From: Hyphomicrobiales bacterium
GTDB taxonomy: Bacteria > Pseudomonadota > Alphaproteobacteria > Rhizobiales > MH13
Length of the DNA stretch: 64,000 nucleotides
Reading direction: 5' to 3'
Assembly: GCA_017642935.1 (NCBI GenBank)
Contig: JAEPOK010000001.1
Location: 620,001-684,000, forward strand
This document shows, one piece after another, positions 1 through 64,000 of this stretch. The notes under the pieces are model-generated. The model was not told the DNA's origin and searched no databases. It worked only from the letters and a program-made list of their open reading frames with translations. Within the stretch, counting starts at the first letter, position 1, and the number at the start of each line of letters is the position of its first letter. Both the position numbers and the translations under genes were made by a program.

Positions 1-3000
1 CTGTTTCATGGTCTTTTGGGAGCGGTTCTGCTCGCCCTGACGGCCGCGCATTCAGAGCCTGTTGCCGCGCAGTCGCTGGAGGCCGTCGCGATTGCCGAAC
101 GCGAGCGCGATTTCGGGCGGCTGACCCTGCGGTTCCGCGACCGCCTTGACCTGCCACCTTATGAGCTTGATGCCGAAAACGGTGTGCTGCGGATCGTTTT
201 TGAAGAGGCGGTCGACACCGATATCCGCGATTCGATGCGCGTGCTGTCCGATTTTGTTACCATCGCGCGCCGCGACCCCGACGGTCGCGCACTTCGTTTC
301 GGTCTGTCGCGCGCGGTACGGATCAACACGATGGAAGCCGGCGAGACGCTGTTCATCGATTTCCTGCCGACGACGTGGCAGGGTTTTCCGCCACCCCTGC
401 CAGAAGAGGTCGTCACACGGCTCGCTGAGCGCGCCGAACAGGCGGCTCGCGAAGCCGCCGAAGCCGAACGCCGTCGATTGCTGGGTGAGCTGGAACCGGA
501 GGTGACGTTGCGTATTGGCGCGGCGCCGACCTTCACGCGCTACGCATTCAACTGGAACGTTCCCTTCAATGTCGCTGTGGCCCAGTCAGGCCCGGAACTC
601 ACGATGGAGTTCGATTATGATGTTCCCATCGATCTGTCGCAGGCGTTTGTCGATCAGCCATCAGAATTGGTGAATCTCGACTACGACCGCGACGGCGCCA
701 GCCTGTCGATCACCATGGAGGTGACGCCAGGTTCTGGTCTTCGATGGTTTGAGGATGATCAGCGCTTTGTGGTGGATTTGGAGCGTGAAACGCCGCTCGA
801 TATAGACGGCATCGATCAGGAAGAACTCGACCGTGTGATGGCGACGCTTTCGCCTGCGATTGATGGCGTAACGGACGAAACCACCAGGTTTTCGACAGTC
901 GGCGCGCGAACCGACGAGGTCATCGAGCCGGAAGAGGATGCGCAGATCATCGACGTGGCGCGGCCTTTGAATCCGAGTGGCCTCACGCCCATCGTTCCGG
1001 AGCCTGAAACCGACATGGCCGATGATACAGCGCCGATTGGCGAGGGCGGTTTGGCTGGCGGCGAACCCGATCCTTCGGCAGACGTCCCGCTGCTTGCTGA
1101 TGGCTCACCGGCAATCACTGAAGAAGATCTGGAAATACTGGCGCAGCGGCCGGATGTGGTAACGGCCCGGGCACTGCAGGGTGGACGTGCGCCAGAGGTC
1201 GGCGAAGCCATGGAAGAAGCCGTCGATCCCAACATTGTTCGGGTTGAAGTACGCATGGAAGGTGATGAGACGCGGCTGCTTTTTCCGTTCTCGCAGCCGA
1301 CGCCTGCCGCCGCGTTCCGCCGCGAGTCATTTGTCACCTTGGTTTTTGAAAACCCGATCCCGTTTGATTTGCGGGCGATGCGGCTGGAACTCAACGATCT
1401 GGTGCGGTCCATTCGTCCGGTTCGCGTGAACGATCTCAATCTCATTCATCTTGAGATGCGCGACAGTGCGCTCGTTTCGATGGTGCCGTCCGGCAATCGC
1501 TGGATCGTGGTGCTCGGGCCTTCCATCGTGGAACCGCCGCAGGGGCTTGATGTCGGTCGAGGCACGTTGCCTGACGGTAAAGCGTTTGCCGAAGTCTTGG
1601 GTGACGGGTTTGGCCGGATGCGCCGGATCATGCATCCCCATGTCGGCGATGAACTGCTGGTCGTTCCGATGCTGGCGCCGTCGCAAGGTGCGTTGGCGCG
1701 GCAGGAACTGGTGGAATTCGAGATACTTCCATCGGCGCAGGGTTTGATTGTTCGTCCAAAGACCGATGCGCTGGCCTTGGACGTTGAGCCAAACCGGGTG
1801 GTGATCACCCGCGAACAGGGCCTGACGCTGTCCGAGGTTGGCTTGTCGCTCGGCTCCTTTGGTTTTTCGCCCGATGAGCGACCGGGCTACTTTGACCTGC
1901 GCGCCTATGCCGGAGAGGGTGCATCGGGATTTCGCGATCGCTATGAGGACTTCCAAGAATCCGTCGCGGCTGCCGAAGGCGCCGTACGGATTGAAAGGCT
2001 CATGGCCTTTGCGCGCTTTCTCTTGGCGTTCGATCTTGGACAGGAAGCCAATGGCATTCTCGATATCGTCGTTTCTGAAGCTTCCGCGCTTGAGCATGAC
2101 GAAGCCTATCTGATGGTGCGTGCGGCCGCCTTGACCCTAGCCGGGCGCAGCGATGAGGCGCGGGACATTATCGACTCTCACGTGATGGATGGCGTTGCCG
2201 ATGCCGGCTTTTGGGGCTTGCTTGCCAACGCGTCACTGCGCGACTGGCCGGCGGTGAATGCCGCCTACGACGATGTCGCAGCGCTTTTTGACGGCTATCC
2301 GTCTGGCCTCGTTGCGCAAGCCCGCCTTGATGGCGTTGAGGCGGCGTTGAACGTGCAAGCTATTGATTTGGCAACCGAGCGCCTATCGCAGATCGACCCG
2401 ACGCGGTTGATGGGCAGCCCGAAGGAAGATCGTTTGGCCTTGTTACAGGGGCAGGTCGCGCTTGCTAAAGGCCGCATGGAAGAGGCGTTGGAGGTTTTCG
2501 ACAAAATTCGTGCAGAGAATGAAGGCCCGCTAGGCGCCCAAGCGACCCTGCTTGGCATTGAAACGCGCGTTCTCAACGATGAGCTGACGCTTACCGAGGG
2601 CTTGGATCAGCTTGAGAACCTGGCGGTTGCCTGGCGCGGCGATGATACCGAGGTGCGCACGCGTCGGTTCCTAGGGGAGCTCTATGTGGAGCAAGGGCGT
2701 TACAGCGATGCGCTGACGGCCCTGAAGGGCATCTTAATCGCCCAGCCTAATCATCCCGAGGCCAACGATGTATCTGACGATATGCAGGCGATCTTTGTTG
2801 ACCTCTATTTGAATGGCGAGGCGGATCAAATGCCGGCCATCGATGCTTTGAGCCTGTTCTACGATTTTCGAGAATTAACGCCGATCGGCCGGCGCGGAGA
2901 TGAGCTGGTGCGACGCCTCACGGACCGGTTGGTTAGCATTGACCTGCTCGATCAGGCTGCCGATCTTTTGCTGCATCAGGTCGATAACCGTTTGACCGGA

Positions 3001-3606
3001 ACGGCAAAGGCGCAGATTGCCGCCGATTTGGCACTAATCTATCTGATGGATTATCGCCCGTCCGAGGCGGTGGCCGTTTTGCAGCGCTCGCGAGTGTCGC
3101 AGGCGCCTCAATCCATTGAGCGCGGCCGTCGCGTTATCGAGGCCCGCGCGCTTTCTGAACTTGGCCGCCACGAGCTGGCTTTGGAAATGCTGCGTAGCCT
3201 GGATGGCAACGATATCGATGCGGTGCGCGCTGACGTCCTATGGAATGCGGAGCGCTGGGCCGAAGCTGGCGAAGTCTTGGAGCGGTCGCTTGCCGATCGG
3301 TGGCGCGATCGTGTGCCGCTTGATGAGGACGAAATGCAACAGGTGCTGCGCGCCTCAATCGCATTCAGCTTTGCCAATGATGAGTATGCGCTGGAGCGTT
3401 TGCGCGCGCGTTTTGATGGCAAGATGTCGGAAGGCATTTATGCCAGCGCGTTCGATGTCGTGACCGCACCTATCGAAACCCAGGGCAGCGCGTTTCGCGA
3501 TGTGGCCCGAGGGATCGCAGGGCTCAACACACTGAACCGGTTCCTCGCCGACTACCGCTCAACCTTTTCTTCGCAAACCACACCGATCGCTTCGCCAGGC
3601 GCTTAA
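1..3606 (+). CDS. Large TPR-repeat exported protein, 5' end probably outside the window
   Basis: The frame is open to the left edge, so the true start may lie upstream; the first start codon inside is TTG at 16. From there the product is 1196 residues. A hydrophobic stretch ending in AVAAQ-like residues (about 1-19) looks like a signal peptide. Residues about 150-500 are beta-rich with two stretches resembling AMIN-type beta modules, separated by an acidic, proline-rich linker (about 290-370). Residues about 640-1180 are alpha-helical with TPR-like spacing. It converges on fliP with a 29-bp gap, so a role tied to flagella or the envelope is possible. No enzyme motif was seen. The function is unknown; the TPR call is from pattern only. 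Confidence 0.75.
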   Translation: MFHGLLGAVLLALTAAHSEPVAAQSLEAVAIAERERDFGRLTLRFRDRLDLPPYELDAENGVLRIVFEEAVDTDIRDSMRVLSDFVTIARRDPDGRALRFGLSRAVRINTMEAGETLFIDFLPTTWQGFPPPLPEEVVTRLAERAEQAAREAAEAERRRLLGELEPEVTLRIGAAPTFTRYAFNWNVPFNVAVAQSGPELTMEFDYDVPIDLSQAFVDQPSELVNLDYDRDGASLSITMEVTPGSGLRWFEDDQRFVVDLERETPLDIDGIDQEELDRVMATLSPAIDGVTDETTRFSTVGARTDEVIEPEEDAQIIDVARPLNPSGLTPIVPEPETDMADDTAPIGEGGLAGGEPDPSADVPLLADGSPAITEEDLEILAQRPDVVTARALQGGRAPEVGEAMEEAVDPNIVRVEVRMEGDETRLLFPFSQPTPAAAFRRESFVTLVFENPIPFDLRAMRLELNDLVRSIRPVRVNDLNLIHLEMRDSALVSMVPSGNRWIVVLGPSIVEPPQGLDVGRGTLPDGKAFAEVLGDGFGRMRRIMHPHVGDELLVVPMLAPSQGALARQELVEFEILPSAQGLIVRPKTDALALDVEPNRVVITREQGLTLSEVGLSLGSFGFSPDERPGYFDLRAYAGEGASGFRDRYEDFQESVAAAEGAVRIERLMAFARFLLAFDLGQEANGILDIVVSEASALEHDEAYLMVRAAALTLAGRSDEARDIIDSHVMDGVADAGFWGLLANASLRDWPAVNAAYDDVAALFDGYPSGLVAQARLDGVEAALNVQAIDLATERLSQIDPTRLMGSPKEDRLALLQGQVALAKGRMEEALEVFDKIRAENEGPLGAQATLLGIETRVLNDELTLTEGLDQLENLAVAWRGDDTEVRTRRFLGELYVEQGRYSDALTALKGILIAQPNHPEANDVSDDMQAIFVDLYLNGEADQMPAIDALSLFYDFRELTPIGRRGDELVRRLTDRLVSIDLLDQAADLLLHQVDNRLTGTAKAQIAADLALIYLMDYRPSEAVAVLQRSRVSQAPQSIERGRRVIEARALSELGRHELALEMLRSLDGNDIDAVRADVLWNAERWAEAGEVLERSLADRWRDRVPLDEDEMQQVLRASIAFSFANDEYALERLRARFDGKMSEGIYASAFDVVTAPIETQGSAFRDVARGIAGLNTLNRFLADYRSTFSSQTTPIASPGA

Positions 3607-3635
3607 CTCTGTGAATATGGACGGATTCATCCTGG

Positions 3636-4469
3636 CTATAAGCCCGGCGGCGGCCCGTAACTTTGCACCAGAGAGCCAGCGACGAGGTTCCAGCCGTCAA
3701 CGAGCACGAAAAAGATCAGCTTGAACGGTAGCGAGATGATCACCGGCGGCAGCATCATCATACCCATCGACATCAGCACCGATGCGACCACCAGATCGAT
3801 GATGATGAACGGCACGAACAGCAAAAAGCCGATCTCGAACGCCCGACGTAACTCGGAGATCATGAAGGCCGGGACCAGCACCGTCAGCGGAATGGCCTCT
3901 GGACCTTCCGGCGTTGGTGTCTGTGACAGATCGAGGAAAAGCCGCAGATCGTTTTCCCGCACATGCGCCCGCATGAACACGTGAAAGGGTTCAGAGGCGC
4001 GCTCAAAGGCCTGATCAAGATCGATTGTTTCATCGATCAGTGGCTGAATGCCAGCATCATAGGCCTCCTGAAAGGTGGGCGCCATGATGAAGGCCGTCAG
4101 GAACAACGCCAGTGAGATGATCACGGTGTTAGGTGGCGCGGTTTGCAGGCCGATGGCCGTGCGCAGCAGCGACAGAACGACAACGATGCGCGTGAACGAC
4201 GTCACCATCACTAGGATTGAGGGCGCCAGCGACAGGATGGTTATGAGAAGGATGATCTGAACGGCGCGTTCAGTGACGCCGATATCATCGCCTAGCGAAA
4301 TTGAGATGTCCTGCGCCAGGCTCTCGGGGACCATGGCGACGAGTGAAGCCAGCGCGACTGGCAGCAGTGCCAAGCCCCACCAGATCGATCGACGGCTCAG
4401 TAGGCGCGATTGGTTGGCCGGTACGCGCGGGCCTTGATCACCGTTCCTGTTGCGGACCAGACCGCTCAC
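3636..4469 (-). CDS. fliP: Flagellar type III export gate protein FliP
   Basis: FliP is an inner-membrane subunit of the flagellar export gate (FliP5-FliQ4-FliR1). The 277-residue product has an N-terminal hydrophobic stretch (about 29-45), a membrane segment with LSLAPSILVMVTSFTRI at about 79-95, and the family signature near 221-242 (FIIIDLVVASVLMSMGMMM). The chosen start is GTG at 4469, which overlaps the fliO stop by four bases (GTGA) and implies translational coupling. An internal ATG at residue 46 would leave no leader. FliP usually has a cleavable leader, so the long form is preferred. The partners fliQ and fliR sit on the opposite strand 3 kb away. Confidence 0.95.
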   Translation of the reverse strand: MSGLVRNRNGDQGPRVPANQSRLLSRRSIWWGLALLPVALASLVAMVPESLAQDISISLGDDIGVTERAVQIILLITILSLAPSILVMVTSFTRIVVVLSLLRTAIGLQTAPPNTVIISLALFLTAFIMAPTFQEAYDAGIQPLIDETIDLDQAFERASEPFHVFMRAHVRENDLRLFLDLSQTPTPEGPEAIPLTVLVPAFMISELRRAFEIGFLLFVPFIIIDLVVASVLMSMGMMMLPPVIISLPFKLIFFVLVDGWNLVAGSLVQSYGPPPGL

Positions 4470-5995
4470 TTCTGCTCCGGATCTCCGGCGATTTCTCCAA
4501 GAAGGCGGCGCATCTCATCGTCAAGATCGTCGGACTTGTCGCCTTTGGGTTCGCCGTCCGCTTTGCCACCGCCAGACGGCTGCAACATGGATGAGATATC
4601 GACCACGTCATCGCCACTGGTCTCTGGCGTCTCCGATTTTTTGTCTTCATCGGCCTTGGCAAGCGTCGTTGCGTTGGCGGCCGGCCCACGGCTTGGAATG
4701 GCCACCGGGATCGGAGGGTCGTCGCGGCCGGACAGCGCCACCGGGATATCGGGTGCCGGCGGCGTTTCTTCGGCGGGCTGGTCTTCAGATTTGCCATCTT
4801 GATCCGCCGATTGTGGTTCCTCGGTAGGGGCTGGTGAGGTTGCGGGGGTGGCCTCACGAACGCTGGAAAGCTTCAGCGGATCGGGCTTGTCCTCGCTTTT
4901 GGTGTCTTCGATGGCCGGTTCGTCTGGTTTCTTGTCGGCATCCTTGGGCTCAGAGGTTGCCTCATCGCCATTGCCGGTGAGTGTCGATAGGTCGGGCAAG
5001 TCCGGCAAATCGTCGAGCGGCGGAAGGTCAATCGGCGCGTCGGCTGAACCGCTTTGCGATGGCGTGCGTTCAAATGCGTCGAGCTCAAGCGCAGCCTCCA
5101 ACTCCCGTTCAAGGCTGAGATCGTCCACAGTCGAGCTCGGTTCGGCTGGGACGGGTTTAGTTGGGGGTGCAGCGTCTTTGGCCGGCGTTTTTGGAGCTAA
5201 TGGGTCCGGTTTGGTCGGTTCGACCGCAGGGGCTGCAGGCGGGGGCAGGTCATCGAGCAGCGATGCCGATAAGGCCTCATCCAGCGATCGATCGATGGCG
5301 GCGCGTTCATCGTCCGCTGCCGAAGGTGTGGGTTCAGCTGGCTTGGCTTTGGCTATTTCCGTGACAAGCGGCTTGGGCTCGTTAGCCTTGGCGCTGCTGC
5401 TGGTCGTGGGCCCAGGTGTGGTTGGCGCAGGTGCCGCTGGCCTGGTGCTCGCGGCGGCAACGGCGGCGGTGGCTGCTGCTGTGCCAGCGGTCGCGGCCAC
5501 GGTGGCTTTTTGAGCGTCGTCGGATTGAGGCGTTTCGCTGGTGCGTGAACGCGTTGTCGGACGCTCGCTCGTTTCTTCGGCGGCCTTGCTCCTTAGGAGC
5601 GCGGATGAGAACCGGTTGGACGTGCGAAAGCGATCAGCCGGGCGCGAATAGGTCTCTTCGTCCTGCTTTTCCTGCGCCTTGCTTGCCTGCATGCGGGCGG
5701 CGAGCGGGATACCGCCAACCATGGAGCGTTCAATCACCGCGTCCGATCCGCCGCCAATCAAGAGCAAGTGTTCCAATTTGCCGTGGCGGACCAAAACCAG
5801 CTTGCGTTTGGGGTCGATGGCGAGTGTCGATACAACCTGCAGCTCGGCTTCATCGCCATGATGGCCGCCAAAGCGCGAGCCACCGAAGCGTTTCACCACC
5901 CAGGCCACCAGGAAGATCAGGGCAACGACGACGACCAGCGACAGCCCGAATTGGGCGATGGTGCCGCCGGTTTCCCCTAACTGTTCTTCGAACAC
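4466..5995 (-). CDS. fliO: FliO-like flagellar protein with a very long charged tail
   Basis: Residues about 10-105 form a FliO domain: one membrane span (about 14-38, rich in V/L), then a small cytoplasmic beta domain containing RKLVLVRHGKLEHLLLIGG. FliO assists assembly of the FliP ring. Canonical FliO is only about 100-150 residues. This one is 509, and residues about 110-490 are low complexity, rich in Pro, Ala, Asp, Glu, Lys and Ser, and probably disordered. The extreme C-terminus (EMRRLLGEIAGD) is more ordered. It is followed by fliP with a 4-base overlap. The tail is clearly in frame with the domain and with the fliP junction, so it is not an artefact of a missed stop. Confidence 0.85.
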   Translation of the reverse strand: MFEEQLGETGGTIAQFGLSLVVVVALIFLVAWVVKRFGGSRFGGHHGDEAELQVVSTLAIDPKRKLVLVRHGKLEHLLLIGGGSDAVIERSMVGGIPLAARMQASKAQEKQDEETYSRPADRFRTSNRFSSALLRSKAAEETSERPTTRSRTSETPQSDDAQKATVAATAGTAAATAAVAAASTRPAAPAPTTPGPTTSSSAKANEPKPLVTEIAKAKPAEPTPSAADDERAAIDRSLDEALSASLLDDLPPPAAPAVEPTKPDPLAPKTPAKDAAPPTKPVPAEPSSTVDDLSLERELEAALELDAFERTPSQSGSADAPIDLPPLDDLPDLPDLSTLTGNGDEATSEPKDADKKPDEPAIEDTKSEDKPDPLKLSSVREATPATSPAPTEEPQSADQDGKSEDQPAEETPPAPDIPVALSGRDDPPIPVAIPSRGPAANATTLAKADEDKKSETPETSGDDVVDISSMLQPSGGGKADGEPKGDKSDDLDDEMRRLLGEIAGDPEQK

Positions 5996-6240
5996 AACTC
6001 ACCCCTCCAACGCGCGACGCAGGCTCCAAGACGCCTCGTCTGTTTGCGAGGCTGGGACTGGGTCCGTCGATCAAGCCGTTCGCTCGCTAGGTTTGGCCAG
6101 CTGTCGCGATTCGGCACACTTGGTGAGCAAGAGTACCGAATTGGGCAAGGCTTGTCGCTATCGCCGGTGCCCAAGCCCCCAACTAGTTGCCGGGAATTCC
6201 TAAGGTATTCCAAGGGGTCAGCGAAATCAGCGGTTGAGCA

Positions 6241-6255
6241 TTAACAGCTTGTTAA
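6241..6255 (+). promoter_or_regulatory. CtrA-type binding site TTAA-N7-TTAA
   Basis: The sequence TTAACAGCTTGTTAA matches the classical alphaproteobacterial CtrA site exactly (two TTAA halves, seven-base spacer) and continues as CC. It lies 71 bp before the flgB start. CtrA controls flagellar class II genes in several alphaproteobacteria. cckA, the kinase that feeds CtrA, lies 3.6 kb downstream. Binding is inferred, not shown. Confidence 0.65.
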
Positions 6256-6295
6256 CCGTCAAGGCGGCACATTCTGCCCAGATTGATACGTCCCG

Positions 6296-6303
6296 TTAAC
6301 CAT
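6296..6303 (+). promoter_or_regulatory. Possible CtrA half-site TTAACCAT
   Basis: TTAACCAT matches the extended CtrA half-motif and lies 23 bp before flgB. It has no second TTAA at the right spacing, so it is only a supporting site beside the full box at 6241-6255. Confidence 0.35.
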
Positions 6304-6326
6304 AAACCGCTGGTGGCTTCGGCTCG

Positions 6327-6731
6327 ATGCTTCGTGATCTGCCCTTCTTTTCAGCCTTGCGCACGCAGATGCAATGGCATTCGGCGCGCCAGTCGGTGTT
6401 GGCTGAGAACATCGCCAACGCCGACACGCCAGGCTACGCGGCGCGCGATCTCCAACGGGTGGACCACGAGACACAGTTTTCAGTTGCTCGTCCCATGGCG
6501 ACGGCGCCGGTACGCACCGACGCCAAGCATATTGCCGGGCGCGCCGTTGCCGATACGACGGGCTTTAAAAATGACCGTCAGCCGACATTCGAGGTGACGC
6601 CGGAAGGCAACTCGGTCGTCTTGGAAGAAGAGGTCATGAAAATGACCGCCAACCAGCTCGACTACCAAACGGTGGCGACGCTCTACCAGAAATCCCTTGG
6701 CATGCTGCGCACGGCCGTGGGTCGCCGCTAG
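6327..6731 (+). CDS. flgB: Flagellar proximal rod protein FlgB
   Basis: FlgB is a proximal rod subunit of the flagellar basal body, assembled in the periplasm. The 134-residue product is of normal length and carries the rod-protein N-terminal signature (AENIANADTPGYAARDL, about residues 25-41) and the C-terminal helical segment ending in MLRTAVGRR. It has no signal peptide, as expected for a substrate of the flagellar export gate. It starts a run with flgC (22-bp gap), fliE, fliQ, fliR and flhB, downstream of the CtrA-type site. Confidence 0.95.
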   Translation: MLRDLPFFSALRTQMQWHSARQSVLAENIANADTPGYAARDLQRVDHETQFSVARPMATAPVRTDAKHIAGRAVADTTGFKNDRQPTFEVTPEGNSVVLEEEVMKMTANQLDYQTVATLYQKSLGMLRTAVGRR

Positions 6732-6753
6732 CCTCTAACGGAAGGATAAACGC

Positions 6754-7164
6754 ATGGACTTCCTAAAAAGCTTGGTGACGGCGGCCTCGGGCCTGCAAGC
6801 CCAATCCGGGCGGATGCGCATCATCGCGGAAAACATCGCCAATGCCGATTCCACCGCGCAGACGCCGGAAGGCGACCCTTACCGGCGGCAAATCCCAACG
6901 TTTCGGGCCGCGCTCGACCGGGAGACCGATTCACGGACCGTCGAGCTCGGTCCAGTGCGCCCTGATCGCGGCGAGTTCCGCCTGCGCTACGACCCAAGCC
7001 ACCCGGCGGCCAATGATGAGGGCTATGTGGCCATGCCGAACGTCAACCGGCTGGTCGAAGCGATGGATATGCGCAACGCCCAGCGGTCCTATGAGGCCAA
7101 CCTCAACGTCGTGCAATCAACGCGCCAGATGATCTCGCGCACGCTTGATATTTTGCGCGCTTAG
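6754..7164 (+). CDS. flgC: Flagellar proximal rod protein FlgC
   Basis: FlgC is the second proximal rod subunit. The 136-residue product has the rod/hook family N-terminus with AENIANADSTAQTPEGDPYRR (about residues 28-47), which is the FlgC-specific variant of the motif, and a C-terminal helix containing RQMISRTLDILRA. An upstream GGAAGGA ribosome site precedes the ATG. It lies between flgB and fliE in the usual alphaproteobacterial order. Confidence 0.95.
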   Translation: MDFLKSLVTAASGLQAQSGRMRIIAENIANADSTAQTPEGDPYRRQIPTFRAALDRETDSRTVELGPVRPDRGEFRLRYDPSHPAANDEGYVAMPNVNRLVEAMDMRNAQRSYEANLNVVQSTRQMISRTLDILRA

Positions 7165-7178
7165 GAAAGTAGGCCAGC

Positions 7179-7502
7179 ATGACCAGCATCCCAACCAATC
7201 AGGCCATTCAGGCTTATGCGCAGGCCGCGCAGGCGCTGTCCGGCAATGGCCAAGGCGGCACGCAGCCGGCCGCTTCGGATGCCGCCGAGGGCTTTGGGGC
7301 GCTGATCGAGCAGCAAGCCACCAATTTGGTCAATGAAGGCCAGGCCTTTGAGGCCGCAGGCATGGATCTGGTTCAAGGCCGCGCCGACGTGGTCGATGTT
7401 GTGACGGCCGTTGCCGAGACCGAGGTGCTGTTGGAGACGGTCGTGACGGTGCGTGACCGCGTGATCCAAGCCTATCAAGAAATTCTACGAATGCCGATTT
7501 AG
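7179..7502 (+). CDS. fliE: Flagellar hook-basal body junction protein FliE
   Basis: FliE joins the MS ring and export gate to the rod. The 107-residue product is of family length. The C-terminal half (about 60-105: DVVDVVTAVAETEVLLETVV, then RDRVIQAYQEILRMPI) matches the conserved FliE segment that resembles rod-protein C-termini. The N-terminal 45 residues are Ala/Gln-rich and poorly conserved, as is normal. It begins 14 bp after flgC, with a GGAAAG-type ribosome site. Confidence 0.92.
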   Translation: MTSIPTNQAIQAYAQAAQALSGNGQGGTQPAASDAAEGFGALIEQQATNLVNEGQAFEAAGMDLVQGRADVVDVVTAVAETEVLLETVVTVRDRVIQAYQEILRMPI

Positions 7503-7537
7503 GGCTGTTTCTCCGTTTCTTTTTCTAGGATTTTTCC

Positions 7538-7801
7538 ATGACCGGACCTGAAGTTCTCGACGTTGCCCGCGATGGTGTCGTGACCCTGATTTATGTCTGC
7601 GGTCCGATGATGATTGTCGGTCTTGGCGTGGGTGTTGCCATCGGACTTATCCAGGCGCTGACGCAAATCCAAGAAATGACGCTGGTGTTCGTGCCGAAGA
7701 TCATGGCGATTTTCGTGACCTTCATGCTCACGCTTCCGTTCATGGGCAGCCTCATGGCAGGCTACATGAACCGCGTGGCTGAACGAATCATTGCCGGTTA
7801 A
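7538..7801 (+). CDS. fliQ: Flagellar export gate protein FliQ
   Basis: FliQ is a small inner-membrane subunit of the flagellar export gate. The 87-residue product has two predicted membrane helices (about 15-40 and 52-75) and the family core GLIQALTQIQEMTLVFVPKI between them. It follows fliE by 35 bp and precedes fliR, as in many flagellar operons. Confidence 0.95.
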   Translation: MTGPEVLDVARDGVVTLIYVCGPMMIVGLGVGVAIGLIQALTQIQEMTLVFVPKIMAIFVTFMLTLPFMGSLMAGYMNRVAERIIAG

Positions 7802-7845
7802 GGCCAGCGCGGTGGCCGGATCTGCAACGATGATGGGCACCGTCC

Positions 7846-8607
7846 TTGGACATATCGCTCCTGCCGGAACTTGCATGGCTCGCGCTGCTTTTGTTCGCGC
7901 GGCTTGGCACGCTGTTTCTGCTGATGCCCGGCATCGGCGAGCAAACGGTTCCGGTGCGCGTGCGGCTCGTGTTAGCTTTGGCAACGCTGCTGGTCGTTTA
8001 CCCAACCGTATCGGGGGTTCTGCCCGACGTACCGCAAAGCGCGGTGGAGGTATTCGGCCTCATAATCTGGGAAATCTTGATCGGTTTGGCATTGGGCCTT
8101 GCAGTGCGTTTCGTGCTGTCGGTAATGCAGGTCGCCGGAACGACAATCGCCTTCCAAATGGGTCTGGGTTTTGCGCTCAACGTCGATCCGTCACAGGGCA
8201 CGCAGGGCGTGTTGCTCGGCAACTTCCTCGGGCTGCTCGGCATCACGCTGATATTCCTGTCGGATTTGCATCATCTGGCGCTTGCCGGGATTGTGCGCAG
8301 CTACGATGTGTTTTCGGTCGGCAGCGTCGTGCCGATTGGCGACTTCACCCAGTACGCCTTGATGAGCATGGCAAAGGCCTTCGAGGTCGCGATCCAGATT
8401 TCGGCGCCATTCATGGTGTTCGGGCTGATCTTCTATCTAGGTCTCGGCATCCTATCGCGGCTGATGCCGCAATTGCAGATATTCATGATTGCCATGCCGG
8501 TGAACATTCTCGGCGGGTTCATTCTTTTAGCGGCGATGTTGAGTGCACTGATGGCGCTCTACATCGACCATGTGCGCGAGGTCATGATGGTGCTCTTTCC
8601 CTCCTGA
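7846..8607 (+). CDS. fliR: Flagellar export gate protein FliR
   Basis: FliR is the single-copy subunit of the FliPQR export gate. The 253-residue product has about six hydrophobic segments and the family motifs LFLLMPGIGEQTVPVRVR (about 25-42) and FQMGLGFALNVDPSQG (about 104-119). The start is TTG at 7846: an in-frame TGA at 7831 excludes anything farther upstream, and the N-terminus from TTG matches the usual FliR length. No strong ribosome site precedes it. Read-through from fliQ (45-bp gap) could help translation. Confidence 0.93.
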   Translation: MDISLLPELAWLALLLFARLGTLFLLMPGIGEQTVPVRVRLVLALATLLVVYPTVSGVLPDVPQSAVEVFGLIIWEILIGLALGLAVRFVLSVMQVAGTTIAFQMGLGFALNVDPSQGTQGVLLGNFLGLLGITLIFLSDLHHLALAGIVRSYDVFSVGSVVPIGDFTQYALMSMAKAFEVAIQISAPFMVFGLIFYLGLGILSRLMPQLQIFMIAMPVNILGGFILLAAMLSALMALYIDHVREVMMVLFPS

Positions 8608-8638
8608 GGGCTAGCATCAGCAGGCCGCAGGAGGCCTA

Positions 8639-9715
8639 ATGTCGGAAGAAGCCGACCAGTCAGAAAAGACTGAGGACCCCTCCCAAAAACGCTTAGAAGA
8701 CGCCCATCAGAAGGGCGACGTTCCCAAATCTCAAGAACTGTCCTCGGCTTTCGTTCTGCTCGGAGGCACGTTGGTTGTTGGCTTGATGATCGGGCCAGCG
8801 ATGGCGAACCTCTCGCCGATGTTCGCCAATATGATGCAGCAGGCAGCGCTCATCCCGGTCGATGGTGGCGCCATTGTTGATCTGACCGGCGCGCTTGGTC
8901 CGGCGATCGCGCTGTCTGTGGCCGTGCCGTTTCTGTTTCTGATGGCGATGGCGGTGCTCGGCAATGTGGTGCAGCATCGCCCGGTGCTTTCCATCGAGCC
9001 GATCACGCCGAAGCTCTCCAAGATCTCTCCGGTCGCTGGGTTCAAGCGGCTGTTTTCCAGCGAAAGCCTGATGAATTTCGTCAAAGGCTTGCTGAAGGTC
9101 TGCCTCATCAGCGTGCTGATGGTGCTGATCTTGCTGCCAAGGCAGGACGAGCTTGATGCCATCCTATTCACCGATCTGACGCAGTTTTTACCGGCTGTCC
9201 TGGAGTTGGCGGTGGCGCTTTTGCTCGCCAGTGCCGCCGTGATGATCGTGATCGGTGTTGCCGACTATCTCTACCAACGTCACCGCTGGTTCGAGCGCCA
9301 GAAAATGACCGTCAAAGAGGTCCGCGACGAGTACAAGCAGCAAGAAGGCGATCCGACCGTCAAAGCCAAGCTGCGTCAGGTGCGCATGGAGCGTTCACGC
9401 AAACGCATGATGGCCGCCGTGCCGGACGCGACGGTGGTGGTCACAAACCCGACCCATTTTGCCGTGGCGCTGAAGTATGAGAGCGGCATGAATGCGCCGC
9501 TCTGCGTTGCCAAGGGTGTCGATGCGTTGGCGCTTTCAATCCGCCAAGTCGCGCGCGAACACGAGGTCACGATTGTTGAGAATCCACCGCTTGCCCGCGC
9601 ACTGCATGCAAGCGTGGAAGTCGATCAGTCAATTCCGGCTGAGCATTTTGAAGCGGTGGCGAAGGTCATCGGCTTTGTCATGCGCATGCGCGAGAAACGC
9701 TCGGCGCGCCTCTAA
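8639..9715 (+). CDS. flhB: Flagellar export switch protein FlhB
   Basis: FlhB is the substrate-specificity switch of the flagellar export apparatus. The 358-residue product has a cytoplasmic N-terminus, four membrane segments (about 36-55, 88-112, 150-168, 185-210), and a cytoplasmic C-terminal domain. The autocleavage motif NPTH is at residues 270-273, with cleavage expected between Asn270 and Pro271. A CAGGAGG ribosome site lies just before the ATG. It is the last gene of the flgB-to-flhB run. cckA follows 142 bp later. Confidence 0.96.
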   Translation: MSEEADQSEKTEDPSQKRLEDAHQKGDVPKSQELSSAFVLLGGTLVVGLMIGPAMANLSPMFANMMQQAALIPVDGGAIVDLTGALGPAIALSVAVPFLFLMAMAVLGNVVQHRPVLSIEPITPKLSKISPVAGFKRLFSSESLMNFVKGLLKVCLISVLMVLILLPRQDELDAILFTDLTQFLPAVLELAVALLLASAAVMIVIGVADYLYQRHRWFERQKMTVKEVRDEYKQQEGDPTVKAKLRQVRMERSRKRMMAAVPDATVVVTNPTHFAVALKYESGMNAPLCVAKGVDALALSIRQVAREHEVTIVENPPLARALHASVEVDQSIPAEHFEAVAKVIGFVMRMREKRSARL

Positions 9716-9857
9716 TTGTCCCATCCAACAGCCTTTACCGGCGCTTCGACGCCACCGTGCTGGCCGAAGCCCGGCGCGGCGCGGTAGTTTGGGCTGGCCG
9801 AATCGTTGTGTTTGGTAAAGCCTGTTTCCGTCCCGTCGCCATGGTGCCCACCGTTCT

Positions 9858-12482
9858 GTGACCCAGCCACTCATTGACCTGCGCAATGCTGATGCGCCGC
9901 GTTCCTCGCGCAGCCGACCGCACCAGTGGTTGGTTGCCGTCACGCTGGTCGGCATGCTGGCGCTGTTGTTTTTCCTTGGGTTTTCCGATTTTGGCGCCAA
10001 TCCGACGGCGCTTCTGATCGTGCTTGGCGGTTTTGCCGCGCTCGGAATTGCGGCCTTGTTGGCGCTGGTGCTCGGCTTTTTGCAGATTGCCGGGCGCGCG
10101 CCGCCATCCAGTTGGGCTGATCAGTTTATGGATGAGGACGTGCAAGGCGTCCTTTCCACCAACTCACAAGGCCAGATCGTCTACGCCAACGGCGCCTATG
10201 GTGCGCTCACCGGTGTTGATGACCCGCAGATGATCCGTTTGCCGGACCGTGTGTTTGGAACCGAGGCAGACGCCGCCGACACGATGTTTCAGCTTTTGCG
10301 CACCGTGGCCGAAGGAAAAGTCGGTGAGGCCGATGTACGGCTTGCACGCGGTGCAGGCGGGCAGGGCGCGCCGCGCTGGTATCATGTGACCGCCCGACCC
10401 TTGCCGGAAGATGGTGTGGCAGCGGCTGACGTCGCCAACACGGAGACGCCCTATGGCGTGGTCTGGCGGATCGCTGATGTCACCGACGAGCGTGCTCGCC
10501 AGGAGCAAGTTTTCCAGGATCTGCAGCAGGCTGTGGATTATCTGGACCATGCGCCCGCCGGATTTTTCTCCTCTGATCCGGAAGGCACCATCAACTATAT
10601 GAATGCCACGCTGGCGGCCTGGCTTGGTTATGATCTTGCGATGATCGACCAAACCGGCCTGACGCTGAACGAGCTTCTGGCCGGAGATGGCGCGGCGCTG
10701 TTGGCGGCGGCGCCGACCACGACGGATTTCGATGGTTTGGCGACCATCGTCGATGTTGATCTGGTGCGCCGCGACGGCGCGCGCCTGCCGGTGCGTATTC
10801 ACCACCGCGTGCCGATCTCGGTGGATGGATCGCCGCGCGCTTCGCGCACCTTGGTCATCAACCGGTCCAGCGGGTTCGATGTGGATGAAAGTGTGCGGGC
10901 CGCTGAGGTGAAATTTGCCCGTTTCTTCAACAACGCACCGATTGCGATTGCCGTGGTCAACAGCGACGGCGCGTTGGTGCAGATGAACGCACCCTTTGCC
11001 AGCCTCTTCCCCGAAGAAGCCTCCGATGGCGCCTCTCTGTCAGCCCATGATGAGGCCTCGCCAAGCGCCGCCAAGCTCGTAGACCTATTCTCCGATGAAG
11101 CGCGCGACGCCGTGCAGCGCGCGCTCAACGATGCCGCGGCCCAGCGCGGGCGTATGCGGCCGGTCGATGTGGTGATCGGCAAGGCGCCGGAGAAATCCGA
11201 GCAACCCGGCATGCCAGACCTTGGCCATCAAATCTCAGCGCAGCTGTTTGTGTCTGCCGTTGGCGATGGTGCCGACACTGAGGCGCTGGTGTTCCTGATC
11301 GACACGACCGAGCAAAAGGCGCTTGAGCAGCAATTCGCGCAGACGCAAAAAATGATGGCTTTTGGCCAGCTTGCGGGCGGCGTTGCGCATGATTTTAACA
11401 ATATGCTTCAGGCGATCATGGGCAATGTCGATCTGCTGATGCTCAACCATCCGCCGTCCGACCCAAGCTATCGTTACATCTCGCCGATCCGCCAAAACTG
11501 CAATCGTGCAGCTGCCTTGGTGCGTCATCTGCTTGCCTTCTCGCGTAAACAGACGCTGCGCCCGCAGGTTATGCACATGGATGACGTGCTCTCCGACCTC
11601 TCCATGACCGTTGACCGCCTCGTCGGCGAAACGGTGAAGCTGGATGTCGATATCGCTGGCGATGTGTGGCCGGTGATGGCCGACTTGACGCAGCTTGAGA
11701 ATGTGCTGATCAACCTCGCCGTCAATGCGCGCGATGCGATGCCCGAAGGCGGCAAACTGACTATGACCACGCGCAACGTGATGCGAGAGGAATGCGCGAC
11801 CTTCAACTTCAAGGGGCTGGAAGCGGCGGACTATGTGCTCGTCTCAGTGACTGACACGGGCACCGGTATCGAGCCGGAGATCATGGAGAAGATTTTCGAG
11901 CCGTTTTTTACCACCAAGGATGTCGGCAAAGGCACCGGGCTGGGCTTGGCGACCGTCTATGGCACGATCAAGCAGACCGGCGGCTATGTGTATCCAGAAA
12001 GCACGGTCGGCGAGGGGACGAGCTTCCACATCTTCCTACCGCGTTATGTCGGCTCGGAAGTCGCCGCCGTTCAGGCTGCGCAATCGCAGAACCAACCGCA
12101 AGAAGATCTGACCGGCGCCGCGAGTGTTCTCTTGGTCGAGGATGATGAGGGCGTGCGGATGGTCAATGCCACGCTTCTGCGCTCGGGAGGCTACACGGTG
12201 CATGAGGCTGATAGCGGCGTTGAGGCGCTCGAAGTGCTCGAAGAGTTCGGCGATGAAATCCAGCTCATCGTGTCCGACGTCGTGATGCCGGAAATGGATG
12301 GGCCGACGCTGCTTAACGAAGCGCGGACGCTTTATCCCGACATGCGGTTCATCTTCGTGTCCGGCTACGCTGAAGATGCCTTTGCCAAAAACCTGCCGGA
12401 TGATCAGGAATTCACGTTCCTCGCCAAACCCTTTTCGATGAAGGATTTTGCCGAAACCGTGAAGCGCGTCCTCGCCAGCTAG
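9858..12482 (+). CDS. cckA: CckA-type hybrid sensor histidine kinase
   Basis: CckA is the bifunctional kinase/phosphatase that feeds phosphate through ChpT to CtrA. The 874-residue product has two membrane helices (about 20-40 and 50-75), PAS-like segments (about 90-330 and 345-480), a HisKA domain with phospho-acceptor His511 (VAHDFNNML), an ATPase domain with NARDAM, DTGTGI and [13 protein letters not shown] motifs, and a C-terminal receiver with phospho-acceptor Asp807 ([11 protein letters not shown]). Length and domain order fit CckA well. The start is GTG at 9858; there is no upstream in-frame ATG. A CtrA-type box lies ahead of flgB in this same window. Confidence 0.93.
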
Positions 12483-12503
12483 AGTCGCGCCAACAATTCG
12501 TTT

Positions 12504-12541
12504 GTTCCTCTCTTGTTCACGCAGAACAAAACTGGTACATA
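12504..12541 (+). promoter_or_regulatory. SOS (LexA) box and overlapping recA promoter
   Basis: GTTCCTCTCTTGTTC at 12504-12518 matches the alphaproteobacterial LexA operator GTTC-N7-GTTC exactly. TTGTTC at 12513-12518 could serve as a -35 element, with a weak -10 (TACATA, 12536-12541) 17 bases on, so LexA would cover the promoter. It lies about 120 bp upstream of recA. Confidence 0.75.
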
Positions 12542-12635
12542 TCCCCTATTGGGCGCTCCAAAGGTGACAGCGAAACCTGCCAAACGGGTTTGCGTTGCGG
12601 GAATCGGCGCTGCGTGAAAAGAAGGGATATCTGAT

Positions 12636-13730
<1,095 letters not shown>

Positions 13731-13816
13731 CGCGCGGCGTTGACTGCTTTGGATTGGCGAACCCGCTTGGGTTTGCTGGACAGCCTTCCTTACCGGCTAT
13801 AGATAGCCTTATTGAG

Positions 13817-13849
13817 CGGTCGATCTCACTATCGTGAGGTCGACCGTTT
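13817..13849 (+). terminator. Terminator after recA
   Basis: A 13-bp stem (CGGTCGATCTCAC against GTGAGGTCGACCG, one mismatch) closes a TATC loop and is followed by TTTC. It lies 86 bp after the recA stop and separates recA from alaS. The T-run is short, so termination may be partial. Confidence 0.7.
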
Positions 13850-13967
13850 CCTGTTGTCTGCTGCCCTGTGCCAAGGATCACTTGGATGTCGGGGTGTCGT
13901 CTGGTGTCGCTAGATGCCCGGTTGTCAGCAGTGGCAGACCAAGTGCGTGCAAGGGTGAACGGTTGAA

Positions 13968-16610
13968 ATGAGCAGCGTAAACGAAATCCGGTCGGCATTT
14001 CTGTCTTACTTTGAAAAGCATGGCCATGCGGTCCTGCCATCCTCGCCGCTTGTTCCACGCAATGACCCAACGCTGATGTTCACCAATGCGGGCATGGTGC
14101 AGTTCAAGAACGTTTTTACCGGACTTGAAACGCGCGATCCGCCGCGCGCCGCGACGTCGCAAAAGTGTGTGCGCGCCGGTGGCAAGCACAATGATCTGGA
14201 CAATGTCGGTTACACGGCGCGCCACCACACCTTCTTTGAGATGCTCGGCAACTTTTCCTTTGGAGACTATTTCAAGGAAGAGGCGATCCACCACTCTTGG
14301 AACCTCGTTACCAAGGACTTCGACATCAATCCCGACAAGCTTCTGGTCACGGTCTACGCCAGTGATGACGAAGCGTTCGATCTCTGGAGCAAAATCGCCG
14401 GATTGCCGGATGAGAAGATCATTCGCATCGGTACCTCCGACAATTTCTGGGCCATGGGCGATACCGGCCCGTGCGGACCGTGCTCGGAGATTTTCTACGA
14501 TCATGGCGATCATATCCCAGGCGGTCCTCCCGGCTCGCCGGATGAAGATGGCGATCGGTTCATCGAAATCTGGAACCTTGTGTTCATGCAGTATGAACAG
14601 GTCGATGCTGACAATCGGGTTGCGTTGCCCAAACCATCGATCGATACCGGCATGGGGCTGGAGCGCCTGGCGGCGCTGCTTCAGGGCAAACACGACAATT
14701 ACGACACAGATCTCTTTCAGTCTTTGATCGCGGCGTCGGTAGATCTGACGGGTGTGGCCGCGGAGGGTGATGCGCAGGCAAGCCACCGTGTGATTGCCGA
14801 CCATTTGCGCGCGACCAGCTTTTTGATCGCTGATGGTGTTCTGCCGTCGAATGAAGGTCGTGGCTACGTGCTGCGCCGGATCATGCGCCGCGCCATGCGC
14901 CATGCCCATCTGCTCGGGGCCAAAGACCCGGTACTGCACCGTTTGGTCTCCGCGCTTATCCGCGAAATGGGCGAAGCCTATCCGGAACTGGGCCGTGCCC
15001 GGGCGTTGATTTCTGAGACGCTGGAGCTTGAAGAGAACCGCTTCAAAAAGATGCTCGATCGCGGACTTGGTCTGCTTGATGATGCCTCCAAAGGGTTGGG
15101 CGAGGGCGACACCTTTGATGGCGACGTGGCGTTCAAGCTTTACGACACCTATGGCTTCCCGCTCGATCTGACCCAGGATGCGCTGCGCTCTCGGTCCATT
15201 GCCGTCGATACAGACGCCTTCGATGCCGCGATGGAACGCCAGCGCGTCGACGCGCGGGCGGCCTGGGCAGGGTCCGGCGACACAGGCACCGACACCGTCT
15301 GGTTCGCGGTGCGTGATGCCCATGGGGCGAGCGAGTTCTTGGGCTACGACACGCTCGTGGCCGAAGGCGTCGTCGTTGCTGCCGTCAAGGACGGCGCAGA
15401 GGTAGAGGTTCTGCGGCCGGGCGAGGAGGGCGCGGTCGTCGTCAATCAGACACCGTTCTACGCCGAATCCGGTGGCCAGCAGGGTGATCAAGGCACAATC
15501 AAGCAGGGTGATGCGACCTTCATGGTGCGCGATACGGTGAAGCGTGCCGATGGTGTGTTCGTTCATCTCGGCACCGTTTCAGGCGCGCCGCTGAGTGTCG
15601 GCGAGCCAGTTGACCTGGCCGTCGACGGTGCGCGACGCCAGGCGATCCGGTCCAACCATTCGGCAACTCATCTGCTGCACGAGGCGCTGCGCGAAACCTT
15701 AGGCGATCACGTCGCCCAGAAGGGCTCGCTTGTGGCGCCGGATCGCCTGCGGTTCGACTTCTCGCATCCCAAGCCGATCGAGACCGATCAGCTTGCCAAA
15801 ATCGAAGACATTTCCAACGCCGTGATCCTTCAGGACAGCCCGGTGGAAACGCGTCTGATGGACGTCGATAGCGCCATTGAATCCGGCGCGCGGGCCCTGT
15901 TCGGCGAGAAGTATGGTGACGAGGTTCGTGTCGTCTCCATGGGTGACAGGCCCGATGGCTCGACCTTCTCGGTGGAGCTTTGCGGCGGCACGCATGTGGG
16001 CCGCACCGGCGAAATCGGCCTGGTGCGGGTCGTGTCTGAAGGTGCGGTGTCCGCCGGCGTGCGCCGAGTTGAAGCGCTGACGGGCGAGGCGGCGCGCAGC
16101 TATCTCTCAGAACAAGATACACGTGTCAAAGCCATTGCCGGTCGCTTGAAGGTGACGCCTGACCAGGCGCTCGAGCGCGTTGATGCTCTGATGGAAGAGC
16201 GGCGCAGGCTGGAGCGCGAAGTTACGGAGCTCAAAAAACAGGTTGCGCTTGGAGGTCGCGGACAACAAGCCTCCGCCAAGGAAGAGGTTGGCGGCGTCGC
16301 ATTTGAGGGACGCGTTCTGGACGGCGTTAGCCCGAAGGACCTGAAGGGCATTGCCGACGAAATGAAGCGCGAGCTTGGTTCGGGCGTCGTCGCTTTGGTT
16401 GCAACCGGTGAGGGCAAGGCCGCTATCGTCGTGGGCGTCACCGATGACCTCACTAGCAACCACAGCGCGGTCGATCTCGTGCGTGCCGGTTCAGCTGCGT
16501 TGGGTGGCAAGGGCGGCGGCGGCAGGCCCGACATGGCGCAGGCTGGCGGGCCAGACGCAACCAAAGCATCCGATGCCATCGATGCCGTGAAGATAGCTTT
16601 GGCCGGCTAG
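13968..16610 (+). CDS. alaS: Alanyl-tRNA synthetase
   Basis: AlaS charges tRNA-Ala and edits mischarged Ser and Gly. The 880-residue product has the class II catalytic core at the N-terminus (about 1-440, with [16 protein letters not shown]-like motif 2), the editing domain with zinc-binding [13 protein letters not shown] and [13 protein letters not shown] motifs, and the C-Ala domain. Length is normal. It lies 237 bp after recA beyond the terminator. The recA-alaS order is typical of rhizobia-like genomes. Confidence 0.98.
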
Positions 16611-16740
16611 CCACACCAACATCAAGTCAGCAAGATTTGTCCGCTCAAGGCGTGGTTGTGTTCAACCGTCGCGCGATGGTTGGGTCCTGTCAGATGCACC
16701 CATCAGCGGCAGTGTTCCTGCTGGATGGATCGAACTCGTT

Positions 16741-17634
16741 ATGACCGAAGCCAAACGGCCCGAAGCTGACTTATGCTTGGCCAACATGCCGGGGGATTGG
16801 TCTGCCTATGAAGAGCGCATTGCGCGCGTCACGGCCTATATCCACGCCCATATGGATGAACCACTTGACCTCGATCGGCTTGCCGAAGTGGCGTGTCTGT
16901 CGCGGTTTCATTGGCATCGTATTTATCGTGCGATCCAAGGCGAGACGGTGGCCCAGACGCTGAAACGCGTACGCATTTCGCGGGCGGGCTTTGATTTGGC
17001 CGAAGGAACATTGCCACTGGCAGCCGTTGCGCGGCGCTGCGGCTATCCCAATCTGCGATCGTTTTCGCGGGCGTTCACCGACATCTATGGTGTGACGCCG
17101 TCGGCCTATCGCGCCTCAGGTGGGCATAGCCGTTATCGCAAACCCGAAACAACGGTGAACAACACAATGTATGACGTAGAAATCCAAACCCTGCCTGAAC
17201 GCCCGATTGTTGGCCTACTCCACAAGGGGTCGTATCAGAAGATCGGCGAAAGCTTTGAGAAGCTTGTCAGCCTTGGCAGTACGCGTGGACTGATGCCGCA
17301 TGTGCGCGGCATGGTCGGTGTCTATTATGATGACCCGATGGCCACACCAGAGGTTGAACTGCGATCGCACGCCGCTTTCATCGTTCAGGATTCCGAGTTG
17401 GCCTCCGCGCCGTTGGAGCCAGGCGTTCTGACCTACGGAACTTATGCCGTTCTGACCTTGAAGGGTCCCTATTCGGATCTGCCAGCGGCCTATGACTGGA
17501 TGTATTCGGTCTGGCTGCGCGAAAACGAGAAGACCGTGCGCGCCGTACCGCCCTATGAGAACTATCTGAACAATCCGCGTGAGGTCGCGGCCAATGATCT
17601 GCTGACGGAGATTTGCGTGCCCGTCGCGGCCTAG
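16741..17634 (+). CDS. AraC-family regulator with GyrI-like effector domain
   Basis: The N-terminal half (about residues 25-125) is an AraC/XylS DNA-binding domain with two helix-turn-helix units (LDLDRLAEVACLSRFHWHRI and LAAVARRCGYPNLRSFSRAF). The C-terminal half (about 140-296) is a GyrI/SbmC-like small-molecule-binding domain (beginning YDVEIQTLPERPIVGLLHKG). Proteins with this fusion are ligand-responsive activators, such as Rob or BmrR-like multidrug responders; the ligand here is unknown. It stands alone, followed by a strong bidirectional-looking terminator. A start at the internal ATG (residue 16, MPGDW) is possible. Confidence 0.88.
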   Translation: MTEAKRPEADLCLANMPGDWSAYEERIARVTAYIHAHMDEPLDLDRLAEVACLSRFHWHRIYRAIQGETVAQTLKRVRISRAGFDLAEGTLPLAAVARRCGYPNLRSFSRAFTDIYGVTPSAYRASGGHSRYRKPETTVNNTMYDVEIQTLPERPIVGLLHKGSYQKIGESFEKLVSLGSTRGLMPHVRGMVGVYYDDPMATPEVELRSHAAFIVQDSELASAPLEPGVLTYGTYAVLTLKGPYSDLPAAYDWMYSVWLRENEKTVRAVPPYENYLNNPREVAANDLLTEICVPVAA

Positions 17635-17641
17635 GAAAAGA

Positions 17642-17682
17642 AAAGCCCGCCATCGTGATGATGGCGGGCTTTCGGTTTTCTC
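17642..17682. terminator. Strong intrinsic terminator between the AraC gene and icd
   Basis: A perfect 13-bp stem (AAAGCCCGCCATC with GATGGCGGGCTTT, loop GTGAT, 17642-17672) is followed by TTTCGGTTTT on the plus strand and preceded by an A-rich run, which is T-rich on the minus strand. It could stop both the AraC-type transcript and the convergent icd transcript. Confidence 0.85.
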
Positions 17683-17774
17683 GCCCGGCGCTCTGTGCAG
17701 CGGCACGACCGCTTGGGCGCCTTAATTAGCCGTTATTTCCTTCGGCTACGCTCCGGTCCTTCGGACCGACCGCT

Positions 17775-18986
17775 TTAGCCAATTGCCTTCTGCAGATTTT
17801 CGTCGATCTTGGCCAAGAAGCTCTGCGTGGTGTGCCAGGTCTGGTCGGGGCCGATCAGGATCGCGAGATCCTTGGTCATGTCACCGGCTTCCACTGTCTC
17901 AATGCAAACCCGCTCCAGCGTGTTGGCGAAATCGACCAGCGCCTGGTTTTCATCCAGCTTGCCGCGATGGGCGAGGCCGCGTGTCCAGGCAAAGATGGAC
18001 GCGATCGGGTTAGTCGACGTTTCCTTACCCTGCTGGTGCATGCGGTAATGGCGGGTCACAGTGCCGTGTGCTGCTTCGGCTTCTGCCGTTTTACCATCAG
18101 GCGACATAAGCACCGACGTCATCAGGCCAAGCGAGCCAAAGCCCTGTGCCACCGTGTCGGATTGCACATCGCCATCATAGTTCTTACAGGCCCACACATA
18201 ACCGCCGGACCATTTCATGGCGGCAGCCACCATGTCGTCGATCAGACGGTGTTCATAGGTGATGCCGGCCTCTTTGAACTTGTCGGCGAACTCGGCATCA
18301 AAGATTTCCTGGAAGATGTCTTTGAAGCGACCATCATATTTCTTCATGATGGTGTTCTTGGTGGACAGGTAGACGGGGTATCCGCGGTTGAGCCCATAGT
18401 TCATGGATGCGCGGGCGAAATCCTTGATGGACTCGTCCAGATTGTACATCCCCATGGCGACGCCGGCTTCAGGGAACTTGAAGATTTCCTCTTCAATCAC
18501 CGTACCGTCATCGCCGACGAATTTCATGGTCAGCGTGCCTTTGCCAGGCACGATGATGTCGGTGGCGCGGTACTGATCACCGAAAGCGTGGCGGCCAATC
18601 ACTATGGGCTGCGTCCAGCCCGGTACCAGCCGTGGCACGTTTTGCATGATGATTGGCTCGCGGAAAACAACGCCGCCCAAAATGTTGCGGATCGTGCCGT
18701 TGGGCGAACGGTACATGCGCTTTAGGTTGAATTCCTCAACGCGCGCCTCGTCGGGCGTGATCGTGGCGCATTTGACACCCACACCATGCTCTTTGATCGC
18801 ATTGGCGGCATCAACGGTGATTTGATCGTCGGTGCGGTCACGCTCTTCGATGCCGAGATCGTAATAGTGCAGGTCGATATCGAGATAGGGGTGGATCAGC
18901 TTGTCCTTGATGAACTGCCAGATGATCCGTGTCATCTCATCGCCGTCGAGTTCGACAACGGGATTGGCAACCTTGATCTTCGCCAT
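17775..18986 (-). CDS. icd: NADP-dependent isocitrate dehydrogenase
   Basis: It converts isocitrate to 2-oxoglutarate with NADP in the TCA cycle. The 403-residue product belongs to the homodimeric, eukaryote-like subfamily: N-terminus [17 protein letters not shown], segment [20 protein letters not shown] at about 215-234, and a C-terminal region with [13 protein letters not shown]. This form is usual in Hyphomicrobiales. It is monocistronic, with a plausible promoter at 19068-19096 and a shared terminator downstream. Confidence 0.97.
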
Positions 18987-19067
18987 GAAAGGTCCTCGTG
19001 TTGGTGAGCGCTTGCGCGCTGTAGGTGTGTATGGAAATTGGGAGGCACTGGTGATGTGTCTGCGCGG

Positions 19068-19096
19068 GCTATAGCAAAGGCCAAGACCGGCTTCAA
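19068..19096 (-). promoter_or_regulatory. Possible sigma-70-like promoter for icd
   Basis: On the minus strand TTGAAG and TATAGC are separated by 17 bases, each matching four of six consensus positions. The -10 lies about 82 bp before the icd ATG. No competing site was noticed. Confidence 0.4.
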
Positions 19097-19162
19097 ACCG
19101 GCCGAAGGGTGAAGAAGCTTTCCCTTATCCTGCGACAGCCTGCTGAAAGTTTTGGAGTTTTC

Positions 19163-19981
19163 GTGAGCCGATTTGGACCTATGGCGGATACGGGCGATCT
19201 TGGCCGCCTTAGCGTGAAGCCGCCGGTTGCGATCCTGGTGGAGCCGCAAATGGGCGAGAACATTGGGATGGTTGCCCGCGCGATGGCCAATTTCGGTTGG
19301 CGGCGCCTGCGCATTGTCAATCCGCGAGACGGTTGGCCAAACGAGCGCGCCATCGCAACGGCCAGCGGCGGCAAGCATGTTGTCGATGCTGCCGAATTGT
19401 TCGACACCCTGGAGGAGGCGCTGGCCGATCTGTCGCTCGTTTTCGCAACATCGGCGCGCAAGCATGATTTGGCCAAAACGGTCGTCGGACCGGAAAATGC
19501 CGGCAAGCGTAGCGTTATCGCCTCTTCTGAGGGTTTGCGTGTTGGCTATGTTTTTGGCCGCGAGGCCTGGGGCCTTACCAACGACGAAGTCGCTCTGTGC
19601 GATGATGTTTTGACGCTGCCGGTCGATCCGGACTGCGCGTCACTCAATATCGCCCAGGCGGCCATAGTTTGTGCCTATGAATGGCGTCGTCATGCGTTGC
19701 AGCGCGATGGTGCCGAGCATGAGGAAGACAGCCTTCCGATCGCGACGCCGGAACGCTCGCCCGTGGCCAACAAGGGTGCCATGCAGGGGCTTTTTGATCA
19801 TCTTGAGGGTCTGCTGGACTCGTCCGGCTTCTTCCGTCCCCCCGAGAAGCGCGCTGGGATGATCCACAATCTACGTACGCTGTTTCAACGAGCCCGGCTG
19901 AATGAACAGGAGGTGCGGACCTTGCGCGGCGTGTTTTCCTCCCTTGATCGCGCTCACGAGCGTAACCGCGAAGATCGCTAA
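19163..19981 (+). CDS. trmJ: TrmJ-type RNA 2'-O-methyltransferase (SpoU family)
   Basis: It is a SPOUT methyltransferase predicted to methylate the 2'-OH of tRNA position 32. The first motif is PVAILVEPQMGENIGMVARAM, the SAM-binding knot contains YVFGREAWGLTNDE, and the end of the knot is DPDCASLNIAQAA. A C-terminal helical extension of about 80 residues is typical of TrmJ. I chose GTG at 19163 because GGAG sits five bases upstream. An upstream GTG (19109) and an internal ATG (19181) are also in frame. It lies divergently from icd. Confidence 0.85.
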   Translation: MSRFGPMADTGDLGRLSVKPPVAILVEPQMGENIGMVARAMANFGWRRLRIVNPRDGWPNERAIATASGGKHVVDAAELFDTLEEALADLSLVFATSARKHDLAKTVVGPENAGKRSVIASSEGLRVGYVFGREAWGLTNDEVALCDDVLTLPVDPDCASLNIAQAAIVCAYEWRRHALQRDGAEHEEDSLPIATPERSPVANKGAMQGLFDHLEGLLDSSGFFRPPEKRAGMIHNLRTLFQRARLNEQEVRTLRGVFSSLDRAHERNREDR

Positions 19982-20080
19982 TGGACTTGCACCCTGACGT
20001 TGCGGTAACGCAGCGGGGTTGAGCCTTTTGGCGAACCGGCGTAGGCGGAAACGGGGCGGACAATATGAATGGAATAAGTG

Positions 20081-20752
20081 ATGAGTGATGCGGCTTGGTA
20101 TTATGCCGTCGGCAGTGAACAGCGTGGTCCGGTCAGCACCGATGATGTTGCGCTGTTGATCGGGCGTGGCGAGATCGGTCCCGATACGTTGGTGTGGCGG
20201 GAAGGCATGAGCGAATGGGGCGCGGCGCGGGCCAGCCTGCCAGGTTCTATGGTTCCACAAAGCTGGGTCGATGGCCTTTCGGCATCGCCATCGGCGCCGC
20301 GGCCGCCACAATTGGGCGGACAAGCGCCGGAGTCATCTGGTTCAGATGGTTTCGGTGATCCAGGGTATGGCGGCGGCGCCACCTATCATCCAACCCAATT
20401 TGCCGATGTCATTCGCACTGTTTTCGGCCGCTATGTCCAATTTCGCGGTCGGGCCCGACGATCGGAATATTGGTACTGGATCTTGTTCATTGTGCTTGTC
20501 AGCATCGCATTGGCGATTGTTGACGGCTTCATTTTCGGGTTCGATGAAAACGATGCGGCCATTCTTGGTCCGCTCTTCAGCCTTGGTACCTTCCTGCCCT
20601 CATTGGCGGTGGGGTTTCGGCGGATGCACGATCTTGGCCGGACGGCGTGGTGGTTGTTGATCGGTTTCATTCCGATCATCGGCACGCTGATCCTGATCTA
20701 TTGGTTCGCGCAGCGCGGTGATGAGGGCGATAACCAGTACGGGCCTGCTTGA
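20081..20752 (+). CDS. GYF_2-DUF805 membrane protein
   Basis: Residues about 4-50 form a GYF_2-type domain (WYYAVGSEQRGPVSTDDV, then WREGMSEWGAA). A Gly/Pro/Ser-rich linker follows (about 65-105), and residues about 110-215 form a DUF805 membrane domain with four hydrophobic segments and the family pattern RARRSEYWYW and FRRMHDLGRTAWW. DUF805 proteins are common inner-membrane proteins of unknown function, and GYF_2 domains are thought to bind partners. A GTG one codon upstream (20078) is an alternative start. Confidence 0.85.
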   Translation: MSDAAWYYAVGSEQRGPVSTDDVALLIGRGEIGPDTLVWREGMSEWGAARASLPGSMVPQSWVDGLSASPSAPRPPQLGGQAPESSGSDGFGDPGYGGGATYHPTQFADVIRTVFGRYVQFRGRARRSEYWYWILFIVLVSIALAIVDGFIFGFDENDAAILGPLFSLGTFLPSLAVGFRRMHDLGRTAWWLLIGFIPIIGTLILIYWFAQRGDEGDNQYGPA

Positions 20753-20935
20753 CGGGCGAGCCCGATGGCCCTAGAGAACCGCTGAAGTTCTGGGGGCGTT
20801 CGCGCTCCCATTGCTTTTCCCGTGTCCCGTGGATTGTGTAGTGGCGAAATCGCTGGCGTCACAATCCTGTCGTTTGTCTCGTTCGAGGCGAAAGAGGAGG
20901 GCGCGCGTAACCTCACCTTTTGAAAGGATACCGCG

Positions 20936-21553
20936 ATGTCAAAACGCGACAGTGTGAAGTACAAAATTGATCGCCGCATGGGCGAAAACATTTGGGGCCG
21001 CCCAAAAAGCCCCGTCAATCGCCGCGAATACGGGCCTGGCCAGCATGGTCAAGGACGCCGCGGCAAACTCTCCGATTTCGGCATTCAGCTGCGCGCCAAG
21101 CAGAAGCTGAAAGGCTATTACGGCTCCATCATGGAGAAGCAGTTCCGCAAGATTTACGACCAGGCGTCCAAAATGAAGGGCGACACGTCGGAAAACCTGA
21201 TTGGTTTGCTTGAGCGTCGTTTGGACACCATCGTCTACCGCGCGAAATTTGTGCCGACGGTTTTTGCGGCACGCCAGTTCGTCAATCACGGCCATGTGCT
21301 AGTGAATGGCAAGCGGGTGAACATCCCATCCTATCGTGTGAAAATCGGCGATGTCGTTGAAGTGCGTGAGCGCTCGCGTCAACTGGCCATCGTGCTTGAA
21401 GCGGTTGGCTTGGATGAGCGCGATGTGCCCGACTATGTCGATGCTGATCACGGCAAGCTGACGGCCAGCCTGACCCGCGTTCCCACGCTGACCGATGTGC
21501 CTTACCCGGTCGCGATGGAGCCGAACTTGGTGGTCGAATTCTACTCGCGCTAA
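20936..21553 (+). CDS. rpsD: 30S ribosomal protein S4
   Basis: S4 nucleates 30S assembly on 16S rRNA. The 205-residue product has the conserved N-terminal S4 domain and, at about 95-155, the S4 RNA-binding fold ([20 protein letters not shown], then [17 protein letters not shown]). A GAAAGGA ribosome site precedes the ATG. It stands alone rather than in the alpha operon, as is usual in rhizobia-like genomes, and ends in a clean terminator. Confidence 0.98.
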
Positions 21554-21580
21554 GCGCGAACCCCATTGGTTTGGAATTTC

Positions 21581-21607
21581 AAAGGCCGCCTTCGGGCGGC
21601 CTTTTTG
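21581..21607 (+). terminator. Terminator after rpsD
   Basis: A perfect 10-bp stem (AAAGGCCGCC with GGCGGCCTTT) closed by a TTCG tetraloop and followed by TTG after a TTTTT run. It begins 28 bp after the rpsD stop. Confidence 0.9.
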
Positions 21608-21636
21608 TTTGCCGCCAACTGGTTTAGGGCAGGGCC

Positions 21637-22533
21637 ATGGCCTTCAAACATATGGCTTTGGCGCTTCTGGTTGCCGCGATCTGGGGCATCGCTTTCACCG
21701 TCATCCGCATCGGACTGGATGTGGTGTCGCCGCTGCTCCTAACCGCCTTGCGGTTCGCCTTTGCTGCCATCCCGCTGATCTTTTTTCTCAAGCCGCCCGA
21801 CGCGCCTTGGCGGATCGTTGCCGCCTATGGGTTGCTTCAGGGTGCGGTCATGTTCGGTCTTGTCTTTTATGCGATCGCCATTGGCATGCCGGCGGGCCTC
21901 GCCTCGCTGGTTGTCCAATGTCAGGTGTTTTTCACCGTCGCGCTGGCTGTGGTGTTTGATGGCGAACGCCCGCAGCGCCATCATCTGCTTGCCGGCAGCA
22001 TCGCGGCGATCGGCATCGGTGTGATCGCGCTTGCCAAGACCGGCGGTCAAGACGTGCCGCTCTGGCCGTTGATCTTGACGCTCCTGGGGGCTCTGGCCTG
22101 GGGTATGGCCAATATCGTTTCAAGGCGAGCCAAGACTGCTGACCCAGTCTCCTTCATCGTCTGGTCGAGCGCGGCTGCCCCTCCGGTTTTGATTCTTGGC
22201 AGCCTCGTGTTTGAGCCTGGTGCGCTGGTTGGAATCGCCAGGCTGAATGCCGATGAACTCTGGACGCTTTCCTGGGCGACGTTCGTGCTGGCGATTCCCA
22301 CCACGGTGCTGGCGTTTGCGATTTGGGTCTGGCTCCTGCGCACCTATCAGGCAGCCATTGTCATGCCGTTCGCTCTGCTTGTCCCACTATTCGGCTTTGG
22401 CGGTGCAGCAATTTTCCTGGGCGAGCGCTGGAGCCTTGGCGTCGGTGTCGGTGCGATCTTGGTCCTCGCCGGCCTAGCGATCAACATACTTGGCGACCGA
22501 CGGCTCGCGGCGGCATCCGTACCAAAATCCTGA
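21637..22533 (+). CDS. EamA/DMT-family exporter
   Basis: The 298-residue product has about ten hydrophobic helices arranged as two EamA repeats (about 5-135 and 145-290), with the family pattern LLVAAIWGIAFTVIRIGLD at the N-terminus and GALAWGMANI at the start of the second repeat. Related proteins export amino acids such as cysteine or O-acetylserine (EamA), but the substrate cannot be read from sequence. It lies after the rpsD terminator and is probably expressed from its own promoter. Confidence 0.9.
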   Translation: MAFKHMALALLVAAIWGIAFTVIRIGLDVVSPLLLTALRFAFAAIPLIFFLKPPDAPWRIVAAYGLLQGAVMFGLVFYAIAIGMPAGLASLVVQCQVFFTVALAVVFDGERPQRHHLLAGSIAAIGIGVIALAKTGGQDVPLWPLILTLLGALAWGMANIVSRRAKTADPVSFIVWSSAAAPPVLILGSLVFEPGALVGIARLNADELWTLSWATFVLAIPTTVLAFAIWVWLLRTYQAAIVMPFALLVPLFGFGGAAIFLGERWSLGVGVGAILVLAGLAINILGDRRLAAASVPKS

Positions 22534-22621
22534 GCCCCATTGCAGCTTTCTCTCCTCTCAGGGGTTGAACCCTGGAAGCGGCACCATAAGTGCACGGCTT
22601 AACAAAGTGAGAGGTGCTAAC

Positions 22622-23647
22622 ATGGCCGAGACGGTCTTTCTGACCGGCGCATCCGGTTTCATTGCCAAGCATATCATCGTGCAATTGCTCAACGCCGGTT
22701 ACCAGGTGCGCGGATCGGTGCGTTCGCTCTCGCGTGGAGACGAGATTGTCAGCGCTGTGACACCCCATCTGGACGATGCCAACAAGTTGGACGAACGGCT
22801 TTCGTTTGTAGCGTTGGATCTCAGCAAAGATGAAGGCTGGAATGGCGTGATGGATGGGTGTTCGGCGTTGCTGCACACCGCGTCACCCTTTCCGTTGCAA
22901 CAGCCGGACAATGAAGAAGAGATCATTCGGCCAGCGGTGAATGGGACTGAACGCGCGCTGAAGGCGGCGCAAGCGTCCGGTATCGAACGCGTCGTTGTCA
23001 CATCCTCCGCCGTCGCTGTGATGCACAGCGACTTGCCGAAGGGGCGAACCGTCTATGACGAGGCCGATTGGTCCGAAGATTTCTATCCAACGCAGAACGC
23101 GTATGGCCGCTCCAAGACGCACGCGGAAAAAGCAGCTTGGGCCTTTGTTGCCAATGAAGCATCGACGATCAAGCTAACAACGATCAACCCTGTTCTGGCG
23201 CTGGGCCCTGCGCTCGATGGCAATTACGGCACGTCGCTTCAGGTGGTTGAACGGGTTTTTTCTGGCAAGGACCCGATGCAACCGCGTTTTGGCCTGCCCA
23301 TTGTCGATGTGCGCGATGTGGCTGCGATGCACGTCAAAGCGCTTTCCACACCCCAGAGCGAGGGCCAACGTATCCTGGCCAGCGAGAGCTTCTTGTGGCT
23401 CAAAGATGTGGCAGAAATCTTGAGGCAGGCCTATCCCGACCGCGGGATTAAAGCCCGCGAAGCGCCGGACTTTCTGATCAAGATGATGGCGTTGTTTGAC
23501 AGCAATATCAAATCGATCATTCCGCAACTTGGCGTGCCGAAAAACGTGTCCAATCAACGTGCACGCGATGTGCTCGGCATTGATTTCATTCCGGCGCGTG
23601 ACGCCGTTCTGGCATCGGCAGAAAGCATCAAGCGGTTTGCCACCTAG
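22622..23647 (+). CDS. NAD(P)-dependent epimerase/dihydroflavonol-reductase-like oxidoreductase
   Basis: This is an extended short-chain dehydrogenase. The Rossmann motif is FLTGASGFIAKHI (about residues 5-17), and the active-site motif is YGRSKTHAEKAAW (YxxxK). Residues typical of the aldehyde/dihydroflavonol reductase branch are present (ALLHTASPFP). The start at 22622 has GAGAGGTG upstream and gives 341 residues; an upstream in-frame extension lacks family similarity. Its stop overlaps the stop of the convergent GNAT gene by four bases (CTAG). The substrate is unknown. Confidence 0.9.
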   Translation: MAETVFLTGASGFIAKHIIVQLLNAGYQVRGSVRSLSRGDEIVSAVTPHLDDANKLDERLSFVALDLSKDEGWNGVMDGCSALLHTASPFPLQQPDNEEEIIRPAVNGTERALKAAQASGIERVVVTSSAVAVMHSDLPKGRTVYDEADWSEDFYPTQNAYGRSKTHAEKAAWAFVANEASTIKLTTINPVLALGPALDGNYGTSLQVVERVFSGKDPMQPRFGLPIVDVRDVAAMHVKALSTPQSEGQRILASESFLWLKDVAEILRQAYPDRGIKAREAPDFLIKMMALFDSNIKSIIPQLGVPKNVSNQRARDVLGIDFIPARDAVLASAESIKRFAT

Positions 23648-24321
23648 CTGACGCGCAGGACCTCAAGTTTTTGAATTTGCTGGCCGTCCTCGGCGAAATT
23701 GCCGGGGTCGAGCCAGGCTTCCAATGCCGCTTTGCGGCTTGGCCATTCATTGTCGAGCATGGAGTACCATGCCGTATCGCGATTTTCGCCATGGACCACC
23801 ATGTCCTGGCGGAACGTGCCTTCGAACGTGAATCCAAGGCGGACGGCGGCTTTGTGGGACGGTGCGTTGTCGTCGTTGAGCTTCCACTCATAACGACGGT
23901 AGCCAAGGTCGTCGAACACATGCTTGGCGAGCAGGTAGTGCGCTTCGGTCGCCAGCGGCGAGCGCGCCATGGCATCGCCATGGGCCACCGCGCCAATTTC
24001 CACCGAGCCTTGGTCAGGGCGCATGCGCATGTAGCTGGCCATCCCGCGCACGATGTTCCAATGGGCATCGCGCATGACCATGGTGTGCCATTCGCCCTGC
24101 TTGGCTTGATAGGTTTGGCCGAAATGATCAGCGTCGCGATAAGGCGCATCGGGGAAGAAGCAGATACGCTCGTTGGCGCTCATGGCGCCCCCAAGAGCCT
24201 GCCAAATGTCGTGGGCGTGGGTGTCTGCGCTGAACGCTTCAAGCACCACAGTCCGCCCTTCCAGGCGATCAGGACGAGGGGGTGCGCAACCTTGCCATTT
24301 GGACAGATCGGTCATGGGCAA
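23644..24321 (-). CDS. GNAT-family N-acetyltransferase (RimJ-like)
   Basis: The 225-residue product is a GNAT of the RimJ/RimL-like class: a first conserved block around GRTVVLEAF, the acetyl-CoA region around SVEIGAVAHGDAMARSPLATE, and the closing block NAPSHKAAVRLGFTFEGTFR. Proteins of this type acetylate amino groups of proteins or small molecules; the target is unknown. It is the last gene of the minus-strand run from purC, 11 bp after DUF2461, and overlaps the convergent reductase stop. Confidence 0.9.
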   Translation of the reverse strand: MPMTDLSKWQGCAPPRPDRLEGRTVVLEAFSADTHAHDIWQALGGAMSANERICFFPDAPYRDADHFGQTYQAKQGEWHTMVMRDAHWNIVRGMASYMRMRPDQGSVEIGAVAHGDAMARSPLATEAHYLLAKHVFDDLGYRRYEWKLNDDNAPSHKAAVRLGFTFEGTFRQDMVVHGENRDTAWYSMLDNEWPSRKAALEAWLDPGNFAEDGQQIQKLEVLRVS

Positions 24322-24332
24322 TGGGTCATTGG

Positions 24333-25052
24333 CTAGGTGGCGTTTTTCAGCGCTTCTTCTTCGCGCACGGGATCGATCGCGGCCCAGCCAAACTCCAGAA
24401 ACGGCAGGGTGGTGTGGGTCAACTCCAATAGCGCGTCGGCAATCTTTGGCGTTGTGATGTCTTTGCTGTCGATCTCGCGAACAAAGTGGTGGTTCTTCAG
24501 GCGCACCAGCTTTTGCAGTGCTTCATCATCGAGCTTTTCAAACCCGCGGGGATTGCGTTTCAAGCTTTCGGAATAGTCGAACTCCAGGCCTTGGCTTCTG
24601 AACCCATCCAGCATGGTTTGAAGCTTTGCATGGTTGGCGACGATCGCCGCGCGCATGGCGGCCAACTCAGCGCTGTTCAGCCCATAAAACCCGGTGGCGA
24701 CGAAAGAGCGCTCGTTGGACATGTGCACGTAGGCAAAGCCCTGGTCTTTCTTGGTGCCCGTGCGCGTTAGCAATGCGCTGGCGTGCGTGTTGTATGGGTC
24801 TTTGTTCTTGGAAAAGCGCACGTCGCGGTTGACGCGGTAGAGCGAGGTTTTACGCGTGCCGCGCAGTGGGAGTCCTTCAGCTTCCATGCGCGCAGAGACA
24901 TGCTCAATGAGATCGCCGAGCGGCGTTTTGACGTCGCTCTCGTAGAGCGCCTTGTTTTCCTTGAACCAGTCTCGGTCTTGATGAAAGCCGAGCGCCTTCA
25001 AAAAGGGCAGGGCCTTTTTGCCCATACCCTTGAAGGGAGGAATGTCGGCCAA
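24333..25052 (-). CDS. DUF2461 family protein
   Basis: The 239-residue product matches the DUF2461/TIGR02453 family: an N-terminal FLKALGFHQDRDWFKENK segment, a central SLYRVNRDVRFSKNKDPY segment, and FVATGFYGLNSAEL. The molecular function of the family is unknown. There is no signal peptide or membrane span. It lies 3 bp after the glutaredoxin gene and 11 bp before the GNAT gene, so it is probably cotranscribed with both. Confidence 0.88.
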   Translation of the reverse strand: MADIPPFKGMGKKALPFLKALGFHQDRDWFKENKALYESDVKTPLGDLIEHVSARMEAEGLPLRGTRKTSLYRVNRDVRFSKNKDPYNTHASALLTRTGTKKDQGFAYVHMSNERSFVATGFYGLNSAELAAMRAAIVANHAKLQTMLDGFRSQGLEFDYSESLKRNPRGFEKLDDEALQKLVRLKNHHFVREIDSKDITTPKIADALLELTHTTLPFLEFGWAAIDPVREEEALKNAT

Positions 25053-25055
25053 GGT

Positions 25056-25397
25056 TTAGGCGCTTTCGGCGTTCTTCACCGCGATGCCCTTGTCGGTCAT
25101 CATCTGTTGTAGTTCGCCAGCCTGAAACATCTCGCGGATGATATCGCAGCCGCCAACAAATTCGCCCTTAATGTAAAGCTGCGGGATGGTCGGCCAGTTG
25201 GAGTAGGTCTTGATGCCTTCGCGGATGTCCATGTCTTCCAGAACATTCACATCCTGATAGTCCGCACCGACATAGTCGAGAATCTGCACGACCTGGCCAG
25301 AGAATCCGCACTGCGGAAACTGTTTGGTGCCTTTCATGAACAGCACGACATCGTTGGATTTCACGGCATTGTCGATGGTTGTGGCGGCGTCGGTCAT
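25056..25397 (-). CDS. grxD: Monothiol glutaredoxin Grx4/GrxD
   Basis: The 113-residue product has the monothiol CGFS active site ([14 protein letters not shown]), the GSH-binding [16 protein letters not shown] segment and normal length. Such glutaredoxins bind a [2Fe-2S] cluster with glutathione and pass clusters on, often with a BolA partner. bolA lies directly upstream on the same strand (49-bp gap), which supports a Grx-BolA pair. Confidence 0.97.
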
Positions 25398-25446
25398 CGG
25401 ATTGTCCTCGAATGTGTGGGCGAACGCTGTTTAGGCGCGAGTTTTG

Positions 25447-25689
25447 TCAGGCATCTGTCGTGGGCGCGGAGGTCTGCAGGGCAAGCGCGTGCAGCACGCC
25501 GCCCATGTTTCCTTTGAGCGCATCATAAACCATTTGGTGCTGCTGAACACGGGACTTGCCTCGGAATGCCTCAGACACCACGACAGCGGCATAATGATCG
25601 CCATCGCCGGCCAAATCGCGGATTTCTACATGCGCGTCTGGCAGGGCTTCGAGGATCATCTTTTCGATGTCAGCGGCATTCATCGGCAT
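25447..25689 (-). CDS. BolA-family protein
   Basis: The 80-residue product is a short BolA/IbaG-type protein, with VEIRDLAGDGDHYAAVVVSE at about 21-40 and the conserved HQMVYDALKGNMGGVLHALAL helix. BolA proteins pair with monothiol glutaredoxins in iron-sulfur trafficking, and the adjacent grxD gene fits this. It follows purL by 21 bp, so it may ride on the purine transcript. Confidence 0.93.
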   Translation of the reverse strand: MPMNAADIEKMILEALPDAHVEIRDLAGDGDHYAAVVVSEAFRGKSRVQQHQMVYDALKGNMGGVLHALALQTSAPTTDA

Positions 25690-25710
25690 GGAGAGCGGGC
25701 CCTTTGTTCC

Positions 25711-27920
<2,210 letters not shown>

Positions 27921-27921
<1 letters not shown>

Positions 27922-28349
27922 CAGGCGGCGGCTCCACAGGCACGGCTTCCACGGGCCCAGCGCGATAGATCGGCGTTTATGCGGCCAACAAGCGGCGTTT
28001 CGGTCAGCGGCCCGAAGGACGACACCACCGTGCCGGCCCCTGAGATCGTGCGCATGGTGACCACTAGCTGAGGCAAACCACCGCGATCATCGCGGTTCAC
28101 GAGCAAAATGCGCGGCTGGCCGGACATGGAGGTAATCTCCGTTTCCTGGCGGTAGGCTGCAAAGGCTTCATCGCCCGATTGGAACCAGCATTCGCGAATG
28201 CGCTCGGCGATGCGTTCGGATGTCGAGCCAAGGCCGCCGCGTGCAGCGAACGATCCTTCGGGCAGATCGATACTCATGCACCCGGCAAGCAGGGTTGCGG
28301 CGGCGAAACCGAGAAGCGCTTTAGGCAGCAAGGTCCAACAATCCTTCAA
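27921..28349 (-). CDS. Small putative lipoprotein inside the purine operon
   Basis: The 142-residue product has a hydrophobic leader with a lipobox LAGC at residues 21-24, so Cys24 would be the lipidated residue. The mature part (about 118 residues) has no motif I recognise; it contains [20 protein letters not shown] and a beta-rich C-terminal half. The ATG overlaps the purQ 3' end by 29 bp and the stop overlaps the purL ATG by one base, so it is tightly coupled to purine genes. No purine-pathway role is known to me for such a protein. Confidence 0.8.
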
Positions 28350-28992
28350 ACAGCTTGGCGCCGGTTTGGCTCGGCTGGTGTGGCAGGGCGATGTTTTCCG
28401 GATGCGGCATCATGCCAAGTACATTGCCGGCCTTATTCGTGATGCCGGCAATATCGGCGACCGACCCGTTGGGGTTCGTTCCGTTGGCGTAGGTGACGGC
28501 TATCGAATCCTCATCCTGCAAACGTTTCAGCATGTTCGGCGTGCAGACATAGTTGCCATCGCCATGGGCAACAGGGCAGGACCAGATATCGTCCTTGGAA
28601 AAACCTGACAGGAAGGTGGAGCGGGTGCTTTCCACTTTCAGACCGACCGACTTGCAGACGAACCGCAGGCTGGCGTTGCGCATCAGCGCTCCGGGTAGAA
28701 GACCGGCTTCGATGAGGATCTGAAAGCCGTTGCACACACCGAGTACCGGCATGCCCTGTTCGGCCGCCTTGATAACCTCGGCCATAATCGGCGCGCGGGC
28801 AGCAATGGCCCCGCAGCGCAGGTAATCACCGTAGGAGAAGCCGCCGGGCAGAACAATCGCCTGGGTGTCGGGGGGAAGCTGCGTGTCAGCGTGCCAGACA
28901 TTGTGCGGCGGTTTGCCGGTGGTGTGCGCCATCGCGTCCAGCATGTCCTGATCCCGGTTGGAACCGGGGAACTGGATGACAGAAACGGCCAT
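28321..28992 (-). CDS. purQ: FGAM synthase glutaminase subunit PurQ
   Basis: PurQ releases ammonia from glutamine for PurL. The 223-residue class I amidotransferase has the nucleophile Cys in VLGVCNGFQIL (about residue 86), GGFSYGDYLRCG near the N-terminus, and the His-containing MMPHPENIALP close to the C-terminus. It starts 3 bp after purS. Its 3' end overlaps a small lipoprotein gene. Confidence 0.98.
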   Translation of the reverse strand: MAVSVIQFPGSNRDQDMLDAMAHTTGKPPHNVWHADTQLPPDTQAIVLPGGFSYGDYLRCGAIAARAPIMAEVIKAAEQGMPVLGVCNGFQILIEAGLLPGALMRNASLRFVCKSVGLKVESTRSTFLSGFSKDDIWSCPVAHGDGNYVCTPNMLKRLQDEDSIAVTYANGTNPNGSVADIAGITNKAGNVLGMMPHPENIALPHQPSQTGAKLFEGLLDLAA

Positions 28993-28995
28993 CGG

Positions 28996-29262
28996 TTACG
29001 CCATTTGCCGTTCGTGGAGCGAGGCGACCTCAAAATCTTCGATCACCGTGTTCGCCAGCAGCTTCTCGCACATGGATGCCAGGTCACTCCTGGCTGATGC
29101 TTCATCGGCGGCAGACAATTCGACATCCATAACCTTGCCTTGGCGCACGCTTTGGATGCCGTCGAAACCCAGACCGGACAGCGCGCCGGCGCTTGCCTTG
29201 CCTTGCGGATCCAGCACGCCGTTCTTTAGCGTGATGATGAGGCGGGCGGAGTAATGAGGCAT
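28996..29262 (-). CDS. purS: FGAM synthase subunit PurS
   Basis: PurS bridges PurL and PurQ. The 88-residue product is slightly longer than typical and has the family's LIITLKNGVLDPQGKA segment and the GFDGIQSVRQGKVMDVEL segment. It lies between purC (5-bp gap) and purQ (3-bp gap), which fits the three-part PurSQL form of the enzyme seen with the small PurL. Confidence 0.95.
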   Translation of the reverse strand: MPHYSARLIITLKNGVLDPQGKASAGALSGLGFDGIQSVRQGKVMDVELSAADEASARSDLASMCEKLLANTVIEDFEVASLHERQMA

Positions 29263-29267
29263 GACAA

Positions 29268-30035
29268 CTAGCCTTTGACCAAGCGTGGTCCGCCGGTCGG
29301 AACCGGATCGTTTTCGTTGAGCACGCCCAAACGGCGCGCGACTTCCTGATAGGCATCCAGCATGCCGCCGAGATCACGGCGAAAGCGGTCTTTATCGAGC
29401 TTTTCGCCGGTCTTGTTGTCCCACAGGCGGCAGGAATCGGGCGATATTTCGTCGGCCACGACGATCCGCATCAGATCGTTTTCCCAAAGCCGTCCGCACT
29501 CGATCTTGAAGTCGACCAGCTTGATGCCGGCGCCCAACAAAAGCCCAGTGAGAAAATCGTTCACGCGGATGGCGATGGCCATCATCTCATCTATCTCTTG
29601 TGGGTTCGCCCAGCCAAACGCCGTGATATGTTCATCCGACACCATCGGATCGCCCAGCGCATCGTTCTTGTAGTAAAATTCAACAATAGAGCGGGGCAGC
29701 GCGGTGCCTTCATCCAGACCCAGGCGTTTGGCGAGCGATCCGGCAGCGACATTGCGCACAACGACCTCAACCGGAATAATTTCGACCTCACGGATCAGTT
29801 GTTCGCGCATGTTCATACGCTTGATGAAATGCGTGCCGATGCCCATCGCATTGAGCTGATCGAAAATGTACTCCGAAATGCGATTGTTGATGACGCCCTT
29901 GCCGTCGATCACCTCGTGTTTTTCGGCGTTGTTGGCCGTTGTGTCATCCTTGAAGTGCTGAACCAACGTGCCAGGCTCGGGGCCCTCGTACAGCGTTTTG
30001 GCTTTGCCCTCATAAATCTTGCGGCGACGGCTCAT
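29268..30035 (-). CDS. purC: SAICAR synthase
   Basis: PurC joins aspartate to CAIR in purine synthesis. From the ATG at 30035 the product is 255 residues, of normal length, starting [16 protein letters not shown], with the substrate region around [19 protein letters not shown]. An AGAAGG ribosome site precedes this ATG. A farther upstream in-frame start adds about 68 residues with no family similarity and was rejected. It heads the purC-purS-purQ-lipoprotein-purL run. Confidence 0.97.
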
Positions 30036-30296
30036 AAAGGTGCCTTCTGTCAGGGGTGAGGATGGCGGCAACCATGGCCTGCCAAAGAATCTTAAGTGTG
30101 GCGGGAACCTACGCCAAGCAGGGGTCGGCGCGCAAACAGATTGCGCGGCTTTGCACGGGCTTCTCCTACCCTCCTTATGGTCATTGATTTGCGACAGTGC
30201 GCTGGCTATGGCCTTGGGGGAAGGTTCGCTGCACCCCATCTAAGCGGTCATGCAAGCGACACACCGCCGACCGGTGCACTTTGAGGAGAAACAACG

Positions 30297-30620
30297 ATGT
30301 CCACATTCGACAAACGCCAAGAAGGTTTTGAGAACAAGTTCGCGCACGATGAAGAGCTGCGTTTCAAGGCCGAAGCGCGCCGCAACAAGATGCTTGGTGC
30401 CTGGGCAGCGGAGAAACTTGGTCTTTCAGGCGAAGCAGCCGAGGCCTACGCCAAATCGGTGGTTCTGGCCGATTTTGAAGAGCCGGGCGATGAAGATGTT
30501 TATCGGAAGGTCAAAGGCGACTTTGAAGAGAAGAATATCGACGTTTCTGAGCACCAACTGCGCCGCGAGATGGCCGACATGATGGATACCGCGATCCAAG
30601 AGATTCAGACCAAGGGGTAG
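30297..30620 (+). CDS. ATP synthase zeta-type inhibitor (DUF1476)
   Basis: The 107-residue product matches the DUF1476 family, FDKRQEGFENKFAHDEELRF at the N-terminus, with a helical C-terminal part. The Paracoccus member is the zeta subunit, which blocks reverse rotation of the F1 ATPase through its N-terminal segment. The family is nearly limited to alphaproteobacteria. It is cytoplasmic, with a GAGGAG-type ribosome site upstream. The HpcH-type aldolase follows 4 bp later, so the two may share a transcript. Confidence 0.93.
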   Translation: MSTFDKRQEGFENKFAHDEELRFKAEARRNKMLGAWAAEKLGLSGEAAEAYAKSVVLADFEEPGDEDVYRKVKGDFEEKNIDVSEHQLRREMADMMDTAIQEIQTKG

Positions 30621-30624
30621 CGGC

Positions 30625-31401
30625 GTGTCCGCACCTCTCGAAAATGGTCTGGCTTTTGCGCGCGGTTTGCGCGGGGGCGACACGGTGTCTATGGGCTGGA
30701 GTGCGATTCCGGCCCCGATGAACGCCGGAGCTTTGGCCCGCGGCGGATTTCAAGCAGTCTGTGTCGATCTGCAGCATGGGTTTCACGACGAAGCGTCTAT
30801 GTTCGCGTCCATGCAGGCGGTGCATCAGGCGGGCGGGTCGCCTGGATTGCGCATTCCCGTTGGTCGGTTCGACCTGGCATCGCGGGCGCTGGATGCTGGC
30901 GCACAATTCGTCATCGCGCCGATGATCAACACTGTTGCCGATGCGCAGGCGTTGGTTGCCGCCACCAAATACCCGCCGGTCGGTGGTCGTTCTTGGGGGC
31001 CTGCGCTTGCGCTGGAACTCTGGGCCACGGCGCAAAGCGACTATTTGGCCGCCGCCAATGAACTGGTGCTGACCATAGCGATGATCGAAACGGTGGAAGC
31101 GCGGGACAATCTCGATGCCATCCTTGCTGTTCCAGGCATCGATGGCATCTTTGTTGGCCCGTCCGATTTGTCGATAACGCTTGCTAATGGTGCGCGGATT
31201 GAGGCAACGGCGCCGCATGTCGTCGATGCGGCAGTTGCTATCGGCACGGCGGCGCGGGAGGCCGGCAAGATCGCCGGTGTCTACGCTTTCGACGCCGACA
31301 AGGCCAAGGCATTCTTTGACAGAGGCTTCACCTTGGCTGCCGTCGGGTCAGACGTCATCGCTTTGAAAACTGCAGCTGCGATTGGCACCGCCGCCCCTTA
31401 A
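30625..31401 (+). CDS. HpcH/HpaI-family aldolase
   Basis: The 258-residue product is a class II pyruvate-type aldolase: VDLQHGFHD near residue 50, KYPPVGGRSWGPA, MIETVEARDNLDAI and GIDGIFVGPSDLS, covering the metal-binding Glu and Asp sites. Related enzymes cleave 2-keto-3-deoxy acids to pyruvate and an aldehyde, such as 4-hydroxy-2-oxoheptanedioate aldolase. The start is GTG at 30625. The substrate is not set by sequence. It follows DUF1476 by 4 bp. Confidence 0.92.
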   Translation: MSAPLENGLAFARGLRGGDTVSMGWSAIPAPMNAGALARGGFQAVCVDLQHGFHDEASMFASMQAVHQAGGSPGLRIPVGRFDLASRALDAGAQFVIAPMINTVADAQALVAATKYPPVGGRSWGPALALELWATAQSDYLAAANELVLTIAMIETVEARDNLDAILAVPGIDGIFVGPSDLSITLANGARIEATAPHVVDAAVAIGTAAREAGKIAGVYAFDADKAKAFFDRGFTLAAVGSDVIALKTAAAIGTAAP

Positions 31402-31418
31402 CACTTGAAGACACGCAG

Positions 31419-31452
31419 AAAAAAGGCGGCCAACATGTTGCCATGGGCCGCC
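31419..31452 (-). terminator. Possible terminator downstream of the minus-strand hydrolase
   Basis: On the minus strand GGCGGCC (31446-31452) pairs with GGCCGCC (31425-31431) and is followed by TTTTTT. It would stop the leftward transcript that ends with the hydrolase at 31643, about 190 bp later. On the plus strand there is no T-run, so it is not obviously a terminator for the aldolase. Confidence 0.55.
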
Positions 31453-31642
31453 AAACACGAGTCTGTTTGATGATTTGTGAGGTCTGTTTGTTTAAGCCAT
31501 CTGACTGGCCAAAAACACAGGTAACGCACGGGCCGTTTCAGCCCGCTGAAGTTGATTGATCAGATTTGAGCAATTGGGCGGTTTTTTCACCCGGCGATGA
31601 CCATTGCGCGGCGCAATTGCGGCAGTTGCCCCTGTGCAGGCC

Positions 31643-32206
31643 TCAGATATTGGCCCGCGCGCGCTTCAACAAAACGCCGAAACGAAGCAGACCCTCCGGC
31701 CATGGCCCGTGTCCTGAATCAGAATTGATGTGCCCGGCATCGCCGGCATCGATGAGTTCCGAGCCCCAGGCATTGGCGCAAGCTTCGGCAAATTCATAGC
31801 TGGCAAACGGGTCGGTGCGGCTGGCTACAAGGAAGGATGGCACCGGCAGCGGATCGGTGGGCATCGACTGAAACCCGGTCAGCATTGGACCGATCGTGCT
31901 CGGGCCATCCAATTCCGGCGGCGTGACCAGAAAGGCTGCGATCACCGGTAGTTTGGCGAGCGCGTCCGCCATATGCGCAATCGTCAGCGCGCCCAGTGAA
32001 TGGCCGACCAGCGCCACTGGGCGCTCGCTCAAAAGGATTTGTTTTTCAATTTCATCAGTCCAGTCGGACAGTGTCGGTGTTTCGAAATCGCGCTGCTCGA
32101 CACGGCGCGCATGCGGTAGCTTTTCGATCCAACCGGCATGCCAGGTGTCCTTGTCGCCGCCTTTCCAGCCGGGTGCCACCAAGACGTCGATGTCGGAAAT
32201 AGCCAT
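31643..32206 (-). CDS. RBBP9/YdeN-type serine hydrolase
   Basis: The 187-residue product is a small alpha/beta hydrolase of the RBBP9/YdeN family: VAPGWKGGDKDTWHAGW at the N-terminus, nucleophile Ser in VGHSLGALTIAH, and the Asp/His end in DAGHINSDSGHGPWPEG. Family members are serine hydrolases with poorly known substrates. It follows purB by 26 bp and is probably the last gene of the leftward run starting at the BASS-like transporter. Confidence 0.9.
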   Translation of the reverse strand: MAISDIDVLVAPGWKGGDKDTWHAGWIEKLPHARRVEQRDFETPTLSDWTDEIEKQILLSERPVALVGHSLGALTIAHMADALAKLPVIAAFLVTPPELDGPSTIGPMLTGFQSMPTDPLPVPSFLVASRTDPFASYEFAEACANAWGSELIDAGDAGHINSDSGHGPWPEGLLRFGVLLKRARANI

Positions 32207-32232
32207 AGGGGAGATCCTCGCTTGGGCTGGGC

Positions 32233-33537
32233 TTAGTCCTTGAACACGCGGGCAAAAATCGTGTCGACATGCTTGGTGTGATACCCAAGATCGAACAGCT
32301 CTTCGAGCGCATCGCGCGAGAGGCCGGCCATGACCTCGTCATCACCCGTCAGTTCCTCAAAAAAGTCGGCGCCTTCGTGCCAGACCTTCATGGCGTTGCG
32401 CTGGACGAGCCTATAGGCGTCCTCGCGGCTGACGCCGGCCTGGGTCAGCGCCAAGAGCACGCGCTGCGAATGCATGAGTCCGCCAAGGCGGTTCATGTTC
32501 GCTTCCATGCGATCGGGATAGACCAGCAGCTTGTCGATCACGCTGGTGAGCCGCGCCAGTGCGAAGTCCAGCGTGATGGTGGCATCGGGTCCGATATAGC
32601 GCTCCACGGAGGAGTGCGAGATGTCGCGTTCATGCCAGAGGGCAACATTCTCCATCGCTGGCATCGCGTAGCTGCGCACCATACGGGCCAGACCTGTGAG
32701 ATTTTCTGTCAGCACCGGGTTGCGTTTGTGCGGCATCGCCGAGGAGCCTTTTTGCCCTGGCGAGAAATACTCTTCCACCTCAAGCACTTCGGTGCGTTGA
32801 AGGTGGCGAATTTCCGTTGCCAGCCGTTCAATGGACGAGGCGATCACGCCGAGCGTGGCAAAAAACATGGCGTGCCGATCGCGCGGGATCACCTGGGTGG
32901 AAATGGGTTCAGGCGTTAGACCCATCTTGTCTGCCACATGCGCCTCGACCGCTGGGTCGATGTTGGCGAATGTGCCAACAGCGCCGGACAGCGCGCAGGT
33001 GGCTATGTCGGCTCGCGCGGCCAACAGACGGTCCCTACACCGATCAAACTCGGCATAGGCCTGCGCCAGTTTCAAGCCGAAGGTTACCGGTTCGGCGTGA
33101 ATGCCATGCGAGCGGCCAATACAGACCGTCATTTTGTGCTCATAGGCCCGCTTCTTCAGCGCTGCCAGCAGGCCATCCAAATCGTCGAGCAAGATGTCGG
33201 AGGCACGGGTGAGTTGAACTGCAAGGCAGGTGTCGAGCACATCAGAAGAGGTCATGCCCTGGTGAACAAGCCGCGCTTGCGGCCCAACGATTTCGGCCAA
33301 ATGCGTCAGGAACGCGATGACGTCATGTTTGGTTTCGCGCTCGATTTCATCAATGCGATCAATGTCGAACGTCGCATTCCCACCGCGCGCCCAAACGGCT
33401 TCGGCCGCTTCTTCTGGGATCACACCGAGTTCGGCTTGCGCGTCGCAGGCATGCGCTTCGATCTCAAACCAAATGCGGAACTTGGTCTCCGGCGACCAGA
33501 TGTCGACCATCGGTTGACGCGCATAGCGAGGTATCAT
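32233..33537 (-). CDS. purB: Adenylosuccinate lyase
   Basis: PurB acts twice in purine synthesis, cleaving SAICAR to AICAR and adenylosuccinate to AMP. The 434-residue product has the fumarase-superfamily signature GSSAMPHKRNPVLTENLTGL at about 270-289, the MTSSDVLDTC segment, and His in SHGIHAEP. Length is normal. It is on the same strand as rpe (11-bp gap) and sits several kilobases from the other pur genes, which are also on the minus strand but in a separate run. Confidence 0.98.
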   Translation of the reverse strand: MIPRYARQPMVDIWSPETKFRIWFEIEAHACDAQAELGVIPEEAAEAVWARGGNATFDIDRIDEIERETKHDVIAFLTHLAEIVGPQARLVHQGMTSSDVLDTCLAVQLTRASDILLDDLDGLLAALKKRAYEHKMTVCIGRSHGIHAEPVTFGLKLAQAYAEFDRCRDRLLAARADIATCALSGAVGTFANIDPAVEAHVADKMGLTPEPISTQVIPRDRHAMFFATLGVIASSIERLATEIRHLQRTEVLEVEEYFSPGQKGSSAMPHKRNPVLTENLTGLARMVRSYAMPAMENVALWHERDISHSSVERYIGPDATITLDFALARLTSVIDKLLVYPDRMEANMNRLGGLMHSQRVLLALTQAGVSREDAYRLVQRNAMKVWHEGADFFEELTGDDEVMAGLSRDALEELFDLGYHTKHVDTIFARVFKD

Positions 33538-33548
33538 GGGGGATGTCC

Positions 33549-34244
33549 TTAGGCTGGTACTGCGGCGCGGATGGCGTTGATGGCGGCTTGGTAGTGGCTC
33601 GGATCGTCCGGCGTTCCGCCTTTGAAGACTGAGGAGCCTGCCACCAGCGCATTCGCGCCGGCCTCGATGACGCTTGGCGCTGTTTGTGGCGTGATGCCCC
33701 CATCGACCTCAAGTGTGATGTCGCGTTCGCCGATCATGGTTCTTATCTCGGCGATCTTGGCCGTCTGGCTGGCGATGAAGCTTTGTCCGCCGAAGCCCGG
33801 ATTCACTGTCATGACCAGCACCAAATCGAGCAAATCAAGCACTTCGGCGATGACGCTGGCGGGCGTGCCGGGGTTCAGCGAGACCCCGGCTTTTTTGCCC
33901 AGAGCCTTGATGGCCATCAGCGAGCGGTGAAGGTGCGGACCGGCTTCGGCATGCACGGTGATGATGTCCGCGCCGGCCTCGGCAAAAGCCTCGAGATAAG
34001 GATCGCAGGGCGCGATCATCAAATGCACGTCGAGCACCTTGTCCGTGTGCGGGCGGATCGCTTCAACGATTGCCGGCCCGAAACTGATGTTGGGCACGAA
34101 ATGGCCGTCCATCACGTCCAGATGCACCCAATCGCAGCCGGCCTGATCGATAGCGCGCACTTCATCGCGCAGGCGGGAGAAGTCCGAGGCAAGAATGGAG
34201 GGGGCAATGATGAGAGGCTGAGTCATGGGTTTCGAGTGCGTCAT
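33549..34244 (-). CDS. rpe: Ribulose-phosphate 3-epimerase
   Basis: Rpe interconverts ribulose 5-phosphate and xylulose 5-phosphate. The 231-residue TIM-barrel product has [17 protein letters not shown], the metal-binding [16 protein letters not shown] and [12 protein letters not shown] motifs, and [11 protein letters not shown] near the C-terminus. Start choice is uncertain: an ATG six codons in (34226) gives the more usual N-terminus [10 protein letters not shown]. It lies between a BASS-like transporter (23 bp) and purB (11 bp). Confidence 0.97.
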
Positions 34245-34267
34245 CGGCTGGCGAGGGTCAAGGGCCG

Positions 34268-35239
34268 CTAAGGCGTAAGCTGTGAGGATTGGCGCTGGCG
34301 ACGGGCAAGTTCGATAAACCAGGGCATGAAGTAGATCGGAAACTGGCCGACGGCGAACCAGAGCCAGGTGGTCTCGGGGATGGCAAGGCCCAGCGCCGCC
34401 ACCATCAAGCCCATGTTGCGCAAGCCTGTGGCAAACGCGATGGACATGGCTTGATCGGCAGGCAGAAAGAAGAGCGCGGCGCGCATCAACGCCATTTGAC
34501 CGATGGCCAGCGCGAAGGTGGCGACAAACAGGCCTGCCACCAGCGCTGGTGAGGCGAGGAGCGCCGGTCCAAATCCGTCCATGACGGCAATCGCAAACAC
34601 CAGCATCACAAGCACATTGACGCCGTCGAAGGTGGTGCGGTTGCGTTCCAGCCTTTCCTGGCCAACCAGGCGTTTGATGATCGCGGCAAGGATCATCGCG
34701 CCGGCCATAAAACCCGCCAGGCGCAATCCAATCGTGATGCCATCAAAAGGCAGGGCCTCGGCCGAGAAGAAGAGGCGCGCGTGCAAGGTCGCGATGAACG
34801 GTGTTGCCGCCATGCAAAGGATCAGGAAGGCCAGGGCGATGGCGCCGGGCAGGCGCAAAAGGCTGGCAAAAATTGGAACGGCTGTGATCGGTGGAACGGC
34901 GAGCGCGATGAACAGCGCGAGATAGAGATCGGGATGGGACTGATCAAAACCGATTGCTTGGGCAATCCAGAACGCCAGGCCCGGCATGATGAGCATCGCA
35001 ATGATCGTCGCGATGATGACGGGCAAGGGTGCGCGAAATTCCCGGCCAACCGCCCGAAAACCGATGCGCAAAAAGGCCAAAGTCAGGAGTGTCAGGATCG
35101 CTTCATCAAGAAACGGTCGCATCGTCGCTGATAAGAACGGTAGTGCTGCACCGACCAAAAGGCTGAGCGCGATGGCGAGTGTGCCATGGCGGCCCAGAAA
35201 GGTGAGGGGAGCGAGGAGCAGGTTCACGGCGCGCGACAT
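34268..35239 (-). CDS. Polytopic membrane protein, bile acid:sodium symporter-like
   Basis: The 323-residue product has about nine to ten hydrophobic helices. The pattern of [20 protein letters not shown] near residue 42, [20 protein letters not shown], and the late segment [19 protein letters not shown] resembles the BASS (bile acid:sodium symporter) superfamily, where the last motif is part of the ion-binding crossover. The substrate is unknown and the family call is from pattern only. It heads a run with rpe, purB and a hydrolase. Confidence 0.65.
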
Positions 35240-35261
35240 CCGTGCGCTTTACTGCGTTGGC

Positions 35262-36257
35262 TCACAGCATGGAACGGTCTTTCTGCAAAACCTTATGAAT
35301 TCCACGCGCAATGGACCGTGCCATCGTCGCCGTCCCGGCGGCCTGGACCAAGGCGAGCAGCCCTGGGTCTGATAGTGGGTCTGACGTTGCCACCGATGCG
35401 CCAAAGACCAAGTCGCCGTCCAACGCTGTGTGGGCGGGATAGATTGCTGCGGCGATCCCATCCTGTCCGGCGATGGCAAGGCTATGGCAACCGCGTTTGT
35501 CCAAAGCGGTGTCAGTGATGATGCAGCCGATGGTGGTGTTTTGCCCGGGCTCGGCCAGTGTTTTCATGAAAAGCCGCGTTGGATCGACTGGACCCGCGCC
35601 CAAGCCACCAAACTCGTCGTCCAACTCAAATGGCCAGGCGCGCAAATAGGGTCCTCGGTCAAGAAACGGACTTCCCACCGCGTTGACCGCCACAAGGGCA
35701 GCGACGGTTTTGCCCTGCAGGCTTTCCGGAGCGTCCTTGCCGAAAACGCAAGACGCCATGCCCAGAGCGCCGGAGCCGCCCGTTCCGATTGTCGCGCCTG
35801 CACCGGCGCCGACTTCGCCCAGCCTCGGTGATCGGTCGGCGTTGTGAAAGGCCGATTGCCCCAGAGATCGATAATGTGCTTGGAGATCATCGGGTTTTTC
35901 ACCGCCGTTGGCGAGATCAAACAGGATGGCCGCCGGTACGATGGGCACGCGCGCCGGGCCGGCCTGAAAACCACGCCCCGCCTTAGCAAGCTCCTGCACA
36001 ACCGGTTCGGTGGCGGCCAAACCAAAGGCTGAACCGCCCGACAAGACCAGTGCATCGATTCTGTCGACCGTCCGGCTTGGATCAAGAAGTTCGGTTTCGC
36101 GTGTGCCTGGCGCCTGTCCGAGAATTGAGACGCTAGCGGTCGAGGGCGAATCAAAGACCACCACGCTTGTGCCGGTTTTGGCTTTCTGATCACTGGCATG
36201 CCCGATGCGCACGCCGGCGATATCGGCCGGGCTATTGGTTTCTCCCTTATGCCACAT
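35262..36257 (-). CDS. P1-family (DmpA/S58) aminopeptidase-like protein
   Basis: From ATG 36257 the product is 331 residues. It matches the P1/DmpA family: ITDIAGVRIGH-like N-terminus (DIAGVRIGHASDQ), LSGGSAFGLAA, and the self-processing region EVGAGAGATIGTGGSGALGMAS, where a Ser or Thr becomes the new N-terminal nucleophile. Family members are D-amino-acid or beta-amino-acid peptidases, and some act as amidases. AAGGAAAAA precedes the ATG; the longer upstream frame has no family match. It is divergent from the SBP gene. Confidence 0.88.
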   Translation of the reverse strand: MWHKGETNSPADIAGVRIGHASDQKAKTGTSVVVFDSPSTASVSILGQAPGTRETELLDPSRTVDRIDALVLSGGSAFGLAATEPVVQELAKAGRGFQAGPARVPIVPAAILFDLANGGEKPDDLQAHYRSLGQSAFHNADRSPRLGEVGAGAGATIGTGGSGALGMASCVFGKDAPESLQGKTVAALVAVNAVGSPFLDRGPYLRAWPFELDDEFGGLGAGPVDPTRLFMKTLAEPGQNTTIGCIITDTALDKRGCHSLAIAGQDGIAAAIYPAHTALDGDLVFGASVATSDPLSDPGLLALVQAAGTATMARSIARGIHKVLQKDRSML

Positions 36258-36374
36258 GGCGCTTTTTCCTTGTTTTGTGGCACGTTGGACGGATTGCCAC
36301 GGCTTCAAAGCCTTGCGAGCCGCCGCGCTTGTTGATCTTAATCGCTGCGATCCGTCTCCAACCCAAGGGAAATC

Positions 36375-37493
36375 ATGCGCGAAGTAAAGTCTCTGGTGTT
36401 CGGATGTCTTTGCTTGGCCGTGGTCAGCCAACCGGTTGTCGCGCAACAAAGCAGCGCACCAGTGCGTGAAGCGGTTCATATCGGTGTTCTGGCGCCTCTG
36501 TCCGGGCCGTTTGAAGTGCTGGGGCGCCAAGTCGAGCGAGGTGTCGCGCTTGCGATCGAGCGGTTAGGCGATGACGTCGATGTGACGGTCACGGCGGTGG
36601 ATGATGCATGTGAGGAAGAACGCGGGCGCGATGCGGCCAATCAGCTTGTCGGTGCGCAGGTCGATGTCGTCATTGGCGGGGTGTGTTGGCGACCAGCGGT
36701 CTCGGCGCGCAATGTTTTTGCCTTTGCCGATATTCCCTTTGTATCAAGCGGCGTTCGCTATCAAAGTTTCACCGATGAAGCCGATGGCCCGGTTTTTCGT
36801 CTGAGTGGGCGCGACGATGATCAGGCGCGCTACCTGGCGGACGCCATTTTGGACGGCACGCTGGATGGCGCTGTTGGTGGCCCTGCGCGCAACCGCCCGC
36901 TGGTGGTGTTCTACACCGATGGCAATTATGGGCGGACCTTGGCCGATGGCGTTGAAGCGGCGCTCGGTGAGGAGGGCGTCACTCTGGCGCTATCTGAGGC
37001 CTTTGTGCCGGACGGTAATTTGGATGCGTTGGTCGGCCGTGCGCAGGCCGAGGGCGCGGGTTTGGTGATCGTGTTGGCGGGGCAGGCCGACAGTGCGCTT
37101 CTGGCCGATGCGCTGCATCAACGGTTGCCGGATGTGCCTGTGCTCGCCGGTGACAGCGTCATGACCGCCGAATTCCGCTTGATGGCGGGTGAGGGTGTGG
37201 AGGGCGTTGTGTTTGCGCGACCAACGCCGTGGCGCACACTGGTGGATGAGGCCACGCTATCTGAGCTTGAGGGCGAGGACCTCGGATCAATGGCAGGGCT
37301 TGTTCTGCCGTCGATGGCGGCCGCACAGGTTGCTCTTGCGATGCTCGATGGCGACGAGGCGCCCTTTGACACCGTACTCGGTCCAATCCGCTTTGATGCC
37401 ATCGGTGATGCCAACGTGCCATCGTTTCAGCTTTGGCAATGGCGTGACGGATTGATCTGGCCGTTCGAGCCGGTGGTGCGTGAAGCGGGCTGA
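36375..37493 (+). CDS. Periplasmic binding protein, LivJ-like (type 1)
   Basis: The 372-residue product has a signal peptide (about 1-24, ending VVAQQ) and a type 1 periplasmic binding protein fold similar to Leu/Ile/Val or amide/urea receptors: HIGVLAPLSGPFEVLGRQVERG at about 36-56, then DACEEERGRDAANQL. No ABC membrane or ATPase genes are adjacent, so the transporter partner must be elsewhere, or the protein acts as a sensor. It is convergent with ccdA, seven bases apart, and the two stop codons lie in one small inverted repeat (37489-37510). Confidence 0.88.
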   Translation: MREVKSLVFGCLCLAVVSQPVVAQQSSAPVREAVHIGVLAPLSGPFEVLGRQVERGVALAIERLGDDVDVTVTAVDDACEEERGRDAANQLVGAQVDVVIGGVCWRPAVSARNVFAFADIPFVSSGVRYQSFTDEADGPVFRLSGRDDDQARYLADAILDGTLDGAVGGPARNRPLVVFYTDGNYGRTLADGVEAALGEEGVTLALSEAFVPDGNLDALVGRAQAEGAGLVIVLAGQADSALLADALHQRLPDVPVLAGDSVMTAEFRLMAGEGVEGVVFARPTPWRTLVDEATLSELEGEDLGSMAGLVLPSMAAAQVALAMLDGDEAPFDTVLGPIRFDAIGDANVPSFQLWQWRDGLIWPFEPVVREAG

Positions 37494-37510
37494 CCCTCGA
37501 TCAGGTCAGC
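37489..37510. repeat. Inverted repeat spanning two convergent stop codons
   Basis: GCTGACC pairs with GGTCAGC across an 8-base loop. It contains the SBP stop (37491-37493) and the ccdA stop (37501-37503). There is no T-run, so terminator activity is uncertain. Confidence 0.35.
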
Positions 37511-38238
37511 GCTACTAGGCCAGGAAAGCGATCGAGCATCCAATTGGCAAGGATCGTATGCCAGCCAAGCAGGAATGCCGTGCCGGTTGCGACCAGTAAG
37601 GCCCCGGTCGCCCGCTCCATGGTTTGCATGTGCTCGCGGAACTTGCCGAGAAACCGCGTGAATGGACCGACAGCAAGCGCCGCCAGAATGAACGGCAGTC
37701 CCATGCCCAGCGCGTAGACAAGCAACAGGCTCGCGCCTTGACCAACTGTTTCACGGCTCGCTGCGACAGCCAGGACAGCCCCCAAGATCGGACCGATGCA
37801 CGGCGTCCAGGCGAAGCCGAAGGCCAATCCCATCGCCAATGCGCCACCTGGGCCGGAGGTCGATTTTGGGCCTTCGATCTTTGCCTGACGATAGAGCAGG
37901 GACCAGCGAAAGACGCCGAGAAAATGTAGGCCCATAATGATGATGGCGATGCCCGCGACGATCGACAGAATGGCGGAATATTGTCTCAAGAGCAGGCTGA
38001 TCTGCGTTGCAGTTGCGCCAAGCAGCACGAACACCAGCGAAATGCCGACAACAAAAGCAACTGACTGGATCAGCAGGAACCGCGAGAGCTTGGCGCTGCG
38101 CGCATCATCGGAAAGCTCTTCCAGCGACGCGCCTGTCATATAGGTGAGATAGGCGGGGACAAGCGGCAGCACGCAGGGGGAGAGAAAGGAAATAACGCCC
38201 GCGAGAAAAACCGCTGCAAATGTCAGTTCGCCGATCAT
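37501..38238 (-). CDS. ccdA: Cytochrome c biogenesis thiol transporter CcdA
   Basis: CcdA carries reducing equivalents across the inner membrane to periplasmic thiol-disulfide proteins for cytochrome c maturation. From ATG 38238 the product is 245 residues with six hydrophobic helices, the first redox Cys in FLSPCVLPLVP (Cys22), and a second in WTPCIGPILGA. An upstream in-frame extension of 32 residues lacks family similarity. It is not next to other ccm genes in this window. Confidence 0.93.
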   Translation of the reverse strand: MIGELTFAAVFLAGVISFLSPCVLPLVPAYLTYMTGASLEELSDDARSAKLSRFLLIQSVAFVVGISLVFVLLGATATQISLLLRQYSAILSIVAGIAIIIMGLHFLGVFRWSLLYRQAKIEGPKSTSGPGGALAMGLAFGFAWTPCIGPILGAVLAVAASRETVGQGASLLLVYALGMGLPFILAALAVGPFTRFLGKFREHMQTMERATGALLVATGTAFLLGWHTILANWMLDRFPGLVALT

Positions 38239-38402
38239 TGATCCGTCGGTTCCTATCCGCTCGCTTTGCCGCGTCGATAGTGCACGCTTGAGCGATACAC
38301 CAGATTGGCCGTTGTTGATGTTGATATGGCCCAAGGCGCAGCGCCTTGGAACCCCACTTCACGGGCTGTTGCAGTGTCGTGATGCCGCAAGAGCGGCCGT
38401 GA

Positions 38403-38585
38403 TCACTGACCTTTAGCGGCCGTTGGGTCGGCCTGACTGATCGTACTGGCTTGCGACCGGCAGCGTTTTGAGCAGTAAACGACGTTGTCCCAGTCTCGCT
38501 CCCATTTCTTTCGCCATAGGAACGGCTTTTGGCAGACCGGGCAGATTTTCGACGGCAGGTCGGCCTTTTTGCGCATTTTGGCCAT
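38403..38585 (-). CDS. DUF2256 small zinc-binding-type protein
   Basis: From ATG 38585 the product is 60 residues. It matches DUF2256: [20 protein letters not shown], then VVYCSKRCR, with four cysteines that suit a zinc site. The function is unknown. It starts 2 bp after the stop of the photolyase gene, and the family is often linked with photolyase genes. Longer in-frame starts would overlap the photolyase, so I used the short one. Confidence 0.85.
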
Positions 38586-38587
38586 GG

Positions 38588-40123
38588 CTAAAGGTCCAAC
38601 TCCAGTTGGTTGGCCGGTTTCTTCTTCACCCAAGCGCGCCCTTGTTTTGGTGTGTGGCGCGAGGACTTGCGCGAACCATGTTTTAAGTAGATGGCGCGTT
38701 GATGCTGGTAAAACCCATCGCTGGCGCGGATGCGGGTGAGGCGCTCTCGGGCAGCACGTGCAGCTTCTTGATGGTCGATGATCGGAGCTGGGTAGGATTC
38801 GTCGAGAACAAAGCCCTGTTCACGTGCTTCCAGCGGCGAAAGTGTCCAGGGTTCATGAACCGCGCGACCCGTGAGCTGGCTTAGCTCGGGTACCCACCGC
38901 TTGATAAACAATCCGTCAGGGTCTTGGTCATGGCCTTGCTTGACTGGATTGTAGAGCCGCGGTGTGTTGATTGCGGTCGAACCTGACTGCATCTGAACCT
39001 GCGGCCAGTGAATGCCGGGCTCGTAGTCGGTGAAAAGTTGCGCCAGCCGCGTGCCGGTGGCCCGCCAATCAAGCCAAAGATGGTAGCTGGCAAACGCGAC
39101 CAACATCGCGCGCATACGGAAATTGATCCAACCGGTCGCGATCAGAGAGCGCATGCAGGCATCAACGAACGGAAAACCGGTGTTGCCAATCGCCCAGGCT
39201 TCAAAAAGCGGATCTCCGACACCTTTCGTGCGCGCCTCACGAAAGGCTGGGTGCAGATCGCGCCACTCCATCTCCGGTTCGCTTTCAAACTTTTGGATGA
39301 AGTGGCAGTGCCAGTGCAGTCGTGCGATGAAAGCGTTGAGGCCACGGGGCGGGATCGGCTGATGGTCTGGCGGTACAGTCTTCAGCGCACGCAAGTCGTT
39401 GTAGGCGCGCTGCACAACCTCGCGCATTGAGAGCGTGCCATAGGCAAGGTGAGGGGAAAGCCGAGAACAGGCGTCAGCCGCACTGATTGGGCTCGACATC
39501 GCGCGTTGATAGTGTCGCGCCCGGCCTGATGTCAAAAAGCTTTCAAAGAGCGCAAGACCCCGAGCGCGGCCGCCGCGCTGTCGCTGCGGGCAGGGATCAT
39601 CGACAAGGCCCAGATCGTCCAGGCTTGGCAATGGTTCACTTGTCGCATCGGCGTAGGTAATGGTGTCAGGCAGTGTGGCAAGTGGCTCAGCCATGAAGGC
39701 TTCCCACTGCCGCGCCCAGCGATCGCGGTTGATCGGGCCTCGCACCACGCCAAACTGCCTGATTTGCGTCCAACCGATGCCCATTCCGTGGCACCAGCGT
39801 GCAACGGCTTTGTCGCGTTCATAGGTCCAGGCATTGCCCGTTTCCTCATGCGACCAGATGTGGCGAATGCCATGGCTTTCATGGAGCGCGTTGAGGATGG
39901 CCGTGATCTTGCCGATCCGTACGCAGAGCGGAACGCCCTGCGTTCGCAGATCATCGACGCTCTCGCGCCAAAAAAGATAATGCCGCGAAGAGGTTTCAGG
40001 CAGTTCCCAATAATCTGATTCAACCGCAACAAGCGGCAAAACGGGGCCGTTTTGTGCCGCCATCGCCAAGGGGGCATGGTCAGCGGCACGCAGGTCGCGT
40101 TTGAACCAAACAAGCTCGATCAT
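38588..40123 (-). CDS. Photolyase/cryptochrome family flavoprotein
   Basis: The 511-residue product has the photolyase N-terminal antenna domain (about 1-140, starting [15 protein letters not shown]) and a C-terminal FAD domain with [33 protein letters not shown] and [23 protein letters not shown] split over the FAD pocket. Such proteins repair UV pyrimidine dimers or act as light sensors; which applies here is open. A basic C-terminal tail ([20 protein letters not shown]) could aid DNA binding. It is divergent from the iron-sulfur photolyase at 40222. Confidence 0.9.
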
Positions 40124-40221
40124 TGGGGTTGAACTGACTCCCTGCGCCCTAGGTGGGAGCTAATCTAAGGCGTCGCGCGCCTATCGCCAGCGTACCGGCC
40201 ATCACAAACTGCAGGTGTTTT

Positions 40222-41745
40222 ATGCCCACACTCCGTCTCGTGCTCGGTGACCAGCTTTCCATGAGCCTTTCGTCGCTCGCTGATTGGCAAGGGGGGGACA
40301 CAATCCTGATGTGCGAGGTGATGGAGGAGGCCAGTTATGTGCCCCATCACAAGAAGAAGCTTGCCTTTGTATTTTCGGCGATGCGCCACTTTGCCGAGGC
40401 GCTGGAATCCTCAGGTAAGGCCGTGCGGTACGTGCAGCTCGATGATCCGGACAATTCGGGTGGCTTTGCCGGTGAGCTCCAGCGTGCATTGGCCGCCGGC
40501 GATTACGACCGCGTTGTGATCACTGAGCCTGGCGAATGGCGGGTGATGGAGATGATCCATAGCTGGCAGGACAGCTTGGATGTTCCGGTGATCGTGCGCG
40601 AGGACACCCGGTTTTTCGCAAGCCTCGGTCAGTTCGAGCGATGGGCCGATGGCAAAAAGCAACTGCGCATGGAGTTTTTCTATCGCGAGATGCGCCGCGA
40701 GACCGGCTATCTGATGGACGGCGATAAACCGGAAGGCGGGCAGTGGAACTTTGACAAGGAAAACCGCCGCAAGCTGCCCAAAGATGTGGCGTTGCCGGAT
40801 CGGCTGAAGTTTGAGCCTGACGCGATCACGCACGAGGTACTGAAGCTGGTGAACGCGCGCTTCTCAGACAATTTCGGTGACTTGGAACCGTTCGACATGC
40901 CGGTGACCCGGGATCAGGCGCTTGGGGTGCTCGACCATTTCATCGATACCTGTTTGCCGCAGTTTGGCGACTATCAAGATGCGTTGGTGGAGGGCGAGGC
41001 CTTTTTGTTCCATTCCACCATCTCGGCAGTCATGAACGTCGGCTTGCTTTTGCCGAAAGAGGCCTGTGACGCCGCGCAGGCGGCGTATGACGTGGGTTCC
41101 GCGCCGCTTAACGCCGTTGAAGGGTTCATCCGGCAGATCCTTGGCTGGCGGGAATATGTGCGCGGCCTCTATTGGCTGAAAATGCCGGACTACAAGATGC
41201 TCAACGCCTTAGACGCCGATCGCCCGCTGCCGGACTTTTTTTGGACCGGTGACACCGACATGGCGTGTTTGGCCGATGCCATCGCGACCACGAAGACGCA
41301 CGCCTACGCCCACCACATTCAACGGCTGATGATCACCGGAAATTTCGCGCTGCTCGCCGGGATTGCGCCGGGCGCTATCAACGAGTGGTACATGGTTGTC
41401 TATGCCGACGCCTATGAGTGGGTTGAGCTGCCCAACACCCACGGCATGGCTATCTTTGCCGATGGCGGGATTATGGCCTCCAAGCCCTACGCTGCCTCCG
41501 GCGCCTATATCGACCGCATGAGCGATCATTGCGCTGGGTGCCGGTACAAGGTGAAGGAGAAAAACGGACCTGATGCCTGCCCGTTCAACTATCTTTATTG
41601 GGACTTCATCATCCGCAATGCGGACCACCTTCGAGCCAATCCAAGGATGGGCATGATCTATCGTTCGTTAGAAAGAACGAGCGATGAACGCCGCGCTGCT
41701 ATCAAAAGTGACGCTGAGTCATTTTTTAAGAAACTGTTTAGCTAG
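40222..41745 (+). CDS. phrB: Iron-sulfur (6-4) photolyase, PhrB/FeS-BCP type
   Basis: From ATG 40222 the product is 507 residues. It has the FeS-BCP domain order: N-terminal antenna domain (TLRLVLGDQLSMSL start), a middle helical region, and a C-terminal FAD region with four cysteines at residues 349, 437, 440 and 453 (CAGC and CPFNYLYWDF motifs). Agrobacterium PhrB uses Cys350, 438, 441 and 454 for its [4Fe-4S] cluster, so the spacing is the same, shifted by one. PhrB repairs (6-4) photoproducts. It is divergent from another photolyase-like gene, 98 bp apart. Confidence 0.94.
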   Translation: MPTLRLVLGDQLSMSLSSLADWQGGDTILMCEVMEEASYVPHHKKKLAFVFSAMRHFAEALESSGKAVRYVQLDDPDNSGGFAGELQRALAAGDYDRVVITEPGEWRVMEMIHSWQDSLDVPVIVREDTRFFASLGQFERWADGKKQLRMEFFYREMRRETGYLMDGDKPEGGQWNFDKENRRKLPKDVALPDRLKFEPDAITHEVLKLVNARFSDNFGDLEPFDMPVTRDQALGVLDHFIDTCLPQFGDYQDALVEGEAFLFHSTISAVMNVGLLLPKEACDAAQAAYDVGSAPLNAVEGFIRQILGWREYVRGLYWLKMPDYKMLNALDADRPLPDFFWTGDTDMACLADAIATTKTHAYAHHIQRLMITGNFALLAGIAPGAINEWYMVVYADAYEWVELPNTHGMAIFADGGIMASKPYAASGAYIDRMSDHCAGCRYKVKEKNGPDACPFNYLYWDFIIRNADHLRANPRMGMIYRSLERTSDERRAAIKSDAESFFKKLFS

Positions 41746-41770
41746 CAATCACTTATCATGAAAAGCTAAC

Positions 41771-42520
41771 TTAATCATTCGATTCAAGATAGGGTGGTTT
41801 TGGGATCGATTGATGCGCTGACCTTAGGGCAGCTGACCATCGCTCCTGCAGATCGTGGAAGTAGGGTTCGCCATGTTCGATGCGGGTCGATAGAGAGGCC
41901 TGTATCGCGTCGCGGCGGATCGCCCAGAGGTCGATCGGCATGCCCACGCCAAGGTTGGAGCGCATGGTGGAATCCATCGAGATTAGGCCTATCTTCACCG
42001 CATCCGACAGGTTGGTCTGAAACGTGATCGCGCGGTCGAGGATGGGCTTGCCATATTTGTGTTCCCCTATTTGCAGGTAGGGCGTGTCTTCCGTCGCTTC
42101 GATGAAGTTACCTGCCGCGTAGACCATGAAGAGGCGCAAGCGGCCGCCCTTAACCTGTCCGCCGACCAGCATGGTGACGTCAAAGGCGGCGCCCATGCCC
42201 TGCGAACTGCCATTGTTCATCCGCATGACCTCGCCAATCGCGCGGCCGACGTAACTTGCGGTCAGAAACATGGTGGGATGATCGTAGATCGTTTCCAGCA
42301 TGCCGGTTTGCGGGTTTTCAAACCCATCGGACATGATGGACATAACCGCCTGGCTGACGGCCAAATTGCCGGCAGTGGCAATGGCAATGCTGCGCTCGCC
42401 TGGCTGCTCAAAGCGATAGAGCTTTTGAAAAGTCGCGATGTTGTCGAGCCCGGCATTGGTACGGGTGTCGGCGATCATCACCAAGCCCTCTTCGACCAAG
42501 AGGCCAACGCAATAGGTCAA
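41771..42520 (-). CDS. Anbu (ancestral beta subunit) proteasome-like protein
   Basis: The 249-residue product is an Ntn-hydrolase of the Anbu family, related to 20S proteasome beta subunits and HslV. It starts MTY, so after removal of Met the Thr would be residue 1, the expected nucleophile; Asp (in ADTRTN) and Lys (in TFQKLY) match the proteasome-type Asp17 and Lys32-33. There is no propeptide. It is the last gene of an operon with ATP-grasp, alpha-E and transglutaminase-like genes. Anbu peptidase activity is poorly established, so the biochemical role is open. Confidence 0.93.
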   Translation of the reverse strand: MTYCVGLLVEEGLVMIADTRTNAGLDNIATFQKLYRFEQPGERSIAIATAGNLAVSQAVMSIMSDGFENPQTGMLETIYDHPTMFLTASYVGRAIGEVMRMNNGSSQGMGAAFDVTMLVGGQVKGGRLRLFMVYAAGNFIEATEDTPYLQIGEHKYGKPILDRAITFQTNLSDAVKIGLISMDSTMRSNLGVGMPIDLWAIRRDAIQASLSTRIEHGEPYFHDLQERWSAALRSAHQSIPKPPYLESND

Positions 42521-42590
42521 GGCTGACGTTCCTTCATGCCGTCATCGCCGCGCGGAAAGCGCGCCGATGGTCTGCCGCTAAAGGCTAGCG

Positions 42591-43526
42591 TTAGCCTCCT
42601 ACGCGGCGCACGGCAATGCTGGTTTCGCGCTCAAAATCGCTCATCCCGCCATAATGCCCAACTCTTGCACTTGCGATGCCGTGCTGGTCGAGACCGATGG
42701 CGACGCGCACACTGTCTTCGCTTGGGCAATTGCCCTGGCTCGGGTCGAAGGCCACCCATCCCAGATCGCCTATGTGGGCTTCAGCCCAGATGTCGCGTTG
42801 GTCTTGGCTCGCATCCTTGCCGTGCCAGCGATAGCCGGACACAAGGCGAGCCGGCAAGCCAAGGCGTCGCGCTGTGTTGCAGAAGATATCGGCCAAATCG
42901 CCTGCCTCGCGGATTTTCTTTTCCGCCAGCATGTCGCGCAGGCGGGAGGAGGCTGAGGATTTCAGTGCCACGTCTTCGGCGTCACCGGCGGTCTGTTGTT
43001 GTTGGCTATGTGAGCCACCCATCTGCGCTTGAGCTTGTGCCTGTTCGTGGGCCTGCTCATGGGAATTGTCTGTGTCTTCATCGTCATCGCCATTGGGTCG
43101 GGCTGCATGCAGCACGGCCATCAGGGCATGCATCTGGGCAAGCTCAGGGCCCGTAACGTCGGCGAGTGCGTTGATCGCTGTGCGAACCAACGCCGCATCG
43201 CTTTCGGAGTGGCTTGGCCGCAGGAAAACGCCATGCGGGACTTTGTCTGGCGCGCCGCGCACGATGCCGTGCGTTTCCTCGGTTTCGATCTCGCCAACAG
43301 CGCTGATCGTTAACTCGTCCAGCGGACCATTGAGCGAGAAACTGGTGACGATGTTGCCAAAAGCGTCCTTGTGGCTCTCAATCTTGCAATCGGCATCCAC
43401 ATCCACCGTCCAATCGCAAACATAGTGGCCGGTGTGGTCGCGCGGCGTCAGCCGGAGCACCTGAATGGTGCCCATGCTCGGCGTTGCATAGGTGAGGGTT
43501 TCGGTGTGGCGGACGGATAAACGCAT
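42591..43526 (-). CDS. Transglutaminase-like protein of the Anbu operon, catalytic Cys and His missing
   Basis: The 311-residue product has the N-terminal beta domain (about 1-100) and a transglutaminase-like core (about 110-311). Family members in Anbu operons carry GVCQD-AH and HAWAE, giving Cys and His, plus Asp in WVGFDP. Here the aligned segments read REAGDLAD (Ala208 in place of Cys, Asp213 in place of His), DIWAEAH (Asp245 in place of His) and WVAFDP (Asp261 kept). Translation at codons 42905-42903 and 42794-42792 confirms Ala and Asp. A Gln/His/Ala-rich insert (about 146-180) sits before the core. It is probably a pseudoenzyme or a scaffold. Confidence 0.9.
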   Translation of the reverse strand: MRLSVRHTETLTYATPSMGTIQVLRLTPRDHTGHYVCDWTVDVDADCKIESHKDAFGNIVTSFSLNGPLDELTISAVGEIETEETHGIVRGAPDKVPHGVFLRPSHSESDAALVRTAINALADVTGPELAQMHALMAVLHAARPNGDDDEDTDNSHEQAHEQAQAQAQMGGSHSQQQQTAGDAEDVALKSSASSRLRDMLAEKKIREAGDLADIFCNTARRLGLPARLVSGYRWHGKDASQDQRDIWAEAHIGDLGWVAFDPSQGNCPSEDSVRVAIGLDQHGIASARVGHYGGMSDFERETSIAVRRVGG

Positions 43527-43552
43527 AACGGGCCTTTTGAGGCTGGAACTGG

Positions 43553-44497
43553 TTAGAACAGATATTGCTCGGCGATCGTGGCGCCCAGCTTGTTGTTCTT
43601 GCTGATAAAATCTTCAACGAACTCGTGCAGACCGGCCTGGAAGATCGCGTCGATATCGCGGTTGCGGAACTCGCTGTGGATCGATCTGGCCATGCGCTGG
43701 GCCTTGCCTTGCCGGCCATAGGTCTTCGACAAGCTGTCGAGATACCGCGTGACGTTGCCGTAGGAGCTTGCCAGAGAGCGCGGCATTTTTTCGTTCAAGA
43801 TCAAAAGGTCGGCGATGAGCCAAGGTTTGAGGCTCTCGCGGTACACCCAGTGATAGGCGGTCAGCGCCGATACGGAGCGCAGGATGGACGTCCACTGGAA
43901 GTAATCGAGCCCGCCGCCAACACGGTCACCGGCGGGCAAGAGCACATGATATTTCACGTCCAAAATGCGCGCCGTGTTGTCGGCGCGTTCAATGGCGCCG
44001 CCAAGCTGGAAGAACGAAAAGCCGTCGGTGCGCAGCATCGTGCGGTGGGCGATCCCATCGACGCTGAGCGCGACCTGTTTGACGAACCGCAGAAACTCCA
44101 AAAGCTCGCCGCGCGACTGTCCAAAGGTGCGATAGCGTTTGAGCTCGAGCCAGGCAGCGTTGATCGTCTCCCACATTTCGATAGTGATCGCGGTGCGCAC
44201 TGAGCGCGCATTGGCCCGCGCTGCCTCCAAGCAAGAGCGGATCGACGAGGGATTGGCCTCGGAAAAAGCGAGGAAGTCGACGACGGTGCGGGCCGTTGGC
44301 TCGCCATAGCGCTCCTCGAATAGCTCTTCCATGCCGGTGGCCAGCACGGCTGATTCCCATTCGTTGGAAACCTGTTCCTGGCTGCCGCCAACATTTGAAA
44401 GCCGCGTGGCGGCCTCCAAAAGGCGGGCGGTGTTTTCTGCGCGTTCGATGTAGCGTGCCGTCCAGAAGAGACTGTCGGCTGTTCGACTAAGTAGCAT
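43553..44497 (-). CDS. Alpha-E domain protein of the Anbu operon
   Basis: The 314-residue product is almost all alpha-helical and matches the Alpha-E family: MLLSRTADSLFWTARYIERA at the N-terminus, and HRTMLRTDGFSFFQLGGAIERADN in the middle. The family lies beside ATP-grasp and transglutaminase genes in conserved Anbu operons. The molecular function is unknown. It starts 12 bp after the ATP-grasp gene and is followed by the transglutaminase-like gene with a 26-bp gap, so the three are almost certainly one transcript. Confidence 0.93.
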   Translation of the reverse strand: MLLSRTADSLFWTARYIERAENTARLLEAATRLSNVGGSQEQVSNEWESAVLATGMEELFEERYGEPTARTVVDFLAFSEANPSSIRSCLEAARANARSVRTAITIEMWETINAAWLELKRYRTFGQSRGELLEFLRFVKQVALSVDGIAHRTMLRTDGFSFFQLGGAIERADNTARILDVKYHVLLPAGDRVGGGLDYFQWTSILRSVSALTAYHWVYRESLKPWLIADLLILNEKMPRSLASSYGNVTRYLDSLSKTYGRQGKAQRMARSIHSEFRNRDIDAIFQAGLHEFVEDFISKNNKLGATIAEQYLF

Positions 44498-44508
44498 GGT
44501 CGTCCCTC

Positions 44509-45924
44509 CTATCGTGCCAAGATCCAGGTGTCTTTTGTTCCCCCGCCTTGCGAGGAGTTCACGACCAGCGATCCCTCCTTCAAGGCAACGCGGGTCAGAC
44601 CGCCTGGCACGATGCGCACACCGTTGGTGCCGGAAAGGACGAATGGCCGAAGGTCCACATGGCGTGGTGCGACACCTTCGCCGACGAACGTCGGGCAGGT
44701 GGAGAGAGCCAGGGTCGGCTGGGCGATGAAATCGTCCGGATTGGCCTTCAGCTTGGCGCGGAAGATATCGATCTCGTCTTTCGTCGATCGTGGTCCGACC
44801 AGCATGCCATAGCCACCAGAACCGGCGACTTCCTTCACCACGAGCTCTTCGAGATGGTCGAGCACATAGGACAAAGCCTCCGGCTCGCGACAGCGCCAGG
44901 TGGGCACGTTTTTGAGCATCGGCTCTTCTTCAAGGAAGAACTTCGTCAGCTCCGGCATGTAGGTGTAAATCGCCTTATCGTCGGAGATGCCCGTGCCGAC
45001 GGCGTTGGCGAGCGTGACGTTTCCGGCGAGATAAGCCGTCATCAGGCCTGGGACGCCGAGCATGGAATCGGGATTGAAGACCAGCGGGTCGATGAAATCA
45101 TCATCGATGCGTCGGTAAATGACATCAACTCGCTGCGGCCCAAGCGTTGTGCGCATGTAGAGCACAGCGTCGCGCACGAAGAGGTCGCGCCCCTCGACGA
45201 GCTCAATGCCGAGCTTGTCGGCCAGAAAGGAATGCTCGTAATAGGCGCTGTTGAACGGACCAGGCGTTAGCAGCGCACAGGTCGGCTCTTTGTTGGCATT
45301 GCGGGGCGCCACCGATTGCAGGGCCTGCAACAATTCATCGCCGTAATTGTCGACTGGCTCGACGGCATGGTCGTAAAACACTTCCGGCGCGATGCGCATC
45401 ATCACCTCGCGGTTCTCCATCATGTAGGAGACCCCGGAGGGCGTGCGGGCATTGTCTTCCAGCACATAGAAGTTGTCAGAATCAACGCGGACGATATCGA
45501 CACCGGCAATGTTCACCCAGATATTGCCGGGCAGTTTAGCCCCGATCATTTCTGGGCGGTATTGCGGGTTCTGATCGATGAGGTCAGCTGGAATGATGCC
45601 GGCCTTGATGCATTCGCGTGGCCCGTAAATGTCGGCCAGAAAGGCGTTGAGCGTGTTGACCCGTTGGGTCAGGCCCTTTTCCAGCTGCAGCCATTCGTCA
45701 TGGGCAATGATGCGCGGGATGAGATCGAAGGGGATGAGCCGCTCTTCGGCGTCTGCTTCGCCATACACTGCGAAGGTAATCCCAATGCGGCGGAAAAGCA
45801 TCTCGGCTTCTGCGCTCTGGCGTTTCAGTGCTTCTGGATCAAGGCTATCGAGCCACGTTCGCACCATCTCATAGGGTGCACGGCATTGGCTGCCGTCCAC
45901 GCTCATCTCATCAAATGCTGTCAT
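44509..45924 (-). CDS. Circularly permuted ATP-grasp protein of the Anbu operon
   Basis: From ATG 45924 the product is 471 residues. It matches the circularly permuted ATP-grasp type 2 family (COG2308): ADIYGPRECIKAGIIPADLI, FYVLEDNARTPSGVSYMMEN, SVAPRNANKEPTC and a later EVAGSGGYGMLVGP segment. Family members are predicted ATP-dependent ligases, probably making amide or peptide bonds. AAAGGGG lies upstream of the ATG. The 32-residue upstream frame has no similarity. It heads the Anbu operon. Confidence 0.94.
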   Translation of the reverse strand: MTAFDEMSVDGSQCRAPYEMVRTWLDSLDPEALKRQSAEAEMLFRRIGITFAVYGEADAEERLIPFDLIPRIIAHDEWLQLEKGLTQRVNTLNAFLADIYGPRECIKAGIIPADLIDQNPQYRPEMIGAKLPGNIWVNIAGVDIVRVDSDNFYVLEDNARTPSGVSYMMENREVMMRIAPEVFYDHAVEPVDNYGDELLQALQSVAPRNANKEPTCALLTPGPFNSAYYEHSFLADKLGIELVEGRDLFVRDAVLYMRTTLGPQRVDVIYRRIDDDFIDPLVFNPDSMLGVPGLMTAYLAGNVTLANAVGTGISDDKAIYTYMPELTKFFLEEEPMLKNVPTWRCREPEALSYVLDHLEELVVKEVAGSGGYGMLVGPRSTKDEIDIFRAKLKANPDDFIAQPTLALSTCPTFVGEGVAPRHVDLRPFVLSGTNGVRIVPGGLTRVALKEGSLVVNSSQGGGTKDTWILAR

Positions 45925-46105
45925 TGCGCCCCTTTTTGGCGCCTTGGCTACCGGTAACCGGCACCTTGGCGGTTGGAATGAATATCGCGCGCGACGTGCC
46001 GCTCTCCGATGAGAGTGCAGCATGATCTAACGGCTAAGTAAACGCGCAACTGTTGGTCGAGCCAACGCATGACGCAGCGTTCGGTTCCGAAAAAAGACTG
46101 AAAAA

Positions 46106-46810
46106 TCAATTCGCCTTCATCAACCCGAGCGCTCGCAGGCTCGCATGACCTTCACGGCCGACAATGATGTGGTCGTGAACCGTGACATCGAGTGCTGCCG
46201 CGGCGGCGATAATGGTCGCTGTCATCTCAATGTCGGCCTGGGATGGGGTCGGGTCACCAGAGGGATGATTGTGGACCAGAATGAGAGCCGAGGCACCAAG
46301 TTCCAATGCGCGTTTGACGACTTCGCGGGGATAGACTGGCGTATGATCGACGGTGCCTGACTGCAGGACTTCATCGCGCAACAGCCGGTTTTTCTTGTCG
46401 AGAAACAGGACCCGAAAAGCTTCGATTGCATCGTAGGCCATCACTGCCCGGCAATAGCGCACCACATCGGACCAGGAGGAAAGGACCTCTTTCTGCGCCA
46501 TGCTGCCTTGCGCCAAGGCCTCGGCGGCGGCGCGCACCAACGCCAGATCATTGGCTGTGGCCTGCTTGATGCCGCTCATCTCGCAAAGCTGGGCTGAGGG
46601 GGCAGTCAGCACATCGGCGAGCGACCCGAACCGTGCGATGAGATCTTTGGCGAGCTGTTTGGTGTCGCGGCGCGGAATCGATCGAAACAGCAACAGCTCC
46701 AACAACTCATAGTCTGCCAAGGCTTGGCGACCACCTTCGGTAAAGCGGGTGCGCAAGCGTTCGCGGTGGCCGTGATAGTGGGGTTTGTCAGGCTTTATGG
46801 TGTCCGGCAT
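46106..46810 (-). CDS. radC: RadC-family JAMM domain protein
   Basis: The 234-residue product has an N-terminal helix-hairpin-helix-like region and a C-terminal JAMM/MPN metallohydrolase-like domain, with [19 protein letters not shown] giving the His-x-His...Asp metal set. Despite its name, a role in DNA repair is not firmly shown; the JAMM fold suggests a peptidase or isopeptidase-like activity. It lies between map and the Anbu operon on the same strand, 182 bp from the ATP-grasp gene. Confidence 0.93.
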
Positions 46811-46828
46811 CGGCGAACAGCGTTTCGC

Positions 46829-47644
46829 TCAGCTGGCTGCCGCTTCTTCGCGCAAGGTCGGCGGAGCAAACAGTCCGGCTGGCGAGGCTGTGAAAATCTC
46901 GCAGCCGTCTTCGGTCACGCCGATCGAATGCTCGTACTGCGCCGACAGGGACCGATCGCGCGTGACCGCCGTCCAGCCATCGGACAGGATTTTCACGTGC
47001 GGGCGCCCAAGATTGATCATCGGCTCGACGGTGAAGATCATGCCGGGGCGCAGATCAACGCCTTCGCCGGGGCGGCCATAATGCAGAATGTTGGGCGGCA
47101 AGTGGAACACATCGCCGATGCCATGGCCGCAAAAATCACGGACCACCGAGCAGCGTTCAGCTTCGGCAAAGGTTTGAATGGCCGCACCTATGTCGCCGGT
47201 TCGATTGCCTGGTTTCACTGCAGCGATACCACGCATTAGCGCCAGATAGGTGACCTCCATCAGTCGTTCGGGTGCGCGCTTGACGTCGCCGACGGGGTAC
47301 ATACGGCTGGAGTCGCCATGCCAACCATCGACAATCAGCGTCACATCGACGTTGACGATATCACCTTGGCGCAGAGGCTTGGTATTGGGAATGCCGTGGC
47401 ACACGACGTGGTTGATCGATGTGCAGCTTGATTTGCCGTAGCCGCGATAGTTGAGCGTGGCCGGCACCGCGTTGTTGGCGATCGCGAAGTCCATCACCGC
47501 ATCATCGATTTCCTGCGTGGTGACGCCGGGCTTTATCAGGTCGGTCAGCTGATCGAGGATCGTCGCTGTCATGCGGCCAGCGCGGTGCATGCCTTCAAAG
47601 GCTTCAGGTCCGAACAGTTTGATGGGCGGTTGGGTCTGCAGCAT
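46829..47644 (-). CDS. map: Type I methionine aminopeptidase
   Basis: Map removes N-terminal Met from nascent proteins. From ATG 47644 the product is 271 residues with the metal-binding set: Asp in VNVDVTLIVDGWHGDSSRMY, His in CGHGIGDVFH, Glu in FTVEPMIN, and Glu in QYEHSIGV. An upstream in-frame TTG start (47677) adds 11 residues with no clear ribosome site. radC follows 18 bp later on the same strand, and then the Anbu operon. Confidence 0.95.
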   Translation of the reverse strand: MLQTQPPIKLFGPEAFEGMHRAGRMTATILDQLTDLIKPGVTTQEIDDAVMDFAIANNAVPATLNYRGYGKSSCTSINHVVCHGIPNTKPLRQGDIVNVDVTLIVDGWHGDSSRMYPVGDVKRAPERLMEVTYLALMRGIAAVKPGNRTGDIGAAIQTFAEAERCSVVRDFCGHGIGDVFHLPPNILHYGRPGEGVDLRPGMIFTVEPMINLGRPHVKILSDGWTAVTRDRSLSAQYEHSIGVTEDGCEIFTASPAGLFAPPTLREEAAAS

Positions 47645-47905
47645 GATGACGTAGCTGTGGCTCCACTCGAACGGCAAAGGCGCGGTAGCGCCGCATCATG
47701 GCAACATGCCAGCGAGGTGACACGCCACCGAAATGGTGTAAAAGCGGCGCCTAGAATGAGCCGCCGGGAGCGACCAAGGCTAATCCCTGGGCCGCAACGA
47801 CATAAACCTAACTGGAAATCGCCGCAAAAAGAAGGGCGGCAATAAACGGATAGGATAGATGTTGGCCTTACCGGCAGGTCACATCGTAATCAGTATTGAT
47901 CCATC

Positions 47906-48772
47906 GTGACAGAGCTTAACCTGCAAGCCATCTCCACCGAAGAACCGGTTTCGACGTCGCATAAATGGGGCGCGTATAGGCCGTCGGCAAGTGTCGCGCG
48001 ATTGCGCGCCTTTTCCAGTGCCAGGGCGAACGGTTATGTCGGCAAACGGCTGGCCTTTCTGGCTCGCAAGCTGGCAATGATGCAGGTTGACGGCCCGCTC
48101 GACGTGGAGGTTTTTGGCCACAAGATGCGGATCGAACCGTTTGCCAATTTGGCTGAAAAACGAGTTCTTTTCACGCCGCAATTTTTTGATCCCGTTGAAC
48201 GCGATTTGTTGCGCCGGGTGTTGCCCGGCGATGGGGTGTTTGTCGATATTGGCGCAAATGTCGGTGCCTACAGCTTCTTTGCAGCTTCGTGCATGAGTTC
48301 GGTCGCTAAGATCCTGGCGATTGAGCCCCAGCCAGCGGTCTATCAAAGGCTTTGCGACAACATCGCCTATAATCCGGGTGTGCCGATCGAGCCAATCGAG
48401 TTGGCTGTGGCTGACCTTGACGGTCCCATCCAACTTTTCGTCGATCGCGGCAATGCCGGTGAAACAAGCATGCGCCGGATCGGCAGCGAAACCCATCCTC
48501 AGAGTATGATCGAGGTTCAGGCCAAGCCGCTGGCGGACATTTTGGGTGAGCGCGATCTGCCGCGGGTGGATGCCCTCAAGATCGACATTGAAGGCGCAGA
48601 AGATTTGGCGCTTGTGCCGTTTTTGCGCGATGCGCCGGAAAAGCTTTGGCCGCGACTGATGATCATCGAAAACAGCCCGGAAAGCTGGCAGACCGACTGC
48701 ATCGCGTTGGCGCGGCGGCACGGCTATCAGGTCATCTCCGAGACACGGCTTAATGTTGTTCTGACGCGTTAG
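47906..48772 (+). CDS. FkbM-family methyltransferase
   Basis: The 288-residue product has an SAM-dependent methyltransferase core with motif I in VFVDIGANVGAYSFF (about residues 112-126) and the FkbM-type end (LPRVDALKIDIEGAEDLAL). FkbM proteins methylate sugars or small molecules, and the target here is unknown. The start is GTG at 47906. Its stop overlaps the stop of sfsA on the other strand by four bases. Confidence 0.9.
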   Translation: MTELNLQAISTEEPVSTSHKWGAYRPSASVARLRAFSSARANGYVGKRLAFLARKLAMMQVDGPLDVEVFGHKMRIEPFANLAEKRVLFTPQFFDPVERDLLRRVLPGDGVFVDIGANVGAYSFFAASCMSSVAKILAIEPQPAVYQRLCDNIAYNPGVPIEPIELAVADLDGPIQLFVDRGNAGETSMRRIGSETHPQSMIEVQAKPLADILGERDLPRVDALKIDIEGAEDLALVPFLRDAPEKLWPRLMIIENSPESWQTDCIALARRHGYQVISETRLNVVLTR

Positions 48773-49497
48773 CCTGGAACGAAGTCCAACATCCCGCAGG
48801 GTGTGATGCCCTCCCGCGCGACAGCACAATCCAGCGCCAGCACCTCGACCCCGGCATTCATTGCAGCGCTGAGTGCGGCGGCGTAGGTCGGATCGATGTC
48901 GGCCGCCACGCTCATCGTTTTTCCGCCCGGCCATTGCGCAACAAACAGCATCACCGCGCGATGACCCGCCGCGACCATGGCCGACAGTTCGGCAAGATGC
49001 TTGGCGCCGCGCGCTGTGACCGAATCGGGAAATTCCAAATGACTGGCCTGGCGCATCAGGTGGACGTTTTTGACTTCAACATAGGTGAGGGGGGCGTTGT
49101 CGAATTCGAGCAGGATATCGATCCGGGATGTCTCGCCATATTTCTGCTCGCGCTTCAGACGGTCAAACACGGCAAGTTCCGGAATGAGGCCGTCGATGAT
49201 CGCCTCTTCGGCAAGTTTGTTGGGGAGCATGGTGTTGATGCCGACCAGACACGGCGCGCCCGGGCCATCGACCTGTTCCAACTCGTAGGTGTAGGCCAGT
49301 TTGCGCTTAGGGTTCGGGGAGCGCGAGACGAAAAGCTGCGCGCCCGGCCGTGCCAGTCCCATCATCGAACCTGGATTGGGGCAATGGACGGTCAGCATCT
49401 GGCCGGCGTCCGGCCCTTCGAGCATTTCAACGTCGGCGAGGAAGCGTTTGTAGCGCTTGATCAGCCTTGCTTCGAAAAGGGGTGTGGGAAACTGCAT
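48769..49497 (-). CDS. sfsA: SfsA-family nuclease-like protein
   Basis: The 242-residue product is a full-length SfsA: KRYKRFLADVEMLEGPDAG near the N-terminus, NPGSMMGLARPGAQLFVSRS, the nuclease-like core with DILLEFDNAPLTYVEVKNV and FPDSVTARGAKHLAEL. SfsA was first tied to sugar-fermentation genes, but its fold suggests a nucleic acid-binding nuclease. Its stop overlaps the FkbM gene's stop by four bases. Confidence 0.95.
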   Translation of the reverse strand: MQFPTPLFEARLIKRYKRFLADVEMLEGPDAGQMLTVHCPNPGSMMGLARPGAQLFVSRSPNPKRKLAYTYELEQVDGPGAPCLVGINTMLPNKLAEEAIIDGLIPELAVFDRLKREQKYGETSRIDILLEFDNAPLTYVEVKNVHLMRQASHLEFPDSVTARGAKHLAELSAMVAAGHRAVMLFVAQWPGGKTMSVAADIDPTYAAALSAAMNAGVEVLALDCAVAREGITPCGMLDFVPG

Positions 49498-49576
49498 GCT
49501 TTTGGCTTGGCCAGTGCATCCTCAAATTGCAAGCGCAAGGCGGCGGCGTTAGGGATGCGTGCACAGGAGAGTGCAG

Positions 49577-50308
49577 ATGACAGCGACCGCATCCATGCTG
49601 GTCATTGGGGATGAAATCCTCTCAGGCAAGACCAAAGACAAGAACATCGGCGTGCTGGCCGAGGCTCTGACGATGGTTGGCATCGATCTGGTCGAAGTGC
49701 GGATCGTCTCGGACGATGAGGCCGCCATTGTCGAGGCGCTCAATGCGCTACGGGCGCAAACCTCCTATGTGTTCACGTCCGGCGGGATCGGCCCGACCCA
49801 TGATGACATCACTGCCGACAGCGTAGCCAAAGCCTTTGGCGTTGGCATTGGTGTCGATCCGCGCGCTTACAAGCTGCTGTCGGATTTCTACGCCAAGACC
49901 GACCGAGAAATGAATGCAGGCCGCGAGCGCATGACCCGTATTCCCGATGGCGCCGATCTCATCGACAACCCGGTGTCCATCGCACCGGGTTTTCGTATCG
50001 GCAGTGTGCATGTGATGGCCGGCGTGCCGTCGGTGTTTGCCGCGATGCTGGAAAGCGTTCTGCCGACGCTGGAAGGCGGCCTGCCGATTGCCGTCAACAC
50101 CCTGCCGTTCAACTGCGGCGAGGGTGATTTGGCTGAAAGCCTGGCGGCCATCGATGCGGACCATCCAGAGGTTGCCATCGGAAGCTATCCCAAGCTCGTG
50201 GATGGCAAATTTTCCACCGAAATTGTCCTGCGTTCGCGCGATGCGGCGGCGCTTGACGCCGCAACCCAAGCGGCCCAAAAGCTGCGCACCCAACTTGATG
50301 CTGCCTGA
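49577..50308 (+). CDS. CinA N-terminal-like molybdopterin-binding domain protein
   Basis: From ATG 49577 the product is 243 residues. It has the MoaB/Mog-like fold of the CinA N-terminal domain ([20 protein letters not shown], then [21 protein letters not shown]). It lacks the C-terminal amidase domain of full CinA, as in many alphaproteobacteria where this piece is free-standing. CAGGAGA precedes the ATG. Its role, possibly pyridine-nucleotide repair (as suggested for CinA) or cofactor handling, is not clear. gpt follows 20 bp later. Confidence 0.9.
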
Positions 50309-50328
50309 GAAACAAGGACCTGAGCCCC

Positions 50329-50841
50329 GTGAGTGAAGCTCTCAACGACAAAGCCTTCCCGGTCTCCTGGGATCAGTTCCACCGCGACGCGCGTGCGCTT
50401 GCCTGGCGTCTGGCCGAAAAAGGCCCATTCGATTCCATGGTGACGATCACCCGCGGCGGCCTTGTGCCAGCGGCCATCGTCTGCCGTGAGCTTGGTATTC
50501 GCAAGATCGATACGATCTCCATTGCCAGCTATGATTATGGAGGGACCGGCGAGCAGACGCAGGGCGATCTGGCTATTCTGAAGACGATTTCTAGCAAGAT
50601 CCTCGAAACCAAAGGCTCCGGCGTTCTGATCATCGATGATCTGGTGGACACGGGCAAAACTGCGCAGGAGGTTCGCTCGATGTTGCCAGAGGCGCATTTT
50701 GCCACCGTTTATGCCAAGCCGAAGGGGCGTCCGCTGGTCGATACGTTCGTGACGGAAGTCAGCCAAGACACCTGGATTTATTTCCCTTGGGATCTTGGCT
50801 ATTCGTTCGTGCCGCCAATCGCGCGCGACGCCGGCGACTGA
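50329..50841 (+). CDS. gpt: Xanthine(-guanine) phosphoribosyltransferase
   Basis: Gpt salvages xanthine and guanine to nucleotides. The 170-residue product has the PRPP-binding motif [14 protein letters not shown] at about 100-113 and the N-terminal [20 protein letters not shown] segment. The start is GTG at 50329. The C-terminal residues after about 140 ([16 protein letters not shown]) match the family end. tRNA-Leu follows 14 bp later. Confidence 0.95.
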
Positions 50842-50855
50842 CGTCACAATGCGCT

Positions 50856-50941
50856 GCGGGCGTGATGGAATTGGTAGACATACGGGACTTAAAATCCCGA
50901 GGCCCTAGGCCGTGCGGGTTCGAGTCCCGCCGCCCGCACCA
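50856..50941 (+). tRNA. tRNA-Leu (UAA anticodon)
   Basis: The acceptor stem GCGGGCG pairs with CGCCCGC, followed by A and an encoded CCA at 50939-50941. The anticodon stem CGGGA/TCCCG encloses CTTAAAA, so the anticodon is TAA at 50890-50892, read as Leu. A long variable arm (GGCCCTAGGCCGT region) and the T-arm GCGGG-TTCGAGT-CCCGC fit a class II tRNA-Leu. Confidence 0.97.
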
Positions 50942-51139
50942 GAGCCAATCGCTGAGCGAATGGCGTAATGAGCGACAGGCGTTTGTGAAACAAATGCCGA
51001 GAGCGCTGAAACACTTTTCTTCTGGAAGCAAACGCTCCGTTTCCATGGAACGATTGCCTGTCGTTCTGGCCTCCTAGCATTGAATTGCTCCACCGCCGGG
51101 AACCAACCAGGCGGTAGCGCGTAAGAGAAATGACGCGCG

Positions 51140-51161
51140 GGCCGTTTCACGGCCGATTTTT
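51140..51161 (+). terminator. Terminator-like hairpin in the leader of the ATP-grasp gene
   Basis: GGCCGT pairs with ACGGCC across TTC, followed by GATTTTT. It ends 12 bp before the ATG of the ATP-grasp gene and only a few bases before its ribosome site (AAGGAG). It could end the gpt/tRNA transcript or attenuate the downstream gene. A second hairpin (ACCGCC/GGCGGT, 51092-51116) lies just upstream. Confidence 0.5.
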
Positions 51162-51173
51162 CAAGGAGCCTTT

Positions 51174-52487
51174 ATGACCGATCTTTCCGCCGGCCGGGTC
51201 ATCGTCACCTATGGTCGTTCGCTGATGGCGTTGGCGATCGCCCGATCGCTGGCGCAGCGCGGCGTTGAAGTGATCGCCGCTGATGATGTCGATCTGACAG
51301 TTCTCGCTTTCTCCAAATGGTCGGAGAAGAGTGAAAAACACGCGAAAGCCGTCGACGACCCCGAAGCCTTTCTTGATGATCTTGAGCGTATCGTTCGCGA
51401 CAACAAGCCGGAGGATGATCGGCCCTACGTCCTGATGCCGATCTTCAAGGAAACGGAATTGGTGGCTAAGAATGCCGAGCGTTTTGCGCCGCACGTAACA
51501 GTCGCAGCGCCGCCAGCATCGGCCATCGATACCGTCCACCCGAAGGACGCCTTTGCCCGCACGATCAATCGGCTTGATCTGCCGGCGCCCAAGTCTTTTG
51601 CCTGTGAGAGCGAAGACCAACTCGAAGACGCCATCGCCGCAATGAAATTCCCATGCATCATCAAGCCAGCCGATGGTGTCGGCGGTCGCGGCATCAGCAA
51701 GGTTGATGATGAGGCAGCGTTACGCGACGCCTGGGCGTTTCTCAACGAGGAATTTCCCGGCGCACCGGTCGTTCAGGCGCTGAGCAAGGGTGATGACTAT
51801 TGCTACTGCTTTCTGGCCATAGACGGCGAGATTGTGGCCGACATGGCCTACCGCAATCTCGTCAGCTACCCGGCCGATTATGGCGCCGGCGTTATTCGCG
51901 AGACGGTGGAGCATGCGCCGTTCCAGGAGGCGGCCCGCAAACTGATCAGCGACACAGGATGGAACGGAGTCGGGCAGATCGACTTCATGTGGACGGGTGA
52001 GGAAAGCGACACGCCGCGGATGATCGAGCTCAACCCGCGATTCTGGGCCAATTTGGATCATTCGGTTTCCTCCGGTGTCGATTTTCCCTGGATGCATTAC
52101 GAGCAGGCCGTCACCGGCAAGGTGAGCGACACGCCGAAGCCGGAAATTGGGCATCGTTCGAAGCTGCCAGGCTTGTGGCTTCTTGCGGCGCTGGAAAACC
52201 AGGACGCCGACAAGGACCGCGCCGAGCGCGAGACAGCCAACGCTGAACTGCTCGAAAAGCTGAAATCGGGCAAGGTGCGCGAGGCGTTCCAAGGCTTCGC
52301 CAGCCAACCGAACACGGGACTTGGCCTGCGTCACGCCTTTCAGGATCTGAAAAAGCGCCTGCAAGACGCCGATGCCGTTGAGACAGTGGGGATCGATGAT
52401 GACGATCCGCTGGTCGGGCTTGGCGTCCTGTTCGTGCTCGGGTCATTGCTGGAGCATGGCGAATTGCCGCCGGAGCTGAAGCCCTGA
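51174..52487 (+). CDS. ATP-grasp carboxylate ligase
   Basis: The 437-residue product has a Rossmann-like N-domain (RVIVTYGRSLMALAIARSLA), and an ATP-grasp core with CIIKPADGVGGRGISKV at about 160-176, the carboxylate-binding region around FMWTGEESDTPRMIELNPRF with metal-binding Glu/Asn, and a C-terminal region rich in acidic residues. It is predicted to join an amine to an acyl-phosphate. The stop overlaps the next ATG by one base (TGATG). The substrate is unknown. Confidence 0.9.
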   Translation: MTDLSAGRVIVTYGRSLMALAIARSLAQRGVEVIAADDVDLTVLAFSKWSEKSEKHAKAVDDPEAFLDDLERIVRDNKPEDDRPYVLMPIFKETELVAKNAERFAPHVTVAAPPASAIDTVHPKDAFARTINRLDLPAPKSFACESEDQLEDAIAAMKFPCIIKPADGVGGRGISKVDDEAALRDAWAFLNEEFPGAPVVQALSKGDDYCYCFLAIDGEIVADMAYRNLVSYPADYGAGVIRETVEHAPFQEAARKLISDTGWNGVGQIDFMWTGEESDTPRMIELNPRFWANLDHSVSSGVDFPWMHYEQAVTGKVSDTPKPEIGHRSKLPGLWLLAALENQDADKDRAERETANAELLEKLKSGKVREAFQGFASQPNTGLGLRHAFQDLKKRLQDADAVETVGIDDDDPLVGLGVLFVLGSLLEHGELPPELKP

Positions 52488-53212
52488 TGGCGGCTCGCAA
52501 GCCGATTATCGGCGTGACGCATTCGGTTAAGGGGTCGACCTTTTCTAACATCTTGATCCGGTTGGCACTCGGTCATGCCGGCGCGCGCATGGTGTCTATC
52601 ACTGCCGATGCTCCGGACCCCACGCACCCCATTGACGGGTTGATGGTGACCGGTGGGTCGGATGTTTATCCGGAGCGCTATGGCGGCGAGTCGAAACCCA
52701 ATTACCATTACCAGATGGCGCGCGATGAGATGGAGGAAGCCTGGCTGACCTGCGCACAGGAGCACGATCTGCCGGTGCTGGCGATCTGTCGCGGGTTGCA
52801 AATGTCCAACGTGGTGCGCGGTGGCACGCTGCACTTTGACGTGCGCACGGTCGCGGAGCGCAACAATTACCCTGGTGCCGGCGTTTGGCCTTCACTAACG
52901 TTCCGCAAGAAGGCGTCGATCGAGCCGGAAAGCCGTTTGGCGTCGATCGTCGAGACGACGAACCTGACGATCAACGCACTGCATACTCAGGCTGTGGATC
53001 GTGTCGGCGATGGTCTTGAGGTGACGGCCCGCGATGGTGACAATGTCGTTCAAGCGATGGAGGATCGCGCGCGGCGGTTCTTTTTGGCGGTGCAGTTTCA
53101 CCCGGAATTGCTGCTGCATCGCGCCAAACATCGGGCAGTTTTCAAGGCGCTTGGCAGGGCGGCAGCCGACCGCGTCGCGTCAGGCGCCGATCCGGTGCGG
53201 GCGTCGCTATAG
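52487..53212 (+). CDS. Class I glutamine amidotransferase-like hydrolase (PuuD/peptidase C26 type)
   Basis: The 241-residue product has the class I fold with nucleophile Cys101 in LAICRGLQMSN, the GG-turn in MVTGGSDVYPERYGG, and His and Glu in VQFHPELL. Family members hydrolyse gamma-glutamyl links, as PuuD does. It begins in the stop of the ATP-grasp ligase, so the two products probably act in one pathway. A palindrome (53202-53217) covers its stop, and phnM converges. Confidence 0.92.
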   Translation: MAARKPIIGVTHSVKGSTFSNILIRLALGHAGARMVSITADAPDPTHPIDGLMVTGGSDVYPERYGGESKPNYHYQMARDEMEEAWLTCAQEHDLPVLAICRGLQMSNVVRGGTLHFDVRTVAERNNYPGAGVWPSLTFRKKASIEPESRLASIVETTNLTINALHTQAVDRVGDGLEVTARDGDNVVQAMEDRARRFFLAVQFHPELLLHRAKHRAVFKALGRAAADRVASGADPVRASL

Positions 53213-53225
53213 CGACGATACTTGT

Positions 53226-54374
53226 CTAAGCGACGCGCATCCCGTTGGACCAAACACCGCGCAACAAAGGCACATCGTCGGCCAATCGAAACCGAATCAA
53301 GTCGGCGCGTTGTCCGGTTTCTAGGGTGCCGCGATCATCCAAATGCGTGGCCCTGGCCGGCGCCTGCGTCACTGTTGCCATAGCGCGCGGCAGGTCGTCC
53401 CAAAGCTGCCCGAGCTTGGCGGCGCCATAAAGCAGCGCTGAGGGCACATAGTCAGACGATAAAATGTCGAGCAGATCCGCTTCAGCCAGCGTGTGGGCAG
53501 CGACATTGCCTGAATGCGAACCGCCGCGCACCAGATTGGGTGCGCCCATCATAATGGCAATGCCGTTTTTGCGGCAGGCATGCGCCGCGCCCAAGCTGGT
53601 CGGAAATTCGGCCAGTTGGATACCGTGGCTTGCGCTGCGCTCAACATGATCACGCGTTGTGTCGTCATGGCTTGCCAGCACGGCGCCGAAGCGCCCCGCC
53701 GCTTCAACGGCAGCCAACTCGTGCTTTTCGCTGACGCGCGCGCTGAGCGCCTTGCGTTCGGCGATATGCGCCTGGAAGTCCTGTTTCGACATGCCGTGTT
53801 TGCCGCGCATATAGGTCTCGTACTGGGTCGTGTCGGTGAACTGGCGCTGGCCGGGCGTGTGGTCCATCAGGCTGACGATGCCGACGCGATCTTCTGGCCC
53901 GAACGTGTCGAGTTCATCGATCAGCGTTTCTGAACAAAGCTCGGCGCGCAGATGGATATGGTGGCTGATTTTCAGAAGGCCTGCGCTTCGGGCCTGAAGA
54001 ACTTCGCTCACCATGGCGCGGGCATAGGGTTTGATCGGTGCGGTGTCTTTCACCTGTTCGGCAAAGCCGAGCCGTACCGCGTCGAAAACCGTTGTAATGC
54101 CGGTGGATGCCAGTTCCGCGTCATGCGCGACTATGGCGGCGTTGTGTGGCCAGTTGGCGCTGGGCCGCGGATGCAGATGGCGTTCCAAATTGTCGGTGTG
54201 CAGTTCGATCAGCCCCGGCGCTACATAATCGCCGTCGCAATCCACCGCTCCTGGTGGCACGGCGTTGCCTTGGTCTATTGCGGTCAGAACACCGTCCTGA
54301 AAGCGAAGGCTTCCCTGGACGATTTCGTTCGGCAGGATCAACTTGGCATTGGCGAGAATGGTGGTTTGCGTCAT
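53226..54374 (-). CDS. phnM: Phosphonate metabolism amidohydrolase PhnM
   Basis: PhnM hydrolyses alpha-D-ribose 1-methylphosphonate 5-triphosphate in the C-P lyase route. The 382-residue product is an amidohydrolase with the N-terminal metal motif in VAPGLIELHTDNLERHLHPR, a central HHIHLRAELCSE, and SHDDTTRDHVE. Length is normal. It is divergent from a DUF1045 gene 58 bp away. The C-P lyase core genes phnG-L are not in this window. Confidence 0.93.
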   Translation of the reverse strand: MTQTTILANAKLILPNEIVQGSLRFQDGVLTAIDQGNAVPPGAVDCDGDYVAPGLIELHTDNLERHLHPRPSANWPHNAAIVAHDAELASTGITTVFDAVRLGFAEQVKDTAPIKPYARAMVSEVLQARSAGLLKISHHIHLRAELCSETLIDELDTFGPEDRVGIVSLMDHTPGQRQFTDTTQYETYMRGKHGMSKQDFQAHIAERKALSARVSEKHELAAVEAAGRFGAVLASHDDTTRDHVERSASHGIQLAEFPTSLGAAHACRKNGIAIMMGAPNLVRGGSHSGNVAAHTLAEADLLDILSSDYVPSALLYGAAKLGQLWDDLPRAMATVTQAPARATHLDDRGTLETGQRADLIRFRLADDVPLLRGVWSNGMRVA

Positions 54375-54432
54375 AGCGGGGTTCTTTCACGATGCGACGG
54401 GTCTGCGCAATCGCTGCGAACAGGATCAAACC

Positions 54433-55140
54433 ATGGCGCCATACAGCCGCTACGCCATCTATGTCATGCCCAAAGGGCCGCTCTATGACAGGGCTTCGAC
54501 ATGGCTTGGTTGGGACGCACGGCGTGGCTTGGTCCGCGAACAGCCTGAGATCGGCGGGTTACCTGCGCCAACTCCGGACCTGACGGCCACGCCACGGCGC
54601 TACGGCTTTCATGGTACGATCAAACCGCCGTTTCGGCTTCCGGAAGGCAAGACGCTGAGCGGCTTGCAGGATGCCTGCGCTGAACTCGCCGCCGGGATTG
54701 ACGCGGTTCGCGTAGGGCGCCTGGTCGTGCAGCCGTTGGGCGGCTTCGTCGCCATGGTGCCTGAGCAACCCTGTGCGCCGCTCGACGCGCTGGCGGCCCA
54801 GGTTGTTGAAGCCCTGGATTCCTTCCGTGCGCCGCCATCACCTGAAGAACTGGCCCGGCGCCGACGGTCGGGTCTGTCAGACGTGCAGGACCGCTTGCTT
54901 CAGCGCTGGGGCTACCCTTATGTGATGGAGGAGTTCCGCTTTCACATGACGTTGTCGGGCAAGCTCGATGGGTCAGATGCCAACGCGCTTGCCGAACGGC
55001 TTGACCAGCATTTTGCGCAGGTTTTGGCGGAGCCGTTTGTTATCGACGCTCTGGCCTTGGTCGGTGAGGCCGAGGATGGCCGGTTCCACCTGGTTGCGGA
55101 TTACCCTTTGGCCGACGGATCGGAGGCCGGGCCGGTGTAG
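54433..55140 (+). CDS. DUF1045 2H-phosphoesterase-like protein
   Basis: From ATG 54433 the product is 235 residues. It has two HxT motifs, His60-Gly-Thr and His171-Met-Thr, as in the 2H-phosphoesterase superfamily. DUF1045/TIGR03223 genes lie beside phn genes and are thought to work in phosphonate breakdown. Upstream in-frame codons back to 54343 have no similarity. Its 3' end overlaps the convergent citryl-CoA-lyase-like gene by 40 bases. Confidence 0.9.
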   Translation: MAPYSRYAIYVMPKGPLYDRASTWLGWDARRGLVREQPEIGGLPAPTPDLTATPRRYGFHGTIKPPFRLPEGKTLSGLQDACAELAAGIDAVRVGRLVVQPLGGFVAMVPEQPCAPLDALAAQVVEALDSFRAPPSPEELARRRRSGLSDVQDRLLQRWGYPYVMEEFRFHMTLSGKLDGSDANALAERLDQHFAQVLAEPFVIDALALVGEAEDGRFHLVADYPLADGSEAGPV

Positions 55141-55913
55141 GTCCAGCGATAGGAGGGCGGAGTTGGGCCTTTGTTGCGCCCACCCTGCTGCATCTGTTCC
55201 CAGGCATGGGCGATGATTCCCACCGACCTCGATAGACAAAAAAGCCCGCGCGCCAAGGGGCCAGCAAAGCCAAGCTCGGCGTAAATCACCGCTGTGGAGC
55301 CATCGATGTTCATCGGCACGGGCTTGCCTTTGCGTGTGTTCAGCACGGTTTGAATGGCGCGGCCAATCCCGGCAAAATCGCCGCTGACAGTGCCTTGTGC
55401 AGCGGCTTGATCGACAAGTGCCAACAGGCGCGGCGCGCGCGGGTCCTCTGGTTTGTGGAAACGGTGGCCAAACCCCGGCACGAACGGCGTGCGCTCGGCC
55501 TGCCAGCGGTCGATTGCCCGTTCGGCTGCCGATTCTACTGGTTCACCTGTATCGATTTGGCCCTTCACCCAGCCATAGAGCTCCACGGCCTGTTCGCCTG
55601 CGCCACCATGGACATCGTCGAGCATGTTGACCGCACTTGCCATTGCACCGTTCAATCCTAGCCCGCAGGTCACAGCCATCCGCGCGGCGGCAATGGATGG
55701 GGCTTGCGGCCCATGGTCGACTGCGGCCACCAAAGCGCATTCCAGTAGCTTGGCTTGATCGGGTGAGGGCATCTCACCACGCACCATAAGCCAAATCATC
55801 TGCGGGAAGGTGACGTGTCCAATCAGCTCCTGCACAGGATGCCCGCGCAGGTCGATCCGCCCCGGTTCCATGTCAATGATCGCGGTTGACCACCAGTCGG
55901 AAACGTCACTCAT
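55101..55913 (-). CDS. Citrate synthase-like/citryl-CoA lyase-like protein
   Basis: The 270-residue product is a short citrate synthase-fold protein with FVPGFGHRFHKPEDPRAPRL at about 149-168 and HGGAGEQAVELYGWVKGQI earlier. It lacks the N-terminal part of normal citrate synthase (about 430 residues). Free-standing proteins of this size include citryl-CoA lyase, which cleaves citryl-CoA to acetyl-CoA and oxaloacetate. The upstream gene, 3 bp away, encodes a CoA-transferase, which could supply the CoA ester. Confidence 0.82.
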   Translation of the reverse strand: MSDVSDWWSTAIIDMEPGRIDLRGHPVQELIGHVTFPQMIWLMVRGEMPSPDQAKLLECALVAAVDHGPQAPSIAAARMAVTCGLGLNGAMASAVNMLDDVHGGAGEQAVELYGWVKGQIDTGEPVESAAERAIDRWQAERTPFVPGFGHRFHKPEDPRAPRLLALVDQAAAQGTVSGDFAGIGRAIQTVLNTRKGKPVPMNIDGSTAVIYAELGFAGPLARGLFCLSRSVGIIAHAWEQMQQGGRNKGPTPPSYRWTYTGPASDPSAKG

Positions 55914-55916
55914 GGT

Positions 55917-57134
55917 CTAGTCCTTGTCTTGCGCGGTGGCGATGATGTTGCGGGCGGCGAGATCGGCCAATTCAGCTTCAGGCAAGCCCAGCTCGGCCAG
56001 CACGTTGGCGGTGTCAGCGCCAAGCTCTGGTGGATCGGCAAAAATGTCTGAGCGACGACCGTCCATCTCAATGGGCAGCGCGGGAAGCTTCGTTGTCACC
56101 CCGCCGCGCAGTTTGGTTTCCAGCAGACGCCCTCCGGCGTTGAGATGCGGGTCGTCAAACAGCTGCTCGGGCCGGGCGATGTGCGCAAAGGGCAGCTTAG
56201 CTCGCGTTGCTTTATCGGTGAACTCGCTGAGCGTCAGTGCGCCGACAATCTGTTCCATCCTTGGCATCAGCCGGTCACGTGCTTCGATCCGTTGGTTGTT
56301 CGTCGCAAGGCCTGCGTCGGTCGCCAAGTCCGGCAGGTCAAAAACCTCGCAGAACCGCGTCCAATGGCGGTCGGATGTGATGCCGAGAAAAACCCGTTCG
56401 CCGTCGCCAGTGGTGAACTGATCATAGACCGCCCAGGCCGAGACCCGCGCTGGCATCGGTGGGACCGGGGCATCGGAAAGCGCGGCATAGGCCAAATGCT
56501 GGCCCATCAGGAACATCGCCGATTCGAAGAGGTTTGACGTCACCAATTGGCCCTTGCCGGTGGTATCGCGCTCGCGGAGCGCCGCCTGAATCGCGATCAC
56601 GCCGAACATGCCGCCCATGATATCGACCACCGACGACCCGGCACGCAGCGGCTGGCCCGGCGGTCCTGTCATGTATGCAAGGCCGCTCATCATCTGCACA
56701 ACTTCGTCGAGCGCAACGCGGTTCTCATAAGGGCCCGATGAAAAGCCCTTTAAGGACAAATAGATAAGCCTCGAAAACTCGGTCTTCAGCGCGTCAAATC
56801 CAAGCCCGAGACGCTCCATGGTTCCGGGGCCAAAATTCTCAATCAGCACGTCGGCGGTGGCGATCAGCTTCTTGGCCAGCGCCAGGCCCTCTGGCGCCTT
56901 GAGATCGATCGCGATGCTCTTCTTGTTGCGATTGAAGAAGGGGAAGTAGCCGGTGCCAAAACCTTTGAGTTTGCGGGTTGGGTCGCCGCCCGGGGCAGGT
57001 TCGATGCGGATCACCTCGGCGCCAAGGTCGGCGAGGATTAGCCCGGCGGTTGGACCCATAACGGTGTGACCAAAGTCCAGCACCCGCAATCCGGCAAGCG
57101 GCATCGGGCCGGGCGTCTTCTCTTGAGATGGCAT
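55917..57134 (-). CDS. CaiB/BaiF family III CoA-transferase
   Basis: From ATG 57134 the product is 405 residues. It matches family III CoA-transferases: LAGLRVLDFGHTVMGPTAG, LADLGAEVIRIEPAPGGDP, and the catalytic Asp143 in RVALDEVVQMMSG, which forms an aspartyl-CoA intermediate. The donor and acceptor are unknown. It is followed after 3 bp by a citryl-CoA-lyase-like gene. An upstream in-frame start adds 17 residues with no similarity. Confidence 0.9.
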   Translation of the reverse strand: MPSQEKTPGPMPLAGLRVLDFGHTVMGPTAGLILADLGAEVIRIEPAPGGDPTRKLKGFGTGYFPFFNRNKKSIAIDLKAPEGLALAKKLIATADVLIENFGPGTMERLGLGFDALKTEFSRLIYLSLKGFSSGPYENRVALDEVVQMMSGLAYMTGPPGQPLRAGSSVVDIMGGMFGVIAIQAALRERDTTGKGQLVTSNLFESAMFLMGQHLAYAALSDAPVPPMPARVSAWAVYDQFTTGDGERVFLGITSDRHWTRFCEVFDLPDLATDAGLATNNQRIEARDRLMPRMEQIVGALTLSEFTDKATRAKLPFAHIARPEQLFDDPHLNAGGRLLETKLRGGVTTKLPALPIEMDGRRSDIFADPPELGADTANVLAELGLPEAELADLAARNIIATAQDKD

Positions 57135-57266
57135 GAAAATCCTCTGATCGCGCACTGCTCTCTGCCTATCACATTCGCGTGGCAACGGGAGTCAGCGGGT
57201 GGTCAGGGTGCGGGTCGAGGCGCATATGGGCGCCAACACAGCAACACACGCGATTGGATACCCCCC

Positions 57267-57881
57267 ATGCTTACACTTCACACCTGGAACACGCCCAACG
57301 GGCAAAAACCGGCGATCATGCTGGAAGAACTCGGCCTGCCCTATGACGTCGTGATGGTCGATATTGGCAAAGGCGACCAACATCAGCCGGACTTTCGCGC
57401 CATCAGCCCGAACGGCAAGATCCCGGCACTGGTCGATGGCGACCAAACGATGTTCGAATCCGGTGCGATCTTGATGCACCTGGCCGAAAAGCACGGCAAG
57501 TTCCTACCAGCCAGCGGTCAGGCGCGGACCGACGCCTTGGTCTGGACCTTTTGGCAGGTCGGTGGCCTAGGCCCCATGATTGGCCAATGGGGTCACTTCT
57601 CGCGCCTGGAGGAAAAGCACCCCTATGCCATCGAGCGCTATCTGGCTGAATCCATCCGACTGCTGGAGGTGATGGAAGAGCGTCTTTCCAAAAACGCCTA
57701 TCTGGCTGGCGAGGATTACACCATCGCCGACATGATGAGCTTTCCTTGGGTCAAGGGCGGCTATCAGTTCCTGAACAAAGCTTCGCCCGATCGTTTGCCG
57801 CCGCTGAAAGCGACGCGCGCCTGGGTGGAGACGATTGACGCGCGCCCAGCGGTTCAAGCGGCCCTGGCGCGCTTGAAATAG
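57267..57881 (+). CDS. Glutathione S-transferase (YfcG-like)
   Basis: From ATG 57267 the product is 204 residues. It has the thioredoxin-like N-domain (LHTWNTPNGQKPAIMLEELG, SPNGKIPALVDG, FESGAILMHLAEK) and a helical C-domain (AGEDYTIADMMSFPW). The TPNGQK segment and length are like YfcG/Yghu-type GSTs with disulfide reductase activity. Upstream in-frame codons back to 57066 are not family-like. It is divergent from the CoA-transferase. Confidence 0.9.
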   Translation: MLTLHTWNTPNGQKPAIMLEELGLPYDVVMVDIGKGDQHQPDFRAISPNGKIPALVDGDQTMFESGAILMHLAEKHGKFLPASGQARTDALVWTFWQVGGLGPMIGQWGHFSRLEEKHPYAIERYLAESIRLLEVMEERLSKNAYLAGEDYTIADMMSFPWVKGGYQFLNKASPDRLPPLKATRAWVETIDARPAVQAALARLK

Positions 57882-57885
57882 GTTG

Positions 57886-57904
57886 GGCGGATCAACCGCC
57901 TTTA
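57886..57904 (+). terminator. Weak hairpin after the GST gene
   Basis: GGCGG pairs with CCGCC across ATCAA, followed by TTTA, four bases after the GST stop. The stem is short, so termination is uncertain. Confidence 0.4.
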
Positions 57905-57941
57905 CTCGCGCTGAACCCTTCCAGTTGGGGTTCGGCGCGAG
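57905..57941. repeat. 14-bp inverted repeat upstream of the acyl-activating enzyme
   Basis: CTCGCGCTGAACCC pairs with GGGTTCGGCGCGAG with one mismatch (a G-U pair in RNA) around a 9-base loop. There is no T-run. It lies between the GST gene and the acyl-activating gene and may be a regulator site or an RNA hairpin. Confidence 0.5.
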
Positions 57942-58047
57942 GCCAAACCGGTTCACATTTGGTTTCTCTCCATCTCTGCTTATGTTAGAGATACGTAAAA
58001 CAACGTGCTCGGACGATGCTGTCAGCGCGAAGAGGGGAGAACTGCGC

Positions 58048-59697
58048 ATGTCACAAGGTGTTGCGTCGCCTGCGACGGGAACCGATCAGCCGTTCGGCCG
58101 CATTGCTATCGGCACAAAACAGGTCGATCTGCCAGAGCCTGGCAAGGAGCCCTGGCGCAAATCCCTGTTCACGGCGCTCTGCGATTCGCGGGCAAGGTTT
58201 GGCGGCAAAACGGTTGTCTACAATGATTTTGCCAAGACCGAGCTGACCTATGACCGGCTGACGCTCGGCGCCATGCTTCTTGGCGACAAGCTGCGTGATC
58301 TCGGCCGCGCAGATGCGCCTCTTGGCATTTTGCTCCCCAATGCCTCCGGCGTGGCGGCCGTGTTCTTTGCCTGCCAGGCTGTTGGGCGTGTGCCGGCGAT
58401 GCTCAACTATTCCAGTGGTCTGCGTAGCCTGAACGCTGCTTGCGATGCGGCCGAGATATCGGTGATTGTCTCCTCGCGGGCTTTCATTGAAAAAGCTGGA
58501 CTGGAAGACCTGGTGGAAGGATTATCCAAGCGCTGCCAGTTCGTTTGGACCGAAGATTTGCGGGCTCAGATCGGCACGTTTGACAAGATCAAGGGCATGG
58601 CGCGCCTCAAACTCGGCCTGAGCAATGTGCCCGGTCGTCATACGTCACCGGATGCCGTCGCCGTGATCGTGTTCACCTCAGGAACTGAGGGCGTTCCCAA
58701 AGGGGTGGCGCTTACTCATGCCAACCTGCTCTCCAACTGCTGGCAGTTTGACAATGTGATCGATCTGCATCCCGGCGACACCTTTTTCACAGCGCTTCCG
58801 GTGTTTCACACCTTTGGCCTCACCGCCGGTTTGATCGCCGGGGTGGTTCTTGGCGTCGGCGCCTACTTCTACCCGTCGCCGCTTCATTACAAAGAAATTC
58901 CGGAGCATATCCGTAAATCCGGAGCCAAGATCGTGGTGTCGACCGACACCTTCGTCAACGGCTGGATCAAATCCGCTGAACCCGATGACTTCAAAAACGT
59001 CCGTCTTGTCGTCCTTGGCGCTGAACGGGTGCGCGAACAAACCCGCCAACTTTTCCGCGAGCGGTTCGATATCGAGTTGCTCGAAGGCTATGGGGTGACC
59101 GAGACGGCGCCGGTGCTTGCGGCGAACCACGAAGATGACAACACGCCTGGAACCGTCGGTTACATGATGCCTGCCATTGAACACAAAGTGGAACCGGTTC
59201 CGGGCCTCAGCGAGGGTGGGCGTTTGATGGTGCGCGGGCCGAATGTGATGGCCGGCTACATCAAAGTCGATGCCCCCGGTGTGGTGCAGCCGCTGGTAGA
59301 CGGTTGGCATGACACCGGCGATATCGTCGATATTGATGAAGCAGGCCGCATCAGCATCAAAGGCCGGGCCAAGCGCTTTGCCAAGCTGGGCGGTGAAATG
59401 GTCTCGCTAAGCGCGGTTGAAGCCTATGTCAGCCAGGTCTGGCCGGACGCGACGCATGCGGTCGTTGCCGTGCCGGACCCGCGCAAGGGCGAGACTTTGG
59501 TGCTCGTCACCGAGAAGGAGGATCCGGACCTGCAAGAGGTTCGCGCCTGGGCCAAAGAGAACGGTGTGGCGGAGTTGATGTTGCCGCGCAAAGTCGTGAG
59601 CGTCGAAGAGCTACCGGTGCTGGGAACGGGCAAGCTGAATTACGGGGCGCTCGATGAGCTGGCGAACCCGGCGCAATCAGAAAACGCCGCGGCTTGA
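58048..59697 (+). CDS. AMP-forming acyl-CoA/acyl-ACP ligase-like protein
   Basis: From ATG 58048 the product is 549 residues. It has the ANL-superfamily P-loop VIVFTSGTEGVPKGVALTHA, the GYGVTETAPVLAAN segment, YMKVDAPG-like region, DGWHDTGDIVDIDEAGRI and the final Lys in LPVLGTGKLNYG. The fold is closest in pattern to the acyl-ACP synthetase half of Aas, so lipid turnover is plausible. The upstream in-frame frame to 57883 is not conserved, and AGAGGGGAGA precedes the chosen ATG. Confidence 0.88.
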   Translation: MSQGVASPATGTDQPFGRIAIGTKQVDLPEPGKEPWRKSLFTALCDSRARFGGKTVVYNDFAKTELTYDRLTLGAMLLGDKLRDLGRADAPLGILLPNASGVAAVFFACQAVGRVPAMLNYSSGLRSLNAACDAAEISVIVSSRAFIEKAGLEDLVEGLSKRCQFVWTEDLRAQIGTFDKIKGMARLKLGLSNVPGRHTSPDAVAVIVFTSGTEGVPKGVALTHANLLSNCWQFDNVIDLHPGDTFFTALPVFHTFGLTAGLIAGVVLGVGAYFYPSPLHYKEIPEHIRKSGAKIVVSTDTFVNGWIKSAEPDDFKNVRLVVLGAERVREQTRQLFRERFDIELLEGYGVTETAPVLAANHEDDNTPGTVGYMMPAIEHKVEPVPGLSEGGRLMVRGPNVMAGYIKVDAPGVVQPLVDGWHDTGDIVDIDEAGRISIKGRAKRFAKLGGEMVSLSAVEAYVSQVWPDATHAVVAVPDPRKGETLVLVTEKEDPDLQEVRAWAKENGVAELMLPRKVVSVEELPVLGTGKLNYGALDELANPAQSENAAA

Positions 59698-59707
59698 ACG
59701 AACGAGG

Positions 59708-60820
59708 CTAAGTGCCGCTGGCGTTCCATCCATAGAGCCAGTCGAAGCGTGACAGCAAACGCTCGCCGGATCGCGATTTCAGGACGAAGTTGCGTCCGGC
59801 GGCAAGCGGTCCCGACAGGTGATAGATTTTGCCGTTGCGCGCCGCTTCATGCCAAACGCGCGTGACGCGAGGCTTGCGGGCCATCTCATATCGGGCAAGC
59901 GCCTGATTGACCTGCGGCGTTGCTGTCAGCATTTGCGCCAAGACCCAAGCATCTTCGATGGCCATCGCTCCACCCTGCGCCACAAAGGGCAGCATGGCGT
60001 GGGCTGCATCGCCAACCAAGGCGATGTGCTCGTCCACCCAAGGTTCTTCCGGATTAACACCAAACAGCGGCCAAGGCGTCCAATCGGTTTGCGCCAACAG
60101 GCGTTCAAGAATTTCCTGATGCCACCCTTCAAAAGCCTTGGCGAGCACCCGATCCGGGTTGTAGCGGACCGGCCGCGGATCATCGGCGCGGGCGATAGCG
60201 ACCAGATTGCGGGCTTTGCCGGCCGAAATTGGATAGTCGACCAGATGCGCATTGGGGCCGAGCCAGACATGTGTCTCTGGCATCGCGTCGGCTTCATCAA
60301 GCGGAACAACGGTGCGCCAGGCAACATAGCCGGTGAACCGCTTGTGCGAAGATGAGCGTAGCAAGGCACGGAAGGCCGAGTGGACACCATCGGCGGCCAC
60401 GATGAGCTTTGCTGACGGGTCTGGATCGATCGTTGCGCCAAGCTCAATGGTGATCGCCGGGTTCTGTTGGCAGGCCTCAACCAAGACGCGCTGCAAATCC
60501 GCGCGATGGATCACCAAATAGGGTGCGCTATAGCGTTTCTCGGCCACCGCGCCGAGCGGAACTTCGGCAAGGTCTGTGTTCGCACGGCCGTCACGCAGGC
60601 GAATGCGGGTCGGCGCGACCGCATAGGACCGCAAGCGCTCAACCAGGCCAAGCGCGCGCAATATCTCAATAGCGTTGGGCGAAACCTGAATGCCTGCGCC
60701 GACCTCGTCGAAGGTCTTGGCCTGTTCGTAGACAACCGATGGCAGACTCTGATGCGCGAGGCACAGCGCGGTCGTCAGCCCGGCAATGCCACCACCAACA
60801 ATGGGAACGGGATCGTGCAC
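59708..60820 (-). CDS. FAD-dependent monooxygenase (UbiH/salicylate-hydroxylase type)
   Basis: The 370-residue product has the FAD motifs IVGGGIAGLTTALCLA at the N-terminus, the middle RADLQRVLVEAC and GDAAHAMLPFVAQGGAMAIEDA near 280-302. It belongs to the aromatic hydroxylase class; the substrate is unknown. The start is GTG at 60820. The upstream stop in the same frame is the stop of the zinc-finger gene, so no earlier start exists. It follows that gene by nine bases. Confidence 0.9.
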   Translation of the reverse strand: MHDPVPIVGGGIAGLTTALCLAHQSLPSVVYEQAKTFDEVGAGIQVSPNAIEILRALGLVERLRSYAVAPTRIRLRDGRANTDLAEVPLGAVAEKRYSAPYLVIHRADLQRVLVEACQQNPAITIELGATIDPDPSAKLIVAADGVHSAFRALLRSSSHKRFTGYVAWRTVVPLDEADAMPETHVWLGPNAHLVDYPISAGKARNLVAIARADDPRPVRYNPDRVLAKAFEGWHQEILERLLAQTDWTPWPLFGVNPEEPWVDEHIALVGDAAHAMLPFVAQGGAMAIEDAWVLAQMLTATPQVNQALARYEMARKPRVTRVWHEAARNGKIYHLSGPLAAGRNFVLKSRSGERLLSRFDWLYGWNASGT

Positions 60821-60829
60821 CAGCGCGCG

Positions 60830-61078
60830 TTAGGCCGCGTCTTCACCGGACCAGACACTTTGGTCCGGTTTGGCGCCGTGTTCGCCAAGCGCCTCGTTGT
60901 GTACAAAGAGCGTCGAGCAATAGGGGCACACCTTTTCGTGCTCATCGCCAAAGGTCAAAAACACATGCGGATGGTCGAAAGGTGGTTTGGCGCCTATGCA
61001 CATGAAGGAATGTGCGCCGACCTCGATCCTTGGAAGGCCATCATGATTGTGGACATGGAGAATTGCCTTGTCGGCCAT
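60830..61078 (-). CDS. Zinc-finger (CHCC) protein, NDUFS6-like
   Basis: The 82-residue product has a CHCC zinc-finger pattern: Cys in SFMCIGAKPPFDHP, then HVFLTFGDEHEKVCPYCST. It resembles the mitochondrial complex I subunit NDUFS6 and the bacterial COG4391 family. It may bind zinc or help complex I. The monooxygenase lies 9 bp downstream on the same strand in the same reading frame. Confidence 0.88.
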   Translation of the reverse strand: MADKAILHVHNHDGLPRIEVGAHSFMCIGAKPPFDHPHVFLTFGDEHEKVCPYCSTLFVHNEALGEHGAKPDQSVWSGEDAA

Positions 61079-61207
61079 GGTCTGCCCTTGCTGGTGCGAG
61101 TAGGTTCTGTCAGCCGTCTAGCGCGGCTTTAAAGTCGCAGCAAGCGCGCCATTTGTCGTTGACGCCGATCACTGGTACGCCGCGCCACAAAACTGTGAGG
61201 TGCGCGC

Positions 61208-61954
61208 ATGCAAAGCTTTGATTCTGATGGCATCCAGATCGCCTATCGCGATGAAGGCGCGGGCGATCCGATCCTTCTCATTCATGGGTTCGCGTCAAAC
61301 CATCAGATCAATTGGGTTGGGCCAGGTTGGTTCGAGACACTGACCGGTGCTGGATACCGGGTGGTTGCGCTTGATAATCGCGGCCATGGGCAGAGCGAGA
61401 AGCTCTACGATCCGGCGTTTTACCCCTCAAGGCAGATGGCTGGCGATGCCCGCCGACTGCTTGATCATCTGGACATCGATCAGGCCGTTGTCATGGGCTA
61501 TTCCATGGGAGCGCGCATTTCAGCTTTTCTGAATATGGATGCGCCTGAGCGGGTGTCGAAGCTTGTCTTTGGCGGGCTAGGCATCAACATGGTGCGCGGG
61601 ATTGGCGGTGCGGAGATCATCGCAGAGGCCCTGCGCGCGCCGACCTTGCGCGAGGTCGAACACCCAGTTGGCCGGGCGTTTCGCGCGTTTGCTGAACAGA
61701 CAGGCTCAGACCGCGAGGCGCTGGCGACTTGCATATTGGCCTCCCGCGACCCGATCAGCGAAGCGGATGTGCGCAGCATCGAGACGCCGGTACTGGTGGG
61801 CGTTGGCAGCAAAGATGAGGTGTCAGGCGACGGTCCGGCGTTGGTCGACTTGCTGCCACAAGGCCAGTTTCTCGACATCGCGCGCCGCGATCACATGACG
61901 GCTGTTGGCGACAAAGTGTTCAAGGCAGGTGTTCTGGAGTTTCTTGAGGGCTAG
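61208..61954 (+). CDS. Alpha/beta hydrolase
   Basis: The 248-residue product has the oxyanion HGFASNHQINW, nucleophile Ser in VVMGYSMGARIS, Asp in VGVGSKDEVSGD, and His in RRDHMTAVGD. It resembles haloalkane dehalogenase/hydroxymuconic-hydrolase class enzymes, without a clear substrate. The stop overlaps the stop of the convergent crotonase-like gene by four bases (CTAG). Confidence 0.9.
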   Translation: MQSFDSDGIQIAYRDEGAGDPILLIHGFASNHQINWVGPGWFETLTGAGYRVVALDNRGHGQSEKLYDPAFYPSRQMAGDARRLLDHLDIDQAVVMGYSMGARISAFLNMDAPERVSKLVFGGLGINMVRGIGGAEIIAEALRAPTLREVEHPVGRAFRAFAEQTGSDREALATCILASRDPISEADVRSIETPVLVGVGSKDEVSGDGPALVDLLPQGQFLDIARRDHMTAVGDKVFKAGVLEFLEG

Positions 61955-62739
61955 CTGCCTTTGAATGCAGGCGCACGCTTGTCCAAGAATGCCTGCCAAC
62001 CTTCGGCGTAGTCCTCAGAGGCAAAGCATGCTTCCGCGTCCACTAGGGCTTGTGCCTCAAGGCTTGAGTCGAGCGCTGCCGCAATTGCAGATTTGGCGGC
62101 GCGTTGGGTGAGGGGGGCACGCGACAGGATCGTGGCGATGAGCTGTTCGGCTGATTCCTGGAAGGATTCGACCTCAACCAACTCGTCGACGAACCCAATC
62201 CGCAGCGCGACGTCAGCGGAGATGGGATCAGCTGTGAAGAACAGTCGTTTTGTGGCGCCTGGACCGATCAAGCGAACAAGGTCGCGAACGCCATCGATCG
62301 GATAGGCAAGGCCAAGCTTGGCGGCAGGTACGGCAAACCGCGCTGTCGATGCAGCAAGGCGGATATCGCAGGCTGCCGCCAGCCCAACACCACCGCCGAA
62401 ACAGAAGCCTTCAATCAAGGCAAGTGTCGGCGTTTTTGCCTCGCGCAACGACGCAAAGGCCGCACCGTTGAAGGCTTCGTAGGCCTTCGCGCGGTCCACA
62501 TCGGCGCGGTTATCGGCGAACTCAGAAATGTCGGCGCCGGAAACGAACGTGCCGTCGTGCCCGCGCAGGCTGATCAAATGGATGCTGGGATCAGCATCGG
62601 CCTCCTGAACACGCGCCGAGAGCTCTTTCCACATGGCCAGAGAAATGGCGTTGCGCCGCGCCGGATTGCTGATTGTAAGGGCGGCATGGGCGCCCTCGAT
62701 GTGATAGGTGATCACCCCAAGACTGTCCTTTTTGGCCAT
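61951..62739 (-). CDS. Crotonase-fold protein lacking both hydratase glutamates
   Basis: From ATG 62739 the product is 262 residues. It has the crotonase fold with oxyanion-hole regions FVSGADISEF (about 65-74) and GFCFGGGVGLAAACDIR (about 111-127). The two Glu residues used by enoyl-CoA hydratase align with Ala139 (FAVPAAKLG) and Arg165 (GATKRLFF), in an ungapped alignment from 135 on. It may be an isomerase, hydrolase or another crotonase activity rather than a hydratase. Upstream in-frame codons are not family-like. Confidence 0.88.
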   Translation of the reverse strand: MAKKDSLGVITYHIEGAHAALTISNPARRNAISLAMWKELSARVQEADADPSIHLISLRGHDGTFVSGADISEFADNRADVDRAKAYEAFNGAAFASLREAKTPTLALIEGFCFGGGVGLAAACDIRLAASTARFAVPAAKLGLAYPIDGVRDLVRLIGPGATKRLFFTADPISADVALRIGFVDELVEVESFQESAEQLIATILSRAPLTQRAAKSAIAAALDSSLEAQALVDAEACFASEDYAEGWQAFLDKRAPAFKGS

Positions 62740-62797
62740 CAGCGTTGCACGCTCCCCGGTTGGCAAGTTGACACAGCCAGCTATAACGATCCTCACG

Positions 62798-63691
62798 ATG
62801 AACAAACACAGCCATCCGAATGAAGCAGCAGCGCTTGAGTCTGCTGCGCCACTGATCGTTCCCCAGGACCCGATCTGGCGTGCGGTGCGCGATGACGCGT
62901 TGGCCGCCGTCGATCGCGATCCGGCGACCGCGCCGATGTTCGACACGCTGGTGTTGAAACATGCGCGTCTGGAAGACGCGGTGATCGCGGTTCTTTGCTC
63001 GCGGCTTGCCGACGCGTTTTGGGCCGACCAGGCGCTGTGCAAGCTGCTGCATGAAGTGTTGGAAACATCGCCCGATGTGTTCGAGCATCTGGCCGCCGAT
63101 ATGCAGGCGGTTTTCGACCGCGATCCAGCATGCCACCGCTATGTCGAGCCTTTGGTGTATTTCAAAGGCTTCCAGGCGCTGCAGGCCCACCGCTTTTCGC
63201 ACGCGCTCTGGCAAGCCGGTCGCCAGGACATGGCACTCTATCTGCAAAGCCGGATCAGCGCCGTGTTTCAGGTGGATATCAATCCCGCCACGCAGATCGG
63301 CGGCGGTATCTTTTTTGATCACGCCACCGGGATTGTGATCGGTGAAACCGCGGTGATCGACGACAATGTCTCGATTATGCAGAACGTGACGCTGGGCGGC
63401 ACGGGCAAAGAGGGTGGCGATCGTCATCCGAAAGTGCGCTGCGGCGTGCTGGTTGGGTCCGGCGCCAAGGTTCTGGGCAATATCGAACTTGGTCAGGGAT
63501 CGCGCGTTGCCGCAAGTTCGGTGGTTCTTGATCCGGTTCCGCCACGCGCGACGGTGGCTGGTATACCAGCGAAAATCGTGAGCATCGCTGAGCCGCTTGG
63601 CCCGGACTGCATGCCCTCGCTCAACATGGATCAAACCGTGCCGCACGAACGTGACCACGAACGGCATGTGGATAGCGGCTCGGGCATCTGA
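62798..63691 (+). CDS. cysE: Serine O-acetyltransferase
   Basis: CysE makes O-acetylserine for cysteine synthesis. From ATG 62798 the product is 297 residues, with an N-terminal helical domain (about 10-165) and a left-handed beta-helix of hexapeptide repeats (about 170-270) containing FDHATGIVIGET, MQNVTLGGTGK and GAKVLGNIELGQGSRV. The C-terminal tail is longer than in E. coli CysE. A GATCCT-type upstream lacks a clear ribosome site. Confidence 0.95.
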   Translation: MNKHSHPNEAAALESAAPLIVPQDPIWRAVRDDALAAVDRDPATAPMFDTLVLKHARLEDAVIAVLCSRLADAFWADQALCKLLHEVLETSPDVFEHLAADMQAVFDRDPACHRYVEPLVYFKGFQALQAHRFSHALWQAGRQDMALYLQSRISAVFQVDINPATQIGGGIFFDHATGIVIGETAVIDDNVSIMQNVTLGGTGKEGGDRHPKVRCGVLVGSGAKVLGNIELGQGSRVAASSVVLDPVPPRATVAGIPAKIVSIAEPLGPDCMPSLNMDQTVPHERDHERHVDSGSGI

Positions 63692-63777
63692 GCGATCGCG
63701 CTGAGGGCGTTGCAACGCCGCCGCCATCGCGTTTACATGCACCCAACATTTTGATCGCGACACCCAAGGAGCAGGCT

Positions 63778-63990
63778 ATGCAGGCCGAGGAACTATCGAA
63801 GCTGGAAGCCTATTTGAAGCGCCTGTTTGATTCGCCGTCGATCGCCGTAAAGGCGCGGCCGCGCAAGGGCGATTCCGCGGAGGTCTATGTGGGCGATGAG
63901 TTTGTCGGCCTTATTCACAAGGACGACGAAGATGAGGACGATTTGTCCTACAATTTCACCATGGCCATTCTGGATTACGATTTGAACTAG
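63778..63990 (+). CDS. DUF3126 family protein
   Basis: From ATG 63778 the product is 70 residues, matching DUF3126: LEAYLKRLFDSPSIAVKARP, then AEVYVGDEFVGLIHKDDED. It is an acidic small protein found mainly in alphaproteobacteria, with unknown function. AAGGAG lies seven bases before the ATG. An upstream in-frame ATG (63751) lacks a ribosome site. It is downstream of cysE and a palindrome (GGCGTTGCAACGCC, 63706-63719). Confidence 0.9.
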   Translation: MQAEELSKLEAYLKRLFDSPSIAVKARPRKGDSAEVYVGDEFVGLIHKDDEDEDDLSYNFTMAILDYDLN

Positions 63991-64000
63991 ATTGCCCTGC

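Follow-up and report, generated by a model that had tools for sequence, protein, structure and literature searches.

The Anbu operon has been described as a group of four genes encoding the proteasome-like subunit Anbu, a transglutaminase-like protein, an Alpha-E protein and a circularly permuted (CP) ATP-grasp protein (PMC6376114, PMC5666114). In PMC6376114 the transglutaminase is counted among the amide-bond-forming proteins of the operon, and the proposal made there for the operon leans on the transglutaminase and the ATP-grasp both making amide bonds. The same paper describes a pull-down with the Yersinia bercovieri proteins, in which specific binding among the operon proteins could not be demonstrated and the transglutaminase bound to the beads. 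In Pseudomonas putida, nitrogen limitation raises Anbu (PMC5666114). A cluster in Burkholderia cenocepacia, containing DUF404/407, DUF403, transglutaminase-like and large transglutaminase-like genes, is reported to be targeted by both NtrC and sigma54 (PMC5491218). Inactive transglutaminase domains are known from other settings. RloB of Pseudomonas aeruginosa carries such a domain and is encoded with the ATP-grasp protein RloC and a peptidase, and strains lacking the Rlo peptidases are relieved of their defects when either RloB or RloC is mutated (PMC12239564). Among eukaryotic proteins, inactive transglutaminase-like domains are found in EPB42, the Rad4 family and FBXO21, the Rad4 family using theirs for DNA binding (PMC10318531). 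No report of Anbu-operon transglutaminases without the catalytic Cys was found in the open-access literature searched, a scope outside which most subscription journals fall.

The window (the whole stretch of DNA that was analysed, 64,000 nucleotides from a Hyphomicrobiales bacterium) contained a complete Anbu operon on one strand, with the CP-ATP-grasp, Alpha-E, transglutaminase-like and Anbu genes all in open frames (Table 1). These are the same four genes, with matching Pfam families, as those of the operon in the published descriptions (PMC6376114, PMC5666114), from which the window differs in having a transglutaminase without the catalytic Cys and His. An earlier sequence-only reading of this DNA had described the operon as otherwise intact and in frame, which agrees with the four open frames and with the retention of the catalytic residues of Anbu. 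The CP_ATPgrasp_2 match began at residue 103, and the real start of this protein may lie downstream of the ORF start. The window copy of Anbu was the only Anbu match in the genome. The transglutaminase-like ORF had no internal stops and contained, besides the N-terminal domain, a Transglut_core match over the Pfam cut-off at residues 196-262 (E 2.4e-10). Its two domains, together with a position between Alpha-E and Anbu and with the CP-ATP-grasp gene upstream, identify the product as an Anbu-operon transglutaminase-like protein. Compared by description, RloB resembles it in placing an apparently inactive transglutaminase domain beside an ATP-grasp protein, but is a membrane protein with a periplasmic domain, and its operon encodes an aspartic peptidase instead of Anbu (PMC12239564). 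The likeness to EPB42, the Rad4 family and FBXO21, again by description, is confined to a domain kept without activity, the contexts being unrelated (PMC10318531).

Table 1. Features of the Anbu operon, of its transglutaminase-like protein and of neighbouring and paralogous loci.
Feature	Coordinates	Strand	Details and basis
CP-ATP-grasp protein, first operon gene	44509..46023	-	Pfam CP_ATPgrasp_2, E 5.3e-165
Alpha-E protein	43553..44497	-	Pfam Alpha-E, E 2.4e-96
Transglutaminase-like protein, catalytic Cys and His lost	42591..43526	-	311 aa; ORF, Pfam, family alignment
Bact_transglu_N domain, residues 3-81	43284..43520	-	Pfam, E 4.2e-18, over cut-off
Variable low-complexity linker, ~residues 142-195, Ala/Gln/Asp/Ser-rich	42942..43103	-	Sequence and alignment
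Ala208, codon GCA, catalytic Cys column	42903..42905	-	Family alignment; codon read
Asp213, codon GAT, column of the family's AH His	42888..42890	-	Alignment; codon read
Asp245, codon GAC, catalytic His column	42792..42794	-	Alignment; codon read
Asp261, codon GAC, third triad residue, kept	42744..42746	-	Alignment; codon read
Anbu proteasome-like subunit, TTG start, Thr1/Asp17/Lys32 kept	41771..42520	-	Pfam Proteasome; alignment
Photolyase-type gene	38588-40123	-	
Photolyase-type gene	40153-41745	+	
Second locus: fused ATP-grasp/Alpha-E, intact small transglutaminase, transglutaminase-DUF2126 (putative amidoligase domain)	contig C1 ~558-567 kb, window's genome		

The catalytic columns of the transglutaminase were assigned using the family alignment. 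In all 103 rows bearing the Cys, column 245 was His and column 261 was Asp, and 96% of these rows had His at column 213; because these rows were uniform at 245 and 261, the two columns were identified as the family's catalytic columns. Profile alignment to the solved relative 3isr, from Cytophaga hutchinsonii, paired GVCQD with GVCRD, HAW with HAC and GWVGFDP with NWIIFDA. The Cys, His and Asp residues aligned in this way are what we take to be the triad of the transglutaminase superfamily. The residues and codons of the window protein, in agreement with the family alignment, bear out the report of the sequence-only reading that positions 208, 213 and 245 are replaced and that Asp261 is kept; column 261 was Asp in all Cys-bearing rows and in 53/53 scored rows without the Cys. 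Of the residues of an active transglutaminase or Cys protease, the protein retains the Asp and lacks both the Cys and the His, a double replacement that would rule out the usual Cys chemistry, as that reading had also concluded. An AlphaFold model of the protein, built on a two-row alignment, had a mean pLDDT of 47 and is of low confidence; the top Foldseek match of this low-confidence model was 3isr (E 1.6e-6), with TM-scores of ~0.3.

Two simpler explanations of the missing nucleophile were rejected. Misalignment was discarded because several independent lineages have a single replacement within an otherwise intact GV-C-QD motif (GVGQD, GVAQD, GTAQD, GIPQD), and because the window stretch before Cys216 holds no alternative Cys nearby. 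Cys216 itself, which the sequence-only reading had named as a possible active-site Cys, was discarded as a substitute nucleophile because its column is not conserved, reading C, C, C and A within the genus (four members), with V in the sister genus.

The gene was present in all four members of the window's genus that were examined (window included), one of the copies being divided over two contigs, and no stops were found inside the frames of these copies or in that of the sister genus. The Ala/Asp/Asp combination proposed as a possible shared signature of close relatives was not shared by them, column 208 being A/E/A/P and column 213 D/A/R/M across the genus, and only Asp245 was fixed (4/4). 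The one member of the sister genus had Glu at the Cys column and retained the His. The window protein and its nearest relative were 58% identical, compared with 94% for the Alpha-E and ATP-grasp proteins of the same pair. In the window protein the linker replaces the TTAAEAF..GV segment that precedes the Cys in intact relatives.

It is conceivable that the protein is still an enzyme whose chemistry now rests on another residue; Cys267 might serve as the nucleophile, for instance, or Asp245 as the acid/base. Cys267 is Cys in 5/5 members of the window's family, and among Cys-less rows its column is 92% Cys and 8% Ser; all four genus members have Asp245, His133 is invariant in a 56-row alignment and His291 is common to the genus. 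However, the Cys267 column is 76% Cys and 18% Ser in the Cys-bearing relatives also, and did not covary with the loss of the catalytic Cys (independent pairs: 2.4 with and 1.0 against, of 10). Against a role for the other residues, His133 is also present in intact members, His291 is missing from the sister genus and His245 has been replaced by different residues (R, W, C, A) in other lineages. Position 208 is not fixed, and an active site rebuilt on Ala208 and Asp213 is unsupported, neither residue being conserved within the genus. A new chemistry of this kind is considered very unlikely.

The occurrence of the Cys-less state across the order was examined in operon regions, for which 280 of 397 genomes gave matches; 157 regions were taken among the matches listed, with better-scoring matches over-represented. 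Addition of the window, L037 and L038 gave 160 rows, with a transglutaminase in 160, Alpha-E in 158, ATP-grasp in 155 and Anbu in 132. The residue tables omit three truncated transglutaminases (L038, L070 and L224) and one with an odd frame (L202), leaving 156 scored rows, and the tree tests used the 152 scored rows with both partner genes. The catalytic Cys was present in 103/156 scored Anbu-type transglutaminases and absent in 53/156, a proportion that is not an estimate for the order given the over-representation of better-scoring matches. The 53 Cys-less rows had Ala (19), Pro (17), Ser (8), Val (3), Glu (2), Thr (2) or Gly (2) at the Cys column. The His column of the 156 rows was H 142, A 6, D 4, R 2, C 1 and W 1, the His being absent in 13/152 tree rows. 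One Cys-less row, L141 (genome G323), carried Thr in place of the catalytic Cys and a Cys in place of the His.

Mapping on a tree of Alpha-E and ATP-grasp (153 rows, 794 columns) gave 13 changes of state for the Cys and 4 for the His. Rooting of this partner-gene tree resolved the 13 changes as one-way losses of the Cys, the direction being given by the deep branches, which all carry Cys, His and Asp except L223. Four other trees gave 12, 13, 13 and 11 losses, and the supported branches alone gave 10 independent pairs for the Cys state. The Cys-less state has been carried through long divergence, for example in a 12-row clade within one family. On these reconstructions the window case is one among about a dozen independent losses and no lone oddity. 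The catalytic residues of Anbu were unaffected, Thr1/Asp17/Lys32 being kept in 39/39 readable Cys-less and 91/91 Cys-bearing operons with Anbu in the region. Outside the order the triad was kept in 48/50 of the Anbu-locus transglutaminases read, a figure that leaves uncounted the 27/95 Anbu loci without a transglutaminase in the stretch examined.

The sequence-only reading had suggested looking for an intact transglutaminase elsewhere in the genome. The window's genome contained four other Transglut_core matches over the cut-off and has other, intact transglutaminases. One of these lay in a second ATP-grasp/Alpha-E locus (Table 1), adjacent to the fused ATP-grasp/Alpha-E gene and close to the transglutaminase-DUF2126 gene. 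This locus has ATP-grasp, Alpha-E and transglutaminase domains paralogous to those of the Anbu operon in the same genome, but differs from the operon in the fusion of ATP-grasp to Alpha-E and in the intact triad; it consists of the same kinds of gene as the B. cenocepacia cluster as described in PMC5491218. The Alpha-E copy number was searched in all 156 scored genomes (155 others and the window's own), and two copies were found in 51/53 Cys-less compared with 64/103 Cys-bearing genomes. Of the two Cys-less exceptions, G002 is a 78%-complete assembly, and G323 is a fragmented assembly in which the second-locus transglutaminase was still found, at a contig edge. A second-locus transglutaminase was recovered at E <1e-57 in 39/40 of the Cys-less genomes searched, and the Cys-His-Asp triad was intact in all 31 that were read (30 and the window's own).

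All 13 Cys losses were reconstructed on two-copy branches, where 47% were expected from branch length (P 0.0001) and 67% from branch count (P 0.005). In the 136-row ingroup without the deep outgroups 12/12 losses fell on two-copy branches, with 59% and 73% expected by length and count (P 0.001 and 0.021, respectively). An independent-pairs test of the second locus against Cys loss pointed in the same direction as the branch tests and was not significant (2.6 pairs agreeing, 0 disagreeing and 7.4 showing no difference, median p 0.25). Genome size or completeness is a possible confounder here.

The association bears on the reading in which the Cys was never strictly needed in this order, the protein having always been a scaffold or peptide holder for which catalysis was optional and the second locus irrelevant. 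Such a history would suit the frequency of Cys loss in the order, the unchanged catalytic residues of Anbu alongside it and an invariant core common to Cys-less and Cys-bearing members. It accords poorly with the triad retained in other orders, and with His245, Asp261 and Glu297, which are without exception in the Cys-bearing rows, a sign of selected catalysis where it is present. The absence of any loss reconstructed on a one-copy branch is a further point against it, and we consider it highly improbable.

The selection acting on the protein was estimated with a codon model. The core gave an omega of 0.064-0.078 in five other Cys-less clades and of 0.023-0.094 in seven Cys-bearing clades. The estimates for the window's genus were 0.168 for the core and 0.092 for the N domain, with 0.025-0.040 for the three partner genes. 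These values are well below 1, indicating that selection is still purifying, and among the residues invariant in the 53 Cys-less rows are Trp247, Glu249, Gly256, Trp257 and Asp261. A pseudogene was rejected, as the frames are open and omega is not near 1. The combination of lost catalytic residues and purifying selection on the gene is that expected of a pseudoenzyme. The view of the sequence-only reading that the loss of the triad is not simple decay is upheld by the open frames in relatives, the low omega, the invariant residues and the intact operon.

The protein is nevertheless constrained more loosely, most of all in the window's genus. For pairs with partner identities of 93-96% the median transglutaminase identity was 0.865 in Cys-less compared with 0.904 in Cys-bearing pairs, and at 75-80% partner identity the medians were 0.477 and 0.601. 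The window's genus was the most divergent, with a transglutaminase identity of 0.579 at a partner identity of 0.937. Pairwise NG86 dN/dS was put aside in favour of the codon-model omega as it was near saturation; its medians at dS 0.05-1.2, 0.653 for 1115 Cys-less pairs and 0.528 for 4037 Cys-bearing pairs, are read with that limit and also indicate looser constraint in the Cys-less members, in agreement with the other measures. Two further positions were less often kept without the Cys, Tyr281 in 83/100 Cys-bearing compared with 9/52 Cys-less rows and Glu297 in 100/100 compared with 24/52, and paired tests of their loss with the Cys were not significant (median p 0.125 and 0.25, respectively).

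The main rival to the pseudoenzyme reading is a slow decay, in which the second locus makes the Anbu-locus transglutaminase redundant and the gene is gradually being lost, with its frame perhaps preserved for the translation of its neighbours. This fits the fast evolution in the window's genus, where identity is lowest for the partner divergence, the core omega exceeds that of the partner genes and a variable linker now stands where the segment preceding the Cys used to be; the lower identity of Cys-less pairs at equal partner divergence is in line with it more widely. Against it, omega is still far from 1, the Cys-less state persists over long divergence and a number of residues do not vary at all across the 53 rows. 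Broken frames were seen in 0/53 scored Cys-less rows, a count that falls short of a census because scoring started from open frames; L202, the only odd frame among the 160 rows, comes with a split ATP-grasp gene. The divergence in the window's genus can be read equally as weakening constraint or as a new role. Weighing these points, we regard slow decay as rather unlikely.

The window protein is probably a pseudo-transglutaminase with a binding or structural role, and the loss of its catalytic residues was probably tolerated thanks to the intact second locus. From comparative sequence data we infer its inactivity, a binding partner and compensation by the second locus. The Anbu-operon transglutaminase would have turned into a pseudoenzyme where a paralogous active locus was already present, the loss of the Cys being tolerated, on this inference, because the second ATP-grasp/Alpha-E locus supplies an intact transglutaminase in the same genomes. 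Within the Anbu, ATP-grasp and Alpha-E system the pseudo-transglutaminase would persist as a subunit for binding or structure, its target perhaps a partner or the peptide made by the ATP-grasp enzyme. The second-locus transglutaminase would carry out the chemistry, or those steps of the pathway that depend on it. A more elaborate form of this idea makes the two operons one divided system, in which the Anbu-side transglutaminase is, in many Hyphomicrobiales, a dedicated non-catalytic partner of a second locus giving the chemistry in trans, and a peptide or tag attached by that second locus is bound, delivered or removed on the Anbu side; we consider this unlikely. If about a dozen losses of the nucleophile have indeed occurred while the Anbu catalytic residues were kept, models that need transglutaminase catalysis inside the operon are too simple. 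The link to the second locus, a kind of locus that is under nitrogen control elsewhere, opens a direct genetic test.

Anbu was missing from 28 of the regions, and 18 of these were followed, 16 genomes having Anbu elsewhere. For the other two, G254 (L197) and G009 (L223), no Anbu was found, while the ATP-grasp, Alpha-E and Cys-less transglutaminase were all kept, so the role of the transglutaminase need not involve Anbu everywhere. In another Cys-less operon, L144 (G357), Anbu was present in two overlapping frames, representing a frameshift or an assembly error.

Glutamine-alternating tracts such as QSQSQ, QVQVQ and QAQRQSQ recur in the family. C-terminal tails of the QxQxQ/QQQ type were observed in 43/103 Cys-bearing compared with 8/53 Cys-less rows, and independent pairs gave no trend of tail with Cys loss (1.7 with, 2.0 against). 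A QxQxQ/QQQ tract is present in the linker of all four members of the window's genus (window residues ~155-178), where it is internal and precedes the lost Cys, as it does in the separately Cys-less L223. The recurrent tracts possibly represent a self-substrate or a docking peptide.

The Anbu operon of the window is adjoined by a divergent pair of photolyase-type genes (Table 1), with matches to the DNA_photolyase/FAD_binding_7 and DPRP families.
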